A stretch of DNA of 64,000 nt from Candidatus Dormiibacterota bacterium (GTDB lineage: Bacteria; Acidobacteriota; Polarisedimenticolia; Gp22-AA2): positions 1-64,000 of the forward strand of contig DASQAT010000048.1 of the NCBI GenBank assembly GCA_035635555.1. Direction: 5' to 3'. The number at the start of each line of letters is the position of its first letter. Within the stretch, counting starts at the first letter, position 1. The notes beneath the pieces were generated by a model that was given only the letters and a program-made list of their open reading frames with translations, was not told the origin of the DNA and ran no database searches. The position numbers and the translations under genes are program-made. Shown in pieces: positions 1 through 64,000 of the stretch.

Positions 1-651
1 GACGGCGACGTCGCGCTGGGCCAGGGCACGCCGCAGCCCCTGCAGGTCATTGAACTGGGCGATCCGGACCTTGCCCGGGGTCGCCTTCGCCAGCCCGCGC
101 TGCGCGGGAACGAGCTGGCCGTCCTGCAGATCGATGAGACCCTCGTCGAAGTGGCCATGATAGTGGCCATCGAACAGCAGCACGACCTCGCGCCCGGTGG
201 CCGCGCGCGCCACCCGGATGGCCTCGACATTCGCCTGGCTCGCCGACAGGGTGAACTGCCAGAACGGGACCGGATAGCGTCCCGCCAGCTCCTCGGCGAC
301 TTCGACCGCCTCGCGGGTCGGCAGCAGGAACTGCGTCCCCTCCCGGACGCGGCGCGCGACCGCCTCCACGATCGCGGGGTTGGCGTAGCCGCAGAACATC
401 GACATGTCGGCGACGTTGACGTCGAGGTAGCGGTGCCCGTCGACGTCGGTGAAGCCCGCCCCTTCGCCGACATCGATGTAGACGGGGACGTCGTTGTCGG
501 TCGCCATCCACGCCATCGGCACGCCGTTCGGCATGTGGGCCCGGGCGCGCTCGAGCAGCCCCATCGTGCGCGGCCGCCCTTCCACGAGCCTCTTGAGCTC
601 ATGGTCGTGGACGTGACTCACCTTCGCCGGGTCAACTCCGGGTGCGGGCAT
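1..651 (-). CDS. Class III PLP-dependent aminotransferase (glutamate-1-semialdehyde aminomutase-like), truncated by the window edge
   Basis: Only the N-terminal 217 codons lie in the window; the frame is still open at base 1. The reading starts at an ATG at 651 and shows the fold I N-terminal pattern of class III aminotransferases: a DVDGHRYLDVN stretch after the first strand, then CGYANPAIVEAV, then DGHYHGHFDE, which corresponds to the YHG segment that stacks on the cofactor in glutamate-1-semialdehyde aminomutase relatives. The PLP lysine lies beyond the edge, so substrate specificity cannot be judged. It could be a GSA-aminomutase paralogue or another omega-transaminase. The start overlaps the end of the upstream oxidoreductase gene by 20 bases, so the two genes are probably co-transcribed. 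It does not appear as a closed frame because its stop lies outside the window. Confidence 0.85.
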   Translation of the reverse strand, partial: MPAPGVDPAKVSHVHDHELKRLVEGRPRTMGLLERARAHMPNGVPMAWMATDNDVPVYIDVGEGAGFTDVDGHRYLDVNVADMSMFCGYANPAIVEAVARRVREGTQFLLPTREAVEVAEELAGRYPVPFWQFTLSASQANVEAIRVARAATGREVVLLFDGHYHGHFDEGLIDLQDGQLVPAQRGLAKATPGKVRIAQFNDLQGLRRALAQRDVAV

Positions 652-1699
652 GATCGAGTCGTCCCCTCATCGCAGTGGGATCTCTCGAACCTGCGGTCAG
701 GATCACCTTCCCGTGGAGCTCGTCCTCGATCATGTGCCGGAAAGCCTCGCGAACCTCGCTCAAGAGGTAGGTCCTGTCGATGATGGGTGTGATCGTCCCG
801 GCTTCGAGGAGCTTCCTCAAGAGGGCCATCACGTCCTTCTTGGCCGGGATCGGCAGCCCCGGACCCCGCAGTTGCTTCACGAAGCGTGAGAGGACCATCA
901 GCGTGAGGAAGCAGGGGATGAGTCCGAAGAGACGCTTGCCCGACGCTCCAAAACGCTCGTGCCCGATGAGTACGTATCGTCCGTCGGGTTCGAGCGCGCG
1001 CCTGCACGCGAAGAAAGAGTGGTTCCCCGGGACGTCGAAGATGAGATCGTAGCGCACGCCACGTCGTGTGAAGTCTTCCCGCGTGTAATCGATGACCTCA
1101 TCCGCCCCGAGTGAACGGAGCAGGTCCAGCTTGCTCGTGCTGTCCACGGCGGTCACGTGCGCGCCGTGGGCCTTCGTGATCTGCAAGGCGAGAGCGCCCA
1201 CGCCGCCCCCGCCACCATTGATCAACACCTTCTGTCCCGGCCGGAACTGATCCAGGCCTCGGAGGTTCATGAGCGCGATGTACCCGGAGGAGGGAACGGA
1301 GGCGGCCTGCTCGAAGGTGATGTTGTCCGGCTTGAGCGCCAGCAGGTCCTGGTGTACGGACACGTATTCGGCGAAGGCGCCGCCGTTGACCCACTGGTGT
1401 GTGACGAGGGTTTCGCCGAAGACCGGGTCACCCGGCCGGAACCGTGTCACCTTTCCGCCGACGGTTTCGACGATCCCCGCCATGTCCGTGCCGGGGATCC
1501 GGTTCCTGGGTCTGGAGAACCCGGATCCCGCCAGGCGGAGGACGTAGGGCCTGCCGGTCACGACATGCCACACATCCGGATGGAGGGAGGCCGCCCGCAC
1601 CCGAACCAGGACCTCATCGTCGCCGGCAACCGGCTTGTCGACTTCCCGGAGCTCCAGATGATCGGGGGATCCGTATCTCTCCTGGACGATCGCCTTCAT
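632..1699 (-). CDS. Medium-chain NAD(P)-dependent alcohol dehydrogenase / quinone oxidoreductase
   Basis: This 355-residue protein has the MDR two-domain layout. A GroES-like N-terminal domain (MKAIVQERYG start, then PGTDMAGIVETVG and RPGDPVFGE) is followed by a Rossmann nucleotide-binding domain with the glycine-rich motif GGGGGVGALALQ near residue 165. The cysteine and histidine ligands of the catalytic zinc in classical alcohol dehydrogenases are not evident, which places it with the zinc-free quinone oxidoreductase-like MDR proteins. The likely reaction is NAD(P)H-dependent reduction of a quinone, enone or aldehyde, in the cytoplasm; the substrate is unknown. The C-terminal 20 codons overlap the next gene on the same strand, a class III aminotransferase. 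The ATG at 1699 is 18 bases after the stop of the upstream lipoprotein gene. Confidence 0.88.
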   Translation of the reverse strand: MKAIVQERYGSPDHLELREVDKPVAGDDEVLVRVRAASLHPDVWHVVTGRPYVLRLAGSGFSRPRNRIPGTDMAGIVETVGGKVTRFRPGDPVFGETLVTHQWVNGGAFAEYVSVHQDLLALKPDNITFEQAASVPSSGYIALMNLRGLDQFRPGQKVLINGGGGGVGALALQITKAHGAHVTAVDSTSKLDLLRSLGADEVIDYTREDFTRRGVRYDLIFDVPGNHSFFACRRALEPDGRYVLIGHERFGASGKRLFGLIPCFLTLMVLSRFVKQLRGPGLPIPAKKDVMALLRKLLEAGTITPIIDRTYLLSEVREAFRHMIEDELHGKVILTAGSRDPTAMRGRLDHARTRS

Positions 1700-1717
1700 C
1701 GCGTCATCAGGACCGTA

Positions 1718-2215
1718 TCACCTGGTCTCGAAGTCGATGACCATATAGGCGAAGCAGCGGACCGGCTCGCCGTCCAGCCTCGCCGGCTCGTTGTACCGCA
1801 TTTCCGCGACAGCACTCCGGGCCACCTCGTCAAAGGCAGGATAACCCGATGAACCGACAACTTTCGCGTGGCTGACTGTAGCGTCGCGCTCGACCACGCC
1901 CGCTACGATGACACGACCGTGAGCGTGCTGGCGACGAAGATCCGCCGGGACCTCTGGCCCCTTCATCTGACGATGCGATGACCTCTGAATTCGGTCTCGT
2001 ACTGCCGGGTCCTCTCCGTCGATGATGGCGTCCGAGCCGGCAGTGGCCTTCAATTCTGCGTAGTAGTCGTTGATCGCCGAACGCTCTGCCGGAGTCAACA
2101 CCGGCGCCGCGTAGGACGGGGTGGCGGCCGGCTGGGCCGAAGTCTTCGCAGGCTGGTTGACGCAGGCCACCAAGGCAAGGGCGAGTGCCACGATGAGCGC
2201 GGTCACCTGATACAC
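1718..2215 (-). CDS. Lipoprotein with a TonB C-terminal-like domain
   Basis: Reading from a GTG at 2215 gives a short signal sequence with the hydrophobic run ALIVALALALVAC, ending in a lipobox whose cysteine is at about residue 18. The longer open frame to 2329 has no signal-like start, so the GTG was chosen; it overlaps the end of the upstream membrane-protein gene by 13 bases. The C-terminal 70 residues (GRVIVAGVVERDATVSHAKV, then FDEVARSAVAEMRYNEPARLDG) match the pattern of the TonB C-terminal beta-alpha-beta domain as found in many orphan 'energy transducer' proteins. A lipoprotein form has no transmembrane anchor to couple to ExbBD, so a structural or binding role is more likely than energy transduction. 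Function unassigned. Confidence 0.65.
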   Translation of the reverse strand: MYQVTALIVALALALVACVNQPAKTSAQPAATPSYAAPVLTPAERSAINDYYAELKATAGSDAIIDGEDPAVRDRIQRSSHRQMKGPEVPADLRRQHAHGRVIVAGVVERDATVSHAKVVGSSGYPAFDEVARSAVAEMRYNEPARLDGEPVRCFAYMVIDFETR

Positions 2216-2652
2216 CGTGAACCTTTCGCCAGAACCGCACCAGTTCGCTTTGCCAGCCAGACGATGAAGTATGCAAGCACTACGTAAAAATAGCCGAAAG
2301 CGAGTGTGTACCCTGAGTAGGCCAGCCATGCGGTGTAGACGTCAGTATCGAAGGAAGAACCCTCCATCACGGTCACGCACAGGATAATGAGACCCAGCAG
2401 CGCCACCATCAGAAGCGGAGCAATGCACATGGCCACTCGAATCTGTGGCTCGGGCCTCCTCCGCATCCACCACAGCAGGCCGAGGGCGATCAGCACATAC
2501 GGAACACCGCCCACCATCGCTGAGAGACCGGCGAGACTGATGAACGTCTCGACCATGGGGGGCACGATATGGAACCATGCGAGAGGCAGGAGAAGGAATG
2601 GAACCAGAAGCGGCAGGGAAAGCAACGATCGGTAGAGCGTCCTGATCTGCAC
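2203..2652 (-). CDS. Small polytopic membrane protein, function unknown
   Basis: A 149-residue protein from a GTG start at 2652. It has four clear hydrophobic segments: near residues 12-30 (LPLLVPFLLLPLAW), 38-62, 76-95 (MCIAPLLMVALLGLIILCV) and 110-134 (GYTLAFGYFYVVLAYFIVWL). A short basic loop, WMRRRPEPQIR, sits between the second and third. I do not recognise a family. It lies in a run of minus-strand genes with short overlaps (its stop overlaps the lipoprotein start) and with lower GC and different codon use from the rest of the window. The run includes an integron cassette, so this gene may also have been acquired, although no attC site flanks it directly. Confidence 0.6.
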   Translation of the reverse strand: MQIRTLYRSLLSLPLLVPFLLLPLAWFHIVPPMVETFISLAGLSAMVGGVPYVLIALGLLWWMRRRPEPQIRVAMCIAPLLMVALLGLIILCVTVMEGSSFDTDVYTAWLAYSGYTLAFGYFYVVLAYFIVWLAKRTGAVLAKGSRCIR

Positions 2653-2671
2653 CTTCGCCCCCGGCTGTTGA

Positions 2672-3235
2672 CTAACGCTCCGGCCCAGCGCCCCATAGCG
2701 CTACGCGTCGATAGTGCGTCGACTCGCCGTACAGGGTGCCTTCGTGGATGTGCACCTGCATGAACCGGAGGAATTCGTCCGTTGACCCCACACCGCGCTT
2801 GTTCGAGCCGTCGTCCTCGATCGGGGTCAGGACCAATCCGTCTGGAGCCTCGAGCTGGTACCGAAACAAGACATAGCCGGAGACTTGGGGCTCCTGTCGC
2901 TTCACGTCGTGGGCGTTCAAGACCCGCACGCCACCGACCTCGACCACGAACCCGGTCAGCTCAAATGCCGTGTCGTCGCCCCCCTCGCGCATCGCGATCT
3001 TGTATATCCGGCCGTCGGGTGAGCTGATGGTGAGCTCGGCAGGCTCTTCACCGGCTGTCGGTATCGATCGCCACACGCCGATGAGCCCCGCATCGAACAG
3101 CGCCTGACTCTCGGTACCGACCGGGAAGGGCCAGGCCTCAAGAGTGAAGTCGACCCCTTCACACCCGAGGGGGACGACAAGAAGCATGACCGCTGCGGCG
3201 ACGATCAAAGGGACAGATCTCGCGTCAGCCCCCAC
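2672..3235 (-). CDS. Putative lipoprotein, function unknown
   Basis: Reading from a GTG at 3235 gives a 187-residue protein with a hydrophobic stretch (VPLIVAAAVMLLVVPLGC) ending in a good lipobox cysteine at about residue 25. A longer reading from 3292 would place a basic segment (RLRFRLRTW) in front. The mature part, with GVWRSIPTAGEEPAELTIS and then a run of beta-like segments (GRIYKIAMREGG, FELTGFVVEVGGVRVLNAHD), looks like a small lipocalin-like beta domain, but no family is claimed. The GTG start overlaps the upstream gene by 11 bases, so the two are probably translated together. The stop codon falls inside the string GCGTTAGTC, which resembles the end of an integron recombination site but lacks a partner (see rejected items). 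Confidence 0.55.
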   Translation of the reverse strand: MGADARSVPLIVAAAVMLLVVPLGCEGVDFTLEAWPFPVGTESQALFDAGLIGVWRSIPTAGEEPAELTISSPDGRIYKIAMREGGDDTAFELTGFVVEVGGVRVLNAHDVKRQEPQVSGYVLFRYQLEAPDGLVLTPIEDDGSNKRGVGSTDEFLRFMQVHIHEGTLYGESTHYRRVALWGAGPER

Positions 3236-3695
3236 TTGCAACCACGTTCGGAGCCGGAATCGGAGGCGGTGAAACCTGGAACAGCCTGACAACAGATGGC
3301 CGCGTCAGAACCACAAAGGTGAAAATGCCAAGCAACGTGCCGTACGGGACGCCCAGGCAACACACACCGGCAACCACCATGCACAGAATTCGCGATCGGC
3401 GTTGCTTCAAGCGACGGTACGCCAGGAACTTGAGCCCCCCGATCGTGAGCACGAATACAAACATACCGAGACCTATGAGGCCAAACAACCATCCCATAAT
3501 CGCCGGTGGAGGGGCCTGGCCGGGCGTGGCCGGCATTCGAGCAATCGCGGCCGCAAAGAATGCACCCATGAACGCGTACACAAGACCGAGCAGCGAGAAA
3601 CACGCACTCATGGCAGCCGACACCAGGTAGGCAATCGATAGAAGGTTGAGATGTTCCTGGTCAACGATGGTCTGCCGGATTTGATCTTCAGGCAT
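3225..3695 (-). CDS. Membrane protein, DUF4870-like size, function unknown
   Basis: An ATG at 3695 (MPEDQIRQTIVDQEHL) gives 156 residues. A GAGAGG Shine-Dalgarno-like string lies about nine bases upstream, and the upstream extension to 3839 is arginine-rich with no protein-like pattern, so the shorter start was chosen. After an acidic N-terminus there are three or four hydrophobic segments: LLSIAYLVSAAMSACFSLLG, the paired helices around AFMGAFFAAAIA and IMGWLFGLIGLGMFVFVL, and ILCMVVAGVCCLGVPYGTL. This layout (short soluble lead, then packed helices with small residues) is common among uncharacterised small bacterial membrane proteins. It overlaps the following lipoprotein gene. Function unknown. 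Confidence 0.6.
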   Translation of the reverse strand: MPEDQIRQTIVDQEHLNLLSIAYLVSAAMSACFSLLGLVYAFMGAFFAAAIARMPATPGQAPPPAIMGWLFGLIGLGMFVFVLTIGGLKFLAYRRLKQRRSRILCMVVAGVCCLGVPYGTLLGIFTFVVLTRPSVVRLFQVSPPPIPAPNVVASGG

Positions 3696-3743
3696 TCTCA
3701 ATGCCTCTCGAAGGGTGCCAGTGGTGGCTATCGCCCCGGCTAA

Positions 3744-3767
3744 GCTGCGGCGCGCGTGCGCCGCAGC
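3744..3767. other. Perfect hairpin downstream of the Imm8 gene; decayed attC or terminator candidate
   Basis: A 10-bp perfect inverted repeat (GCTGCGGCGC and its complement) with a 4-base loop lies 16 bases past the Imm8 stop, in the only non-coding gap between that gene and the next. There is no T-run, so it is not a textbook Rho-independent terminator. On the minus strand the 3' arm continues as GCTTAGCCGGGGCGATAGCC, which resembles the right end of attC sites (GCTTAGCxC then GCGTTRRRY) with two or three substitutions. No matching RYYYAAC left end is seen. Either a degenerate cassette junction or a simple hairpin is possible. Confidence 0.4.
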
Positions 3768-3783
3768 GACTCCGCCCCCGACG

Positions 3784-4134
3784 TCATTTTCGGTAAGCCT
3801 CGAGTTCCCAGTGCATCTCGCGGTTGAGCCGTTCGGCAACCTGTGCCCAACTGTCCCCCGAGCAGTGCGAGATCAAGTTGCGAACGGCTGCTTCGACGCC
3901 CGCCCACGAGACATGGTTCAGAATCAGATAGCCGCGACCCCAACGAGTACCGTGGTCCCGAGCCAGTGCACGCGGGGTGATAGCCACGAATGAGAACGCC
4001 TCCGTGCCCTCTTGACCTTTCGGGCCAATGCTCGCTTCGAACAGCACCGACGCGTCAGCTGGGTCCACCGGCTCCTGGTCTTGAGTCAGATCGGGACTGG
4101 TCAATGATTTCAGCTCTGGGAAAACTGTTGCCAT
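3784..4134 (-). CDS. Imm8-family immunity protein (polymorphic-toxin immunity)
   Basis: The 116-residue protein (ATG at 4134 with an AAGGGA ribosome-binding string just upstream; an alternative ATG lies at 4146) has the Imm8 pattern. ELKSLTSPDL comes near the start, then an acidic stretch ending in DASVLFEASIGPKG, then EAFSFVAITPRAL, and a C-terminal helical part with WAGVEAAVRNLISHC and WAQVAERLNREMHWELEAY. Imm8 proteins neutralise the toxin domains of contact-dependent or secreted polymorphic toxins in the cytoplasm. No cognate toxin gene is adjacent. The gene begins directly after the attC site at 4156-4247, where a promoterless integron cassette would start. It is therefore best read as the second gene of a cassette array, an orphan immunity gene. 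Confidence 0.8.
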   Translation of the reverse strand: MATVFPELKSLTSPDLTQDQEPVDPADASVLFEASIGPKGQEGTEAFSFVAITPRALARDHGTRWGRGYLILNHVSWAGVEAAVRNLISHCSGDSWAQVAERLNREMHWELEAYRK

Positions 4135-4155
4135 CGTTCCCTTCATTCGCTGTAC

Positions 4156-4247
4156 GTCTAACGCTCGCGCTCAGCGGCGCGCGCCACGTGACCGCTTTAC
4201 TTTAGCGCGCGGGCCTGGCGCGCGGCCGTTGCAGCGCGTTGTTGGGC
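4156..4247 (-). other. Integron attC recombination site
   Basis: On the minus strand the 92-base element opens with GCCCAAC (R'' box, consensus RYYYAAC) and closes with GTTAGAC (R' box, consensus GTTRRRY). The inner arms pair: GCGCTGCAACGGCCGCGCGC on the left against GGCGCGCGCCGCTGAGCGC on the right. There are single unpaired bases on the left arm, as expected for the extrahelical bases that orient IntI on folded attC. The apical part is not self-complementary (a variable terminal structure). The R'' box is exactly complementary to the GTTGGGC at the other end of the same cassette (4657-4663), which is the mark of a genuine excisable cassette. Confidence 0.87.
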
Positions 4248-4661
4248 GGCACCTGCAGCGAGCGTCCCCCGTCGGGCGACGCGCTCGCCTCGAGTGACAT
4301 CACTGTCGCGCTCCCAGCACTTGGCGGAGCTTTCGCACTACCACGGCTCTCAGCCGCGCCCATGCACTGCTGCCAGACCTCGAAGCTAAGGCCGGCCCCC
4401 GAATTTGCTGTCGCAACTCAGAGAGCGAAAGGCTACCGTCGGCATGCCAGCGGCCGAGGTTCGAGAGCGAGACGCACAGCGGTAGACTGCCGTCGTGCGC
4501 CTTGACAAAGAGAGCAGCTTCGTCCGGCATGGGAAAGAACACATCGGCCTCAGAGTTCTGGGGGCCCCAGATGGCCTGAACCTCGTTTAGGACCAACCGC
4601 TCTTCGTCGGTGAGCGATCGACGCTGACTACTCATCGTGACTTCTACCCTCTGTCCGCCCA
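4157..4661 (-). mobile_element. Integron gene cassette (one small gene plus its attC site)
   Basis: The unit is bounded by two G^TTRRRY junctions in the same orientation on the minus strand: GTTGGGC at 4663-4657 and GTTAGAC at 4162-4156. Between them is one gene (4300-4635), then the attC site. If the cassette is circularised, the junction regenerates a GTTGGGC that pairs perfectly with its own GCCCAAC box. This is the standard cassette layout. The next unit would begin at 4161 with the Imm8 gene. No integron integrase is seen anywhere in the window, so this is an integrase-less attC region or a small remnant. Confidence 0.82.
4300..4635 (-). CDS. Integron-cassette hypothetical protein
   Basis: The 111-residue protein (ATG at 4635, MSSQRRSLTDEER) starts about 22 bases after the cassette junction GTTGGGC. 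This leaves only a short leader with a weak AGAGGG ribosome-binding string. It is the single gene of the cassette, and its stop is 53 bases before the attC R'' box. A central segment with DVFFPMPDEAALFVKAHDGS and LPLCVSLSNLGRWHADG looks like a compact alpha/beta fold, and the C-terminus is basic (ARLRAVVVRKLRQVLGARQ). No signal peptide or membrane segment is seen. I do not recognise the family. Cassette genes of this size often encode toxin-antitoxin, immunity or defence functions, but nothing in the sequence proves that here. Confidence 0.65.
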   Translation of the reverse strand: MSSQRRSLTDEERLVLNEVQAIWGPQNSEADVFFPMPDEAALFVKAHDGSLPLCVSLSNLGRWHADGSLSLSELRQQIRGPALASRSGSSAWARLRAVVVRKLRQVLGARQ

Positions 4662-4770
4662 ACGCAAATTAGACTGATCCGTCTAATCTAATAGGAGTAG
4701 CGACAATGCTGGAGAACATAGATATGACTGCAAGGGCCGTCACTTCCGCATAGCACAATAAGAGTAGCGA
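4657..4770. other. Cassette-boundary region with palindrome and direct repeats; possible attI remnant
   Basis: Next to the GTTGGGC junction (minus strand, 4657-4663) lies a 7-bp palindrome, ATTAGAC and GTCTAAT at 4668-4687. It is followed by two direct repeats, AATAGGAGTAGCGA at 4690-4703 and AATAAGAGTAGCGA at 4757-4770 (13 of 14 identical). No second RYYYAAC-type arm or long stem is found here, so this is not a normal attC. A simple core site accompanied by direct repeats is the layout of an integron attI. The rest of the gap up to 4940 shows no gene and no other clear signal. It is less GC-rich than its surroundings. Confidence 0.4.
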
Positions 4771-4939
4771 AGGCGTCGGATGATTAACGGGATGGCTCCG
4801 GAGTTCGTTGTTCACGGCTGTCTCGAGCGAGATCGCTGCCTCGGACTATACGCGCAGGCCCCTCGATCGGCAAGGGAAACGAAGGACTGAGTGCTGCATC
4901 TCATGCCGCACTTCGGGTGGATATCGCCCGATGGCGGGC

Positions 4940-5420
4940 TCAGGTCGTGTAATGGGCGTTGATCTCGATGTACCGGCGTGTGAGGTCGCAGGTCCAGAGG
5001 ACGGCGCGGCCGAGGCCGGAGGCGAGGTCGAGACGGATGGAGACGCGCGGGGTGGTGAAGAGAGAGCGCAGGTCGTGACCGTTCTGGACGCCCTGGCCGC
5101 GGCGGACGACGGGGACATCGCCGATGCTCAGGGTGACGCGGCCGGGTGCAAATGGGACGCCGGCGGCGGAGAGGATGCGCCCCCAGTTGGGGTCGCCGCC
5201 GGCGAGGGCGGTCTTGACCAGGGGGAGTTGGCGATGGAGCGGGCGACGCGATCGGCCGCGGCTTCGCTGACGGCACCGCTCACCTCGACCTCCATGATGC
5301 GGCGGGCGCCTTCCTCGTCGGTGACGATGTCGAGGGCGAGGGCGCGGCAGACGACGCGCAGGGCGCGGATGAACGAGCGCTCGCGGCGGCCGGCCTGCAG
5401 GAGGGCGTGATGCCCGCGAC
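4940..5420 (-). pseudogene. argJ: argJ remnant (ornithine/glutamate N-acetyltransferase C-terminal part), frameshifted
   Basis: The minus strand encodes a recognisable C-terminal third of ArgJ: VCRALALDIVTDEEGARRIM, then GAVSEAAADRVARSIANSP, then in another frame LVKTALAGGDPNWGRILSAAG, and finally CDLTRRYIEINAHYTT followed by a stop at 4940-4942. These correspond to the conserved ArgJ blocks ending in CDLTxxYVxINAxY. The change of frame falls in a CTCCCCCTGG run at about 5219, where one C is missing. The N-terminal two thirds, including the autocleavage threonine, are absent. Upstream of about 5420 the frame no longer resembles ArgJ. This is a truncated, non-functional fragment of the arginine pathway gene next to the integron region. 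Confidence 0.8.
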
Positions 5421-5513
5421 GAGAACCTAAAAGCGGAAATTCGTGCGTTGCTTCACATGCTGCAAAGGGGCGGGGCTGCCGGGGGTGAGTCGCCCCTCCG
5501 TCTCCGCACCCGG

Positions 5514-5786
5514 TCACTCCGGTGCCGAATAACCCGACGGTGTGACATTCACCCGTGGATCCCGGGGCGGTCTGCCGGAGCGCTTCGCGCGTGTCGTGCG
5601 GTTTCTGCCGAAGAGGGCCCGGGTGCCCTGAACGATCCAATAGAGGAGGGTCATATAGATCAGGAGCGGCACGGCGACGATCGCCAGGACGACGAGCCAG
5701 ACGAGGCCGATCGGCGCCCGCACGAAGCGATCGAAAGGACTCAGATTTCTGCGCGGCCGCGGCCGCGGCACCGGGGGGCCGCTCAT
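5514..5786 (-). CDS. Small single-span membrane protein with basic tails
   Basis: An ATG at 5786 gives 90 residues. An N-terminal PRPRPRR stretch is followed by NLSPFDRFVRAPIGLVW, then a strongly hydrophobic run (VWLVVLAIVAVPLLIYMTLLYWIV, about residues 28-51), then a basic C-terminal tail (FGRNRTTRAKRSGRPPR). The frame could extend to 6053, but that part is antisense to the basic plus-strand gene and has no protein-like pattern. The organisation suggests a bitopic or hairpin inner-membrane protein. No family recognised. Its start lies about 100 bases from the divergent plus-strand gene, so the two may share a promoter region. Confidence 0.5.
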   Translation of the reverse strand: MSGPPVPRPRPRRNLSPFDRFVRAPIGLVWLVVLAIVAVPLLIYMTLLYWIVQGTRALFGRNRTTRAKRSGRPPRDPRVNVTPSGYSAPE

Positions 5787-5883
5787 GACGACGGCGATCT
5801 TATCATCGACGTCGCTTGACGGCCCCCCGCGGCCGATGCTACGCTCCCGCCCCTTCCGTGAAGACATGCCGTGGAGGCGACGC

Positions 5884-6129
5884 GTGGGCACATCCGTCCG
5901 GTTGAAGTCGAAGGTCGACAGGCTCAAGAAGAAGCTCGCGGAGAAGGGCTCGACCCTGGCCGCGGACAAGAAGCGGATCCTGACGAAGAAGCTCAAGAGG
6001 TTCCAGAGAGCGAGGCGCACCGCCCTGGCGCTCGAGAAGAGGGCGATGGACAAGAAGAAGGCCGGGAAGGACGCGACCCCGGAGAAGCCGCCCGGCGCCG
6101 CGCCCGAGGTCCCGGTCCCGGCAGGCTAG
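5884..6129 (+). CDS. Small lysine-rich coiled-coil protein
   Basis: A GTG at 5884 with a GGAGG ribosome-binding site six bases upstream (5873-5877) gives an 81-residue protein. It is almost entirely charged and helical (KSKVDRLKKKLAEKG, ADKKRILTKKLKRFQRARR, LALEKRAMDKKKAGK), with a Pro/Ala-rich tail (PEKPPGAAPEVPVPAG). It has no signal peptide or membrane segment. The heptad spacing of leucines supports a short coiled coil, and the strong positive charge would suit nucleic-acid or ribosome binding, but that is inference. A longer start at 5785 exists but would overlap the divergent gene and lacks a ribosome-binding site. Confidence 0.55.
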   Translation: MGTSVRLKSKVDRLKKKLAEKGSTLAADKKRILTKKLKRFQRARRTALALEKRAMDKKKAGKDATPEKPPGAAPEVPVPAG

Positions 6130-6165
6130 GCGCCCGATCAGTCATCGGAAGGAGGAGGCAGGAGC

Positions 6166-6573
6166 ATGCAGGCTGCGCGCAGGGTGACAGTCGCCATCGG
6201 CACAGCGCTCGTCGCCGTGGTCCTCGCGGGGTGCGCGAAGAGCATCGACGAGGTCATCATGAACCCCAGCGACAAGGACGAGGTGATCGCGAAACTGCTC
6301 GCCGATGACGTGGCGAAGCGCGACATCATGGCCAAGCTGGCCGCCAAGGACGACACCAAGAAGGAGATGGCCGAGACGCTGCTCGGCGACACCTCCATCA
6401 AGGCGATGGCTGTCGAGAAAATGGCGGCTGACGCGACCCAGAAGACGGCCCTGATCCAGAAGCTCCTGGCGGACGCCGCGACGCGCGCCGAGATCATCAC
6501 CGCCCTCACGAGCGACGAGGCCTCCCGCAAGGAGCTTCAGGAAACCCTCAAGAAGCCGCTCCCCAAGAAGTAG
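6166..6573 (+). CDS. Repeat-containing lipoprotein
   Basis: The 135-residue product starts at ATG 6166 behind a strong GGAAGGAGGAGG stretch. It has a lipoprotein signal (VTVAIGTALVAVVLAGC) with the lipid-acceptor cysteine at residue 23. The mature part is a string of about six degenerate 14-16 residue helical repeats, each close to the pattern xxxIxxKLLADxAxK: for example DEVIAKLLADDVAKR, RDIMAKLAAKDDTKK, TALIQKLLADAATRA and AEIITALTSDEASRK. This regular alpha-helical layout suggests an extended periplasmic rod or coiled coil. I do not know a named family for it. It follows the basic coiled-coil gene by 36 bases and is probably co-transcribed with it. Confidence 0.7.
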   Translation: MQAARRVTVAIGTALVAVVLAGCAKSIDEVIMNPSDKDEVIAKLLADDVAKRDIMAKLAAKDDTKKEMAETLLGDTSIKAMAVEKMAADATQKTALIQKLLADAATRAEIITALTSDEASRKELQETLKKPLPKK

Positions 6574-6583
6574 GCGGGATCCG

Positions 6584-7069
6584 CTACAGCGCGTTGACCT
6601 GGACGGTGTTCGACATCACGCGGTGCCCGCTCGCGTCCGCCATGCTCAATCGGACCCGATAGGTCCCGGGCCGGTCGAAGCGCATCTCGTGAGAGTAGTC
6701 GAACCCGTCGCGCGTGCGCACCAGCGTGCCCGTGGCGCAGAGCGGATCCTGGTGCGCAGGCGGGCCGGTGTTCCGATCGGGACGCTCCGCCATCGGGTCG
6801 TCCATGCCGCCGCGCGACCCCGCGACGTCCGCCTGCATCGCCAGCTCCCGGCAGAGCTCGAGCCGCGCCGGCTCGGCGCTTCCGAGCACTTTTCCGTAAA
6901 GCGAGACCGTGAACGGCACGAAGCCGACCACGCGATCGGCCGCGATCCAGAGCGCGGGCGGGCCGTCCTTGGCGCGCGAGCCCTTCGACCAGACCGGTCC
7001 AATTCCCAGTATCATCGCGGCGACGACGCCCCCGGCCAGCACCGACCGGCACCTCCGCCTCTCACGCAT
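6584..7069 (-). CDS. Secreted protein with a PKD/Ig-like fold, function unknown
   Basis: The start at 7069 (MRERRRCRSVLAGG) is preceded by an AGGAGG stretch that belongs to the coding part of an earlier ATG at 7090, so 7069 is preferred. A signal peptide (VLAGGVVAAMILGIGPVWS) is followed by a region rich in beta-like segments: ALWIAADRVVGFVPFTVSLYG near the start and FDRPGTYRVRLSMADASGH near the end. That last pattern resembles the closing strands of PKD-type domains. Several cysteines (LCRELAMQ, DPLCATG) could form a disulfide in the periplasm. It converges with the upstream lipoprotein gene, with ten bases between the stops. Confidence 0.6.
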   Translation of the reverse strand: MRERRRCRSVLAGGVVAAMILGIGPVWSKGSRAKDGPPALWIAADRVVGFVPFTVSLYGKVLGSAEPARLELCRELAMQADVAGSRGGMDDPMAERPDRNTGPPAHQDPLCATGTLVRTRDGFDYSHEMRFDRPGTYRVRLSMADASGHRVMSNTVQVNAL

Positions 7070-7121
7070 CGGCCCCCCCTCCTGTTCCATCGGCGAGACG
7101 CACGAGTCCCGTCAATTGCTT

Positions 7122-7147
7122 ATATGTAACCACATTTAATTACATAT
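7122..7147. promoter_or_regulatory. AT-rich 8-bp inverted repeat, operator candidate
   Basis: ATATGTAA at 7122-7129 and TTACATAT at 7140-7147 form a perfect palindrome with a ten-base spacer. It sits in a roughly 150-bp AT-rich island between the divergent secreted-protein gene and the histidine kinase gene, in otherwise GC-rich DNA. A dimeric regulator could bind here and act on either gene. Confidence 0.45.
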
Positions 7148-7205
7148 GAAACAGTGTGCTAATCTACCAAATTATCAGTTGATGTCAATGCTAATTTTCG
7201 TAATC

Positions 7206-7234
7206 TTGACTGTGGTTTACGACAAACTTATATT
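7206..7234 (+). promoter_or_regulatory. Sigma-70-type promoter for the hybrid histidine kinase gene
   Basis: A -35 box TTGACT at 7206-7211 and a -10 box TATATT at 7229-7234 are separated by 17 bases, close to the ideal housekeeping promoter. The start of transcription would fall near 7241, about 45 bases before the proposed kinase start. It lies in the same AT-rich island as the upstream palindrome. Confidence 0.65.
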
Positions 7235-7287
7235 CCCAATCCGGCTGTCAGGATGGCCAACCGGTTCGACTGGCGCGACGGGGTCCC

Positions 7288-9171
7288 TTGCGCACAAGTG
7301 CTGGTTCCGAACGACTTGCGGGTTCCGCGGCCAGCGATGCCGGCCGCCGCCGTGCCGCTCGCGCTCAATCCGGGGAACAGGCTTCGAATAAATCGCTGGC
7401 GGCCCAGGCCGTGGCCGCCACGGAGCGCGGCTCCCGTTCGAGCGGTGGGGAGGGGGCCGGGGCGGCAGGGGGGAACGGCTCCGGCGACCGTCCCGGATCA
7501 CGGCGCGACCTGCTTCAAGAGATGGTCGCACTGGGCGACGCCTCGAACCGAATCCTCCGGGAAAACGATTTCGATTCGATCTGTCGGCTGTTCCTGGATG
7601 CGATCCGTGAGCACACCGGTTACCGGCGTGCGGTCCTGTCGCTGTTCGGCGAAGACGGGCGGGACGTGCAGACCTTCTTCACCGGCTTCACCGACGAGGA
7701 GATCGACTACTTCCACCGCCACAAGCCGACCCTGAACGAGCGGACGGCGATCATCCAGGAACGTTTCCGGATCGGACACGCGTACCTGGCCCCCGCGGCC
7801 GAATGCGACGGCGGCGGCCTGCGCCCGGGGTTGGCGCGCGACCTCCTGTTCATCCCGCTGCCGGGCTCCGGGTCCGCGCAGGTCGGCGCCGTGCTGCTGT
7901 TCGCCGCGGACGATACGGCCCGGCCCGCAGCCGAGGATCTGGCTCCGCTGGAGCTGTTCGCGGCCCAGGTGGCGCACGCCATCCAGAAGAAGCTGCTCGA
8001 TCAGAAGATCACCGCCATGCAGGCGCGCCTCCTGACGGTGCAATCGCAGCTCATGCAGGCGGAAAAGATGTCGGCCATCGGCCTGTTGATCTCCAGCGTG
8101 ACGCACGAGCTCAACAACCCCCTGAGCGGCGTCATGGGATTCGCGCAGCTCCTGCTGCAGGGCGAGCTCAATCCGAAAGTACGCAAGCACCTGGAGCGGA
8201 TCTACAACGAGGCGGTGCGCTCGCAGAAGATCGTGCAGAACCTCCTGTCCTTCTCCCGCCGCCACAAGCCGGAGAAGACGCAGCAGAACCTCAACGACGT
8301 GATCGACGGGGTCATCGAGCTGCGCGCCTACCAGCTCCAGGTGGACAACGTCGAGGTGGTCCGGCACTACGACCCGAGACTGCCGAAGACGATGCTCGAC
8401 TTCCATCAGCTCCAGCAGGTCATCCTGAACGTGGTGAACAACGCGCACCAGGCGATGATGGAGGTCGCCGACCGCCCCAGGCGTCTCGTGATCACGACCG
8501 AAAGGCGGGAAGAGTCGCTGCGGGCCAGCTTCGGCGACAGCGGCACCGGCATCGGCTCCGACCGGCTCGAGTCGATATTCGACCCGTTCTTCACGACCAA
8601 GAAGAGCGGCAAAGGGACCGGTCTCGGCCTGAGCGTGTCCCGCGCGATCATCAAGGACCACCAGGGATCGATGAACGCCGAGAGCGTGGTCGGCGAGGGG
8701 ACGACGATCCACGTGGACCTGCCGCTGCTGCGGGATCCCGGCGCGGCGGCCGGGACGGAGGGGGACGGGAAGAAGGCCGCGTCGCCCTTGCGGCCGATGC
8801 GCCTGCTGGTCGTCGACGACGAGTCGATCCTGGTCGAGCTTCTCGTCGAGTTCCTCAAGACCGTGGGTCACAAGGTCGACGACGCCCGCAACGGTCAGAA
8901 GGCGCTCGAGCTCGCGACCGCGAACGACTACGACGCCATCCTGACCGATCTGAAGATGCCCGGTCTCGACGGCCAGGGCCTCTACGAGAGACTCTGCAAG
9001 ATCAAGCCGCAGATGGCCCGCCGGTTCATCTTCTCGACCGGAGACCTGGCGAATCCCCGCACGCAGACCTTCTTCCAGACCGCCGGCTGCCCCTACCTCA
9101 GCAAGCCGTTCAAGCTCGAAGCGGTCCTGAAACTGCTCGAGCAGATCAGTCGCTCCACGCGCGCTGCCTGA
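7288..9171 (+). CDS. Hybrid sensor histidine kinase (GAF - HisKA - HATPase - receiver)
   Basis: From a TTG at 7288 (627 residues) the order is: a low-complexity Gly/Ala/Ser lead (about 1-72), a GAF-like sensor (about 80-235), a HisKA dimerisation helix with phosphoacceptor H273 in SSVTHELNNPLSG, and an HATPase domain with N-box NVVNNAHQA (381-389), G1 DSGTGIG, F-box FDPFF and G2 GKGTGLGLS (441-449). A C-terminal receiver follows, with the acidic pair in LLVVDDE, phosphoacceptor D554 in ILTDLKMPG, and the signature lysine in YLSKPF. There is no membrane segment, so it senses a cytoplasmic signal. The receiver probably passes phosphate to a separate Hpt protein, since no output domain follows. 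The start is uncertain because the lead is poorly conserved. Confidence 0.9.
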   Translation: MRTSAGSERLAGSAASDAGRRRAARAQSGEQASNKSLAAQAVAATERGSRSSGGEGAGAAGGNGSGDRPGSRRDLLQEMVALGDASNRILRENDFDSICRLFLDAIREHTGYRRAVLSLFGEDGRDVQTFFTGFTDEEIDYFHRHKPTLNERTAIIQERFRIGHAYLAPAAECDGGGLRPGLARDLLFIPLPGSGSAQVGAVLLFAADDTARPAAEDLAPLELFAAQVAHAIQKKLLDQKITAMQARLLTVQSQLMQAEKMSAIGLLISSVTHELNNPLSGVMGFAQLLLQGELNPKVRKHLERIYNEAVRSQKIVQNLLSFSRRHKPEKTQQNLNDVIDGVIELRAYQLQVDNVEVVRHYDPRLPKTMLDFHQLQQVILNVVNNAHQAMMEVADRPRRLVITTERREESLRASFGDSGTGIGSDRLESIFDPFFTTKKSGKGTGLGLSVSRAIIKDHQGSMNAESVVGEGTTIHVDLPLLRDPGAAAGTEGDGKKAASPLRPMRLLVVDDESILVELLVEFLKTVGHKVDDARNGQKALELATANDYDAILTDLKMPGLDGQGLYERLCKIKPQMARRFIFSTGDLANPRTQTFFQTAGCPYLSKPFKLEAVLKLLEQISRSTRAA

Positions 9172-9220
9172 CGATAGCCACGTTGACAGAGGATGCGTCC
9201 CGCCGTACTTTAGGGGCTCC

Positions 9221-12022
9221 GTGACGGATCCTGTCGAACGAACCGGCGCTCTCGGCGCGGGCGGACACACGCGGCGCTGGACCGCTCTCCTCATGACGGG
9301 CGCGCTCCTGCAGGGGTGCGCGGTCCTCGCCCTGCCTGTGGATCTGCGCGCGCAGGAGCAGCAGGACGGCGAGCCGCCGGCGGCCGCTCCGGCGCTCGAT
9401 GCGATGTCGCTCGAGGACCTGGTGAAGCGCGGGAACGAGGCGCGGCACGCCGGTCGGATGCGCGAGGCGATCGCATTGTTCCAGAAGGCTCGCGATCGCG
9501 CGCCGCACTCCTACGAGATCCGGGTGCTGCTGGCCGACACGTTACGCCGCGTCGCGGAGTCGGAGCGGGCGCTGCCGGAGTACGAAGCGGCGCAGCGGAT
9601 CGACCCCGCGCGCCCCGAGGGGTACACGGGCAAGGCGCTCATTCTGAGAACGCGGTACGACGACGAGGCCGCGGCGGCGCTGTTGCAGGACGGGCTGGCC
9701 AGGGTGGGGGCAGGGCACCGGTCCGAGCTTCTTCTCGTCCTGGCGGAGACCCGCCGCCGCGAGAGGCGTCTCGACGAAGCCGCGCGGTTGTTCGGAGAGA
9801 TCCTCGAGGCGCACACTCAAGACGCGCCGGCTCGCGCCGGGCTGGCGCGTGTCGCTGAGGATCGCGGCGACCTGGACGGCGCAATCCAGGACTGGGACGC
9901 CTACCTGGGAACCAAGGCGGACGACGAGGCGGCGGCCCTGCGGCGGCAGGAGCTGCGCGAGCTGCGCGCCTCGATCGAGGCGTTGCGCCGGACCGCCGCG
10001 CGGCGGGGCGCAGACGCGAACGTCTTGATCGAGCTGGGGCGGCTCTTGTTCGTGGCCGGCGACGCGCAGGGAGCGGCCGGGTCGTATCGTAAGGCCCTGA
10101 GCATCGATCCGGAGAAGGTCGAGGCGCGGCGCGGGCTGGCGGTCGCCCTGCGCGAGACCGGTTCCGACGGCGCGCTCGAGGCGGCGCGCGAGTTCAGGCG
10201 CCTGTTGAAGCGGCGGCCGGCCGACGGCGTGGCGCTGTACAGCCTGCTGGGGCTCGCCGTCGCCGGGGGAAGCGACGATGACGAGGAGGCCGCCTGGCGG
10301 GCCCTCGTGGTGGCCCGGCCGGACGACCTGTTCGCGCTGCGCGGCTGGACGACATCCCTGGAGCGCCGGGGACCGGAGGTCCTCGCCCGCGCGATCGAGG
10401 AGGCGCGGGCCGGCGACGACGGACCGGCGGCGCCGATCAGGCTGCGACGCCTGACCCTCCTCCTGGCGACGGCGGGACGCTTTCCGGAGGCGGCCGACGC
10501 GCTGTACCGGATGCTCCTCCTCGACCCGACCGATCCCTGGAGCCTCGAGATCGCCAACGACGTCCTGTTTCTCGACCCGGGACTCCAGACCGCGCTGGCC
10601 GATCGGCTGGGCGCCGACCTGAAGAAGGATACGACGGCGAACGGACCATCCGTTCCGCCGGACTCGGCCGCGCCGCAGGTCCTCCTGGCGCGGTTGGCGT
10701 GGTGGGCCGGGCGCGGCGAAGAGGCGGTCGTGATCCTGCGGCAGGCGGTCGCGGCGCACCCCGGATCGGCCCTCGTGCACTCGGCGCTCGGCGAGGCGTA
10801 CCAGGGGATCGCCGGCCGGTCCGACCTGGCGGTCACCGAGCTGCAGCACGCGGTGACGCTCGATCCGGCGCGTCCGGCCGCCCATGTCGATCTGGCGCTG
10901 ACCCTCCTGCGCATGGGGCGGTCGAAGCAGTCCGAGGCGGCCGCGCGGCGCTGCCTGGAACGCGCGCCCGACCTCTCACCGGCGCTGTCGGTGCTGGGCG
11001 CCGCGCTCGCGGATCAAGGGAAATTCGAGTCGGCGGCGTCGGCCTATGCTTCGGCGCTCCTGGCCGATCCCGCGGACAACTTCGGCCTGGCGCGCGGTCA
11101 GCTCCCGATCGTGCTCGCGGCCTTGGGCCGCAACGTCGAGGCCCGCAGGAATCTGCGGGGAGCGGTGCCGCCGATCCCCGAGATGCTGTACCGCGAGGCG
11201 TGGGCCTTCGCGCGCGACTCGTGCCGCGATCGCGCCTTCAACGGCCAGAACTGGCTGGCCTGGAGGACACGCTATCGGGGGGCGCTGCGGACCGAAAACG
11301 ACGCGTATCGCGCCATCACCGCGATGCTGTCCTCGCTGGGCGATCCGTACACGCGGCTGCGCGACCCGGAGGAGACCGCGGCGCTGTTCCTGACGCGGCG
11401 CGGTTCTTCGGTCGGAACCGACCCGCTCGGTCGCGTCTCCGCGCAGAGCAAGACGGTGACCACCGGGGAGCTGCCCGGCGGTCTCGGCTACATCCGGCTG
11501 GGCAACTTCACCGACCCGAACCTCGTCGCCGAGGTGCGCGCGGCGCTCGAATCGATGCGCCGGAAGGAAGGGATCGTCCTGGACCTGCGCGGCAACAGCG
11601 GCGGCCTGTCGCGCTCGGCGGACGAGATCGGCAACCTCCTGGTCGGTCCCGGCAAGGAGGCGGGCCGGGACGCATCGGACGCCGGGGAGATCTCGCAGGT
11701 CACCGGGGGAGACGGAGCCCTGACCGACAGCCCGCTCACGGTTCTGGTGGACGGGCAGACCGGCAGCGCGGCCGAAAGGCTGGCGCGCACTCTGACGAAC
11801 ACCGGCCGCGCCTCGCTCGCGGGAGACCCGACGTTCGGCAAGGGCCGGGCGCAGATGTCGCGCGTGCTCCCGGGCGGGACGACCGTCCTGGTCTCCAACA
11901 GCGAGATGCTCGGGCCCGACGGGCGGCCGCTGCAGGGGAAAGGACTGGTCCCCACGCGCCGGTCGCCCCTTCCGGCGCCGCCGGGCGCCGCACCGGCACC
12001 GAATCCGGCGCCGACACCCTGA
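9221..12022 (+). CDS. TPR-repeat lipoprotein with C-terminal S41 (tail-specific) peptidase domain
   Basis: The 933-residue product (GTG at 9221) has a lipoprotein signal ending in LLQGC. Residues 60-650 are mostly tetratricopeptide repeats, for example AIALFQKARDRAPHSYEIRV and AAGSYRKALSIDPEKVEARR. The C-terminal 280 residues form an S41 peptidase: LGDPYTRL, the core strand GGLGYIRLGNF (about 753), the oxyanion segment VLDLRGNSGG (about 785), nucleophile S849 in GSAAERLA and general base K874 in FGKGRAQ. The 25-residue Ser-Lys spacing is the same as in the plant D1 processing protease and E. coli Prc. The PDZ domain usual in this family is missing, so substrates are probably recognised through the TPRs. 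Expected location: the periplasmic face of the outer or inner membrane. Confidence 0.85.
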   Translation: MTDPVERTGALGAGGHTRRWTALLMTGALLQGCAVLALPVDLRAQEQQDGEPPAAAPALDAMSLEDLVKRGNEARHAGRMREAIALFQKARDRAPHSYEIRVLLADTLRRVAESERALPEYEAAQRIDPARPEGYTGKALILRTRYDDEAAAALLQDGLARVGAGHRSELLLVLAETRRRERRLDEAARLFGEILEAHTQDAPARAGLARVAEDRGDLDGAIQDWDAYLGTKADDEAAALRRQELRELRASIEALRRTAARRGADANVLIELGRLLFVAGDAQGAAGSYRKALSIDPEKVEARRGLAVALRETGSDGALEAAREFRRLLKRRPADGVALYSLLGLAVAGGSDDDEEAAWRALVVARPDDLFALRGWTTSLERRGPEVLARAIEEARAGDDGPAAPIRLRRLTLLLATAGRFPEAADALYRMLLLDPTDPWSLEIANDVLFLDPGLQTALADRLGADLKKDTTANGPSVPPDSAAPQVLLARLAWWAGRGEEAVVILRQAVAAHPGSALVHSALGEAYQGIAGRSDLAVTELQHAVTLDPARPAAHVDLALTLLRMGRSKQSEAAARRCLERAPDLSPALSVLGAALADQGKFESAASAYASALLADPADNFGLARGQLPIVLAALGRNVEARRNLRGAVPPIPEMLYREAWAFARDSCRDRAFNGQNWLAWRTRYRGALRTENDAYRAITAMLSSLGDPYTRLRDPEETAALFLTRRGSSVGTDPLGRVSAQSKTVTTGELPGGLGYIRLGNFTDPNLVAEVRAALESMRRKEGIVLDLRGNSGGLSRSADEIGNLLVGPGKEAGRDASDAGEISQVTGGDGALTDSPLTVLVDGQTGSAAERLARTLTNTGRASLAGDPTFGKGRAQMSRVLPGGTTVLVSNSEMLGPDGRPLQGKGLVPTRRSPLPAPPGAAPAPNPAPTP

Positions 12023-12098
12023 GAACGCACGCGACGACCGGCGCGCCGCGGCCGGGCCGCCGCGTGCCCGTGGAGCCGCGTGATAGACTACGCGGCCC

Positions 12099-13370
12099 AT
12101 GAGCGAACCGACGACGCATCCTCCGGCGCCGGGACGCACTTCCGATGGAGCACGAGCCCGGGTCCGGAGGCGCGCCCAGGCATTCCTGGCCGCCCTCGTT
12201 CCGGGAGCCGCGCCGGCCGGTTCCGGGGGCATCTGGGCGAACGCCTGGCCCTTTCCGGCCGTGGTCGTCTCCGCCTTCCTGATCTCCTGGGGCGCCGAGT
12301 GCGCCCAGTTCCTCGTGTCGCAGGGAATGGCGCTGGCGATCCTCGCGTGGCTGCAGGCGCTGCCCGAGTTCGCGGTCGAGGCGGTCATCGCCTGGTCTCA
12401 GCAGATCCACTTCATGACGGCCAATTTCACCGGCTCCCTGCGCCTGCTGGTCGGTCTCGGCTGGCCGCTGATCTTCGGCGTCGCCGCCTTCGGGAACTGG
12501 AGGCGCGAGCACCGGCTCCTGAGGCGGATCCACCTCGATGAAGAGCACTCGGTCGAGGTCCTGGCCCTCGGGTTTCCGATCCTCTACTTCCTGGTCATCT
12601 ACCTCAAGGGAACGCTGACCCTTCTCGACGCCGCCGTGCTGATGGTGATCTACGTCCTGTACCTGTGGGTGCTGAAGAAGATCCCGCCGCGGGAGGTGGA
12701 GGAGACCGCCGACCTTGAGGCGGTCCCCCGCCGCATCATGAGCCTGCCGCGTCGCGGCCAGATCGCGGCGATCGTCGTCCTGTTCGCCGGCGGCGGGCTG
12801 CTGCTGTACGTCGCGGCGGCGCCGTTCCTTCACAGCATGCTGCGCTTCGCGAAGCGTCTCGGGGTGTCGGAGTACCTGTTCATCCAGTGGGTCGCGCCGT
12901 TCCTGTCGGAGTTCCCCGAGAAGCTCAGCGCCATGTACTGGGCGCGCCGGCCGGGGAAGTCGTCGATGGCTCTGATGAACATGGTTTCGGCGAACATCAA
13001 CCAGTGGACGATGCTCGCCGCGATGATCCCGATCGTCTATAGTTTCAGCGTCGGGTCGCCGACGCATATCCCCTTCGACGAATTCCAGCGGGCGGAGATC
13101 CTGCTGACGGTGGCCCAGTCGATGCTCGGTATGCTGCTCCTGTCCAACATGTCGTTCCACATCGTCGAGGCGGGAGGGATCTTCGTGCTCTGGGGGGCGC
13201 AGTTCGCGCAGCCCCACCTGCACAAGGAGATCACGATCGTCTATTTCGCCTGGGTCGCCTACGAGCTGTTCATGACGATCGTCGTCCGCCGTCGCCTGGC
13301 CGCTCTGGATGCCTTCGGGCGCGTCTGGCGCGCGCACGCGGCGCGGAGCCGCAGCGTTCCAGCAGCCTAG
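12099..13370 (+). CDS. CaCA-superfamily cation exchanger (sodium/calcium exchanger-like)
   Basis: A polytopic 423-residue protein with about ten hydrophobic segments. The two alpha-repeat motifs of the CaCA superfamily are visible: ALPEFAVEAV near residue 88 and LSEFPEKLSAM near 270. These correspond to the paired acidic sites that bind cation in Na+/Ca2+ exchangers. A cytosolic loop between them (PREVEETADLEAVPRRIMSL) is short, as in bacterial members. The expected role is export of Ca2+ or another divalent cation in exchange for Na+ or H+ at the inner membrane. The N-terminal 45 residues are proline- and arginine-rich and probably disordered. The gene follows the TPR/S41 gene by about 75 bases, and the TamB-Omp85 gene starts 11 bases after it. 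Confidence 0.85.
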   Translation: MSEPTTHPPAPGRTSDGARARVRRRAQAFLAALVPGAAPAGSGGIWANAWPFPAVVVSAFLISWGAECAQFLVSQGMALAILAWLQALPEFAVEAVIAWSQQIHFMTANFTGSLRLLVGLGWPLIFGVAAFGNWRREHRLLRRIHLDEEHSVEVLALGFPILYFLVIYLKGTLTLLDAAVLMVIYVLYLWVLKKIPPREVEETADLEAVPRRIMSLPRRGQIAAIVVLFAGGGLLLYVAAAPFLHSMLRFAKRLGVSEYLFIQWVAPFLSEFPEKLSAMYWARRPGKSSMALMNMVSANINQWTMLAAMIPIVYSFSVGSPTHIPFDEFQRAEILLTVAQSMLGMLLLSNMSFHIVEAGGIFVLWGAQFAQPHLHKEITIVYFAWVAYELFMTIVVRRRLAALDAFGRVWRAHAARSRSVPAA

Positions 13371-13381
13371 GCAAGATTCCG

Positions 13382-16300
13382 GTGACGCGTGGTCGTTTCG
13401 CAACGCTCTCCCTGACGGTCGTCGCGGTCGCGGCGGCGGCCGTGTTCGGCCTGCCGCGCGCCCGGCGCTGGGGCGAGGAGAGGCTGCGCCGCTCGATCGA
13501 GACGCGGGCCACGGCCCTGTTCGGCGGACCGGTGCGCATCGAGCGGCTGCGCACCGAGTTCGTGCCGCCGGGCGTCCATCTCGAGTCGGTGCAGGCGGAG
13601 CGCGAGGGAAACCGCGGGTCGCAGGCGCGTGTCTCGGCGGACGAGGTCTCCGTGCGGGCCTCTCTGCTCACGTTCCTGCGGGCGCGGAGCGGCCCCTTCG
13701 CCGTCAGGATGAAGCGGCCGCGGATCGCGCTGCGCCTCGCCGAAGGACGTCCCCTGTCCGCCGGCACCGGCCCGTCGGACCCGGCGACGGCACCCCTCGC
13801 GGCCGTCCCGGCCGGATCGAAGTTCGAGATCCAGGACGGCAAGGTCGAGATCGATCTCGCCGGCGGTCCGGCCGTCAGGCTGGACGGAGTGCAGATCGAG
13901 GCGAGCCCGCAGCCGGGCGGGGGTGTGAGCGGCGACGGCCAGTTCGCCTCCGGCTCCTACGAGGGGCCCGGAGGAGAGTGGCAGGGACTGTCGGGCGACG
14001 CGACGTTCGTCGCCGGGGACACGGGCGTGCGACTCGATCCCGTGGCGATCCGCGGAGAAGGGCTGAGTCTCTCCGGGCACGTCACGGCGCGCGACGGCGA
14101 CGCGCTCGTGCTCGAAGGGGCGCTCGACGTCGGCCTGGACGTGGGGAAGCTCGCGCGGTTCTTCCCGGAGGGGGCGGCGCCGCAGGGCCAGCTCAAGTCC
14201 TCGCTCACAGGGAGCGTGCGCGACGGCACACCCGCGGCGACCGGGAGTCTCGAGGTCGAGAACTGCTTCCTGTGGGGCGTGTCGATCGGCACGCTGCGCA
14301 GCGACCTGGCGGTGGACGGCGGCGTCCACTTCAAGGGGATTCGCGCGCACCTCCTGGGCGGCGAGGCGACCGGCACGACGGAGGTCCGTTTCACCAAGGA
14401 CGGCTTCGAGGCGACGACCGATCTGCGGCTCGACGGTGTCGACGCGGCGCAGGTGCTCGAGCACGCCGGCTGGACCGGCCCGCCGCTCACAGGGACCATC
14501 CACTACAGCGGCACCCACCGGATCGACAGCACGGGACTGAAGAGCCTGCGCGGCACGGGGGTGGTCGACGCTGTCGGGCACTATCGTTCGACCCGGGGCG
14601 AGGACCTTCCCCTCGAGGTCACGGTCGAAGTCTCGGCGGAAGGGGAGACGGTCCATCTCCTGAACGGTGCCCTGCGCGCCGGATCGACACGCGCCAGCTT
14701 CTCCGGCCGTGCGGGTCCCGGCGAGGGGATCACTCTGAAGATGAGCGGGGGCACCGGAAACCTGTCGGAGATCCTGCCGCTGTTCGCGCCCCCCGCGAAG
14801 AAGGCACCGCGCCCGTCTCCGGAACCGGCTTCCGGTCCCACGCGGAGTCCTCCGTCCCGGGCAGGTCCCACGCCCGCCCCTTCACCCGGTCCGCCGCACC
14901 GCTCCCGACCCGCCGCCCGGCGACAGTCGAAAGCCCGTCCAGCGATTCTCTTCGCTTCCTGGCCGCCGCGGCGGTGGGGAGGGGCCGTGGACGGGGCGGG
15001 GGCGCCGTCCGTTGCCGGCCGCTCCGCCGCCGGCCCGCCCGCGATCGCGCCGGCCGCGGGCCCGGAGAGTCCCCTGGAGAGGATCGTGCATTCCCTCGGG
15101 GGGCGCTGGGAGTGGGACGGTGATCTGTCCTACGCCAGGACCGGTCTCAATTTCTCCGGGACTCTGAAAGGGAGCGACCTGACCTACCGGGGCACCCCGG
15201 TCGGCTCGCTGAGTGCCCGGGTCGTCTACCGTGACGACGCGCTTCTCATCGAAGAGGCCGCCGTCGAGGCCGGGAAGGACGCCGCGGCGCGGTGGAGCGG
15301 CCGCGTCGATTTCCGCGGCGAGGGATCGGTTCGCATCGAGGGAACCGCGACGCACTTTCCTCTCGCGCCGGTCCTCGCGGTGGCCGGCCTGAAGGCGCCG
15401 CTCACGGGCTGGGTGAGCGGCAGCATCGACCTGGCCGGCCGGCCGGATGCACTCACCGGGCACGCGCGCGTCGAGATCGCCCCGGGCACGGTCGCGGGGC
15501 TGGAGTTCGATGCTCTACGGGGCGACCTGATCTTCACCCCCGATCTGGTGGAGATGAAGCCGCTGACGATCGTGCAGGGCTCCGGAACGATGACCTTCGA
15601 GGGGAGGATCCCGTACCACGGCGCCGACTGGGTGCCGCAGGAAGGGGCCGGTCTGCCGCGCGTCGACGTTCGGGGCTCCGGAATCGACCTGTCGCTTCTG
15701 TCCAGGATGGCGGCCGGTCTCCCGCTGGAAGGCACGGCGTCGATCGAGGGCATGGTCGAAGGAACGCTCTTCGAGCCGCACGGGACGATCACGCTGGGCG
15801 CGACGTCCCTGAAGGTGCGCGGCTTTCCCCTGGGGGACGTGACCGCGCGCGTCGACCTGTCGGGGGACGCTGCCGACATCGTCCTGAAGGCGCCCGGCCA
15901 GGGAGCCGCGCTGACCGGGCGGATCGGATTGCAGGACGGCGCTCCCGCGGACCTGCGCGTCGTCCTCGAGGACACCCGGCTGCGGGGCGGGACGTTCCTC
16001 AACGGATCGTCCGAGGACGTGCAGGTGACGGTGGGAGGGGACGTGCGGATCCATGGGCGTCTGGCCGATCCCACGACTGTGGAGGCGAAGGCGACGCTGC
16101 AGCGCTTCGAGGCGTCCGTGGCGGGGTTGCAGGTGAGACCCGAGGCCCCGATCGAGCTGAGCCTCGAGTCGGGGAGAATGCGTCTTGCGCCGGTCGTCCT
16201 GTCGGGGCCCGGCACGCGCATCGAGGCGCGCGGCGAGCTCGATCCGGGGGCCGCCGGAACGATCGACCTCTCCGCCAGCGGACGGTTCGATCTGAAACTG

Positions 16301-19300
16301 GTGCGTCTGTTCCTGAAGACCCTGCAGGCGACGGGCGAGGGGACGGTGGTCCTGCACGTCGGCGGTCCGCTGGCGAGCCCCGCCTTCGAGGGACGGCTGG
16401 TCGTCGAGGCGGGGGCGATTCGCCATCCCGGCCTGCCGTTCCCGATCGATGACCTGCTCGGCAAGGCCCAGTTCGAAGGGATGCGCCTCAAGATCGAGAG
16501 TCTCGAGTTCCTGGCGGGCGGTGGCCCGGTGATCGGGACCGGCGAGATCCGGTTCGGCGATCTGCAGCGTTCGGAATCGCCGTTCCTCGTGAACACCGCC
16601 GAGGTCCATGTCCTCGGCACCAGCGTCAAGGGGGAGTTCCCGGAGGGGTTCCGATCGGTGTCGGACATGGACCTGACCGTGCGCTGCGAGCACGGACAGA
16701 CCTCGCTCACAGGAACGGTCGACCTGGTGCGCGGCGTGTACGTTCGGGACTTCAGGCTGGATTCGTCGATCGGAAGGCCGCGGTCGAGCGAGACGTTCCG
16801 CGTCCCGTCCGGCGGCGGCTTCGCGGGGATCGACCTCGACCTGGTCATCCGCGCCACGCAGGACGTCTGGCTGCGCAACGACTTCGGGAAGCTCGAAGGG
16901 CAGGGCGACCTGCAGGTGCGCGGCACGACCGACCACCCGTCGATCGCCGGGAGAATCACCGCCGTCGAGGGGGGGACGATCCGCTTCCGCAACGTCGAGT
17001 ACCGCGTGCTCGGTGGAACGATGGACTTCGCCGACCCGGAGGCGATCAATCCGAGCTTCGACATGCAGGCCGAGACGCGCGTCTCGGCGTACCAGGTGAC
17101 GCTGCACTTCGAGGGGACGCTGGACGATTTCCACTACGACCTGACCAGCACGCCGCCCCTGCCCGAGCAGGACATCGTGGCGCTCCTGCTCACCGGTCGC
17201 ACGCTCGGGTCGCTGACGCCCGAGTCGGGCGGCCTGGCGGAGGAGACGGCCACGTCCTACCTGTCCGGCCTGACCGGGGAGCTGACCGGGAAGGTCGCGG
17301 GGAAGGCCGGGTTCGACGTGCTCAGCATAGATCCCCTTCAAGTGAACGCGCAGGGGGACCCGACGACCCGCATCACCGTCGGCAAGCAGGTCACCCCGGA
17401 TCTCTTCGTCGCCTATTCCAACGACGTGGGTTCGACGCAGGGCTCGATCTACCAGCTCGACTACGCCCTCGAGCGCGACTTCCACTTCACGAGCCTGCGC
17501 GACCGGGACGGCTCGATCGGCGGCGACTTCAATTACATCCTGCGCGGCAGGCCTCCCGTCCTGCCGGGAGCGGGAGATATCGTCTTCGTCGCCCCGATCG
17601 TGGGCAGCCTCAAGATCGAAGGGGACCTGCGCCTCAAGGAGAAGGCGGTGCGCCGCCGTCTGCGGGTCAAGGAGGGCAGGCCGCGCAACCGCGCCGCGGT
17701 GAACGACGGCATCGACCGGGTCCTCAAGTTCTACCACGACCGCGGCTACCTCATGGCCGACGTGGACTCCCGCGAGACGCGCGCACCCGGAGGAAAGGTG
17801 GATCTGGTGTTCCGCGTCCGCGCCGGGCCGCGCGTGCGGATCGAAATCGACGGGACCCGCGGCCAGGCCGCCCTGCGCCAGGAGGTCAGGCCGTTCTGGG
17901 AGAAGGGGCTGTTCCTCGAGGATATCGTCGACCAGGCGCGCGAGCGCATCGAGACGATCTACAAGGACCGCGGCTATCTTCAAGTGGAGGTCCACCCCGA
18001 GGTGCTGCACGACGATCCCGGGCAGTTCCGGGTGCGCTTCACGGTCCGGCGCGGCCCGCGGGCCCGGGCCGGCGAGGTGCGTCTGGACGGGGTCCATCAC
18101 CTTCCCGAAAGGGAGGTCCGGAAGGTCCTGCGCACGTCCCCGGACGGGGTGTTCACGCGCGGCCTGGTCCGGCAGGCGACTCTTCAGGAGGACGCGGCGG
18201 CCCTCCGGGCCCTGTACCTGTCACGCGGCTTTCCGGGTGTTACGGTCGAGGAGCCGGAGGTCACGCTCGACTCCAGCGGCCGGCGGGCGGTCGTCAAGTT
18301 CGTGGTGCGGGAGGGGCCGCTCGTGAAGTTCGGATCGCCGCGCTTCGAGGGGAATCGTGCCTTCACTTCGGCCGCTCTTGCCAAGACGGCCCGGATCCGT
18401 GAAGGCGAGCCTTACACCGCCGCCGCGGTCGACGCCGCCCTGGTCACCCTGCGCCGCCGCTACGACGATGCGGGGTACCCGGACGTGCGGGTCACCTGCC
18501 GGCCGCTCGAACCCGGGCCCGATGCCGAGGCGCGGGTCGAGAACCCGTCGTTCACCATCGACGAAGGACAGCCGCAGAGAGTGCGGGACATCCACGTCAC
18601 CGGCCACGTCCTGACTCACGAGGACGTGATCCGCAAGGCGCTGACCATCGAGCCCGGAAGCGCCTTGAGCCGCAGCGATCTGCTGGCAAGCCAGACCCGC
18701 CTCTACGGGCGCGGGATCTTCAGCTCGGTGTCGATCGAGGCGGAGCCACCGGCGGCCGACGGCGCCGCGTCCGGGCCGGGCCCCGCGAGCCCCGGTGTCG
18801 TCGTCGAGCACGACGTCCGCGTGTCGGTGCGCGAGATGGCTCCGATCACGCAGGTCTTCGGCGTCGGGTATTCCAGCGACGAGAAGCTGCGCGGACAGTA
18901 CGAGATCTCCAATCGAAACATCTTCGGCAGCGGGCGCTACGTGGGCCTGCAGACGCGCGCCAGCAACCTGATGCAGCGCGGCACGCTGTCGTACCGGGAG
19001 AAGGGCCTGTTCGGAGGAAGCTACGACCTCCTGGCGTCGGCCTTCGGAGAGAACGAGGTGCATCCGGGGTTCGACGTGCGGACCATCGGCTCCTCGATCC
19101 AGCTCAGCCGCCGGTTCACGCGCGCCACCCGCACCCTCTACCGCTACTCGCTCAAGGACGTGAACCTCTCCGACACCACGGCGACATTCGAAGGATCGAC
19201 GCTCAGACTCTCGAGCTTCGCCGCCTCCGCCATCCACGACACGCGCGACGCGCCGTTCGATCCGAGCCGCGGCCACTACCTCGGCGGCGAGGTGCAGTAC

Positions 19301-19846
19301 TTCGACAGCGCCATCGGGTCGGAGGCGGACTTCGTGAAGATGTTCGCCCAGATCTACCGCTTCAGGCAGGTCTTCCCGCGAACCGTCTGGGCCCAGGCCC
19401 TGCGAGCGGGCGCCGCCGTTCCGTTCGGCGTGTCGAAGACGGGCCCCCCCCTGACGTGCGTCGAGGGGACGTTCACGGATTCCGGCGTGCCCCCCTCCGA
19501 GCGTTTCTTCGCCGGCGGGGACACGACGGTGCGCGGCTTCGCGCGCGACCGCCTGGGCGCCGAGTGCAACGGCGATCCGCTGGGCGGCGAGGGATTGTTC
19601 ATCCTGAACGAGGAGCTGCGCTTCCCGATCGTCCACTCCCTGGGAGGCGTGCTCTTCTACGACGCCGGCAACGTCTATCGCACGCTAGGCGACTACGACC
19701 TCGGCCATCTGCGCCAGGTCGCCGGCGCCGGCCTGCGTTTCGCCACCCCGATCGGTCCCTTCCGGCTGGAGTACGGCGCCCTCCTCGATCGCAAGGAAGG
19801 GGAGCCGCGCGGCGCGCTGTTCTTCTCGATCGGCCAGGCGTTCTGA
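13382..19846 (+). CDS. TamB-Omp85 fusion protein (AsmA-like/DUF490 domain joined to POTRA domains and an outer-membrane barrel)
   Basis: One 2154-residue frame from a GTG at 13382. An N-terminal membrane anchor (LSLTVVAVAAAAVFGL) leads into a very long AsmA/TamB beta-rich region. It ends in a DUF490-like block (DLVRGVYVRDFRLDSS, then DDFHYDLTSTPPLPEQDIVA and LLLTGRTLGSLTPE) at about residues 1100-1390. Residues 1405-1810 hold about five POTRA-like modules, for example VRDIHVTGHVLTHEDVIRKA. From about 1820 (PITQVFGVGYSSDEK) to the C-terminal phenylalanine lies an Omp85 barrel with the signature GGDTTVRGF near 2049. In most bacteria TamA/BamA and TamB are separate partners; here they are one chain spanning the envelope, expected to move lipid or outer-membrane proteins. 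A Pro/Arg-rich linker lies at about 475-555. Confidence 0.9.
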   Translation: MTRGRFATLSLTVVAVAAAAVFGLPRARRWGEERLRRSIETRATALFGGPVRIERLRTEFVPPGVHLESVQAEREGNRGSQARVSADEVSVRASLLTFLRARSGPFAVRMKRPRIALRLAEGRPLSAGTGPSDPATAPLAAVPAGSKFEIQDGKVEIDLAGGPAVRLDGVQIEASPQPGGGVSGDGQFASGSYEGPGGEWQGLSGDATFVAGDTGVRLDPVAIRGEGLSLSGHVTARDGDALVLEGALDVGLDVGKLARFFPEGAAPQGQLKSSLTGSVRDGTPAATGSLEVENCFLWGVSIGTLRSDLAVDGGVHFKGIRAHLLGGEATGTTEVRFTKDGFEATTDLRLDGVDAAQVLEHAGWTGPPLTGTIHYSGTHRIDSTGLKSLRGTGVVDAVGHYRSTRGEDLPLEVTVEVSAEGETVHLLNGALRAGSTRASFSGRAGPGEGITLKMSGGTGNLSEILPLFAPPAKKAPRPSPEPASGPTRSPPSRAGPTPAPSPGPPHRSRPAARRQSKARPAILFASWPPRRWGGAVDGAGAPSVAGRSAAGPPAIAPAAGPESPLERIVHSLGGRWEWDGDLSYARTGLNFSGTLKGSDLTYRGTPVGSLSARVVYRDDALLIEEAAVEAGKDAAARWSGRVDFRGEGSVRIEGTATHFPLAPVLAVAGLKAPLTGWVSGSIDLAGRPDALTGHARVEIAPGTVAGLEFDALRGDLIFTPDLVEMKPLTIVQGSGTMTFEGRIPYHGADWVPQEGAGLPRVDVRGSGIDLSLLSRMAAGLPLEGTASIEGMVEGTLFEPHGTITLGATSLKVRGFPLGDVTARVDLSGDAADIVLKAPGQGAALTGRIGLQDGAPADLRVVLEDTRLRGGTFLNGSSEDVQVTVGGDVRIHGRLADPTTVEAKATLQRFEASVAGLQVRPEAPIELSLESGRMRLAPVVLSGPGTRIEARGELDPGAAGTIDLSASGRFDLKLVRLFLKTLQATGEGTVVLHVGGPLASPAFEGRLVVEAGAIRHPGLPFPIDDLLGKAQFEGMRLKIESLEFLAGGGPVIGTGEIRFGDLQRSESPFLVNTAEVHVLGTSVKGEFPEGFRSVSDMDLTVRCEHGQTSLTGTVDLVRGVYVRDFRLDSSIGRPRSSETFRVPSGGGFAGIDLDLVIRATQDVWLRNDFGKLEGQGDLQVRGTTDHPSIAGRITAVEGGTIRFRNVEYRVLGGTMDFADPEAINPSFDMQAETRVSAYQVTLHFEGTLDDFHYDLTSTPPLPEQDIVALLLTGRTLGSLTPESGGLAEETATSYLSGLTGELTGKVAGKAGFDVLSIDPLQVNAQGDPTTRITVGKQVTPDLFVAYSNDVGSTQGSIYQLDYALERDFHFTSLRDRDGSIGGDFNYILRGRPPVLPGAGDIVFVAPIVGSLKIEGDLRLKEKAVRRRLRVKEGRPRNRAAVNDGIDRVLKFYHDRGYLMADVDSRETRAPGGKVDLVFRVRAGPRVRIEIDGTRGQAALRQEVRPFWEKGLFLEDIVDQARERIETIYKDRGYLQVEVHPEVLHDDPGQFRVRFTVRRGPRARAGEVRLDGVHHLPEREVRKVLRTSPDGVFTRGLVRQATLQEDAAALRALYLSRGFPGVTVEEPEVTLDSSGRRAVVKFVVREGPLVKFGSPRFEGNRAFTSAALAKTARIREGEPYTAAAVDAALVTLRRRYDDAGYPDVRVTCRPLEPGPDAEARVENPSFTIDEGQPQRVRDIHVTGHVLTHEDVIRKALTIEPGSALSRSDLLASQTRLYGRGIFSSVSIEAEPPAADGAASGPGPASPGVVVEHDVRVSVREMAPITQVFGVGYSSDEKLRGQYEISNRNIFGSGRYVGLQTRASNLMQRGTLSYREKGLFGGSYDLLASAFGENEVHPGFDVRTIGSSIQLSRRFTRATRTLYRYSLKDVNLSDTTATFEGSTLRLSSFAASAIHDTRDAPFDPSRGHYLGGEVQYFDSAIGSEADFVKMFAQIYRFRQVFPRTVWAQALRAGAAVPFGVSKTGPPLTCVEGTFTDSGVPPSERFFAGGDTTVRGFARDRLGAECNGDPLGGEGLFILNEELRFPIVHSLGGVLFYDAGNVYRTLGDYDLGHLRQVAGAGLRFATPIGPFRLEYGALLDRKEGEPRGALFFSIGQAF

Positions 19847-19891
19847 ACAGGCCGCCGTCGACCGCCCCGCGGCCCCCACAGCACCTCCGGC

Positions 19892-21304
19892 TCAGTGCCG
19901 GCTGAGACGCTCCGCGAGCGTGCGGCCGCCCGGGGCGCGGCCGGTGCGCTCGCCGGTGTCGTCCATCCGGCTGAAGGCACGCTGCACGTAGCGCACTCCG
20001 AGGAAGCGCAAGGGCTCCGGCTCCCAGAGGGGCGAGCGGTGCCCGACGAGCGGCAGGGCGGTCAGCCCGGTCGTCCGACCGGTGACCAGATCCGCGAGAA
20101 TGCGTCCGGCCAGGTTCGAAGCGCCGACGCCGTGCCCGGTGTAGCCGCGCGCCCAGGCTATGCCCGCGGCCCGGTCGTGGTCGACGCTGGGCATCCAGTC
20201 GCGCGGCATCCCGAGCGGTCCACCCCAGGCGTGAGTGAAGCGCGCGTTCTGCAGGGCGGGGAACCAGTCGCGCGTCATGCGCCGCAGCATGTCGTGCGTC
20301 GGCTCGTCGCGATCGTAGGCGTCGGCGATGGCCGAGCCGAAGCGGTACGGCGCGCCCCGGCCGCCGAACAGGATACGGCCATCCTGCGTGCGTGAGAGAT
20401 AGTCGATCGAGAGGCGGAACGAGGCCAGGCACTCCCCGCCACGCCAGCCGATCTCCTTCCAGACCTCCTCGCCGAGCGGCTCGGTCAGGACGATCAGGGA
20501 GTAGACCGGCAGGAGGCTGCGGCGCGTCTTCTTGAGGCGGGCCAGGTACGCCTCGCCCGCCAGGACGACGACCCTCGCCCGGACGTCGCCGCGCGCCGTG
20601 CGCAGCACCGGCGCCTTTCCCGCCACGACATCGGCGACCTCGGTCTCCTCGTAGATCCTCCCGCCCAGCCGCTCGACGACCCGGGCGAGCCCGCGCGCCA
20701 GCCGGGCCGGGTGGACGCGGCCGTACTGCGGGCAGAACCAGGCGCCCCGCGTTCCACGGACCCTGACTCTCCGATCCGTCTCCGCGGCCGTCAGCAGCGA
20801 CTGCTGGTCGCCGAAGCCGAAGCGCTCGAACATCGAGGCGTACTCGCGCATCATCGGCTCCTGGTAGGGATGACGCGCCACGAACAGGGCGCCGACCTTC
20901 TCGAACCCGGCGTCGATGCGTTCCGCGGCGCAGACCCGCGCGATCTCGTCCACGGTGTCGTATAGCGCCCGCTGCAGCGCCTGCGCCTTGTCACGGCCGT
21001 ACATGCGGGCGACGGCGTCCAGGCCGATGTTCAGCTTGCTCGAGACCCATCCGCCGTTCCGGCCCGACGCGCCGAACCCGGCGATCCTCCGCTCGAGAAT
21101 CGCGACGCGCAGCGAGGGCTCACGCTTCAGGAGGTAGTAGGCGGTCCAGAGCCCCGTGTACCCGGCACCCAGGATCGCGATGTCGACATCAATCGATCCA
21201 TCCACCCCCGTCCGCGGCGCCAGTTCATCCCCGCAAGTCTCCAGCCAGTAGGAGTACTTTGAATATTCGGACGTCGCACCCCGCGCAACAGCAGTGTTGT
21301 TCAT
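19892..21304 (-). CDS. FAD-dependent oxidoreductase (DAO family, gamma-glutamylputrescine oxidase-like)
   Basis: A 470-residue protein from ATG 21304; a GTG at 21325 is also possible. After a short lead and SYWLETCGDEL it has the Rossmann dinucleotide motif ILGAGYTGLWTAYYLLKR (about residue 42) and the second FAD contact GFGASGRNGGWVSS. A C-terminal GYTGHGVGASNLAGRILADL closes the FAD domain. This set is shared by PuuB-type oxidases and other DAO-family amine or amino-acid oxidases, which oxidise a C-N bond using O2 or another acceptor. Substrate cannot be told from sequence alone. It converges with the TamB-Omp85 gene. One copy of the dispersed palindromic element (21364-21528) lies just upstream, between it and the phosphatase gene. 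Confidence 0.85.
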   Translation of the reverse strand: MNNTAVARGATSEYSKYSYWLETCGDELAPRTGVDGSIDVDIAILGAGYTGLWTAYYLLKREPSLRVAILERRIAGFGASGRNGGWVSSKLNIGLDAVARMYGRDKAQALQRALYDTVDEIARVCAAERIDAGFEKVGALFVARHPYQEPMMREYASMFERFGFGDQQSLLTAAETDRRVRVRGTRGAWFCPQYGRVHPARLARGLARVVERLGGRIYEETEVADVVAGKAPVLRTARGDVRARVVVLAGEAYLARLKKTRRSLLPVYSLIVLTEPLGEEVWKEIGWRGGECLASFRLSIDYLSRTQDGRILFGGRGAPYRFGSAIADAYDRDEPTHDMLRRMTRDWFPALQNARFTHAWGGPLGMPRDWMPSVDHDRAAGIAWARGYTGHGVGASNLAGRILADLVTGRTTGLTALPLVGHRSPLWEPEPLRFLGVRYVQRAFSRMDDTGERTGRAPGGRTLAERLSRH

Positions 21305-21363
21305 GGGAGCGGAAGTATCGCACACACATCACCCGCGGAAGGCTGTGGCTGTTCGTCGAGGCC

Positions 21364-21528
21364 GACGGGACGGGGGGCGCAGCCAGGCCGCGCGGTCGTC
21401 TGAGACCTCGCGCCGGGGCCCCGCCGCGCGCACCCCAGCGCGGTGGGCGGCGCGAGGCGAAGCGAGGGGAGGGTCGCGCAGCAAGCCGGACCCGTGCCGC
21501 GCGGCCTGGCTGCGCCCCCCGCCCCGTC
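21364..21528 (+). repeat. Dispersed structured element, copy A
   Basis: A 165-bp element with ends that pair perfectly over 24 bp (21372-21395 with 21497-21520), and over 32 bp if one mismatch is allowed. Inside are the blocks shared with copies B and C: GAGACC at 21402-21407; a 27-base block at 21445-21471 beginning GGGCGG and ending CGAGGGGAG; and CGGACCCGTG at 21487-21496. An internal hairpin (CCGCGC with GCGCGG, 21424-21443) precedes the long block. The small hairpin after it is imperfect in this copy. It lies between two minus-strand genes and is oriented opposite to them. Confidence 0.85.
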
Positions 21529-21554
21529 CTCGGGCGGAGGAGGAGCACCGGTTT

Positions 21555-22820
21555 CTAGGAGGAGGGCTTCCGAACGACGACCACGGTCTGGTCATCATGC
21601 GGCCGCAAGCGGCGCGAGAACGCCTCGACCCTCTGAAAGATGAGATCGACCAGCCCCCTGGCGGGAAGCGACTGGTTCTCCGCGACGATGCGCTGCAGCC
21701 GCGCCACACCGAAGTCCTCGTCGTCCGGATTGGTGGCCTCGGTGATGCCGTCGCTGTAGATGACGACGACGTCCGACGGCCGCAGTAGCACATAGCCTCG
21801 TTCGTAGCGCGCATCAGGATCCGGGCCTAGGACCAGACCGCCGTGGTCGAGCTCCTGGAAGCGCCCGTCCTGGTAGAGGAGCGCGGGCGGGTGGCCGGCG
21901 TTGCAGTAGATGAAGTTGCCGTTCCTCTCGAGCTCGCCGTAGAACAGCGAGACGAAGCGGGTGCTGAGCGTCGAGCGGTTGATCACCTTGTTGAGCCGCT
22001 CGATCGTGCTGACAATCTTGAGGTGCTCGGCCATCCCCATGCGCAGACCGGTGATCGCGTCGCGCACCTGGAGCGCGGCCGGCAGCCCGTGACCCGAGGA
22101 GTCGGCGACCGCGATTCCCAGGACACGATCGGAAATCGGGATGAAATCGTACAGATCGCCGCCGAGCGCCTCGGCCGCCACGGCGCGCCCGTGGACGTCG
22201 AAACCCTGGAAGGTCGGCGAGGCCTTCGGCAGGATCGACATCTGGATCTGACGCGCCTCCTCCATGATGTTGTGGAAGCGCTGCTGGCGGATCTTCTGGC
22301 CGATGACATGCTGGATGGCCGATAACAGATAAAGCGTCTTCTCGCGGTCGAATTCCCCCTCGATGCTGAACGACAGGAGGTACTCGTTCCCCTGACCGAT
22401 GGTCATCGCGGCGAACACGGTAACGCCGAGGGGGTCCTCGATGGTGTGATCGAAGCCAGGGTCGCTCTCTCTCATGATGATGAGGCCGCGCTCGATGAGC
22501 TGCTGCACCGCGGCGTAGGTGATCGGCACGGTGTAGCCCAGCTTGTCGGGAGGGTTGTCGCCGTACCAGCGGCGCAGGACGTAGCGATCGCCCGCCTTCT
22601 CGTACAGGCGGCCCGCCACGAAGCCGAGCTCCTGGCCGAACTCCTTTAACAAGATACGCAGCATCTCGTCGAGCGAGGAGGTCAGCGCCTGCTCCTCCTC
22701 GACGGAGTTCAACGCCTGGTCGAGCTTGCGCCAGAAAGAGCGGTAGACGGCGGAGCGCTCGGCGACCGCGGGCCTCTCCGGGCGGGCCTCAGCGCCGGTT
22801 TCCGGCTTGATCGCTTCCAT
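21555..22820 (-). CDS. PP2C-type (SpoIIE/RsbU) serine phosphatase with N-terminal GAF-like sensor
   Basis: ATG at 22820 (MEAIKPETG) gives 421 residues; the longer frame to 23042 is arginine-rich shadow. Residues 20-190 form a GAF-like sensory region (SLDEMLRILLKEFGQELGF to AAMTIGQGNEYLLSFS). The coiled linker EARQIQMSILPKASP leads into a SpoIIE-type PP2C domain with the metal-binding aspartates in GGDLYDFIPIS, AVADSSGHGLPA and VIYSDGITEATN, and ends with HDDQTVVVVRK. Such phosphatases act on phosphorylated anti-anti-sigma (STAS) proteins in partner-switching. No STAS or RsbW-like kinase gene is adjacent, so the target is unknown. Cytoplasmic; no membrane segment. Confidence 0.9.
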   Translation of the reverse strand: MEAIKPETGAEARPERPAVAERSAVYRSFWRKLDQALNSVEEEQALTSSLDEMLRILLKEFGQELGFVAGRLYEKAGDRYVLRRWYGDNPPDKLGYTVPITYAAVQQLIERGLIIMRESDPGFDHTIEDPLGVTVFAAMTIGQGNEYLLSFSIEGEFDREKTLYLLSAIQHVIGQKIRQQRFHNIMEEARQIQMSILPKASPTFQGFDVHGRAVAAEALGGDLYDFIPISDRVLGIAVADSSGHGLPAALQVRDAITGLRMGMAEHLKIVSTIERLNKVINRSTLSTRFVSLFYGELERNGNFIYCNAGHPPALLYQDGRFQELDHGGLVLGPDPDARYERGYVLLRPSDVVVIYSDGITEATNPDDEDFGVARLQRIVAENQSLPARGLVDLIFQRVEAFSRRLRPHDDQTVVVVRKPSS

Positions 22821-22899
22821 GATGAAAGAAATCGTATCACACGCGGTGGAGCCGCCCGCAGGCGCCGCGCGCGCCCGGCCCCACGATCCGGAGACGCTC

Positions 22900-24852
22900 C
22901 TAGCCGCCGAGGCGGCCGAGACCGGTGCGGGCGGACGTGTCCTCCGGGTCCAGGGCGAGCGCCTTGCGGAACTCCTCGCGCGCCGCGTCGCTCTCGCCGA
23001 GACCCGCATGAATCTCGCCCAGGCGGGTGTGCGCCCTGGCATAGGTCGGGTTGAGCCGGATCGCCGCCTCGAGGGCGCGTTTCGCCTCGTCGATGCGGTT
23101 CTGGTTCTTCAGGGCGATCCCGAGGAGGTAGTAGGCCTCCTCGCCGTCCGTCTTCAGTCCCCGGCGGTAGACCGCCTCTTCCTCGTCATAGCGCTTGCTC
23201 CGGTGCAGGATGATCCCCTGCGCCTTGTAGGCCCTCCAGGAGCTGGGGTTCGCCTCCTCGGCGCGCTGGTAGGAAGCGAGCGCCTCGTCCGGGCGCCCGA
23301 GCTTGTCCAGGCTGTTGCCTCGATTGATCCAGGCATAGTCGTTGCCGGGCCACTGGGCGAGGGAACGGTCGAAGGAGGCGATCGCCTCCTCGTAACGCTT
23401 CTGCTCCATCAACAAGTTGCCGATGTTGTAATGCACGTTCGCCTCCGCCGGGACGACCGGGCGGCCCAGGGGGAAGAACGACACGAGCGCCAGCCCCAGC
23501 GCCAGCGCCGCGGCTCTCGTCACGCCGGGTGAGAGCGCGCCGGTGGCGCGCAGCTCCGACCACAGTCGGTCGCCGAACGCGGCGCCGTAGATCAGAAGGG
23601 GGGGCACCAGCGGCAGGCGGTAGCGTCCCGAGACATAGAAGATCAGGGGGATGGCGGCGGCGTGCGCGCCGTACAGGAGCAGGGCCGCGGCGGGCGGACG
23701 TGGACGCCCGGCCAGGATCATCCCGGCCACTCCCGTCGCGACGATCGCCGCGAAGGGGAGACACAGAATGCGGAGCCAGGGGATCTGCTGGCGCTCGAAG
23801 TACAGGCTGTACTCCGTGGAGGCCTCGTAGTCGCCGAACAGCGCGAGCAGCTTCTTCCCCTCGAGCTTGAGCCAGGCGAAGGGGGACGAGGCGATGAAGG
23901 CCAGTCCCTTGCGCAGAAAATGGGCGCTGACCTCCGACCGGCGCATGATGCGACCGGTCTCGTGCTCGGCTATCGACTGCTCCTCTACGGCCTGGCTCTC
24001 GGGCGAGCCGCTGAAACCCGGTGGCACGCTGTAGAGCCCCGAGGCGCCCGGGTTGTTCCCCTGGTAGAACGTGAGGCCGCCCTGTCCCGACAGCGGCAGC
24101 GGGTCCGAGGCCACGTACAGGTTGTGCGACAGAACCGGCACGGTCGCCAGGAACGTCCCGGCCAGGAGGACGAGGGCCGCGCGGGAGCGAGTGAGCCCCA
24201 GGCAGGCGGCGTAGATCGGGGCGAGCAGGATCGTCCCCGGAACACACTCGGCCGCGAGGCCGATGACGACGCCGGCCAGGAACCACCGGCCCAGGACGGT
24301 CCGCCCCGCCAGGGAAGCCCGCTCGGCGCCGACCAGGAGGACCAGGGCCAGTAGACTGAGCGTCAGACCGAGGGTCGTCCCGAGCACTTTCATCTCGAAG
24401 AAGGGGAACGGGGCGTACAGCGCCGCGGCGCCCGCCGCCAGGAGGCCGACCCTCTCGTTGAAGGCGGCCATGCCGATCCGGTGGATCAGGAGGAGATTGA
24501 CGAGTCCCAGGAGCGCCTGGAGCAGGTAGACGGGGGCCAGCGAGTGGCCGACCTCCCTGAACAGGACCGCCAGCAGGTAGGGATAGAGCGGCGGGAAGTA
24601 GAACGCCTCGCGGCCGATCCACGACCCCCGCGCGATGGCGGCCGCCCACGAGTCGTACACCCTCGAATCGAGGATCAGACCATCGAAGAAGATGCTGTTC
24701 TGGGCGTAGAGGTGGAAGTAGACCGCCCGGAACAGCGCGGCGGCCAGAAGCAGGACCGCCAGGGACCCGGAAATAGCCCACGGGGGAGGCAAAGGAGGGT
24801 CCGGGGCCTTGCCTTCTCCGCGCCCGCGATTTATTGTCTCGTCATGCCGCAT
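22900..24852 (-). CDS. Polytopic glycosyltransferase-like (PMT/ArnT-type) membrane protein with C-terminal TPRs
   Basis: From ATG 24852 the protein has 650 residues. A basic lead is followed by about eleven hydrophobic segments in residues 25-430. The first periplasmic loop carries acidic residues (FDGLILDSRVYDSWAAAI), and the segment FYFPPLYPYLLAVLF is typical of polyprenyl-phosphate-sugar-dependent (GT-C) transferases. The last 220 residues are four or five TPR units, for example VHYNIGNLLMEQKRYEEAI and YYLLGIALKNQNRIDEAKRA. The expected role is transfer of a sugar from a lipid carrier to a protein or lipid on the periplasmic side, with the TPRs binding a partner. The start is the only in-frame ATG and overlaps the start of the divergent HMA gene (24844). 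Confidence 0.75.
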   Translation of the reverse strand: MRHDETINRGRGEGKAPDPPLPPPWAISGSLAVLLLAAALFRAVYFHLYAQNSIFFDGLILDSRVYDSWAAAIARGSWIGREAFYFPPLYPYLLAVLFREVGHSLAPVYLLQALLGLVNLLLIHRIGMAAFNERVGLLAAGAAALYAPFPFFEMKVLGTTLGLTLSLLALVLLVGAERASLAGRTVLGRWFLAGVVIGLAAECVPGTILLAPIYAACLGLTRSRAALVLLAGTFLATVPVLSHNLYVASDPLPLSGQGGLTFYQGNNPGASGLYSVPPGFSGSPESQAVEEQSIAEHETGRIMRRSEVSAHFLRKGLAFIASSPFAWLKLEGKKLLALFGDYEASTEYSLYFERQQIPWLRILCLPFAAIVATGVAGMILAGRPRPPAAALLLYGAHAAAIPLIFYVSGRYRLPLVPPLLIYGAAFGDRLWSELRATGALSPGVTRAAALALGLALVSFFPLGRPVVPAEANVHYNIGNLLMEQKRYEEAIASFDRSLAQWPGNDYAWINRGNSLDKLGRPDEALASYQRAEEANPSSWRAYKAQGIILHRSKRYDEEEAVYRRGLKTDGEEAYYLLGIALKNQNRIDEAKRALEAAIRLNPTYARAHTRLGEIHAGLGESDAAREEFRKALALDPEDTSARTGLGRLGG

Positions 24853-25473
24853 CGTCCCGTCCGGCCGCTGTCCCCCGGCAGAATACCGCACGTGCAGCCG
24901 CGCATCGCGGTGTTTCTGGCTTTCGTCGCCTGCTGTCTCCTCGCCGGGTCCCGCACGGCGCTCGCGCAGAGTGCGGGGAGCACCGGGCCGGTCCGGCCGG
25001 GTATGGTGTCGGCGCTGGTCGTGCCGGTCACAGGAATGACCTGCGCTCTCTGCACGCGCGGGGTCGAGACGTCGATCAAGCTCCTGGACGTCGTCGAGGG
25101 TGTGTCGGCGGATCTGTCCACGGGGCTGGTGAGGGTGCAGGCGGCCGCGGGGAAGTCGCTCAACATCAAGGACGTGAAAGAGCGGGTCCAGAAGGCGGGC
25201 TTCAAGGTCGGGGGGGAATGCGATCTGGAGGCGACAGGGCGCTTCAGCCTCGGACCGGACGAACGGATCACCTTCCGGATCCCTGGGACGGCCTACTCCT
25301 TCCAGGTGCTGGAAGGAAGCGAAGTCAAAAGGCTGTTCAAGACGGACCCGAAGTTGAGGGGGGAATACTTCCTGGCCTTCCGCCTCCACGAACACCCTCG
25401 CTGGAAGCCGCCCGCCATCTCGATCGAGCGTGGTGAGTCGCGCGGCACGCCCCCTGGGGGCGCCGCCCGATGA
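24844..25473 (+). CDS. Secreted heavy-metal-associated (HMA) domain protein
   Basis: ATG at 24844 gives 209 residues. A GTG at 24892, which would start exactly at the signal peptide (VQPRIAVFLAFVACCLLAGS), is an equally good start and would avoid overlapping the divergent gene. The mature part has an HMA fold with VPVTGMTCALCTRGVETSIK (metal-binding C67 and C70) and the closing strand VKERVQKAGFKVGG, as in MerP and CopZ. A C-terminal part, with IPGTAYSFQVLEGSE, has no known family. A secreted metallochaperone that delivers or buffers a soft metal such as copper is likely. The TGA stop overlaps the ATG of the thioredoxin-like gene, so the two are translationally coupled. Confidence 0.85.
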   Translation: MPHRPVRPLSPGRIPHVQPRIAVFLAFVACCLLAGSRTALAQSAGSTGPVRPGMVSALVVPVTGMTCALCTRGVETSIKLLDVVEGVSADLSTGLVRVQAAAGKSLNIKDVKERVQKAGFKVGGECDLEATGRFSLGPDERITFRIPGTAYSFQVLEGSEVKRLFKTDPKLRGEYFLAFRLHEHPRWKPPAISIERGESRGTPPGGAAR

Positions 25474-26021
25474 CCCGCCGCCTCGATCGAGGACGCCTCC
25501 GGACGCTGGCATCGCTCTCGTTGCTCCTGCCCGCATTCCTGTCGTGTGTCGGCGCGAACGAAGGAGTCGCGGCCACGGTCCCCGTCGTAGCACCGGCCGT
25601 CAGGGAGGATCCTTACGCGAAGATCTCCCTGCAGGACCCGCAGGGCCGCATCATCCGGTTCTCCGACTTCAAGGGGAAGGTGCGGCTGATCGACGTCTGG
25701 GCCTCCTGGTGCGGTCCCTGCAGGATGACCATCCCAGACCTGAACCGCCTGTACGACCGCTACCGCGGCCAGGGACTGGTGGTCGTCGGCGTGTCGGTCG
25801 ACAGCAGCCCGGCCGAGGTCGTGGCCTTCACGCGCAAGACGCCGCTCAAATACCCTGTCGGAATGATGAACTCCGAGATCGGCACTCTTCTCGGCAATCC
25901 CGACGCCCTGCCCACCACCTTCCTGGTGGACCGCACCGGACGACTCCGCCGCAAGTTCATCGGCTATGTCGAGCTCGCGACGATCGAACGCGAGGTCCGG
26001 AAGTTCCTGGAGACTCGCTGA
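25470..26021 (+). CDS. TlpA/ResA-like periplasmic thiol-disulfide oxidoreductase (lipoprotein)
   Basis: A 183-residue protein starting at ATG 25470, overlapping the previous stop by four bases. A signal sequence ends in AFLSC (C26), a probable lipobox. The thioredoxin fold carries WCGPC (C81 and C84) in LIDVWASWCGPCRMTIPDL and a cis-proline in ALPTTFLVD, with GKVRLIDVW and GLVVVGVSVDSS typical of the TlpA/ResA subfamily. It would keep periplasmic thiols reduced, for example the CxxC of the HMA partner or cytochrome haem-binding motifs. Coupling to an HMA gene suggests a link to metal-thiol redox, such as copper delivery to an oxidase, but no cytochrome genes are nearby. Confidence 0.88.
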   Translation: MTRRLDRGRLRTLASLSLLLPAFLSCVGANEGVAATVPVVAPAVREDPYAKISLQDPQGRIIRFSDFKGKVRLIDVWASWCGPCRMTIPDLNRLYDRYRGQGLVVVGVSVDSSPAEVVAFTRKTPLKYPVGMMNSEIGTLLGNPDALPTTFLVDRTGRLRRKFIGYVELATIEREVRKFLETR

Positions 26022-26037
26022 GGGGCGGTTCGACCCT

Positions 26038-26385
26038 TCACCCCGGCCCCAGGAAGCGCTCGACCTGCAGAAGGTAGCGGACGGCGAAATACAGGAACGA
26101 GACTGTCGGCAGGATGAGCGCCGCGAGAACGCTCGCCAGACCGCGCACCGGGCGCCGGGCATGGACCTCGATGATCACGACGAAGAGCGCGATGATCCCG
26201 GTGCTGATCAGCACGAAGTGGATCAGGAACAGCCCGCCGGCCAGGAGCGCGTACGCCCTCCCGCCCCGCTCGATCCCGAGCACATCGATGACGTCGGGGC
26301 CGAGCAGGTACAGTGTCCAGAGCGCCAGAAAGATCCAGTCGAGGTGGAAGCAGGCGCGCGCGATCCCTGGATACCGCGTAGGCAT
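26038..26385 (-). CDS. Small three-span membrane protein, function unknown
   Basis: ATG at 26385 (MPTRYPGIARA) gives 115 residues; the frame could be extended six codons to 26403. Three hydrophobic segments are visible: FHLDWIFLALWTLYLLGP, AYALLAGGLFLIHFVLISTGIIALFVVII and ASVLAALILPTVSFLYFAVRYLL. A short basic loop, HARRPVRG, lies between the last two. It converges with the TlpA-like gene, with 16 bases between the stops. Upstream is the roughly 370-bp divergent gap that contains the hairpin at 26451-26488 and copy B of the palindromic element. Family unknown. Confidence 0.6.
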   Translation of the reverse strand: MPTRYPGIARACFHLDWIFLALWTLYLLGPDVIDVLGIERGGRAYALLAGGLFLIHFVLISTGIIALFVVIIEVHARRPVRGLASVLAALILPTVSFLYFAVRYLLQVERFLGPG

Positions 26386-26450
26386 GGCCGCCCTATCTGC
26401 CACACGCCCGCGGCAATGTCAATCGCGACTCCGAGCGACTCGCCGCCGGT

Positions 26451-26488
26451 GTGCGAGGCAGGCCGCCGCGCTGCGGCCCGCCTCGCAC
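26451..26488. other. Stable hairpin beside structured element copy B
   Basis: GTGCGAGGCAGGCCGC and GCGGCCCGCCTCGCAC form a 16-bp stem with one mismatch and a six-base loop. It lies 18 bases before the left end of copy B. There is no T-run, and both neighbouring genes read away from it, so it is not an obvious terminator. Copies A and C have no counterpart. Confidence 0.5.
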
Positions 26489-26506
26489 GCGGGATGCGGT
26501 ACGGAT

Positions 26507-26663
26507 CGAGGCGCCGGAGAGAGTGCAGGCCGGACCGTGCGAGACCGAGCGACGGTGACCCGACGCGCGCTCTTGTGCGCGTCGGGCGGAGCGAGGCGAG
26601 CCGAGGGGAGCGTCGCGCAGCGACGCGGACCCGTGTCCGGCCTGCACTCTCTCCGGCGCCTCG
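26507..26663 (+). repeat. Dispersed structured element, copy B
   Basis: A 157-bp element whose ends (26507-26535 and 26635-26663) pair perfectly over 29 bp with a sequence unlike that of copies A and C. The shared inner blocks are present: GAGACC at 26541-26546, the 27-base GGGCGG to CGAGGGGAG block at 26584-26610, and CGGACCCGTG at 26626-26635. Two perfect inner hairpins flank the long block: CCCGACGCGC with GCGCGTCGGG (26559-26586), and CGTCGC with GCGACG (26611-26625). The element lies between divergent genes. Confidence 0.87.
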
Positions 26664-26754
26664 GCTGGACGAGCCCCCGGCGGCGCGACAACGGGCCGGG
26701 AGTCTGTGGTAGCATGCCGTTTCCCGCGCTCCGCCGCTCCGGAGGTACCTCCTG

Positions 26755-27105
26755 ATGGAGTCTCGTCGCGTCCGGCTGGGGGATGTGATCGACGATTATT
26801 GCCCCAAATGCCGGCTGATCATGAACCACGGCGTCGTCAGCATGATCGGCGACGAGGTGAAGAAGGTCCGCTGCAACACCTGCATGTCCGAGCACCAGTT
26901 CCGGCACGGGCAGCTCCCCGCCAGCCGCCGCAAGGCCCAGAACAAGCTGTTCGAAGAGGTCCTGAAGGGTATCGCCGGTCCCGGGGAGCCGCCGGCCGCC
27001 GAGACGCCAAAGCCTCAGCCGCAGCCGCAATCGACGCAGCGCAGGCTGTACACGATCCACCGCGCCATCGGCAAGACGCCCGGCAAGGGTCCGAAGAAGA
27101 CTTGA
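26755..27105 (+). CDS. Zinc-ribbon protein, function unknown
   Basis: A 116-residue protein, ATG at 26755, with GGAGG eight bases upstream inside the palindrome GGAGGTACCTCC (26741-26752). It has a treble-clef-like zinc ribbon made of CPKCRLIMNHGVV and VRCNTCMSEHQF (cysteines near 16, 19, 40 and 43). A basic helix (ASRRKAQNKLFEEVLKG) and a Pro/Gln-rich tail with KTPGKGPKKT follow. Such small ribbons often bind RNA or DNA or an RNA polymerase, which would suit its neighbour, but the role is unknown. The stop overlaps the start of the sigma-like gene (TGATG, 27103-27107), so they are translationally coupled. Confidence 0.7.
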   Translation: MESRRVRLGDVIDDYCPKCRLIMNHGVVSMIGDEVKKVRCNTCMSEHQFRHGQLPASRRKAQNKLFEEVLKGIAGPGEPPAAETPKPQPQPQSTQRRLYTIHRAIGKTPGKGPKKT

Positions 27106-28646
27106 TGGATCCGGGGCGGGATGCCATCGACTACGACGAGATCATCCAGCGCTATGGCCGCAGGCTGTTCGTCCTCGCCTATCACCTGACAGGGACACCG
27201 GCCTTGGCGGAGGAGTTGTGCCGCGAGTGCCTCGTCCGCAGCCTTCTCGCACCCGACTTCCCGACGACGGAGAAGGAGGCCGGTGTCTTCCTGCATCGCG
27301 GCCTCATCTCGCTGTGGAGGGAGCGCGCCGCAATGGCGCCGAGACCGGCGGAGATCGCCCCCGCGAATCAAGCGTCGCTGTTCCGGGCTCTGTCACGGCT
27401 CGATCCGGTGTCTCGAGCCGTCCTGGTGCTCCGAGTCGCCGAGGGATTGGAGTACGAGACGATCGGGAAGGTGCTCGACATGGCGCCGGACGTCGTGTAC
27501 GCCCGGCTGCTGCAGGCGCGTGGCGGCCTGCGGGAGGGGGAGCGGGCGCTGGAGTCGTCGCTGTTCGAGACGATGAACCGTTACCTCGACGGCCGCCTGC
27601 CTGCCGATCAACGCGGAGTCTTCGAGCGCTGCATTCAGATCGACGCCGCGCTGCGCGAACGGGTCGAGTTCCACCGCGGCCTGACTCTCGAGCTGCACGA
27701 GGAGGCGCCGCCCCTGCCGCGCGACTTCATCCCCCGGCTGCGCGAGCGGCTGGAGAGGACGCTCGAGACGCTGCTGCTGGTCGATCAGGCAACCGAGGGG
27801 GTCATCCTGGAGACCGGCCCCACGCCGGCGCGGTCCGGCCGGGTGCCGGCGCCGATCGAGCGCGGCCTGTCGCCGTGGGTCTTCGCCGCCGGCGCGCTCG
27901 TCCTCCTGATCGCCGGCGTCGCGCTGGGTTTATGGATATCGCGGCGCGGGGCGCCCGGGGCCCCGCAGCCCGGTCAGCGGGTGAACGCCGCGCGCCCGGC
28001 CACAACACCGGACGAGGCGACGACCGAGGCGCTGCGCTCGCTCGGATATCTGGCGCCGGGAAAGGACAAAATCAAGGAGACGAAACCAGGAAAGGTGACG
28101 CCCACCCCGACCAGAGCGCCAACGCCGGCCCGGACTCCGAAACCGACGCCCGCTCCCGCGACGGGCGCGCGAGGACCATCCCCTTCCCGCACGCCCACCC
28201 CGACCGCGGCCCGGCCCGCCCCGATGGCTCCGGCCGCGACCCCCTCGCCGGCACCGGCGGAGTCCGCGCCCGCCGCCGCCCCCTCCCCCGCGCCGCCGGC
28301 CGAGACCCCGCCCCGCGAGGTGGAGGTCGCCTGGCGGGTCATTCCGATCACGATGGAGCCGGGGACGGAGACCGACCCCCGGGTGCTCAGGACCGCCGCG
28401 GAATGGGCCGCGCTGTTCGCTGGAGCGGGGACCCCGCCGCCCGAGGTCGTGTTCGAGCGGGACATGGTGGTCCTTCTCCCCGCGCGGCTCGCCATCGAGA
28501 GCGTGAAGATCTCCGGCGAGGCGCTTCTGATCTCCTGTCACCGAGAGCAGGTCGATCCCGGCGCAGGGCCGGCCTCGGCCGCCGGCATCCGCCTCGCGGT
28601 CGTGGTGCCAATATCGGCGCTGCAGGTCCGGCTCGTCGTGAGGTGA
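27105..28646 (+). CDS. Membrane-anchored fusion: sigma-factor-like region, anti-sigma-like region, transmembrane helix and PrcB-like domain
   Basis: 513 residues from ATG 27105. Residues 5-150 resemble an ECF sigma factor: IIQRYGRRLFVLAYHLTGTP (region 2), then LSRLDPVSRAVLVLRVAEGL and YETIGKVLDMAPDVVYARLL (region 4 helix-turn-helix). Residues 150-205 (FETMNRYLDGRLPADQRGVF) look like the N-terminal helices of a zinc-finger anti-sigma factor without its cysteines. A single transmembrane helix lies at about 257-280, then a 110-residue Pro/Thr/Ala linker. The end (from about 405; VLRTAAEWAALFAGAG, then FERDMVVLLPA) resembles PrcB protease-complex domains. The sigma part would be cytoplasmic and the PrcB-like part periplasmic, so the protein may sense the envelope and act on transcription. 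This is inference. Confidence 0.7.
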   Translation: MDPGRDAIDYDEIIQRYGRRLFVLAYHLTGTPALAEELCRECLVRSLLAPDFPTTEKEAGVFLHRGLISLWRERAAMAPRPAEIAPANQASLFRALSRLDPVSRAVLVLRVAEGLEYETIGKVLDMAPDVVYARLLQARGGLREGERALESSLFETMNRYLDGRLPADQRGVFERCIQIDAALRERVEFHRGLTLELHEEAPPLPRDFIPRLRERLERTLETLLLVDQATEGVILETGPTPARSGRVPAPIERGLSPWVFAAGALVLLIAGVALGLWISRRGAPGAPQPGQRVNAARPATTPDEATTEALRSLGYLAPGKDKIKETKPGKVTPTPTRAPTPARTPKPTPAPATGARGPSPSRTPTPTAARPAPMAPAATPSPAPAESAPAAAPSPAPPAETPPREVEVAWRVIPITMEPGTETDPRVLRTAAEWAALFAGAGTPPPEVVFERDMVVLLPARLAIESVKISGEALLISCHREQVDPGAGPASAAGIRLAVVVPISALQVRLVVR

Positions 28647-28655
28647 GCCCGGGGC

Positions 28656-31484
28656 CTACATCCTGAGAGCGGGGCCGAACAACTCTCTCCTGCCGTCCCG
28701 GTGCATGACTTCCACGAACACGCTCTTCCCGCTCTTGTGTTTCGGCACGACATAAAAGTAGATCCGGCCCAGGTCTGTGATGCACTCCTCACAAGGGATC
28801 AGCGCGGTGTTGAGCTGGATCCTGCGTCCCTGATTGTCCAGCGCCACCAGGTTGAATCCGAGCAGGTCATGCTCCAAGGAAGTCTTCCAGGACAGAAGAC
28901 CGCCGCCGTGGTCTGCCGGACCGCCGAAGGTGATGGAGATATCGGTGACACCGCACGCCAAGCATACGCATGGATCCTGATCCAGGTTGGGCACCTGCGG
29001 GCAAGTGTCGCAGAGATCGCCGAACGTGTCCGCGTCGGCATCGGCCTGGTCCGGGTTAGCGGCCAGGGGACAGTTGTCGCACGCGTCGCCCATCGAATCC
29101 TTGTCGGTGTCGGCCTGGTCCGGATTGATGATTACGGGGCAATTGTCGCAGGAGTTGCCGACGCCATCCAGGTCGTCGTCGAGCTGGTCCGGATTACGCT
29201 GGAGCGGGCAGTTGTCGAGTGGACAGGTGTTTGCGGGATGCCCCGGGTCGCCGTATCCGTCCCCGTCCAGGTCGGTGCACGGATCGACGGGATCGAGAAC
29301 TCCGTCCCCATCCGCGTCCACCGCCTGGGGGAGCAGCAGGACGCCATCGAACTCCGTCCCTGCGGCGAGGTCCAGCCGGCCGTCACGATCGAAATCGAGC
29401 AGAGCCGTCGATTTGAGACCGCCCTCGGTGAGGCGCAGGAGAGTGTTTCTGGCCGGCAGGAACGAGCCGTCGCCGCGACCGAGAAGCACCGTGACGTCGT
29501 TGTCCGGAAAGTTTCCTGTTGTCCCCGCGACGAGGTCGAGTCGGCCGTCGTGGTTGAGATCGGCGGCGAGGAGGGTCGCGGGAAATGCAATCCCGGCGAC
29601 GGGCGACGCCGGCCCGAATGAGCCATCGGCACGTCCAGGCAAGAGATTGACGGCATTGCCTCCGGACTCGAAATTGACCGCCACGGCCAAATCAGTCCGT
29701 CCGTCGCCGGTGAAGTCGCCGGCGGCGAGGAAGCGCACCTCGCCTCCGGCGGGGGTCCTCGACTGCGGGTCCAGCGTGCCGTCCCCGCGACCGGGATAGA
29801 TCGAGACGTCCTGCGAGAGTAGGTTCGCAACCGCAAGGTCGGAATGCCCGTCACCATTGAAATCGGCGACCGCCAGCCCCAGCGGGCCGTCGCCCGCCAG
29901 GTACGCGGTTTCGGGGGCGAAGGTCCTCCCCGGGCGACTCAGAACGACGGAGACGCTGTCCAGGAAGTAATTCGAGAACACGAGATCCTGCAGCCCGTCT
30001 TCATCGAGATCGGCGACGGTCATGACGTCGGGCAGGGCACCGACCCGCACTTGCGTCGGCGCCGCGAAGGTGCCATCCCCGTTTCCAAAGAAGTAGCTGA
30101 CAGCCGACAAAGGTGGAGTCAGAGCGTAATTCGTGCTGGGCACCGCCAGATCCTGCCGTCCATCGCCGTCGAAGTCTCCAGCGACGAGGCGCGAGATCGC
30201 GCCCGCGACGTCCAGGATGCGCGGCTCTGAAAAGGCCCCAGCCGCCGTGGCGAGGTAGACGGCGGCGACGTTTCGGCCCCCGAGCGAGCGAACGTTCAAG
30301 GTGGTCGTCGCCAGGTCGGGCAGCCCGTCTTCGTTGAAATCCGCCGACACGACGAATTCCCCGAACGGCAGCGCCGGGGCCGGCTCGAAGCGACCGTCGC
30401 CGCGTCCCCGGTAGGTTGTGAGCGCGTCGGTGAGGTCCAGAATCCCGTCGCCATCGAAGTCGGCGAGCGCCTTTCCGATCCGGGAGATCGGGAAGTAGGG
30501 AAGAGCCGTGAAGGTTCCACTTCCGTCGCCCAAATAGGCCAGGAGCGAATCGCTGAGCAGGTCCTTTCGGCCGTCAGCGTTCAAGTCGGCGATCATCACG
30601 TCCGGGGAGCAGCACGTCGCGGGGGTTGCGCTGCCGATGAATGTGCCATCGCCGCGGCTCAGAAAGAGGTTCCGATCGACGACGATGTCGTCGAGGCCGT
30701 CGGCGTTGAAGTCACCGGCCGCAGGAACGGCCTGCGGCTCCAATGTCACGAAGTGATTCGCGAGCCGGAATGGGAGGCTTCCATCGCTTCCCTGCAACGC
30801 GACCAGAAAAAAGTAGTCCCATGTGCCGTCGATCCGCGGAAACGGATCCCGCCTGACCAGCGCGATGTCCTTGAGGCCGTCGCCGTTGAAATCACCGCTG
30901 GTGATTCCTTCCTGGCCGGCTGCAGCGCCGGGTTCGGAGAGCGAGAAGGTGCCGTCGCCCAGGCTCGTGAGGACCACCATGCTGACAGTGGACGATTGCC
31001 AGTTGGAGGCGACCAGGTCGTCCAGCGCATCGTGGTTGAGATCCAGCGCCGCGACGAAGAGCCCACGGGCCAGACCAGGGACACTTTTCTCCACGAACGT
31101 GCCGTCTCCATGATTCAAGAGAACGGACCCGGCGAATCCAGGGTCCAGGAGCGCCACGTCCGGTCTGCCGTCGCCATTGAAGTCTCCAAGAGCAAATCGG
31201 ACCGGCCGCGTGGCGACCGAAAAGAGGCTGGGGAGATTGAGATGACCGTCTCCGTCGCCGAGCGCGATGCCCACCTTGCCGCTCGCCTTGAACATCAGGA
31301 CGACATCCTGTCGTCCGTCTCCGTCGATGTCCGCCGCCAGCACCCCGCTCGGGGTCTCGCCGGTACCCAGATCCAGCTTGAGATTCAAGAAGAACGGAGC
31401 CGCACCGATGGAATGGAAGGGGAGGAGCATGAGAAAAAGGAACGGCGGGATTGAATTCCGGATGCCATTCTGGAGAGGCCGCAT
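28656..31484 (-). CDS. Secreted FG-GAP/VCBS repeat protein with thrombospondin type 3 repeats
   Basis: ATG at 31484 behind a strong GAGGAGGTG site gives 942 residues. A signal peptide ([16 protein letters not shown]) precedes about twelve to fourteen FG-GAP/VCBS repeats, each with a calcium-loop string such as [26 protein letters not shown] or [13 protein letters not shown], probably forming one or two beta-propellers. Residues 725-841 hold thrombospondin-3 calcium repeats with paired cysteines ([12 protein letters not shown], then [20 protein letters not shown]). The last 100 residues are a beta-rich domain. A surface or secreted adhesion or polysaccharide-binding role is likely. The open frame continues upstream through the cystathionine synthase region, but the ribosome-binding site and signal peptide fix this start. 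Confidence 0.88.
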
Positions 31485-31663
31485 CGATTCACCTCCTCGT
31501 GACCGCCAAGCCGGAGGGAGGTGGGCCGGACACGTCGCGCGTCGGTTTGAAGTGGGCGGACAATCGCCTGCATGACAATTTACCGCGATGGGCGGGGATG
31601 TCAACCACTTTCGCACGCCAGAGGAGGCGGTTCGCCGGTCGATGTGCGGCGCGGTCCTGCGGC

Positions 31664-33037
31664 TCAGCGCACCGACGCCGTCATGTGGTCGATGAGATCG
31701 ATCTTGGTGACCACGGCGGTGATCGTCCCATGGTCCTGCACGAGCGCCACCTTCCCCTGCGTGAAGATCTGCGCCAGGCGGCTCACGGGGGTGTCGGAGG
31801 GGACGAGGACGTAGTTCTGGTCGACCAGATCGCCGACCGGGCGGTCGAGGCTGTCCGGGTCCTTGAGAAGAGCGTTCAGCAGGTCCACTTCCGAGATCAT
31901 CCCGACGAGCCTGGCGCGGTCCAGGATCGGGAGCTGCGAGATGCCGTGCTTCTTCATGAGCCGGATCACGTCCTGCACGCCGTCCGAGGCCTCGGCCGTG
32001 ATCACCGGGTGGCGCTGGCGCTCGACGATGTCCTTGAGGTGGCCGTAGGCCGCCTCGTCGTCCAGGAACGAGTTCGCGCGCAGCCAGTCGTCGTCGTAGA
32101 CCTTGCTCAGGTAACGCGACCCTGAGTCGGGCAGGATGACGACGATCGTCCGGCACTGCGGGTACTCCTTCGCGAACTTGATGGCACCGCACACCGCGCC
32201 GCCGGCCGAGCCGCCCGAGAACAGGCCTTCCTTGCGCGTCAGCTCGCGCGCCGTCAGGAAGCACTCCTTGTCGGTCACCTGGTAGCACTCGTCCACGAAC
32301 GCAAAATCGAGCGTGGTCGGCAGGAAGTCCTCGCCGAACCCTTCGACCTTGTAGGTCTTGAAGGAGCTGATGATCTGCTTCGTCTTGAAGTAGTCGTACA
32401 GGATCGAGCCGACCGGATCGATGAGGACGAACTTGACGCCGGGTTTCCGCTCCTTGATGTAGCGCGCGATGCCGGTGAGCGTTCCGCCGGTGCCGGTCGC
32501 GATCACGACCGCGTCGACCTTGCCCTCCGTCTGCTCCCAGATCTCCGGGCCTGTAGTCCTGTAGTGCGCCTCGGGGTTGCTCGGGTTGTGGTACTGGTTC
32601 GCGAAGAAGGAGCTCGGCGTCTGCGCCGCGATGCGCTTCGCCACCGAGTAGTACGAGCGCGGGTCGTCCGGCGAGACGGCGGTCGGCGTCGTGACCACCT
32701 TGGCGCCGAAGGCGCGCAGCGCCTTGATCTTCTCGTCGCTCACCTTGTCCGGCATGATGAAGATCATCCGGTAGCCGCGCGCCGCTCCGACCATCGCCAG
32801 ACCCATGCCCGTATTGCCGCTGGTGCACTCGATGATCGTCCCGCCCGGCTTCAGGGTCCCCTGGCGCTCGGCGTCGTCGACGATCTGCACCGCGATGCGG
32901 TCCTTCACCGAGTGGCCCGGGTTGGTGTACTCGAGCTTGGCGTAGAAGGTGGCGCCGGTGTCCAGGCCGACGCGGTTGAGACGGACGAGCGGGGTGCGTC
33001 CGATTGCCTGGGTGATGTCGTCGAAAGAGTCGATCAT
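31664..33037 (-). CDS. cbs: Cystathionine beta-synthase with C-terminal CBS domains
   Basis: A 457-residue protein with a fold II PLP domain: K45 in [11 protein letters not shown] is the cofactor lysine, followed by the [15 protein letters not shown] phosphate/substrate loop and [10 protein letters not shown] near the end. Residues 340-457 form a pair of CBS domains ([20 protein letters not shown], then [20 protein letters not shown]), as in the S-adenosylmethionine-regulated eukaryotic enzymes and many bacterial ones. The reaction condenses serine with homocysteine to give cystathionine, in transsulfuration; O-acetylserine-dependent cysteine synthesis is the main alternative. It stands alone on the minus strand, with a 179-bp gap to the FG-GAP gene that shows no other feature. 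Confidence 0.93.
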
Positions 33038-33049
33038 GCGGGCATTCTA

Positions 33050-33447
33050 CTACGGCTGCAGATGCAGGAAATCCTCCAGGCGGATCGAGGCGAGATGAAT
33101 CCGGTTGGCGACCAGGGACCAGGTCAGGTAGGCGGCCAGGGTCTGGCGATCGGCCACCCACGGCGGCTGGTGCCGGGGAGGGGTGATGAAACCGGAGCGG
33201 AAGAACGGCTCGAGCGCGATCACGTCCCCCCAGGTCAGCCGGCCGGCGAACAGGCTGGACGGATAGTCGATCTTCCGCGCGGCAGCGCGGGCCGTCCGGC
33301 CTTGAAGCCCCGCACGAACTCCTCGTACACGCGCGCCGGCCAGTTCAGGTTGCCGAGGATCCGGATCGGCCGGGCCGCCTCGACCAGACGGCGGTCGAGG
33401 TCGGCGAAGCGGGCGAGGTCCGGGTCCGGGATGCCTGCCTGGCCCAC
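33050..33447 (-). pseudogene. Frameshifted remnant, possibly of a DUF1704-type gene
   Basis: Starting at a GTG at 33447 the minus strand reads DLARFADLDRRLVEAARPIR, then [20 protein letters not shown]. This looks like the N-terminus of the DUF1704 ('QEGLA') family. The frame breaks near 33285, within GCGCTGCCGCGCGGAAG. In the next frame a protein-like stretch continues as [20 protein letters not shown] and [20 protein letters not shown], to a stop at 33050. Joined, the parts are only about 130 residues, against roughly 400 expected for the family, so a large internal part is also missing. The family name rests on memory of its pattern and is tentative; the frame break itself is clear. Confidence 0.45.
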
Positions 33448-33456
33448 GATCCTTGC

Positions 33457-35532
33457 TTATGGCTGCCCGGTGGCGGCCTTGCCTCCGTCCGCCTTGAGGT
33501 ACTTGCCGTACCAGGCGACGTAGCGCTCGAGTCGATCCTTCAGATAGGTCGGCTTCCTGATTCCGTGGTACTGCCCGGGGTAGATGACGAGCTCGGTGTC
33601 GATCCCCTGACTGCGCAGCGCCTGGTACATCTGCTCGGAGTTCAGGAGAGGGACGTTGAAGTCCTTGTTGCCGCACAGGAACAGCGTCGGCGTCTTGATC
33701 CGATCCGCGTGCAGGAACGGGAAGGAGTTGTGGACGTAAGTGTCGGTCGCCTTCCACGGCAATCCCAGCTCGGCCTCGTATTCGACGACGTATTGATCGG
33801 TGCCGTAGCCGGCGAGGATGTTGGAGATGCTGGCGCCGCTGCACGCCGCCTTGAACCGCGTGTCCTGGCCGATGACGTAGTTGGTCAGCATGCCGCCGTA
33901 GCTCCAGCCCCCCACGCCCAGGCGGTTCGGGTCGGCGATCCCCTTCGCCACGGCGTAGTCGACCGCCGCCAGGACGTCCTGGGCGTCCTTGTTCCCCCAG
34001 TCGGCGTAGATGGCGCGGCAGAACTCCTCGCCGCGGCCGGAGGAGCCGCGCGGGTTGGCGGCCAGGACGACGTAGCCGCTGGCGGCGAGGATCTGCCATT
34101 CAAAATCGAACTCGTTCTGGAACTGGCCGACCGGGCCGCCGTGGATGCGCAGGATCGCGGGGTATTTCCTGCCGGTCTGGAAGTCGGGCGGCCGCACGAT
34201 GAACGCGGTGACGGCCGTGCCGTCCTTGCTCTTGACGCTGACCTGCTCGGTCGATCCGACCTTCACCTGCGTCAGGAACGCCTGGTTCTGCTTCGACAGC
34301 GGTCGCAGCGTCGTCCCCTGCAGCGCGAACACCTCGGCCGGCTCGTCGGGCGTGCTGCTCAGGACCGCGATCCGGTCCCCCTTCCCCAGAACGAAGTCCG
34401 AGATCGTCCGCGCTCCGGTCAGGACGCGATCGACCTTGCCGGTGGACGCCTGGACCTTCGCCAGGTGGACCGAGCCGTCGTCCTCGAGCGTGCAGTAGAT
34501 CGACTGGCCGTCCGCGGACCAGTGCAGGAGGCCGACGCCGCGGTCGAGCGAGCCGGTGACCACACGCGCGGCCCCTCCCGCGACAGGCACGATCGCCAGC
34601 TTCGGCAGGACGTAGTAGATGTACTTGGGCGGTCCGCCCTGCAGGTAGGCGATCTGCTTGCCGTCGGGGCTCCAGGCCGGCGGCGTGCTCCAGCCCGGCT
34701 CGTCGTCCCCCCCCTCGAACGTCGTGAGCTGCCTGAGTGCCGCCCCCGCCTTCGGCTCCATGACGTAGATGTCCCAGTTATCGTCGCGGTCGGGGTCCTT
34801 CTCGGCCCGCTTGCTGACGAAGGCGAGCGAGCGGCCGTCGGGCGACCAGGAGGGGAGCGCGTCGTCGTACTCGCCCGTCGTGGTCTGCTCTCCCTTGCGG
34901 GCGGCGACGTCGAAGACGAACAGGTGCTCGTGGCGCTTCCCGAGGTAGCCGATCTGATCTTCCTTGAATTTGTACCGATTGACGACGATCGGCTTCGGCG
35001 TCTTCTCGTCGCACGCCGCCTTTCCCCCTTCCTTCGCGGGATCGCAGGCTTCCGGGTCGGGATCGAGCACCACGAGCGCCAGACGCTTGCTGTCCGGCGA
35101 CCAGGCGAGGTCCGACACGCCCCCCTTGAAATCCGTGAGGCGCTCCGCCTCGCCTCCCGTCCGGCTCAGGAGCCACACCTGATCCGTCTCCTCGTCGTAG
35201 TCGCGGCTGGACAGGAAGGCGAGCCAGCGGCCGTCCGGGCTGAATCGCGGCGTGGTCTCGGCCCCCTTGCTGGTGGTGACGCGCACCGTCTCCTGCCCGT
35301 CCCAGCGCGTCATGTAGATATCGGTGTCGCTCTTGTCCGCCTTGAGGTCCGGCTTCCTCACCGTGTAGGCGACCCAGTCCCCCTCGGGGGAGATCTGCGG
35401 GTCGTTGACGTCCTTGATCTCGAACAGGTCGTCGACCTTCAGGAGGCGCTTCTCGGCGGAGAGAAGGCGCGACCCGGCGCCGAACGACAGGATGACCGCC
35501 CCGCACAGTACAGACAACACGAGCCGTCTCAT
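33457..35532 (-). CDS. S9-family serine peptidase (prolyl oligopeptidase / dipeptidyl peptidase type)
   Basis: 691 residues from ATG 35532; a GTG at 35544 is possible. A signal peptide (LVLSVLCGAVILSFGAGS) is followed by a beta-propeller built of DPP-like blades (PQISPEGDWVAYTVR, TTPRFSPDGRWLAFLSS, DLAWSPDSKRLALVV). The C-terminal alpha/beta hydrolase has the catalytic triad S544 in GGWSYGGML, D624 in GNKDFNVPL and H656 in GQYHGIRKP. Oxyanion residues lie around LRIHGGPVGQF. It would cleave small peptides in the periplasm or outside, typical of protein-degrading heterotrophs. Exact specificity (Xaa-Pro or acylaminoacyl) is unknown. It sits 19 bases after the GNAT-GNAT-dehydrogenase cluster and could share its transcript. 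Confidence 0.92.
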   Translation of the reverse strand: MRRLVLSVLCGAVILSFGAGSRLLSAEKRLLKVDDLFEIKDVNDPQISPEGDWVAYTVRKPDLKADKSDTDIYMTRWDGQETVRVTTSKGAETTPRFSPDGRWLAFLSSRDYDEETDQVWLLSRTGGEAERLTDFKGGVSDLAWSPDSKRLALVVLDPDPEACDPAKEGGKAACDEKTPKPIVVNRYKFKEDQIGYLGKRHEHLFVFDVAARKGEQTTTGEYDDALPSWSPDGRSLAFVSKRAEKDPDRDDNWDIYVMEPKAGAALRQLTTFEGGDDEPGWSTPPAWSPDGKQIAYLQGGPPKYIYYVLPKLAIVPVAGGAARVVTGSLDRGVGLLHWSADGQSIYCTLEDDGSVHLAKVQASTGKVDRVLTGARTISDFVLGKGDRIAVLSSTPDEPAEVFALQGTTLRPLSKQNQAFLTQVKVGSTEQVSVKSKDGTAVTAFIVRPPDFQTGRKYPAILRIHGGPVGQFQNEFDFEWQILAASGYVVLAANPRGSSGRGEEFCRAIYADWGNKDAQDVLAAVDYAVAKGIADPNRLGVGGWSYGGMLTNYVIGQDTRFKAACSGASISNILAGYGTDQYVVEYEAELGLPWKATDTYVHNSFPFLHADRIKTPTLFLCGNKDFNVPLLNSEQMYQALRSQGIDTELVIYPGQYHGIRKPTYLKDRLERYVAWYGKYLKADGGKAATGQP

Positions 35533-35562
35533 GAGTGACCCCAAAGGAGATGAATCGCCCGA

Positions 35563-36456
35563 CTACTCGAGTCCCGACAGCCGCTCCAGAACCTTCGCCA
35601 GCCCCTGCGTCCCCTCGCGCCCCGACCCGTGCGCCTGGGCCGACCCGAACAGCTGGTGCACGAGCCCCGTTGCGGGGAGTGAAACGTCCGCGCGGGAGCA
35701 GGCTTCCAGGACCAGCCGCAGGTCCTTCTGCACCAGGTCGATCATGAATCCCGGGGCGAAGTCCCGTTTGATAATACGCGGGCCGAGATTTGTCAATTGC
35801 CACGACTGGGCGGCCCCGCCCGAGACCGCCTCGATCAGGGTCGACGGGTCGAGATCGTTCTTGCGCGCGAACACCAGCGCCTCGCTCACCGCCAGGAGGG
35901 TGACCGAGACGAGGATCTGGTTCGCGAGCTTGGCGATCTGCCCGCTGCCGGTCGGGCCGCAGTGGGTGATCGTCTTCCCCAGGAGTCTCAGGATCGGAAG
36001 GACGCGCTCGAACGCCTGCCTTTCGCCGCCCGCCATGATCGCCAGAGTGGCGTTGCGCGCCCCCACGTCCCCCCCCGACACCGGCGCGTCGACGAGCGCG
36101 GCCCCCCGGGCGCGCAGTTTCTCGTCGAGGGTCCGCTCGGTCTTCGGAGAGATGGTGCTCATGTCGACGACGATCGATCCCGGGCGGATCCCTTCGAGAA
36201 CCCCGCCCGGCCCCGCCACGACCGACTCGACGTCGGGCGTGTCGGTGACCATGGTGATGACGATCGTGGAGCGGGCCGCGACCTCGGCCGGCGAGCCGGC
36301 GACGGCCGCGCCCTGCGCCTGGAGCTCCGCCGTCTTCGAGCGTGTCCGGTTGAAGACGGTGAGAGGGTGGCCCCCCTTCAGGATGTGGCCGGCCATGGGC
36401 CGGCCCATGATCCCCAGTCCGATGAATCCCACCGGCTGCCTGCTGGTCTCGGTCAT
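35563..36456 (-). CDS. NAD(P)-dependent 3-hydroxyisobutyrate dehydrogenase-type oxidoreductase
   Basis: 297 residues with the beta-hydroxyacid dehydrogenase layout: the Rossmann motif VGFIGLGIMGRPMAGHI at the N-terminus, the substrate loop DAPVSGGDVGARNATL near 125, and the catalytic lysine in GSGQIAKLANQILVS near 175, followed by the all-helical dimer domain. Members oxidise 3-hydroxyisobutyrate, tartronate semialdehyde or related hydroxyacids, or act on imines. The substrate cannot be told here. Its ATG overlaps the stop of the upstream acetyltransferase by four bases (36453-36456), so the genes are translationally coupled. Confidence 0.9.
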   Translation of the reverse strand: MTETSRQPVGFIGLGIMGRPMAGHILKGGHPLTVFNRTRSKTAELQAQGAAVAGSPAEVAARSTIVITMVTDTPDVESVVAGPGGVLEGIRPGSIVVDMSTISPKTERTLDEKLRARGAALVDAPVSGGDVGARNATLAIMAGGERQAFERVLPILRLLGKTITHCGPTGSGQIAKLANQILVSVTLLAVSEALVFARKNDLDPSTLIEAVSGGAAQSWQLTNLGPRIIKRDFAPGFMIDLVQKDLRLVLEACSRADVSLPATGLVHQLFGSAQAHGSGREGTQGLAKVLERLSGLE

Positions 36457-36908
36457 GCTCGGTCCTTTCCCTGAATCGACAGGATGATGAGTCCGTCGGC
36501 GCCCGTTCTCTCGACCACGAACCCCTCCTCCTCGTACAGCCGCTTCGCCTTCGGGTTGTTGCTCCGAACGTCGAGCCAGAGTCTCGACGCCTCCAGGTCA
36601 CGGAGGGCCATCGTCTTGATCAGCCGCAGCGTCCCGCGTCCGTACCCGCGCCCCTTGTCGGTCACGACGATGCGGCGCACCTCGATGCCGTGGCGCGGGG
36701 CCGCCAGCCCGGCGAGAATGACGTAGCCGACGGCGCGACCGTCCGGGACGGTCTCGATGACGAGATGTCGCATTTCGGGATGCTCGAGGGCGGCCGCGTG
36801 CTCCCCGCGCGTCCACTGCGTGACGAACGGTGCGTTCTCCGGGTGGGCCTCCGCGTCGAGGACCCAGTCGAGATCGGCCGGCGCCGTGGGCCGCAGCCGG
36901 ACGGTCAC
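36453..36908 (-). CDS. GNAT-family N-acetyltransferase
   Basis: 151 residues from a GTG at 36908 that overlaps the TGA of the upstream gene (GTGA, 36905-36908). The longer open frame is not protein-like. The GNAT fold is seen from TVRLRPTAPADLDWVLDAEA to the acetyl-CoA pyrophosphate loop EVRRIVVTDKGRGYGRGTLR (residues about 76-95), and on to LWLDVRSNNPKAKRLYEEEG near the C-terminus. The substrate is unknown; small-molecule or protein N-terminal acetylation are both possible. It is the middle gene of a tightly overlapping three-gene run. Confidence 0.88.
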   Translation of the reverse strand: MTVRLRPTAPADLDWVLDAEAHPENAPFVTQWTRGEHAAALEHPEMRHLVIETVPDGRAVGYVILAGLAAPRHGIEVRRIVVTDKGRGYGRGTLRLIKTMALRDLEASRLWLDVRSNNPKAKRLYEEEGFVVERTGADGLIILSIQGKDRA

Positions 36909-37360
36909 GGTTTCTCGAGGTGCCTGGTCATCAGGTATTGATCGTGATCGACGAAACCGAATTTCCGGTACAGGGCCTGCGCCGCCGCGTTCGCACGCTC
37001 GACCTCCAGGTGCAGCGCCCGCACCTCGAGGTCGCGGCACGCCTGCTCCATGATCGCCATCGCCTTCCGCCCGATGCCGCGGCGGCGCCGGTCGGCGCGG
37101 ACGAACAGCTCGTCCACGAAGGCGTCGCGGCCGCGATACATCAGGCTGTAGCCGAGCGTCAGGACCATGTAGCCGATCGCCTCCGGTCCCTCGTCGATCA
37201 TCCAGACCAGCCCGAGCGACCGGTCGCGGACGATCCCCGCGAGCGCCGCGCGCGCTGCCGGCTCGTCGAACGCCAGGCCGTCCTGCGCGTAGAGCAGACG
37301 CATGAACCCCAGGATCGTGTCGACGTCCCGATCCGCCGCCGGGCGAAAGGTCGCTTCCAT
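36905..37360 (-). CDS. GNAT-family N-acetyltransferase
   Basis: 151 residues from ATG 37360. GNAT hallmarks: ATFRPAADRDVDTILGFM at the start, the acetyl-CoA loop VDELFVRADRRRRGIGRKAM in the middle, and HLEVERANAAAQALYRKFGF at the end. It is similar in length to, but clearly diverged from, the next gene, so a simple recent duplication is unlikely. It heads the run that continues with a second GNAT and the 3-hydroxyisobutyrate dehydrogenase-like gene. The start is divergent from the A2M gene across a 153-bp gap in which I see no certain promoter. Confidence 0.9.
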   Translation of the reverse strand: MEATFRPAADRDVDTILGFMRLLYAQDGLAFDEPAARAALAGIVRDRSLGLVWMIDEGPEAIGYMVLTLGYSLMYRGRDAFVDELFVRADRRRRGIGRKAMAIMEQACRDLEVRALHLEVERANAAAQALYRKFGFVDHDQYLMTRHLEKP

Positions 37361-37513
37361 GAGGCCTTCACTCTACCCGATCGGCGGAAGGAGGGGGCCG
37401 GGGCGATGTGTTATCCTCCGCGCATTGCACGTCCCGTTCTTTCCCGATCCCAGTGAAGCCATTGCGCCCGGAGGCGCTTCCTGTGAACGTCCGTATCGAG
37501 CAGAGGAGGGGCC

Positions 37514-40500
37514 GTGAGCCTGGTGCCTGATCTCAAGCGCAAGGTCGGCTGGAAGGACATCGTCATCGCGGCGCTCGCGTTCGTGGTGGTGCTTCTGGGG
37601 ACGGTCGTCTTCCGCGAAAACGTCTCCTTCGCCACCTGGATGGCCCGCTTCGGCGCCGGCGGCAAGCCGGTGGCGGTGTTCGACGTCCAGATCGATCGCG
37701 AGGGGCGGCGGTTCATCGACGTCCTCTTCGACATGCCGATCGGCGAGGGGCATGAGGGGGCGGCCCTCGATCCGCCGCCGGCGAAGATCGACCCGCCGCT
37801 GGCCGGCGTCTGGCGCTGGCGCGACCACAGCGTCCTGCGCTTCGAGACCTCCGACCGGCTGCCGATCGCGACGGAGTTCACCATCACCCTGATCCCCAAG
37901 GTCGTGATCCCGGCCGGTTACCGTCTGCAGGGGGATCGCAAGGTCACGGCCAAGACCGACCGGTTCCTCGTCGAGCAGCTCGACGTCCGCGAGGAGCAGG
38001 GGCTGGCGGGGAAGAACGAGACCCTGCTGCGCGGCACCGTGCGCTTCAACTACCCGGTCGATCCGCGCATCCTGCTCGCGAAGTTCAAGGTCATCGATCC
38101 GCTGAAAGGCCAGTCGGCGCCGATCGACGTCGAGCTGGAGACCTCCTACGAATCGAACGTGTTCGGCTTCCGGACGCCTCCGTTCGCCAAGCAGAAGAGC
38201 GAGCGCACCCTGCGCCTGGTCGTGGCGAAGGACCTGACACCGCTCGGCGGCAACGTCACCCTCGGGGACGATTTCGTGCGCGAGCTCATCATCGGGTCGA
38301 ACGTGACGCTGACGGTGCGCACCGTGAAGATCGACGCGGGAGAGAAGGAGACCACGTTCCGGCTCGACCTGTCCTCGCCCGTGAACGCCGGTGTCGCCTC
38401 GACCTACGTCAAGATCGATCCCGACGTGAAGGTGCGCCTGAGCGTCGATCGCAACGTGCTGTCCCTGACCGGCCCGTTCCGGCCGGGCCAGACCTACACG
38501 CTCAGGGTCGGAAAAGGGCTGCCGGCGGTGGACGACGCGGTCCTCAAGGAGGACTGGTCGAACCAGCTGAGCGTCCCCAATCTCGCTCCCTCCCTCGTCT
38601 TCCAGAGCGAGGGGATGTTCCTGTCGCGGACCGGCTACCGCACCGTGGCGATCGAGTCGATCAACGTGCCCGGGATGCACGTCGCGGTCGACCGCATTTA
38701 CCTGAACAACCTTTTCTTCCTGTTCCAGTACTTCGCCTACTCCTATCAGGGAAGCACCTACTACCCGCAGCGCGTGGCGCGGCTGCTCGGCGACCGGCTC
38801 GTCGAGAAGGACATGCCGATCCACGGCGCGGCGAACACGCGCGTCGTGACCCCGCTGCAGATCGACAAGATCCTCAAGGAAACCGAGCCGGGGCTGTACC
38901 GCGTGATCGCGACGGGCGGCGCGGGGGGCGTCGGCGGCGGCAGGGCCGGAGGGGACGAGGGGGACGATGAAGGGGACGACGAAGGGGAAGGCGGCGGCGG
39001 CTACGGGGGGTACTCGGGACAGGCCGAGCAGCGTCTCGTGCTCCTCACCGACCTGGGGCTGGTCGCCAAGCAGTACGACGACGGTTTCATCGTCTGGGTC
39101 TCCTCCTTCAAGGACCTGTCGCCGGTGTCGAACGCCCTGGTCCGGGTGATCAGCGATCAGAACCAGACGCTGGCCGAGGGGCGCACCGACGGGACCGGCG
39201 TGTTCCGCATCTCGGGGTTGCGCGATCGTCTGAAGAAGTCCCCTCCCTACCTCGTGACCGTCGAATCGGGAAAGGACTTCAGCTTCCTGCTCCCCGGCCA
39301 GATGCGCGTCGATCTCACCGGACTCGACACGAGCGGGGCGCAGGGAGGGGCGACCGGGTACACAGCCTACCTGTACGGCGAGCGCGACCTCTACAGACCC
39401 GGGGAGACGCTGAAGGGGGTCGCGGTGGTGCGCGACGCGGATCTCAACGCGCCGCCCCCCATGCCGGTCTCGCTTCGGCGTCGCGATCCTCAGGGGCGCG
39501 AGCGCGAGACCCTGGCGTTGCGCACCGACAAGCGCGGCATCGCAGAGTTCACCATGGAGGTGCCCGCGGAGACGCTCACCGGCAAACACAGCCTTGAGCT
39601 GATGGTCGCGAACGAAACCATCGGACGCTACCTGTTCCAGGTGGAGGAGTTCGTCCCGGACCGGATCAAGGTCGAGATCGCGCCCGTCAAGAAGGACGTC
39701 GGTCCGGGGGAGGACCTGGCCTACGACGTTGTCGGCGCCTACCTGTTCGGCCCGCCCGCCGCAGATCTGCCGGTCGAGACCCGCGTGCGCGTGATGGACG
39801 CCGATTTCACGCCTTCCGGGTTCAAGGAGTTCACCTTCAGGAACACCCAGCGCATGCTGGCGGCGCGCGAGATCCTCGAGCAGGACACGACGCTCGACGA
39901 CAAGGGACGCAAGCGCTTCAGCGTCCGCGTGCCCGAGGGGGCCGCCGTCCCGGCGTCGCTCGAGGCGGAGGTCACGGCGCGCGTCTCGGAGAAGGGGGGA
40001 CGCGGCGTGTTCGCGATGCAGAAGGTCCGCCTGCACCCGTACCCTTACTACGTCGGCGTGCGGCGCCTCGACAAGGGGTACGCGACCCCCGGGCACGAAT
40101 CGTCCTTCGAGTACGTGGCGGTCGATACGACAGGGAAGGAGCGTCCCTCGGGAGGGCTGCGCGCCGAGCTGCTCCAGGACCGCTGGCACACCGTCCTGCG
40201 ACGCACTCCGAACGGGACGTTCCGCTACGAGTCGAGCCGCGAGCCGGTCCTGATCGACAGCCGCGCGGTCGCCGCCGGCAAGGGGCGGGGGACGGTGACG
40301 TTCCTGGTCCCGTCTTCCGGATCGTATCGCGTCGTTCTCACCGATCCCGACACGCAGGCCTCCACCGAAGAGTCGTTCTACGCCGCGGAGTACGGCTACG
40401 CGCCGTGGGCGATCGAGAACCCGGCTCGCGTCGAGCTGCAGCTCGACAAGGACGAGTACCAGCCCGGCGAGAGCGCCAGCGTCCTGGTCAAGGCGCCGTT

Positions 40501-43063
40501 CGCCGGAAAGCTGCTCCTGACGGTGGAGCGGGACCGCGTGTTCTACACCTCGGTCCAGATGCTGAGCGGCAACACCGCGAAGATCGAGGTGCCGGTGCGG
40601 GAGGAGTACCGGCCCAACGCCTACGTCACGGCGACCCTGGTGCGGGCCGTTGGGGACCTGGAGGTCGGATCGGCGGGCCGGGCGTTCGGGGCCGTGCCGA
40701 TCGGCGTAGACCGTACCTCGAACCGCCAGCTCCTCACCGTGTCGGCGCCGGACCAGGTGCGCAGCGAGACGACGCTCGGCATCAAGGTCAAGGCGGACCC
40801 GGGAGCGACGTTGACGGTGGCGGCGGTGGACGAAGGGATCCTGCAGCTCGTCGCCCAGCCCACGCCGGATCCGTTCGCGCACTTCTACCGGAAGCTGGCG
40901 CTCGGAGTGGTGTCGTACGACACCTTCACGATGCTCCTTCCGGAGGTCAAGCCGGAGGGGAAATCGCCGGCCGGCGGCGGCGAGGCCGAGGCCGGCGTGG
41001 GGCAGTTCGTGCGCACCGAGGGGATGCGCCGCGTCAAGCCGGTCGCCCTGTGGTCCGGGGTCGTCGAAACGGACGGACAGGGGGATGCGGCCGTCAGCTT
41101 CAAGCTGCCCGAGTTCCAGGGGGCGCTGCGCGTGATGGTGGTGTCGTCGCGCGGCCGCCGGTTCGGCTCGGCCGACCACATGGTGCGCGTGCGCGATCCG
41201 ATCGTCGTGCAGCCGACCTTCCCGCGCTTCCTGTCGCTCGACGAGACGTTCCAGATCCCGGTGAGCGTGCGGAACGATACGGGGAGGGACGCCCCCTTCA
41301 AGGTGACGCTGGCGGTCACCGGGCCGGTCGATCTGCCGCAGGGGAAGGTGCTTTCGATCGACGTCCCGAACGGTGCGGAGAGGCTGGTCTACTTCCCGGC
41401 TAAGACGGGCGAGAACGGCGGGGACGTCCACTTCGAGGTCACGGCCGAGGGGAACCAGCAGAGCATCCACGCCACGGCCGACCTGCCGGTCCGCCCCGAT
41501 CTCCCGGCCCGCACGCGCGAGAGCGCCGGGGCGTTCCAGGAGAAGACGATGTCCCTTCCGATCGAGGACAGCGCCTGGGCCCGCCCCGGGACGCTGCGGC
41601 GCACGCTTCGGATCGGGCCGGTGCCGCTGCTGCAGTTCTCGGGGAAGCTCGAGTACCTGCTGCACTACCCCTATGGCTGCATCGAGCAGACGGTGTCCAC
41701 CGCGTTCCCGTTGATCTACCTGGAGGACCTGGCGCGCCAGCTCACCCCGGAGATGTTCGGCAAGGGGAAGCCGAGCCCGGCGGTCTTCGTCCAGCACGGC
41801 ATCCGGCGGGTCGCGACCATGCAGCTCGTCGATGGGTCGTTCACCCTCTGGCCCGGGGGCACCCTGCCGCATCCGTGGGGCACGGTCTACGCCACCCACT
41901 TCCTGATCGAGGCGAAGCGCGCCGGCTACGAGGTCCCCGACTACATGCTGACGAACGCCCTCAAGTACCTCGCGTCGCACACCCAGGCGAAGCAGGAGTA
42001 CGGCTCGGACGAGCTGCAGGAGACCGCCTACGCGCTGTACGTCCTGGCGCGCGCCTCCAAAGCCGACCTCGGGACGATGGACTTCCTGCGCGAGCGCCAG
42101 AACGCCAAGCTCACCTCGGAATCGCGCGCCCTCCTGGCGGCCGCCTACGCCTTCGCCGGGAACCCCGAGGCGGTCGAGGCGCTGGCTTCGCAGGTCGGCG
42201 AGGTGGCGAAGATCGAAAGGCAGACGGGGGAGAACTTCAACTCGACGGTGCGCAATCTGGCGCTGATGCTCCTGGCCCTGGTGGAGGCGCGCCCCTCCGA
42301 CCCGCGCCTGCCCGGTGTCGTCGACCGCCTCGCCCGCGAGACCAAGGCGGACTATTACTGGACCACCCAGGAGACCTCCTTCTCCCTCCTCGCGCTCGGC
42401 CAGTTCTTCCGGCAGCAGGCCCGGAAGCCGGCCTATTCCGGCGCCGTGTTCGCGGGGAGCCACAAGATCGGGACCTTCACCAGCGAGCCGGCCGTGTTCC
42501 CGGGGATCACGGGCACGGAGCCTCTGCGCGTCGAGATGAGCGGGCCCTACGAGGCCGGCTCGGCGTATTTCAACCTGCTCACGCGCGGCGTGCCGACCGA
42601 CACCGCGTTCAAGCCGGACAACGCCGGGCTCGAGATCGAGCGCACGTTCACCGATCGCGACGGACGCGGCATCGACCTGGACAACCTCAAGCAGGGGGAC
42701 CTGCTGATCGTCAAGGTGCGCGTGCGCCCCCTGAACGGCCCGGTGAGCAACGTCGTGGTCACCAACATGCTTCCCTCCGGTCTCGAGGTCGAGAACCCTC
42801 GCCTGCAGACGACCGAGGCGGTGGCGGGCGGCGCCCCGTCCGATCTCTCGCCTTCGTATCTCGACCTGCGCGACGACCGCGTCCTCCTGTTCGTCAACCT
42901 GTACAACGCGGGACAGTGGCAGACCGGCTACGCCCTGCTGCGCGCCGTCACGCCGGGGACTTTCCGGCTGCCGCCGCTGCAGGCCGAGGCGATGTACAAC
43001 CCTGCGCTGAGCGCCACCGGCCCGCGCGGGCAGATCACCGTGAAGACGAGGGAGGCCAAGTAG
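37514..43063 (+). CDS. Bacterial alpha-2-macroglobulin (thioester-containing, YfhM type)
   Basis: 1849 residues from a GTG at 37514 behind GAGGAGG. An N-terminal membrane anchor (IVIAALAFVVVLLGTVVF) is followed by MG domains, with an acidic Gly-rich insert (GGDEGDDEGDDEGEGGGG) at about 473-500. The bait/MG2 and alpha-2-macroglobulin regions follow (EQRLVLLTDLGLVAKQYDDG, then YRPGETLKGVAVVRDADLNA). The thioester motif is in YPYGCIEQTVST with C1389. The thioester-domain helices and a receptor-binding-like domain end the protein. Such proteins trap proteases in the periplasm after bait cleavage and are paired with the peptidoglycan synthase PbpC. The next gene is exactly that partner, one base after this stop. 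Confidence 0.93.
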   Translation: MSLVPDLKRKVGWKDIVIAALAFVVVLLGTVVFRENVSFATWMARFGAGGKPVAVFDVQIDREGRRFIDVLFDMPIGEGHEGAALDPPPAKIDPPLAGVWRWRDHSVLRFETSDRLPIATEFTITLIPKVVIPAGYRLQGDRKVTAKTDRFLVEQLDVREEQGLAGKNETLLRGTVRFNYPVDPRILLAKFKVIDPLKGQSAPIDVELETSYESNVFGFRTPPFAKQKSERTLRLVVAKDLTPLGGNVTLGDDFVRELIIGSNVTLTVRTVKIDAGEKETTFRLDLSSPVNAGVASTYVKIDPDVKVRLSVDRNVLSLTGPFRPGQTYTLRVGKGLPAVDDAVLKEDWSNQLSVPNLAPSLVFQSEGMFLSRTGYRTVAIESINVPGMHVAVDRIYLNNLFFLFQYFAYSYQGSTYYPQRVARLLGDRLVEKDMPIHGAANTRVVTPLQIDKILKETEPGLYRVIATGGAGGVGGGRAGGDEGDDEGDDEGEGGGGYGGYSGQAEQRLVLLTDLGLVAKQYDDGFIVWVSSFKDLSPVSNALVRVISDQNQTLAEGRTDGTGVFRISGLRDRLKKSPPYLVTVESGKDFSFLLPGQMRVDLTGLDTSGAQGGATGYTAYLYGERDLYRPGETLKGVAVVRDADLNAPPPMPVSLRRRDPQGRERETLALRTDKRGIAEFTMEVPAETLTGKHSLELMVANETIGRYLFQVEEFVPDRIKVEIAPVKKDVGPGEDLAYDVVGAYLFGPPAADLPVETRVRVMDADFTPSGFKEFTFRNTQRMLAAREILEQDTTLDDKGRKRFSVRVPEGAAVPASLEAEVTARVSEKGGRGVFAMQKVRLHPYPYYVGVRRLDKGYATPGHESSFEYVAVDTTGKERPSGGLRAELLQDRWHTVLRRTPNGTFRYESSREPVLIDSRAVAAGKGRGTVTFLVPSSGSYRVVLTDPDTQASTEESFYAAEYGYAPWAIENPARVELQLDKDEYQPGESASVLVKAPFAGKLLLTVERDRVFYTSVQMLSGNTAKIEVPVREEYRPNAYVTATLVRAVGDLEVGSAGRAFGAVPIGVDRTSNRQLLTVSAPDQVRSETTLGIKVKADPGATLTVAAVDEGILQLVAQPTPDPFAHFYRKLALGVVSYDTFTMLLPEVKPEGKSPAGGGEAEAGVGQFVRTEGMRRVKPVALWSGVVETDGQGDAAVSFKLPEFQGALRVMVVSSRGRRFGSADHMVRVRDPIVVQPTFPRFLSLDETFQIPVSVRNDTGRDAPFKVTLAVTGPVDLPQGKVLSIDVPNGAERLVYFPAKTGENGGDVHFEVTAEGNQQSIHATADLPVRPDLPARTRESAGAFQEKTMSLPIEDSAWARPGTLRRTLRIGPVPLLQFSGKLEYLLHYPYGCIEQTVSTAFPLIYLEDLARQLTPEMFGKGKPSPAVFVQHGIRRVATMQLVDGSFTLWPGGTLPHPWGTVYATHFLIEAKRAGYEVPDYMLTNALKYLASHTQAKQEYGSDELQETAYALYVLARASKADLGTMDFLRERQNAKLTSESRALLAAAYAFAGNPEAVEALASQVGEVAKIERQTGENFNSTVRNLALMLLALVEARPSDPRLPGVVDRLARETKADYYWTTQETSFSLLALGQFFRQQARKPAYSGAVFAGSHKIGTFTSEPAVFPGITGTEPLRVEMSGPYEAGSAYFNLLTRGVPTDTAFKPDNAGLEIERTFTDRDGRGIDLDNLKQGDLLIVKVRVRPLNGPVSNVVVTNMLPSGLEVENPRLQTTEAVAGGAPSDLSPSYLDLRDDRVLLFVNLYNAGQWQTGYALLRAVTPGTFRLPPLQAEAMYNPALSATGPRGQITVKTREAK

Positions 43064-43064
43064 C

Positions 43065-45449
43065 GTGCTGCGCGGCAGGGTGCGGCTCCTGGCGTGGACG
43101 ATCGGCGGCTGTTTTCTCGCCTTCCTCTGCCTCGACGCGCTCTTTCCTTTCCCGATCGCGCTCCTGCACCGGGAGCCCGCCACCGTCGTGGCCGACCGGG
43201 AAGGGAGGCCGCTCGCGTTCTTCCTCCCGCCGGACGAGAAGTGGCGCCTGCCGGTGCGTTACCGGGACCTGCCGCCCCTTCTGGTGCGGGCGCTGGTCTC
43301 GAGCGAGGACCGCTGGTTCTACTTCCATCCCGGTGTGAACCCGCTCGCCGTGGCCCGGGCCGCGGTCGCCAACCTGCGCGCCGGGCGCGTCCTCTCGGGG
43401 GCATCGACCCTGCCGATGCAGATCGCGCGGCTGACCGAGCCGAAGGAGCGGACGCTGTGGGCGAAGGTGCGCGAGTCGTTCCGGGCGGTGCAGCTCGAAT
43501 GGCACTTCTCCCGGTCCGAGATGATCGAGTTCTACCTCAACCTGGCCCCCTACGGCGGCAATCTCGAGGGGATCGGCGCCGCCTCATATTTCTATTTCGG
43601 CAAGCGTCCGGCGCAGCTGTCGCTCGGCGAGATCACCCTCCTCACCGCCCTGCCGCGCTCCCCCAGCCGCTTCGACCCGACGCGCAACCTCGACGCGGCC
43701 GAGACGGCTCGCCGCTCGGTCGTGCAGGCGTTGCGCTCGCGCCGGACGATCACCGAGGCGGAGGCGCGCGACGCCCTGCGCCAGCCGCTCCCGTCGGAGA
43801 AGCGCCCGCCGCCGTTCCTGGCCCCGCACTTCGCGCGCTACGTCGCCGACACGCTCGCGGGGCCGGCCGCCGGGGGACGGACGGAGCGCGTCCTGCGCAC
43901 GACGATCGACGGCCGCCTGCAGAGGATCGCCGAGCAGGTGGTCGAGCGCCGCGTGGCCGATCTGCGGGGAGCCGGGATCGGCAACGCCGCGGTCGTGGTG
44001 ATCGAGAACCGCGGCCGCTCCCTGCGGGCGATGGTCGGATCGGCCGACTTCTTCGACACCGAGCGCCAGGGACAGGTGAACGGCGCCCTGGCGCCCCGCT
44101 CGCCCGGCTCCACGCTCAAGCCCTTCCTGTACGGCATGGCGCTCGATGACGGCACGCTGGTCCCCGACTCGTACGTCCTGGACGTCCCGACCGATTTCTC
44201 CGGATACCTGGCGGAGAACTACGACGGCACCTACCGCGGGCGGGTGAGCGTGCACGAGGCGCTCACGCAGTCCCTCAACAGTCCGGCGGTGCGCGTCCTG
44301 TCCCAGATCGGCGTCGAGCGTTTCCTCAGACTTCTGAGGACCGGCGGCCTGACGACACTCGACCGGCCCGCCTCCGCCTACGGTCTGCCGCTGATCCTGG
44401 GCGCGGGGGAAGTCAGGCTTCTCGACCTGGTGGACCTGTACGCCACGCTGGCCGAGGACGGCCTGCACCGGCCGGTCGAGGTCCTGGAGCGCGAGGACGA
44501 GAGCGCCGCGGCCCCGCGCGGCGAGCGCCTGCTGTCGCGCGAGACGGCCTTTCTGGTCTCCGAGATGCTGACCGGGATCGAGCGCCCCGACCTGCCGCAC
44601 GCCTGGGACCTGACACGCGCCGATCCCTCGGTCGCCTGGAAGACGGGGACGTCGTACGGGCACCGCGACGCCTGGGCGGTCGGGTTCACCGCGCGCTACA
44701 CGATCGGAGTCTGGGTCGGCAACTTCGACGGCGCGCCCTCCAAGGGAATCTCCGGCTCGCGTCACGCCGCGCCGTTGTTCTTCGATCTGGTGCGCGCGAT
44801 CGAGAGCGGCGGGCCGGCGTCCGCCCTGGCGCGCGACCAGGACATCCTCATCGGCAGGATGGAGGTGTGCGCCCTCAGCCACGAGCGAGCCGGCCCCGAC
44901 TGTCCGGAGCGCGTCTGGGTCGACTACCTGCGCGGCCGGAGCCGCCTCCCGATGTGCACCTACCATCGCCGCGCCTTCGTCGACGCGCGCACCGGCGACC
45001 TGCTCTCGGGCGACTGCCTCGCGAGCCACCCGCACCGGGCCGAAATCCTGGAAGTCTACCCCGCGGAGCTGATCGCCTTCTGGCGCGGCCAGGGTCAGAG
45101 CGTGAGCCGCGTGCCGAGGGCCAGCGCGACCTGCCTGGGAGCGACGCCGGTCGGCCCGCCGCAGGTCGTCTCGCCCGACCCCTCGACTCCCTATCGCCTG
45201 CGGCGCGACGCCCCGGCCGAGTACCAGAAGATCGCGCTCGTCGCACGAGCCGACGGCGGCGCCGACACCCGCCCCCGGAGCCTGTTCTGGTACCAGGACG
45301 GCCGGCTGGTGGCCCGCGGCGCCCCCGGAGCGGCCCTGTTCCTCCCCCTGGTCCCGGGAGAGCACCGGCTCGTCGTGGTCGACGAGGCCGGCCAGTCCGA
45401 CAGCGTCAGCTACAAGGTGGAATCGGGGCAGGGGGCGGCGGGGGGCTGA
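43065..45449 (+). CDS. pbpC: Penicillin-binding protein 1C (bifunctional peptidoglycan glycosyltransferase/transpeptidase)
   Basis: 794 residues from a GTG at 43065, one base after the A2M stop. A signal anchor (LLAWTIGGCFLAFLCLDALF) precedes a GT51 glycosyltransferase domain, with the catalytic glutamate E81 in SSEDRWFYFHPG, then STLPMQIARLTEP and ALPRSPSRFDP. The transpeptidase domain has S349 in SPGSTLKPFLYG, SLNS near 400, and KTGTSYGHRDAWAVGF near 530. A C-terminal 1C-type extension with several cysteines (CPERVWVDYLRG, then LPMCTYHRR) completes the family pattern. It would polymerise and cross-link peptidoglycan, in repair linked to the protease-trapping A2M. Confidence 0.95.
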   Translation: MLRGRVRLLAWTIGGCFLAFLCLDALFPFPIALLHREPATVVADREGRPLAFFLPPDEKWRLPVRYRDLPPLLVRALVSSEDRWFYFHPGVNPLAVARAAVANLRAGRVLSGASTLPMQIARLTEPKERTLWAKVRESFRAVQLEWHFSRSEMIEFYLNLAPYGGNLEGIGAASYFYFGKRPAQLSLGEITLLTALPRSPSRFDPTRNLDAAETARRSVVQALRSRRTITEAEARDALRQPLPSEKRPPPFLAPHFARYVADTLAGPAAGGRTERVLRTTIDGRLQRIAEQVVERRVADLRGAGIGNAAVVVIENRGRSLRAMVGSADFFDTERQGQVNGALAPRSPGSTLKPFLYGMALDDGTLVPDSYVLDVPTDFSGYLAENYDGTYRGRVSVHEALTQSLNSPAVRVLSQIGVERFLRLLRTGGLTTLDRPASAYGLPLILGAGEVRLLDLVDLYATLAEDGLHRPVEVLEREDESAAAPRGERLLSRETAFLVSEMLTGIERPDLPHAWDLTRADPSVAWKTGTSYGHRDAWAVGFTARYTIGVWVGNFDGAPSKGISGSRHAAPLFFDLVRAIESGGPASALARDQDILIGRMEVCALSHERAGPDCPERVWVDYLRGRSRLPMCTYHRRAFVDARTGDLLSGDCLASHPHRAEILEVYPAELIAFWRGQGQSVSRVPRASATCLGATPVGPPQVVSPDPSTPYRLRRDAPAEYQKIALVARADGGADTRPRSLFWYQDGRLVARGAPGAALFLPLVPGEHRLVVVDEAGQSDSVSYKVESGQGAAGG

Positions 45450-45463
45450 GCACCGGGGCCCTC

Positions 45464-46074
45464 TCAGGCGATCCGGATCCGCATGATCGGCCGCGTTGCG
45501 CTGCGGCGCGCGACTTCCTTGAAGCCGGCCTTCCGGAACGCGGAGACCAGCCCGGTCCAGGCGAAGGCCGAAGGGAACGGCGACGCTCCCGGATCGATCG
45601 GGTATCCCTCGACGACGCTGCCGCCCCGCTTCCTGACATGTTCGACCGCTGCATGCAGGAGCGGGACGGTGACGCCGGCGCGACGATAGTCCCGGTGGAC
45701 GTAGAAGCAGGTGATCGACCACACCGGCCGCTCGTCGACCGGGGCGAGGATGCGCGAGTTCGCGAGGACGGGGTACACGGCGCGCGGCGCGACAGCGCAC
45801 CAGGCGACCGGCCTGCGCCCGTCGTAGGAGAGGAGGCCCGGCGCCTCGCCCGCCGCGACGACCTTCCGGAACGCGGCCCGGTTGTCCGCCCCCTTCCCGC
45901 GCACGTACTCGGATCGCTTCCGCCTCCAGTACATGCACCAGCAGCCGCCGCTCGCGCCGCGCGGCCCGAACAGGCGGACGAGGTCCGGCCAGCGCGACGG
46001 GGTGAGGGAACGGACGACGAGCCGCGTCGGCTGCGCGCTCCGCGTCGTTGACGCGGAGGCCCGGGCCGGGCGCC

Positions 46075-46078
<4 letters not shown>
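45464..46078 (-). CDS. GNAT-like N-acetyltransferase
   Basis: 204 residues from ATG 46078, which overlaps the uvrA stop by four bases (ATGA). The GNAT-type core is seen as [20 protein letters not shown], then [20 protein letters not shown] (beta 4 and the CoA loop), then [20 protein letters not shown]. The N-terminal segment [16 protein letters not shown], with two cysteines and tryptophan, is characteristic of a group of uncharacterised bacterial GNAT proteins of this length. It converges with pbpC. Overlap with uvrA suggests co-transcription, but a link to DNA repair is not implied. Confidence 0.8.
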
Positions 46079-48978
<2,900 letters not shown>

Positions 48979-49043
48979 GGCGGTGCTTGGGGCCCTCTTG
49001 TGGAACCTGCGATCTTAGGGCACGTGTTGCTCGCTGTCAACGC

Positions 49044-49204
49044 GGGGGAGCGGGCCGCAGCCCGCCCGCGCGGCACGGGTCCGGCTTGCTCGCGCAAGCC
49101 TCCCCTCGGTTCGCCTCGCGCCGCCCACCGCGCGAACTCCGCGCGGCGGGGCCCCGGCGCGAGGTCTCACACGGCCGCGCGGGCGGGCTGCGGCCCGCTC
49201 CCCC
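49044..49204 (-). repeat. Dispersed structured element, copy C
   Basis: 161 bp. The ends (49044-49073 and 49175-49204) pair perfectly over 30 bp. On the minus strand it has GAGACC (49163-49168), the 27-base GGGCGG to CGAGGGGAG block (49100-49126), and CGGACCCGTG (49074-49083). Inner hairpins are perfect: CCGCGCG with CGCGCGG (49128-49146), and GGCTTGC with GCAAGCC closed by a GCGA tetraloop on this strand (49083-49100). The element fills most of the gap between uvrA and the divergent thioredoxin-like gene. Confidence 0.88.
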
Positions 49205-49231
49205 TTGAGATCGACGGTACAATCCCGGACT

Positions 49232-49858
49232 ATGACCGCTCCTCGCACGAAGACGCTCGTCGTCTCCTTGGCGACGGGAATACTCGCGCTCCTCGCCATC
49301 GGCGCGTACTTCTACTTTGCGCCTCGGAGTGCGCCCGGTCGGCCGAGCCTCGTTCACCTGGACGCGGGGAACATCAACGCCCTGCGGGATGACTTCAATG
49401 CGGCGGCGGGGGGGACGCGTGTGGTGCTCTTGCTGTCGCCGACCTGACCGATCTGCGTGGGGGGGGCCTCCGCGATCGGGGACGTGCTGCGGCGGACGCC
49501 GGGGGGGTCGCTGCGTGTCTTCCTCGTCTGGGAGCCGGTGCTGGCGACCGACCTGTCGCCGCCGCTCCCGAGCGTCCTCGCGCGCGTCGCCGATCCGCGG
49601 GCGCGGCATTTCTGGGATCGGGGGCGCCTGGTGTCGGCCGGGCTCCTGCGCGTCCTCGAGGCCGGCCGCGCGGGTGGAGAGGGGGCCGATCCCCCCGAGC
49701 AGGACGGAATCGTCTGGGACACCGTGGCGGTCTACCCGCCGGGGGTGGTGTGGGGGGATGCCGTGCCGGCGCCCGGCTACGTCGATGGTCCGGTGGTCCG
49801 CGTGATCGAAGAGGTCGCCCGGCGGCTGGCATCAACTCCCGAAGCTCCGGGCCGTTAG
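49232..49858 (+). CDS. Thioredoxin-like membrane-anchored protein with in-frame UGA (probable selenoprotein)
   Basis: ATG at 49232 gives a 208-residue protein if the UGA at 49445-49447 is read as selenocysteine. An N-terminal membrane anchor (LVVSLATGILALLAIGAYFY) is followed by VVLLLSPT, then the UGA, then PIC and VGGASAIGDVLRRTPGG. The UGA takes the first cysteine position of a thioredoxin CxxC, giving U72-P-I-C75. The reading frame stays protein-like after it (LRVFLVWEPVLATD, then HFWDRGRLVSAGLLRVLEAG) to a normal TAG stop. A hairpin begins right after the UGA (see next entry). The protein would be a periplasmic redox protein. If the UGA is a plain stop, this is a pseudogene of 71 codons. 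Confidence 0.65.
49448..49479 (+). promoter_or_regulatory. Candidate bacterial SECIS hairpin
   Basis: Directly after the UGA, CCGATC (49448-49453) pairs with GATCGG (49474-49479). After a bulged T, GCG pairs with CGC, giving nine base pairs and a 13-base G-rich loop (49458-49470). Bacterial SECIS elements are hairpins within the roughly 40 bases after the UGA, with a guanine-containing loop bound by SelB. The stem lies in coding sequence and keeps the frame. High GC makes chance stems common, so this is supportive only. Confidence 0.5.
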
Positions 49859-49896
49859 CGTAGAATGTCGCCCGTTTGACCGGGAGGAATCCAGGC

Positions 49897-50898
49897 ATGC
49901 CCGCGCGACAGCGCCGTCTCGTCATCTACCTGCCTCACCGCCAGCCGATCTGGATGCTGCCGGAGGGGTGCCTGGAGACCATCAGGCGCCGGGCCCTGAA
50001 GTCCTTCCAGATCGACCTGCCGATGAACGAAGACGCGTTCGTGCGCGTCCTGCCGGGGGCCGAGGTGCTGTTCGCCTGGGGGATCGCGCGGCGGCACGTG
50101 GACAAGGCCGACACGCTGCGCTGGATGCACACGCCTCTGGCCGGGGTCGACCGGGTCCTGAGCCCCGAGCTGGTGAAGAGTCCCATCCGCATCACCTCGT
50201 CGCGCGGCGTGAACTCCGTCGCCGTGGCGGAGCACACGCTGGGTCTCATCCTGTCGATGACGCGCGGCATCGCCGACTCGGTGCGGGCCCAGGGGGAGAG
50301 CCGGTGGGCGCAGCACGAGATCTGGGGCCGCAGACCGCCGGTTCAGGAGCTGCACGGCCAGGTCCTGGGCATCCTCGGCCTGGGGGACATCGGCCGGGAG
50401 CTCGCGGTGCGCGCCCGCGCCCTGGGGATGACCGTCTGGGGGCTCGTCCGAACCCCGCGCGCCAAGCCGGACTATGTCGACCGCCTGCTCGCGGCGGGGA
50501 AGGAGGAGGCGCTCATCCGCGCAAGCGACGTCCTGGTGCTGGCGGTGCCGCTGACGCGCGACACCAAGGGGATGATCGGCGAGCGGCAGCTGAAGCGGAT
50601 GAAGCACACGGCCTGCCTCATCAACATCGGGCGCGGTGAGCTGGTGCAGGAATCCGCCCTGGTCCGCGCGCTGCGCGAAGGCTGGATCGCCGGCGCCGGA
50701 CTGGACGTGTACGCCGCCGAGCCGCTCCCCCCCTCGAGCCCCCTGTGGCGGCTGCCCCAGGTGGTGATGACGCCGCACATCGCCGGCACCCACCCGCAGT
50801 ACATGGGGCGATCCGCCGAGATCTTCCTCAATAACTTGAAGCGCTACCTCGCGGGCGAGCCTCTCATCAACGAAGTCGACAAGCAGGCGGGGTACTGA
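49897..50898 (+). CDS. D-isomer-specific 2-hydroxyacid dehydrogenase (NAD-binding)
   Basis: 333 residues from ATG 49897 behind GGGAGGAAT. The N-terminal substrate domain runs to TSSRGVNSVAVAEHTLGLIL. The NAD-binding Rossmann domain has VLGILGLGDIGRELAVRARA (near 165), with the nucleotide-specificity residues following. Catalytic residues are the arginine in INIGRGELV (near 250), the glutamate in AAEPLPPSSPLW, and the histidine in MTPHIAGTH. The enzyme interconverts a 2-ketoacid and a D-2-hydroxyacid; the substrate is unknown. It follows the selenoprotein-like gene by 38 bases and could be co-transcribed with it. Confidence 0.92.
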   Translation: MPARQRRLVIYLPHRQPIWMLPEGCLETIRRRALKSFQIDLPMNEDAFVRVLPGAEVLFAWGIARRHVDKADTLRWMHTPLAGVDRVLSPELVKSPIRITSSRGVNSVAVAEHTLGLILSMTRGIADSVRAQGESRWAQHEIWGRRPPVQELHGQVLGILGLGDIGRELAVRARALGMTVWGLVRTPRAKPDYVDRLLAAGKEEALIRASDVLVLAVPLTRDTKGMIGERQLKRMKHTACLINIGRGELVQESALVRALREGWIAGAGLDVYAAEPLPPSSPLWRLPQVVMTPHIAGTHPQYMGRSAEIFLNNLKRYLAGEPLINEVDKQAGY

Positions 50899-50914
50899 CG
50901 GGCGTTCCGCGGAA

Positions 50915-51388
50915 TCAGCGCCCGGCCCGATCGGCGGCGTGATAGCGGCGCACCGTTCCCAGGACTTCGTCGAAGTCGGCGAGCGAGTCGAGGACGACCC
51001 GGCGGCCGGAACGCAGGACCAGGAATACCGCGCTGGCCCGCGGCTCGAGGCGGCCGAGCCGCAGCGCGCGGTGCTCGCGCACCTGCACGACCTCGTCCCA
51101 CCGCACCAGACGGGGCCGGGCGCCGAACAACGCCAGGAGCGTGTTCCGGTACTCGATGCCGGCGGCGCCCAGCGAGTAGCGGTCCGCCCACGCCCCCAGG
51201 GCGTTCGCCAGGCTCAGGAGAGACAGCCCGGACAGGACGAAGAACCCGGCGGTGATCCCGGAGGCCGCGGCGACGGAGATCGTCGCGGCCACGAACAGGA
51301 GGGCGCAGGCGGCGCTGAGCAGTCGCGTCCCTGCGGTCCGGCGGAACGTGCGCGGCGCTCCGGCCGCGGGAGGACCGTCCTCGTTCAT
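50915..51388 (-). CDS. Two-span membrane protein with a PH-like C-terminal part
   Basis: 157 residues from ATG 51388, overlapping the HIT gene stop (51385-51388). An N-terminal basic/Pro stretch precedes two hydrophobic helices (LLSAACALLFVAATISVAAA, and ITAGFFVLSGLSLLSLANAL). They are followed by a soluble part with ARPRLVRWDEVVQVREHRAL and SAVFLVLRSGRRVVLDSLAD. That part resembles bacterial PH-type (bPH2/YcxB-like) domains, which follow a membrane pair and start at a tryptophan. The role of this family is unknown. It converges with the dehydrogenase gene. Confidence 0.65.
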   Translation of the reverse strand: MNEDGPPAAGAPRTFRRTAGTRLLSAACALLFVAATISVAAASGITAGFFVLSGLSLLSLANALGAWADRYSLGAAGIEYRNTLLALFGARPRLVRWDEVVQVREHRALRLGRLEPRASAVFLVLRSGRRVVLDSLADFDEVLGTVRRYHAADRAGR

Positions 51389-51729
51389 CCGGGCGGCCAG
51401 GTAAAGCGGCGGCCGCCGAGCAGGTGCAGGTGGATGTGGAACACCGACTGTCCGGCCCCCTCCAGGCAGTTGGCGACCAGGCGGTACCCCTCGGTGTGCA
51501 GACCCTTGTCCTTGGCCACCCGCGCGGCGACCAGCATCATGTGCCCCAAAAGCCCTTCCTGCTCGGCGCCGACGTCGTTCAGCGTCGCGAAGTGGCTCTT
51601 CGAGATCACCAGCGTGTGCGTCGGGGCCTGGGGATGGATGTCCTCGAACGCCACGACCTGCCGGTCGTCGTAGACGATCTTCGCGGGGATTTCCTTGCGC
51701 GCAATCTTGCAGAAGAGACAATCGGCCAT
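51385..51729 (-). CDS. HIT-family (HINT) nucleotide-binding hydrolase
   Basis: 114 residues. MADCLFCKIARKEIPAKIVY begins the HINT fold, with zinc-site cysteines C4 and C7, then FEDIHPQAPTHTLVISKSHF. The histidine triad is in GQSVFHIHLHLLGG. It would hydrolyse adenosine phosphoramidates or other nucleoside phosphoramidates in the cytoplasm. The ATG lies 28 bases after the murA stop, and the TGA overlaps the next gene, so murA-HIT-PH probably form one transcript. Confidence 0.96.
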   Translation of the reverse strand: MADCLFCKIARKEIPAKIVYDDRQVVAFEDIHPQAPTHTLVISKSHFATLNDVGAEQEGLLGHMMLVAARVAKDKGLHTEGYRLVANCLEGAGQSVFHIHLHLLGGRRFTWPPG

Positions 51730-51756
51730 CGCTGTCCTCCCGGCGGGTGCCCGGCG

Positions 51757-53010
51757 CTACGAGATCCTCTCGATGCGCGCGCCGAGCCCCTGGAACTTCG
51801 TCTCCACCTTCTCGTACCCTCGGTCGATGTGGTAGGCGCGGTGGATCGTCGTCTCCCCCTCGGCCGAGAGACCGGCGACGATCAGGCAGGCCGAGGCGCG
51901 CAGATCGCTCGCCATGACCTGCGCGCCCGAGAGCGGCGCCGGCCCGGCGACGATGGCGGTCTGGCCGTCCTCCACGATACGCGCCCCCATGCGGCGCAGC
52001 TCGCCCACGTGCATGAAACGGTTCTCGAACACCGTCTCGGTGACGATCGACACCCCCTCTGCCCGTGCCGCCAGCGCCATGAACTGCGCCTGCAGATCGG
52101 TCGGGAAATCGGGGTAGGGGCGGGTCGTGACGTTGGCGCCGCGCAGGGCTCCGTCCGGCTCGACGGTGATGCTGTCGGGCCCCCGGCGCAGGACGACGCC
52201 GCACTCCTGCAGCTTGTCGAGGACCGCTTCGAGGTGCGACGGGTCGCACTGCTCGATCCGGATGCCGCTCCGCGTGGCCGCCGCCGCCATCAGGAAGGTG
52301 CCGGTCTCGATGCGGTCGGGGATGACGGTGTGGGCGGTGCCGCGCAGCCGCGCCACCCCCTCGACGACGATGCGGCCCGTGCCCGCCCCGTCGATGCGCG
52401 CCCCGCAGGCGTTCAGGAAGCGGGCCAGATCGACGACCTCCGGCTCCAGGGCGCAATTCTCGAGGACCGTCCGCCCCTCAGCGAGAGTGGCGGCCATCAT
52501 GATGTTCTCGGTCCCGGTGACGGTGCGATCGTCGAAGACGATCTCCGCCCCCTTGAGCCGCCGGCACGAGGCGACGACATAGCCGTGCTCGATGGCGACG
52601 TCGGCCCCCATCCGGCGCAGCGCCTCGATGTGGTAGTCGATCGGCCGCGCCCCGATCGCGCAGCCCCCGGGGAGGGACACCTTCGCCCGTCCGAGACGCG
52701 CCAGGAGCGGGCCGAGGACCAGGATCGACGCGCGCATGGTCCGGACGAGGTCGTACGGCGCCTCCGGATCTCCCGCGGCGCCCCCCTCGGCGCTCAGGCT
52801 GTTCCCCTCCAGCTTCAGCGACCGTACGCCGAGATGGCGCAGGACCTTGACCATGGTCTGGACGTCGCGCACCACGGGGACGTTGCGCAGCGTGACCGGT
52901 CCTTCCAAGAGAAGCGTCGCCGCCATCTCGGGAAGCACGGCGTTCTTGGCGCCGCTGGCCCGGACCGTTCCCCTCAGCCGGCACGGGCCCTGGATGCGGA
53001 TCTTGTCCAT
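51757..53010 (-). CDS. murA: UDP-N-acetylglucosamine 1-carboxyvinyltransferase
   Basis: 417 residues, the usual length. SGAKNAVLP gives the catalytic lysine K22. C117 in LPGGCAIGARPID is the active-site cysteine that is alkylated by fosfomycin, so this enzyme should be sensitive. Further matches are VTGTENIMMAATLAEG, IPDRIETGTFLMAAA and DLRASACLIVAGLSAEG. It makes the first committed precursor of peptidoglycan, in the cytoplasm. It stands 47 bases after the upstream metalloprotease-like gene on the same strand. Confidence 0.98.
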   Translation of the reverse strand: MDKIRIQGPCRLRGTVRASGAKNAVLPEMAATLLLEGPVTLRNVPVVRDVQTMVKVLRHLGVRSLKLEGNSLSAEGGAAGDPEAPYDLVRTMRASILVLGPLLARLGRAKVSLPGGCAIGARPIDYHIEALRRMGADVAIEHGYVVASCRRLKGAEIVFDDRTVTGTENIMMAATLAEGRTVLENCALEPEVVDLARFLNACGARIDGAGTGRIVVEGVARLRGTAHTVIPDRIETGTFLMAAAATRSGIRIEQCDPSHLEAVLDKLQECGVVLRRGPDSITVEPDGALRGANVTTRPYPDFPTDLQAQFMALAARAEGVSIVTETVFENRFMHVGELRRMGARIVEDGQTAIVAGPAPLSGAQVMASDLRASACLIVAGLSAEGETTIHRAYHIDRGYEKVETKFQGLGARIERIS

Positions 53011-53057
53011 GGAGGCGAATTATACGCGCACGCGGGCGGAGCCAGAAGCGCCCCGGA

Positions 53058-54905
53058 TCAGCGCTTCGTCCCGGCCGCGATCTCCTGCCGGACGCGCTTC
53101 AGCAGCGTCTCCGTCTGCTGCAGAAGCTTCGGGTCCTTCGCTTCGCCGGCGAGCGTCTCCAGAAGCGCCGCGGCCTTCCGGTAGTCCTTCCGGTTCGCCA
53201 GATCGACCGCGCGGTTGAATGTCTCGACCTGGCGGTTGAAGGTCCGCGTCTCCTCGATGCGCTCCAGGTGCTCGCCGAGCTGACGCTTGAGAGCGGCGTT
53301 CTGCGTCTTCGCCTGGACGTCCCTGATGATCGCGATCCCGGCGTCGATGTCCCCGGAGTTGACGAGCCCCTCGGCGCGCTTCAGATCGGATTCCAGGAGG
53401 ATCTCCTCGCCGGTCTCGATCGTCTGGCGGTTTCCGGAGCGGCGCAGAACCCGCTCGACGATCTCCTGCGCCTTGGAGCGCTCGCCGTTCCGGGCATAAA
53501 GCCCCGCGAGGTTCAGCGCGACGTCCATGCGCGACGGCAGCATCCGCCGGGCCTTCTCGAGCGCCCCGATCCCCTCCTTCGGGCTGGCATCGTCGAGCGT
53601 GAAGGTTCCGCCGAAGCCGGCGTAGGCCTCGGCGACCTCCGGACGCAGCCTGATGCTGGCGCGGTACAGGTCGCGCGCCCGGGCCAGATCGGGCGGAGGT
53701 CCCTCGGCCGCCGAGCGGCGTGTGATCGTGCCCGGGGGCATGAAGCGATCCATGAGGCTTTCCGCGTAGAGGAACATCGTCAGCGCATCGTGGGGCGCCA
53801 GCGCAAGCGCCTTCTCGTACGCGGCGGTCGCCTCCTGGCGCCGCTTCTGCAGATCGCGCAGGTATCCCAGCCCGGTGTAGGCGGAGGCCAGGGAGGGATC
53901 GGCCCGGATCGCCGCCTGAAAGTGCGCCTCGGCGTCCGCCTCCCGGCCGGTCTGACTGTGCACGAGATAGTCTCCGAGCCGCGACAGTGTCTGCGCGCGG
54001 GTCATCACCGCGGGCTCCGACTGGGGCTCGATCGTGAGGTCCTTGAGATCGACGATGCTGTAGGTCATCTTGTTGCGCTTCACGTACGCGACGAGCCTCG
54101 TCTGGAGGTCCCCCCAGTCCGGCCCCAGCAGGGGCCTGAGCGCGTCCCGGAGGCCGGTGCGCGGCGGGAACTGCGCCAGGAACTCGACCCCGCGGAATCT
54201 CTCCTCCGTCCGGCCCCACGCCAGGTAGTGCGCGAGGGCCCAGGACTCGGCGTAGAACATCCCCTGGCGGTCCCCCTCGTTGTAGTCCTTCGAGTCCGGG
54301 TCGATGCCGAAGAGATCGGAGAGGGGGATCCACGTGCCGGTCCGCAGCAGCCGGAGATGCTCCTCGATCGGCCGGCCGATCTCGACGTGCTCGGCGTCGG
54401 CCGCGAAGGTGCCGTAGCACTCGGCCATCCCTTCGTTGAACCACAGCGGGATGTCCTCGAAGTTGTTGTTGAGGAAGTAATGCAGGTACTCGTGGTACAC
54501 GACGCTCCAGGGATCGGTCGCCGGGCTGGCGTCGAGCGCGACGTAGTTCCCGTCGCGGTGCCCGGCGAACGCCCCGGTGACGTTGGCCGGGCCTAGACCG
54601 ACGCGCTTCTTGTACGGGTTGAAGGAGGCTTCGTTCTTGAAGACGTACACCCAGGTCGGGACCGGAGAGTTGACCTCGAGACCGGTGACGACCCGCGCCA
54701 GGGCCGCGCGGAAGCGCTCGAGGCTGCCGCCGATCTCCCTCGTGCGGTTGTCGGAGGCGTTGCTGAACAGAGTGAAATGGGCCGTCCGCACCTCGATCCA
54801 GCGCTCGCCCGGATCGGGCAGGGAGATATCCGCCGAAGCGACGAAGGATCCGGCCGTGACGAGGAGCGCGAGGACCGGGAGGACGCCGGTCGCCCGTCGA
54901 GCCAT
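53058..54905 (-). CDS. Secreted TPR-containing zinc-metalloprotease-like protein (HExxH)
   Basis: 615 residues from ATG 54905 (six codons shorter than the longest frame). A signal peptide (VLPVLALLVTAGSFVASA) is followed by a gluzincin-like domain, with TAHFTLFSNASDNRTRE typical of DUF1570-type proteins. The HEYLH zinc site is at 138-142, and the third ligand is probably the glutamate in FNEGMAECYG (158 or 162). Residues 290-600 are helical TPR repeats (AEAHFQAAIRADPSLASAYT and DLYRASIRLRPEVAEAYAGF). Expected in the periplasm. The combination of catalytic residues and TPRs is common in soil heterotrophs; substrate unknown. Confidence 0.8.
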   Translation of the reverse strand: MARRATGVLPVLALLVTAGSFVASADISLPDPGERWIEVRTAHFTLFSNASDNRTREIGGSLERFRAALARVVTGLEVNSPVPTWVYVFKNEASFNPYKKRVGLGPANVTGAFAGHRDGNYVALDASPATDPWSVVYHEYLHYFLNNNFEDIPLWFNEGMAECYGTFAADAEHVEIGRPIEEHLRLLRTGTWIPLSDLFGIDPDSKDYNEGDRQGMFYAESWALAHYLAWGRTEERFRGVEFLAQFPPRTGLRDALRPLLGPDWGDLQTRLVAYVKRNKMTYSIVDLKDLTIEPQSEPAVMTRAQTLSRLGDYLVHSQTGREADAEAHFQAAIRADPSLASAYTGLGYLRDLQKRRQEATAAYEKALALAPHDALTMFLYAESLMDRFMPPGTITRRSAAEGPPPDLARARDLYRASIRLRPEVAEAYAGFGGTFTLDDASPKEGIGALEKARRMLPSRMDVALNLAGLYARNGERSKAQEIVERVLRRSGNRQTIETGEEILLESDLKRAEGLVNSGDIDAGIAIIRDVQAKTQNAALKRQLGEHLERIEETRTFNRQVETFNRAVDLANRKDYRKAAALLETLAGEAKDPKLLQQTETLLKRVRQEIAAGTKR

Positions 54906-54993
54906 GCGGCGATTATAGGACATTTGGCCCTATAATCCTGGAGCCTGCGGCGGGATTTTCCGCCGCGCTTTGATGTGTGGCGGGAGGAATCCG

Positions 54994-55299
54994 GTGCCGC
55001 TGTACGAGTACGAATGCGAGGCGTGTCATCACCGCTTCGAGCGGATCCAGCAGTACAGCGATCCGATCGTCAGGAAATGTCCCAAGTGCGGCAAGAAGAA
55101 GGTGAAGAAGCTCCTGTCGTCGCCCGCCATCCAGTTCAAGGGGTCGGGCTTCTACATCACCGACTACCCGCGCAAGGGAAGCACCTCGAGCCTGCCGGAC
55201 CACTCCGAGTCGGAGAAGAAGAAGGACAAGGACGACAAGGCCGACAAGACCGACACCTCGAGCAAGACGCCCAAGACGAAGCCCGAGAAGAAGGACTGA
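54994..55299 (+). CDS. FmdB-family zinc-ribbon protein
   Basis: 101 residues from a GTG at 54994 with GGGAGG upstream. The product begins VPLYEYECEACHHRFERIQQ and continues with RKCPKCGKKKVKKLLSSPAI, the four-cysteine ribbon of the FmdB family (cysteines near 8, 11, 32 and 35). It ends with FKGSGFYITDYPRKG and a long Lys/Asp/Ser tail. FmdB-type proteins were first linked to formamide/amidase regulation and may bind metal or nucleic acid; the true role is not settled. It is divergent from the metalloprotease-like gene and converges with the NlpC gene. Confidence 0.9.
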   Translation: MPLYEYECEACHHRFERIQQYSDPIVRKCPKCGKKKVKKLLSSPAIQFKGSGFYITDYPRKGSTSSLPDHSESEKKKDKDDKADKTDTSSKTPKTKPEKKD

Positions 55300-55308
55300 G
55301 CCTCCCCG

Positions 55309-59186
<3,878 letters not shown>

Positions 59187-59190
59187 CCGG

Positions 59191-59877
59191 GTGATCGAGA
59201 CCCTCTTCTCAGCACCCGTCCTCACGCTCGCGGCCACGCCGGAGATGTGGGCGGGGGCGCTCCTTCCCGAGGAAGAGGCCTGCCTGTCGCCGCGCGCCAT
59301 CGCCAAGCGCCGCCGCGAGTTCACCGCGGGGCGCGTGTGCGCCCGTGCGGCGCTCGGGCGTCTCGGAATCCGCGGCTTCCCGCTCGTTGCCGCTCCGGAC
59401 CGCTCTCCCGTCTGGCCCCCCGGGATCGTCGGCAGCCTGTCGCATTGCGGCGACTACTGCGGCGTGGCGATCGCCCGGCGCGGAGACATCGCCGGGGTCG
59501 GTTTCGACGTCGAGAGGGCGCGGCCGCTCGAGGGGCGCGTCGCTTCCATCATCTGCACCCCCGCCGAGCGGCGGCGGATCGAGTCCCTGCCCGGCCTGCC
59601 GCCCGGTCTCTGGACCATGATCGTCTTCAGCGCCAAGGAAAGCGCCTACAAGTGCTACCACCCTCTCATGAAGACCTTCCTCGATTTCCACGACGTGGAG
59701 ATCGACCTCGCGCCGGAAGCGGGGACGTTCACGGCGAGGATCCTCAAGACGCAGGCGGCGGACCAGGCGGCCGGGCGCCCCGGCCTCGAGTCTCTCGGCG
59801 GCCGCTTCGCCTGGAACGACGCGTACGTCTTCGCCGGCGTCACCCTGACCGCCGCCGAGCTGCGGGACCCCGCGTGA
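59191..59877 (+). CDS. 4'-phosphopantetheinyl transferase (EntD/Sfp superfamily)
   Basis: 228 residues from a GTG at 59191, four bases after serS. The family motifs are in order: RREFTAGRVCARAALGRLG (near 45), VGSLSHCGDYCGVAIAR, and GVGFDVERARP with the two metal-site acids. FSAKESAYKCYHPL carries the catalytic glutamate and lysine. It transfers the phosphopantetheine arm from CoA to carrier proteins (fatty-acid, polyketide or peptide synthases). No such synthase genes are in the window. The last base pairs overlap the start of the PAP2 gene. Confidence 0.93.
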   Translation: MIETLFSAPVLTLAATPEMWAGALLPEEEACLSPRAIAKRRREFTAGRVCARAALGRLGIRGFPLVAAPDRSPVWPPGIVGSLSHCGDYCGVAIARRGDIAGVGFDVERARPLEGRVASIICTPAERRRIESLPGLPPGLWTMIVFSAKESAYKCYHPLMKTFLDFHDVEIDLAPEAGTFTARILKTQAADQAAGRPGLESLGGRFAWNDAYVFAGVTLTAAELRDPA

Positions 59878-60710
59878 TCGCCGGCCTCTCCGCCCCCGGG
59901 GGCCGGAGCGGGCGCCTCCTCGTCCTCGCCGTCTCGCTCGCGGCGGCGATTGTCCCGCAGGCGGCCGCCGCGGAACCGGCCACGCCCTCCCCCCGCGCGA
60001 CCTTCCGCGAAGCGCTCCGGACCTTTGCCGGCGACGGGCGCTACCTCCTCACCTTCCCGGCGCGCGCCAGCCGGAAGGGGGCCTGGATGACCGCCGGATC
60101 CGTCGCGGCGACCGCGCTGGCGATGAACCGGGACGAGGAGATCCGCGCCAACGTCGTCGATTCGGACCGCCCCACGGCCGGCCGGATCGCCACCAAGTTC
60201 GAGCCGCTCGGCAGGATCGAAGTCGAGGCGGCGGCCCTCGGGACGCTCTACCTCGCCGGGCGCGCCACGCGGAACGAGCGCGTGGCCGGGCCGGCGGCCA
60301 CGGCGTTCGAGGCGTACGTCTGGGCCGCAGTCATCACCAGCGTCGCCAAGGGGGCGTTCGGACGGGAGAGCCCCGGGCGCGGATCGGAGGAGGGGAGATT
60401 CTTCCGAGGAGACACGATCTTCCCGTCGGGCCACACGGCGCGCTCGTTCGCCATCGCCGCGGCGTTTAGCGACCGCGGCGGCCGCAAGGTGGCCGCCATC
60501 GCGTACCCGGTGGCGGCGCTCATCGGTATCTCGACCGTGCAGGAGGACCTGCACTGGGCGTCCGACGTCGTGGCGGGCGCCGCACTTGGCTTGGCGATCG
60601 GTAAGGGGATTGCGGCGCGGCATCCGCGTGCGGGTGCGCTGCCCGCGCCGGGCGCGACTTGGAACGTCGTCCCGAACCGGGCCGGCGCAAGTCTAAGGAT
60701 CACCTTCTGA
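59874..60710 (+). CDS. PAP2-family phosphatase (periplasmic/membrane)
   Basis: 278 residues from a GTG at 59874 that overlaps the previous stop (GTGA). A signal peptide (LLVLAVSLAAAIVPQAAA) is followed by the phosphatase signature in three parts: AKGAFGRESPGRG (a variant of KxxxxxxRP), GDTIFPSGHTARSFAIA, and STVQEDLHWASDVVAGAALG. It would dephosphorylate a lipid phosphate such as undecaprenyl-pyrophosphate or phosphatidate on the outer side of the inner membrane. The first part has S-P in place of the usual R-P, which may reduce activity. Confidence 0.87.
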   Translation: MIAGLSAPGGRSGRLLVLAVSLAAAIVPQAAAAEPATPSPRATFREALRTFAGDGRYLLTFPARASRKGAWMTAGSVAATALAMNRDEEIRANVVDSDRPTAGRIATKFEPLGRIEVEAAALGTLYLAGRATRNERVAGPAATAFEAYVWAAVITSVAKGAFGRESPGRGSEEGRFFRGDTIFPSGHTARSFAIAAAFSDRGGRKVAAIAYPVAALIGISTVQEDLHWASDVVAGAALGLAIGKGIAARHPRAGALPAPGATWNVVPNRAGASLRITF

Positions 60711-60736
60711 GGTTGATGCCGGATCGGTTCCGCTGA

Positions 60737-63700
60737 CTACCAGGTCGGCAGCCTCTCCCAGCCGGGGTCAGGGGGCTCGAAGGCGAGCGTCCAGCCGTCC
60801 GCGGCTCTGTCGTCGAGGACGGCCCGGATGTTCGTCAGGGAGTGGAGTCGCTCGAGAAACTGCTCGTGCGACAGCGGGAGGAGCGACTCACCCTCGGGCA
60901 TCGGCCAGAGTCGGACCGTGCCGTCGGCGCCGGCGGACACGATCAAGCGATCGTCCGGAGAGATGGCGACTCCATTGACCGCATGAGGATGACCGTAACC
61001 GTTGTGACCGACCAGGTCATACGGGGGGCGACCGTCCTGGGGGATGACGCGCACCGTATCGACTCCACCTGCGCACACGACCACCGTCCCGCTGTGATTG
61101 AATCGACAACCCCGGGCATCCTCCGAGAGCACGCTGACGCTGCCATCGACAAGATTGTGCAGCAACGTGCCACCACCCCTCCGATCCGCCAACAGCCGCT
61201 TTCCGTCAGGACTCAGACACGAAGAGAGCCAGGACCCGATGTCCTCCTTCACCAATTCAGCGGTGTCCTTGCCGATGGTCCAGCGGTACAAATTCTTCGC
61301 TCCGTTGGCGGGTCCGCTCACGAAAAGAAGCCGGCCGTCCGGCAGGAAAGTCAGGTAGGTGACCTCCGCGTCAGTTCTGAGGTCCCGATACGTTCCCGCT
61401 TCGAGGTCCCAGACCCGTAGGAACCGATCCGCCGGGGCTCTGCCGAAGAGTCCTCCCCCTCCTGCCGCGAGTCGGCCGTCGGGGCTGAATGCGACCGCAT
61501 CGACGACGTCCTGGAAGCCGGGAAGTCTCTTGGCCCGGCCACCCCGCAGCGAGACCAGCACCGCCCCATTGAATGTGCCGGCAAGGAGGTAGCGACCGGC
61601 AGGGTCCACGGCGAGAGTCGAGACTTTCTCTCCCGGGACTTCGAAGTCGATCGGGTCCCCACCGGAGCGGGTGAGAGGCCAGCGGCGCAGCCTGCCTCCT
61701 CCCACGCTGGCCGCGACCCAGGTGCCGTCCGGGGCGAAGACAACCGGCCCGAGACTTTCTCTCGTCTTCGCGCGGAACAGGATATGAGCGTAGCGGCGGT
61801 CGAGCGGCCAGAGGCCGACGCGTGGGTTGTCGCTGCACGTTGCGAGCCAGCGTCCGTTCGGATGGAACGCGAGGCCCTTGGTCCCGCCGGTTCTGTCAAG
61901 CAATTCGAGGGGAGGCAAGCCCGGCGGGCCCATCAGGTCCCAGAGGCGCACGGCCCCGCTCGCGTGCCCCGAAGCCAGGAGGGACCCCGTCGGATCAAAA
62001 CGAAGAGAGTAAACCCCGTCTTCGGCGTCGAAGAGCGCGAGCGGTTTCTCCGCGATCTCCTTGACCACCCACACGCGGATCCCGCCGGAGAGGTTCCCGG
62101 AGGCCAGGAGTCTGCCGGACGAATCGAAGGCGAGCACCCAGGCGCCCTGATGCTGCCCGACGATCCGGGGCCGCGTCTTGTCGAGTCGATCCAGCGGTTG
62201 GAGATAGATCTTTCCGTCCTTGATGTACCCAACACGCTCTCCGCTGGGATCGACGACGAAATCCGCAACACCATCGAGTTCTGCCAGGATGACCGGTTCA
62301 ACTCCGCCACGTGGCCAGGAGAGCAGCCGGACGGTCCCGTAGCCAGATGCCGAAGCGCCGTGGATCGCCGCGGTGATGAGACGCGACCGGTCGGCCGAGA
62401 TGAACTCCGGCCTGTGCCGGTCCTCTCCTGAGCCGTACTCGATGGAGCGGATCGGTCGCCCGTCGGGGACGGACCAGACCTGGACGGCGGTGGAGCCATA
62501 GGCCGAGGTTAGAAGAACATCGGATCCCGGTCCGAACAGCGTTTTATCGACATGCGTGCCGCGGCCGGCCAGGACACGGGGAGGCCCGCCCCCGGAGGAG
62601 AAGAGCAGGATCCTCCCCGTGAAATTCTGGCCCCTGGCGAGCCAGCGTCCATCTGGACTGAACTGGACCTCCGACCCGTTCCCCTCCTCGGACTCATCGA
62701 AGACCTGGGGCTGGCGCTCGAGCGCGTCAAGGGCCAGGTGACGGGCCTCCGGCGTGTCGGCCCGTTCCAGGCTGGCGATACTGAACGCCAGGGCCATTGT
62801 CGGTCGCGTGTCGATGTGCAGCTGGCCGAAGGCTATCAAGCGGCTCGCGTCGGCGCGCAACGCCTGGTTTTTCGCCCGCACCCACAGTGTGCCGATCGCG
62901 GCGACGACCACGAGGAGCGCGGCGATCACGCCCGAAACCGTCGCTCGCACCCGCCGTCGCCGCCGCTCTGTCTGGGAGACCATCGCCCGCGCGAAAGACT
63001 CCTCGGTCGCCGTGAGCCCGCCCGTGTAGCGCTCGCGCCAGACGAGGAACTCCCTGTACGACGTCCCGGTCCATAGAAGATCGCCGGGGCAGCCGCGCTC
63101 CTGCCACATCTGCGCCGCCTGGCGAAGCTGGTCGCGCAGTCCTGCGCTGTCCGCGTCCTGCGTCTGCCAGCGCGCCAGCCGCGGCCAGGCCAGCAGAAGC
63201 GACTCGTGGATGATCTCGACACGTTGGCGTCTGGTCGCCCCGCTGCTTTCGTCCTCCTGCACCTCGAACGATGTCAGCAGGCGCGCGTCGATGAGGGCGC
63301 ACAGGACTCCGTCCGCTCGCTCTCGGTCCCGGAAGATTGACAGCAGGTCGTCCCGGTCCCGTACCGCACGCGTCCTCCGGGCGGTGACCAGGTTGCGGAA
63401 GATCTCCCGCACCAGCGGTCGTCGCTCGGTTCCGATGCGATCCAGGACCGCCTCGGCGTGCTGCGCCAGGGCCCCCGCGACGCCGCCGATCTCCCGGTAC
63501 GCCTCGCGGGTCAGAAGCCCCGCCTCCCGGTTCCGCTTCTCCCAAAGCCGCGCCACGGCGAACGCCAAAAGTGGCAGGGCACCGCGCTCTTCCTTCACCA
63601 CGTCCAGCATCTCCTCGACCAAGGCTTCGTCCTCGAAGCGGTAGCCGCACTTCAGGGCCGGCTGCGTGAGGGCCCGGCGCAGAGCGGCGCCCGTCGGGGG

Positions 63701-64000
63701 CCCGAGCGGCGTCAGCTCGGAGAAGATCGGTGTGAGAGGCGGGTGGGCATGGCACTGGAACAGGAAATCGTCCCGCATGGAGAGCAGCACATGCACGTCT
63801 GCCTCGAGCGCCAGCCGTCCGAGAAGCTCCGCGAAGCGCGCCTGCACTTCGGGTGGGTTCAGCGTAAACAGCTCCTCGAACTGATCGACGATGAGCAGCA
63901 CCTGCTCGTGGCGTTTCCGCCATGTGCCGATCAATTCAACCACCACGTCCGGCTCCTCGAACCTCGGCAGCAGACGGACCGCCTCGGCGTCGCCCGAGAG
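60737..64000 (-). CDS. nSTAND1-type NTPase with WD40 propeller, truncated by the window edge
   Basis: The frame is open to base 64000 (LSGDAEAVRLLPRF at the edge). VLLIVDQFEELFTL is a Walker B-type strand of the novel-STAND NTPases, followed by LLSMRDDFLFQCHAHPPL and winged-helix-like RGALPLLAFAVARLWE. A single transmembrane helix (VSGVIAALLVVVAAIGTLWV) separates this from a WD40 propeller of about 14 degenerate blades (AFHPNGRWLATCSDNPRVGL, then ISPDDRLIVSAGADGTVRLW). STAND proteins switch on ligand binding and often act in signalling or phage defence. The P-loop and any N-terminal effector lie outside the window, so the effector is unknown. The end, PDPGWERLPTW, is typical of kinase/WD40 relatives. 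Confidence 0.85.
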   Translation of the reverse strand, partial: LSGDAEAVRLLPRFEEPDVVVELIGTWRKRHEQVLLIVDQFEELFTLNPPEVQARFAELLGRLALEADVHVLLSMRDDFLFQCHAHPPLTPIFSELTPLGPPTGAALRRALTQPALKCGYRFEDEALVEEMLDVVKEERGALPLLAFAVARLWEKRNREAGLLTREAYREIGGVAGALAQHAEAVLDRIGTERRPLVREIFRNLVTARRTRAVRDRDDLLSIFRDRERADGVLCALIDARLLTSFEVQEDESSGATRRQRVEIIHESLLLAWPRLARWQTQDADSAGLRDQLRQAAQMWQERGCPGDLLWTGTSYREFLVWRERYTGGLTATEESFARAMVSQTERRRRRVRATVSGVIAALLVVVAAIGTLWVRAKNQALRADASRLIAFGQLHIDTRPTMALAFSIASLERADTPEARHLALDALERQPQVFDESEEGNGSEVQFSPDGRWLARGQNFTGRILLFSSGGGPPRVLAGRGTHVDKTLFGPGSDVLLTSAYGSTAVQVWSVPDGRPIRSIEYGSGEDRHRPEFISADRSRLITAAIHGASASGYGTVRLLSWPRGGVEPVILAELDGVADFVVDPSGERVGYIKDGKIYLQPLDRLDKTRPRIVGQHQGAWVLAFDSSGRLLASGNLSGGIRVWVVKEIAEKPLALFDAEDGVYSLRFDPTGSLLASGHASGAVRLWDLMGPPGLPPLELLDRTGGTKGLAFHPNGRWLATCSDNPRVGLWPLDRRYAHILFRAKTRESLGPVVFAPDGTWVAASVGGGRLRRWPLTRSGGDPIDFEVPGEKVSTLAVDPAGRYLLAGTFNGAVLVSLRGGRAKRLPGFQDVVDAVAFSPDGRLAAGGGGLFGRAPADRFLRVWDLEAGTYRDLRTDAEVTYLTFLPDGRLLFVSGPANGAKNLYRWTIGKDTAELVKEDIGSWLSSCLSPDGKRLLADRRGGGTLLHNLVDGSVSVLSEDARGCRFNHSGTVVVCAGGVDTVRVIPQDGRPPYDLVGHNGYGHPHAVNGVAISPDDRLIVSAGADGTVRLWPMPEGESLLPLSHEQFLERLHSLTNIRAVLDDRAADGWTLAFEPPDPGWERLPTW

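Follow-up and report, generated by a model that had tools for sequence, protein, structure and literature searches.

The question raised by positions 49232–49858 (+ strand) of the 64,000-nucleotide stretch of DNA analyzed here (the window) is whether a TGA codon at 49445–49447 interrupts a gene or is read as an amino acid within it. The frame runs from ATG to TAG with this TGA as its sole in-frame stop; 71 codons precede it, and 136 sense codons and the stop codon follow; a first-pass annotation had counted 137 codons of protein-like sequence after the TGA. When the TGA was read through, a product of 208 residues was obtained which begins with a hydrophobic segment at the N terminus and reads ...RVVLLLSPT-U-PICVGGASAIGD... 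around the TGA (motif context RVVLLLSPT-U-PIC-VGGASAIGD), so that U takes the place of the first Cys in a CxxC-type motif. We estimate a probability of roughly 95%, judged from sequence, that this gene encodes a selenoprotein of 208 codons plus TAG in which UGA is read as selenocysteine (Sec72). The observations computed here are a single interrupted gene, interchange of Sec and Cys among relatives, a complete set of host machinery, a covarying hairpin and a thioredoxin fold.

The gene is preceded by uvrA on the opposite strand and followed on the same strand by a D-isomer 2-hydroxyacid dehydrogenase gene with its ATG at 49897. The interval between uvrA and the selenoprotein gene also contains a perfect 31-bp inverted repeat (49044–49074 and 49174–49204, separated by a 99-nt spacer) which is unique in the host genome.

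The read-through protein was scanned against 396 genomes of the phylum to which the window belongs and homologues were found in 47 of these, about one in eight. One further locus was from a Chloroflexi metagenome assembly, the single locus by which the spread of the family beyond this phylum is known, and no homologue was found in the plasmids searched. The homologues are full length and the alignment of 31 members (A1) covers both sides of the TGA, which together with the translation confirmed the first-pass proposal of one reading frame split by a single TGA. With TGA read as Cys, the residues invariant in this alignment were F55, R63, P70, site 72, C75, W100 and D163. Cys75, the resolving residue of the U-x-x-C motif, is encoded by TGC at 49454–49456 (+ strand) in the window; one relative (L102, G250:C14) has TGA at both motif positions, giving UxxU.

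At the site aligned with the UGA at 49445–49447, each of the 50 loci carried either TGA (39 loci) or a Cys codon, TGC or TGT (11 loci), and no other codon was observed, so that the Cys-containing homologues sought by the first-pass annotation do exist; the Sec-heavy ratio of 39:11 may be inflated since the search began from a Sec member. When the site column was masked for tree building, the resulting tree required at least eight changes between the Sec and Cys states. One genome, G156, contains two TGA copies together with one Cys copy (L097). Another Cys form (L096) was found in G329, a genome which gave no SelB-level match (best E 1.6e-55 vs. 1e-80 and below for SelB matches). Such natural Sec/Cys pairs, present even within G156, in a family where most of the copies found have kept Sec and switches to Cys have been repeated, offer a setting in which to ask what selenium buys.

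Directly after the UGA, at 49448–49479 (+ strand), a bSECIS-like hairpin with an all-G apical loop was predicted. In the predicted fold of 49448–49486 a stem of 13 bp, interrupted by two single-U bulges, is capped by a GGGG loop; its energy is −20.3 kcal/mol, and the lowest-energy structure accounts for 86% of the ensemble. The hairpin and G-rich loop described in the first-pass annotation were thus recovered, with a predicted stem of 13 bp in place of the 9 bp given there. By energy the hairpin was only modestly better than shuffled sequences (z −1.71; 14 of 200 shuffles were as good), and no match to it was found in Rfam. When the published bSECIS model (PMC13188914) was applied, as had been suggested with the original description, the stem, the GGGG loop and the energy all agreed with the model and the spacing was borderline, being 15 nt when measured on the lowest-energy fold and 16 nt when measured on the family register.

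Evidence that this structure is maintained came from the family as a whole. A 7-bp stem starting at the tenth base after the UGA was paired in 82.4% of cells among 26 TGA members, and pairing dropped to 30%–53% in shifted registers. Cells changed on both sides of this stem numbered 35 vs. 9.4 (sd 2.6) in shuffles, and covariation was 0.625 vs. 0.249 (sd 0.033) in shuffles and at most 0.19 when the stem was slid along the alignment. Using a null in which each protein sequence was kept and synonymous codons were drawn, TGA members formed 5.77 pairs vs. 4.07 (sd 0.17) expected (z 9.9), while Cys members had no pairing excess (2.80 vs. 2.42, z 1.1). Over all 50 loci the value was 5.72 pairs for the 39 TGA loci and 3.0 for the 11 Cys loci (Mann-Whitney P 1.1e-5, a value which, like the Fisher P given below for selB, overstates independence because genomes and loci share ancestry). 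Energy alone did not separate the two classes (mean −13.8 kcal/mol for TGA vs. −14.4 kcal/mol for Cys members); only the register-specific pairing did so. The window hairpin forms five of the seven family-register pairs in addition to its own longer stem. A hairpin which covaries in the relatives and is absent from the Cys relatives supports the initial reading of this element as a SECIS.

In the host assembly, which is 99.24% complete and comprises 4.28 Mb in 59 contigs, we found all four components of the selenocysteine pathway for which the first-pass annotation had proposed looking: selA (542 bits), selB (333.7 bits, above cut-off), selC in the form of a tRNA-Sec with anticodon TCA (75.9 bits; a UCA tRNA) and selD (365.8 bits). 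The host selD gene (L048, G000:C46:119634-120566) likewise contains an in-frame TGA; it lies within GUAAK, the usual SelD Sec site, and the host genome therefore has at least one other selenoprotein. Across the phylum sample selB was above cut-off in 253 of 396 genomes (64%), compared with 34 of the 36 genomes carrying TGA copies (Fisher P 1.1e-5). The two TGA-form genomes in which selB was not detected were G266 (72% complete) and G242 (90% complete, 950 contigs).

Searches of Pfam and NCBIfam gave no match to the window protein at E 1, neither to a curated thioredoxin family nor to any other, and nothing significant was obtained when PDB sequences were included. Among the 31 aligned members, matches to Thioredoxin_4 were weak and limited to five (best E 0.026), and strong matches to HMA, CopZ or MerP models were those of members with an extra metal-binding domain. 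The AlphaFold model built with the 31-member alignment was confident (mean pLDDT 90.5, pTM 0.80). It contains a helix at residues 5–29, predicted from this and the hydrophobic translation to be a transmembrane helix or uncleaved signal anchor (49244–49318, + strand), followed by a thioredoxin-fold domain at residues 40–208 (49349–49855, + strand) in which the U72–C75 motif opens the active-site helix, 73–88. The top Foldseek match was DsbF from M. tuberculosis (3ios, E 1.5e-4), which VIA-align superimposed with a Z of 11.9 and an rmsd of 2.6 over 119 residues. Z values of about 11–12 were obtained to DsbF, DsbE, ResA and glutathione peroxidases; at identities of 5%–19%, these similarities of a predicted model are indicative of fold only. 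The thioredoxin-like character assigned at first pass is in agreement with these structural matches.

The product is probably a membrane-anchored and probably extracytoplasmic protein, a putative selenol/thiol-disulfide reductase, and for the reductase role of the window protein we lean towards acceptance with some reserve. The hairpin just downstream of the UGA would recruit SelB with Sec-tRNA(UCA), allowing the ribosome to read UGA as Sec. The single N-terminal helix would anchor the product in the inner membrane with an N-in topology, placing the thioredoxin-fold domain and its redox pair Sec72-x-x-Cys75 outside the cytoplasm. There it would most likely reduce a disulfide or another oxidized or thiophilic substrate, with Sec attacking and Cys75 resolving, and a DsbD/CcdA-type membrane protein may re-reduce it. 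The host has a DsbD_TM protein.

The alternative which survives best competes with this explanation on function only. It accepts the selenoprotein and, in place of general disulfide reduction, gives the selenol a role with mercury or soft metals, which it would bind or reduce. In other clades of the family the recurrent neighbours include MerR-family regulators (11 loci), MerT-like transporters (7 loci), CopZ-like metallochaperones and MerA-like flavoproteins, and about 16 of the 50 loci have at least one MerR-, MerT-, CopZ- or MerA-like gene within 3 kb; these genes are described as "like" since most neighbour representatives gave good NCBIfam matches which were below curated cut-offs. Some members also carry HMA or MerP-like domains. 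However, mer-like neighbours are missing from all six members of the window clade, no conserved operon partner was found in this clade, and the window gene sits between uvrA and the D-2-hydroxyacid dehydrogenase gene, so that location with mer genes is a feature of part of the family and not of this locus. A MerT search of the host gave no match, and the same search matched no control genome either. Part of the family may plausibly act on metals; for the window protein we consider a metal role a tentative and rather unlikely reading. A broader scenario, in which these mostly Sec-containing, membrane-anchored or lipoprotein-like thioredoxins, a family as yet without a name and common in one phylum, act through the selenol on mercury or soft metals as ligand or reductant, Sec having joined a metal-resistance pathway and the window clade being a stand-alone version, seems to us somewhat more doubtful still. 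The link to mer-like clusters in other clades makes a metal role testable.

Several family members, among them L072, L081, L067 and L065, have mer-like genes clustered around them or carry a fused HMA/MerT-like domain; neither applies to the window clade.

The other alternatives concern the UGA codon itself. The TGA is one base from both TGC and TGT, and no homologue was found in the other genomes of the same genus or family within the 396-genome scan, as might be seen if a Cys codon had mutated to TGA in a pseudogene or had been misread in sequencing or assembly. That TGA recurs in 39 loci from diverse genomes, always at this codon, refutes such an origin for the family as a whole and, with the intact downstream coding sequence and the covarying hairpin, makes it very improbable for the window gene. 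To a similarly slight degree we entertain a pair of genes, one for a short protein that terminates at the UGA and another starting at the in-frame GTG just after it (49457); where the site holds a Cys codon, homologues are single uninterrupted proteins containing this domain, and a division at the UGA would split the active site of the thioredoxin. Reassignment of UGA in the host (for example to Trp) or plain leaky read-through would equally leave the frame open once TGA is read as a residue, and is the least probable of all, since TGA terminates seven of the eight neighbouring genes that were checked and is thus still a stop codon in this host, relatives have Cys alone and never Trp at the site, and the Sec machinery is complete.

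Among the closest known systems are extracytoplasmic thioredoxins of the DsbF, ResA, TlpA and CcmG types (3ios, 2f9s, 1jfu, 1kng). They share with the window protein the thioredoxin fold and a helix that opens with the active-site pair, and ResA- and TlpA-type proteins are membrane-anchored. The window protein differs from these in having less than 20% identity to them, Sec in place of the first Cys and no Pfam thioredoxin match, and the conserved residues W100, W128-D129 and W162-D163 mark the window family. Glutathione peroxidases (GPX4 and relatives) gave a similar structural Z of about 11, and in them too Sec opens this helix, but their motif is UxxT, which lacks the resolving Cys at the third residue after Sec, and their identity to the window protein is about 5%–12%.

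Neither the recoding mechanism nor the UxxC thioredoxin-like theme is new (PMC9312934, PMC13188914). Bacterial selenoproteins of this kind include a thiol:disulfide interchange protein, DsbA- and DsbG-like proteins, GOS_C, SaoT and the HUIPC family (PMC13188914, Table 1), which have the UxxC motif, bSECIS-directed UGA recoding and the thioredoxin fold in common with the window family. The NCBIfam models given in that work (e.g., NF045500, NF040730, NF047660) were not among the matches of the 31 members at E 0.1. No description of the window family was found in a search limited to open-access papers. Genes of this family are easily missed, because standard gene calling stops at the UGA and neither Pfam nor NCBIfam has a model of them. 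A further listed entry is a UxxC "redoxin family protein" (HEU0032618.1, PF08534; PMC13188914), which resembles the window family in being UxxC and redoxin-like; it is set apart by the absence of PF08534 from the matches of the 31 members at E 0.1 and may belong to the same family. We therefore regard the window family as a new one of a known kind, absent from the searched model libraries and open-access papers and using a well-known recoding mechanism.
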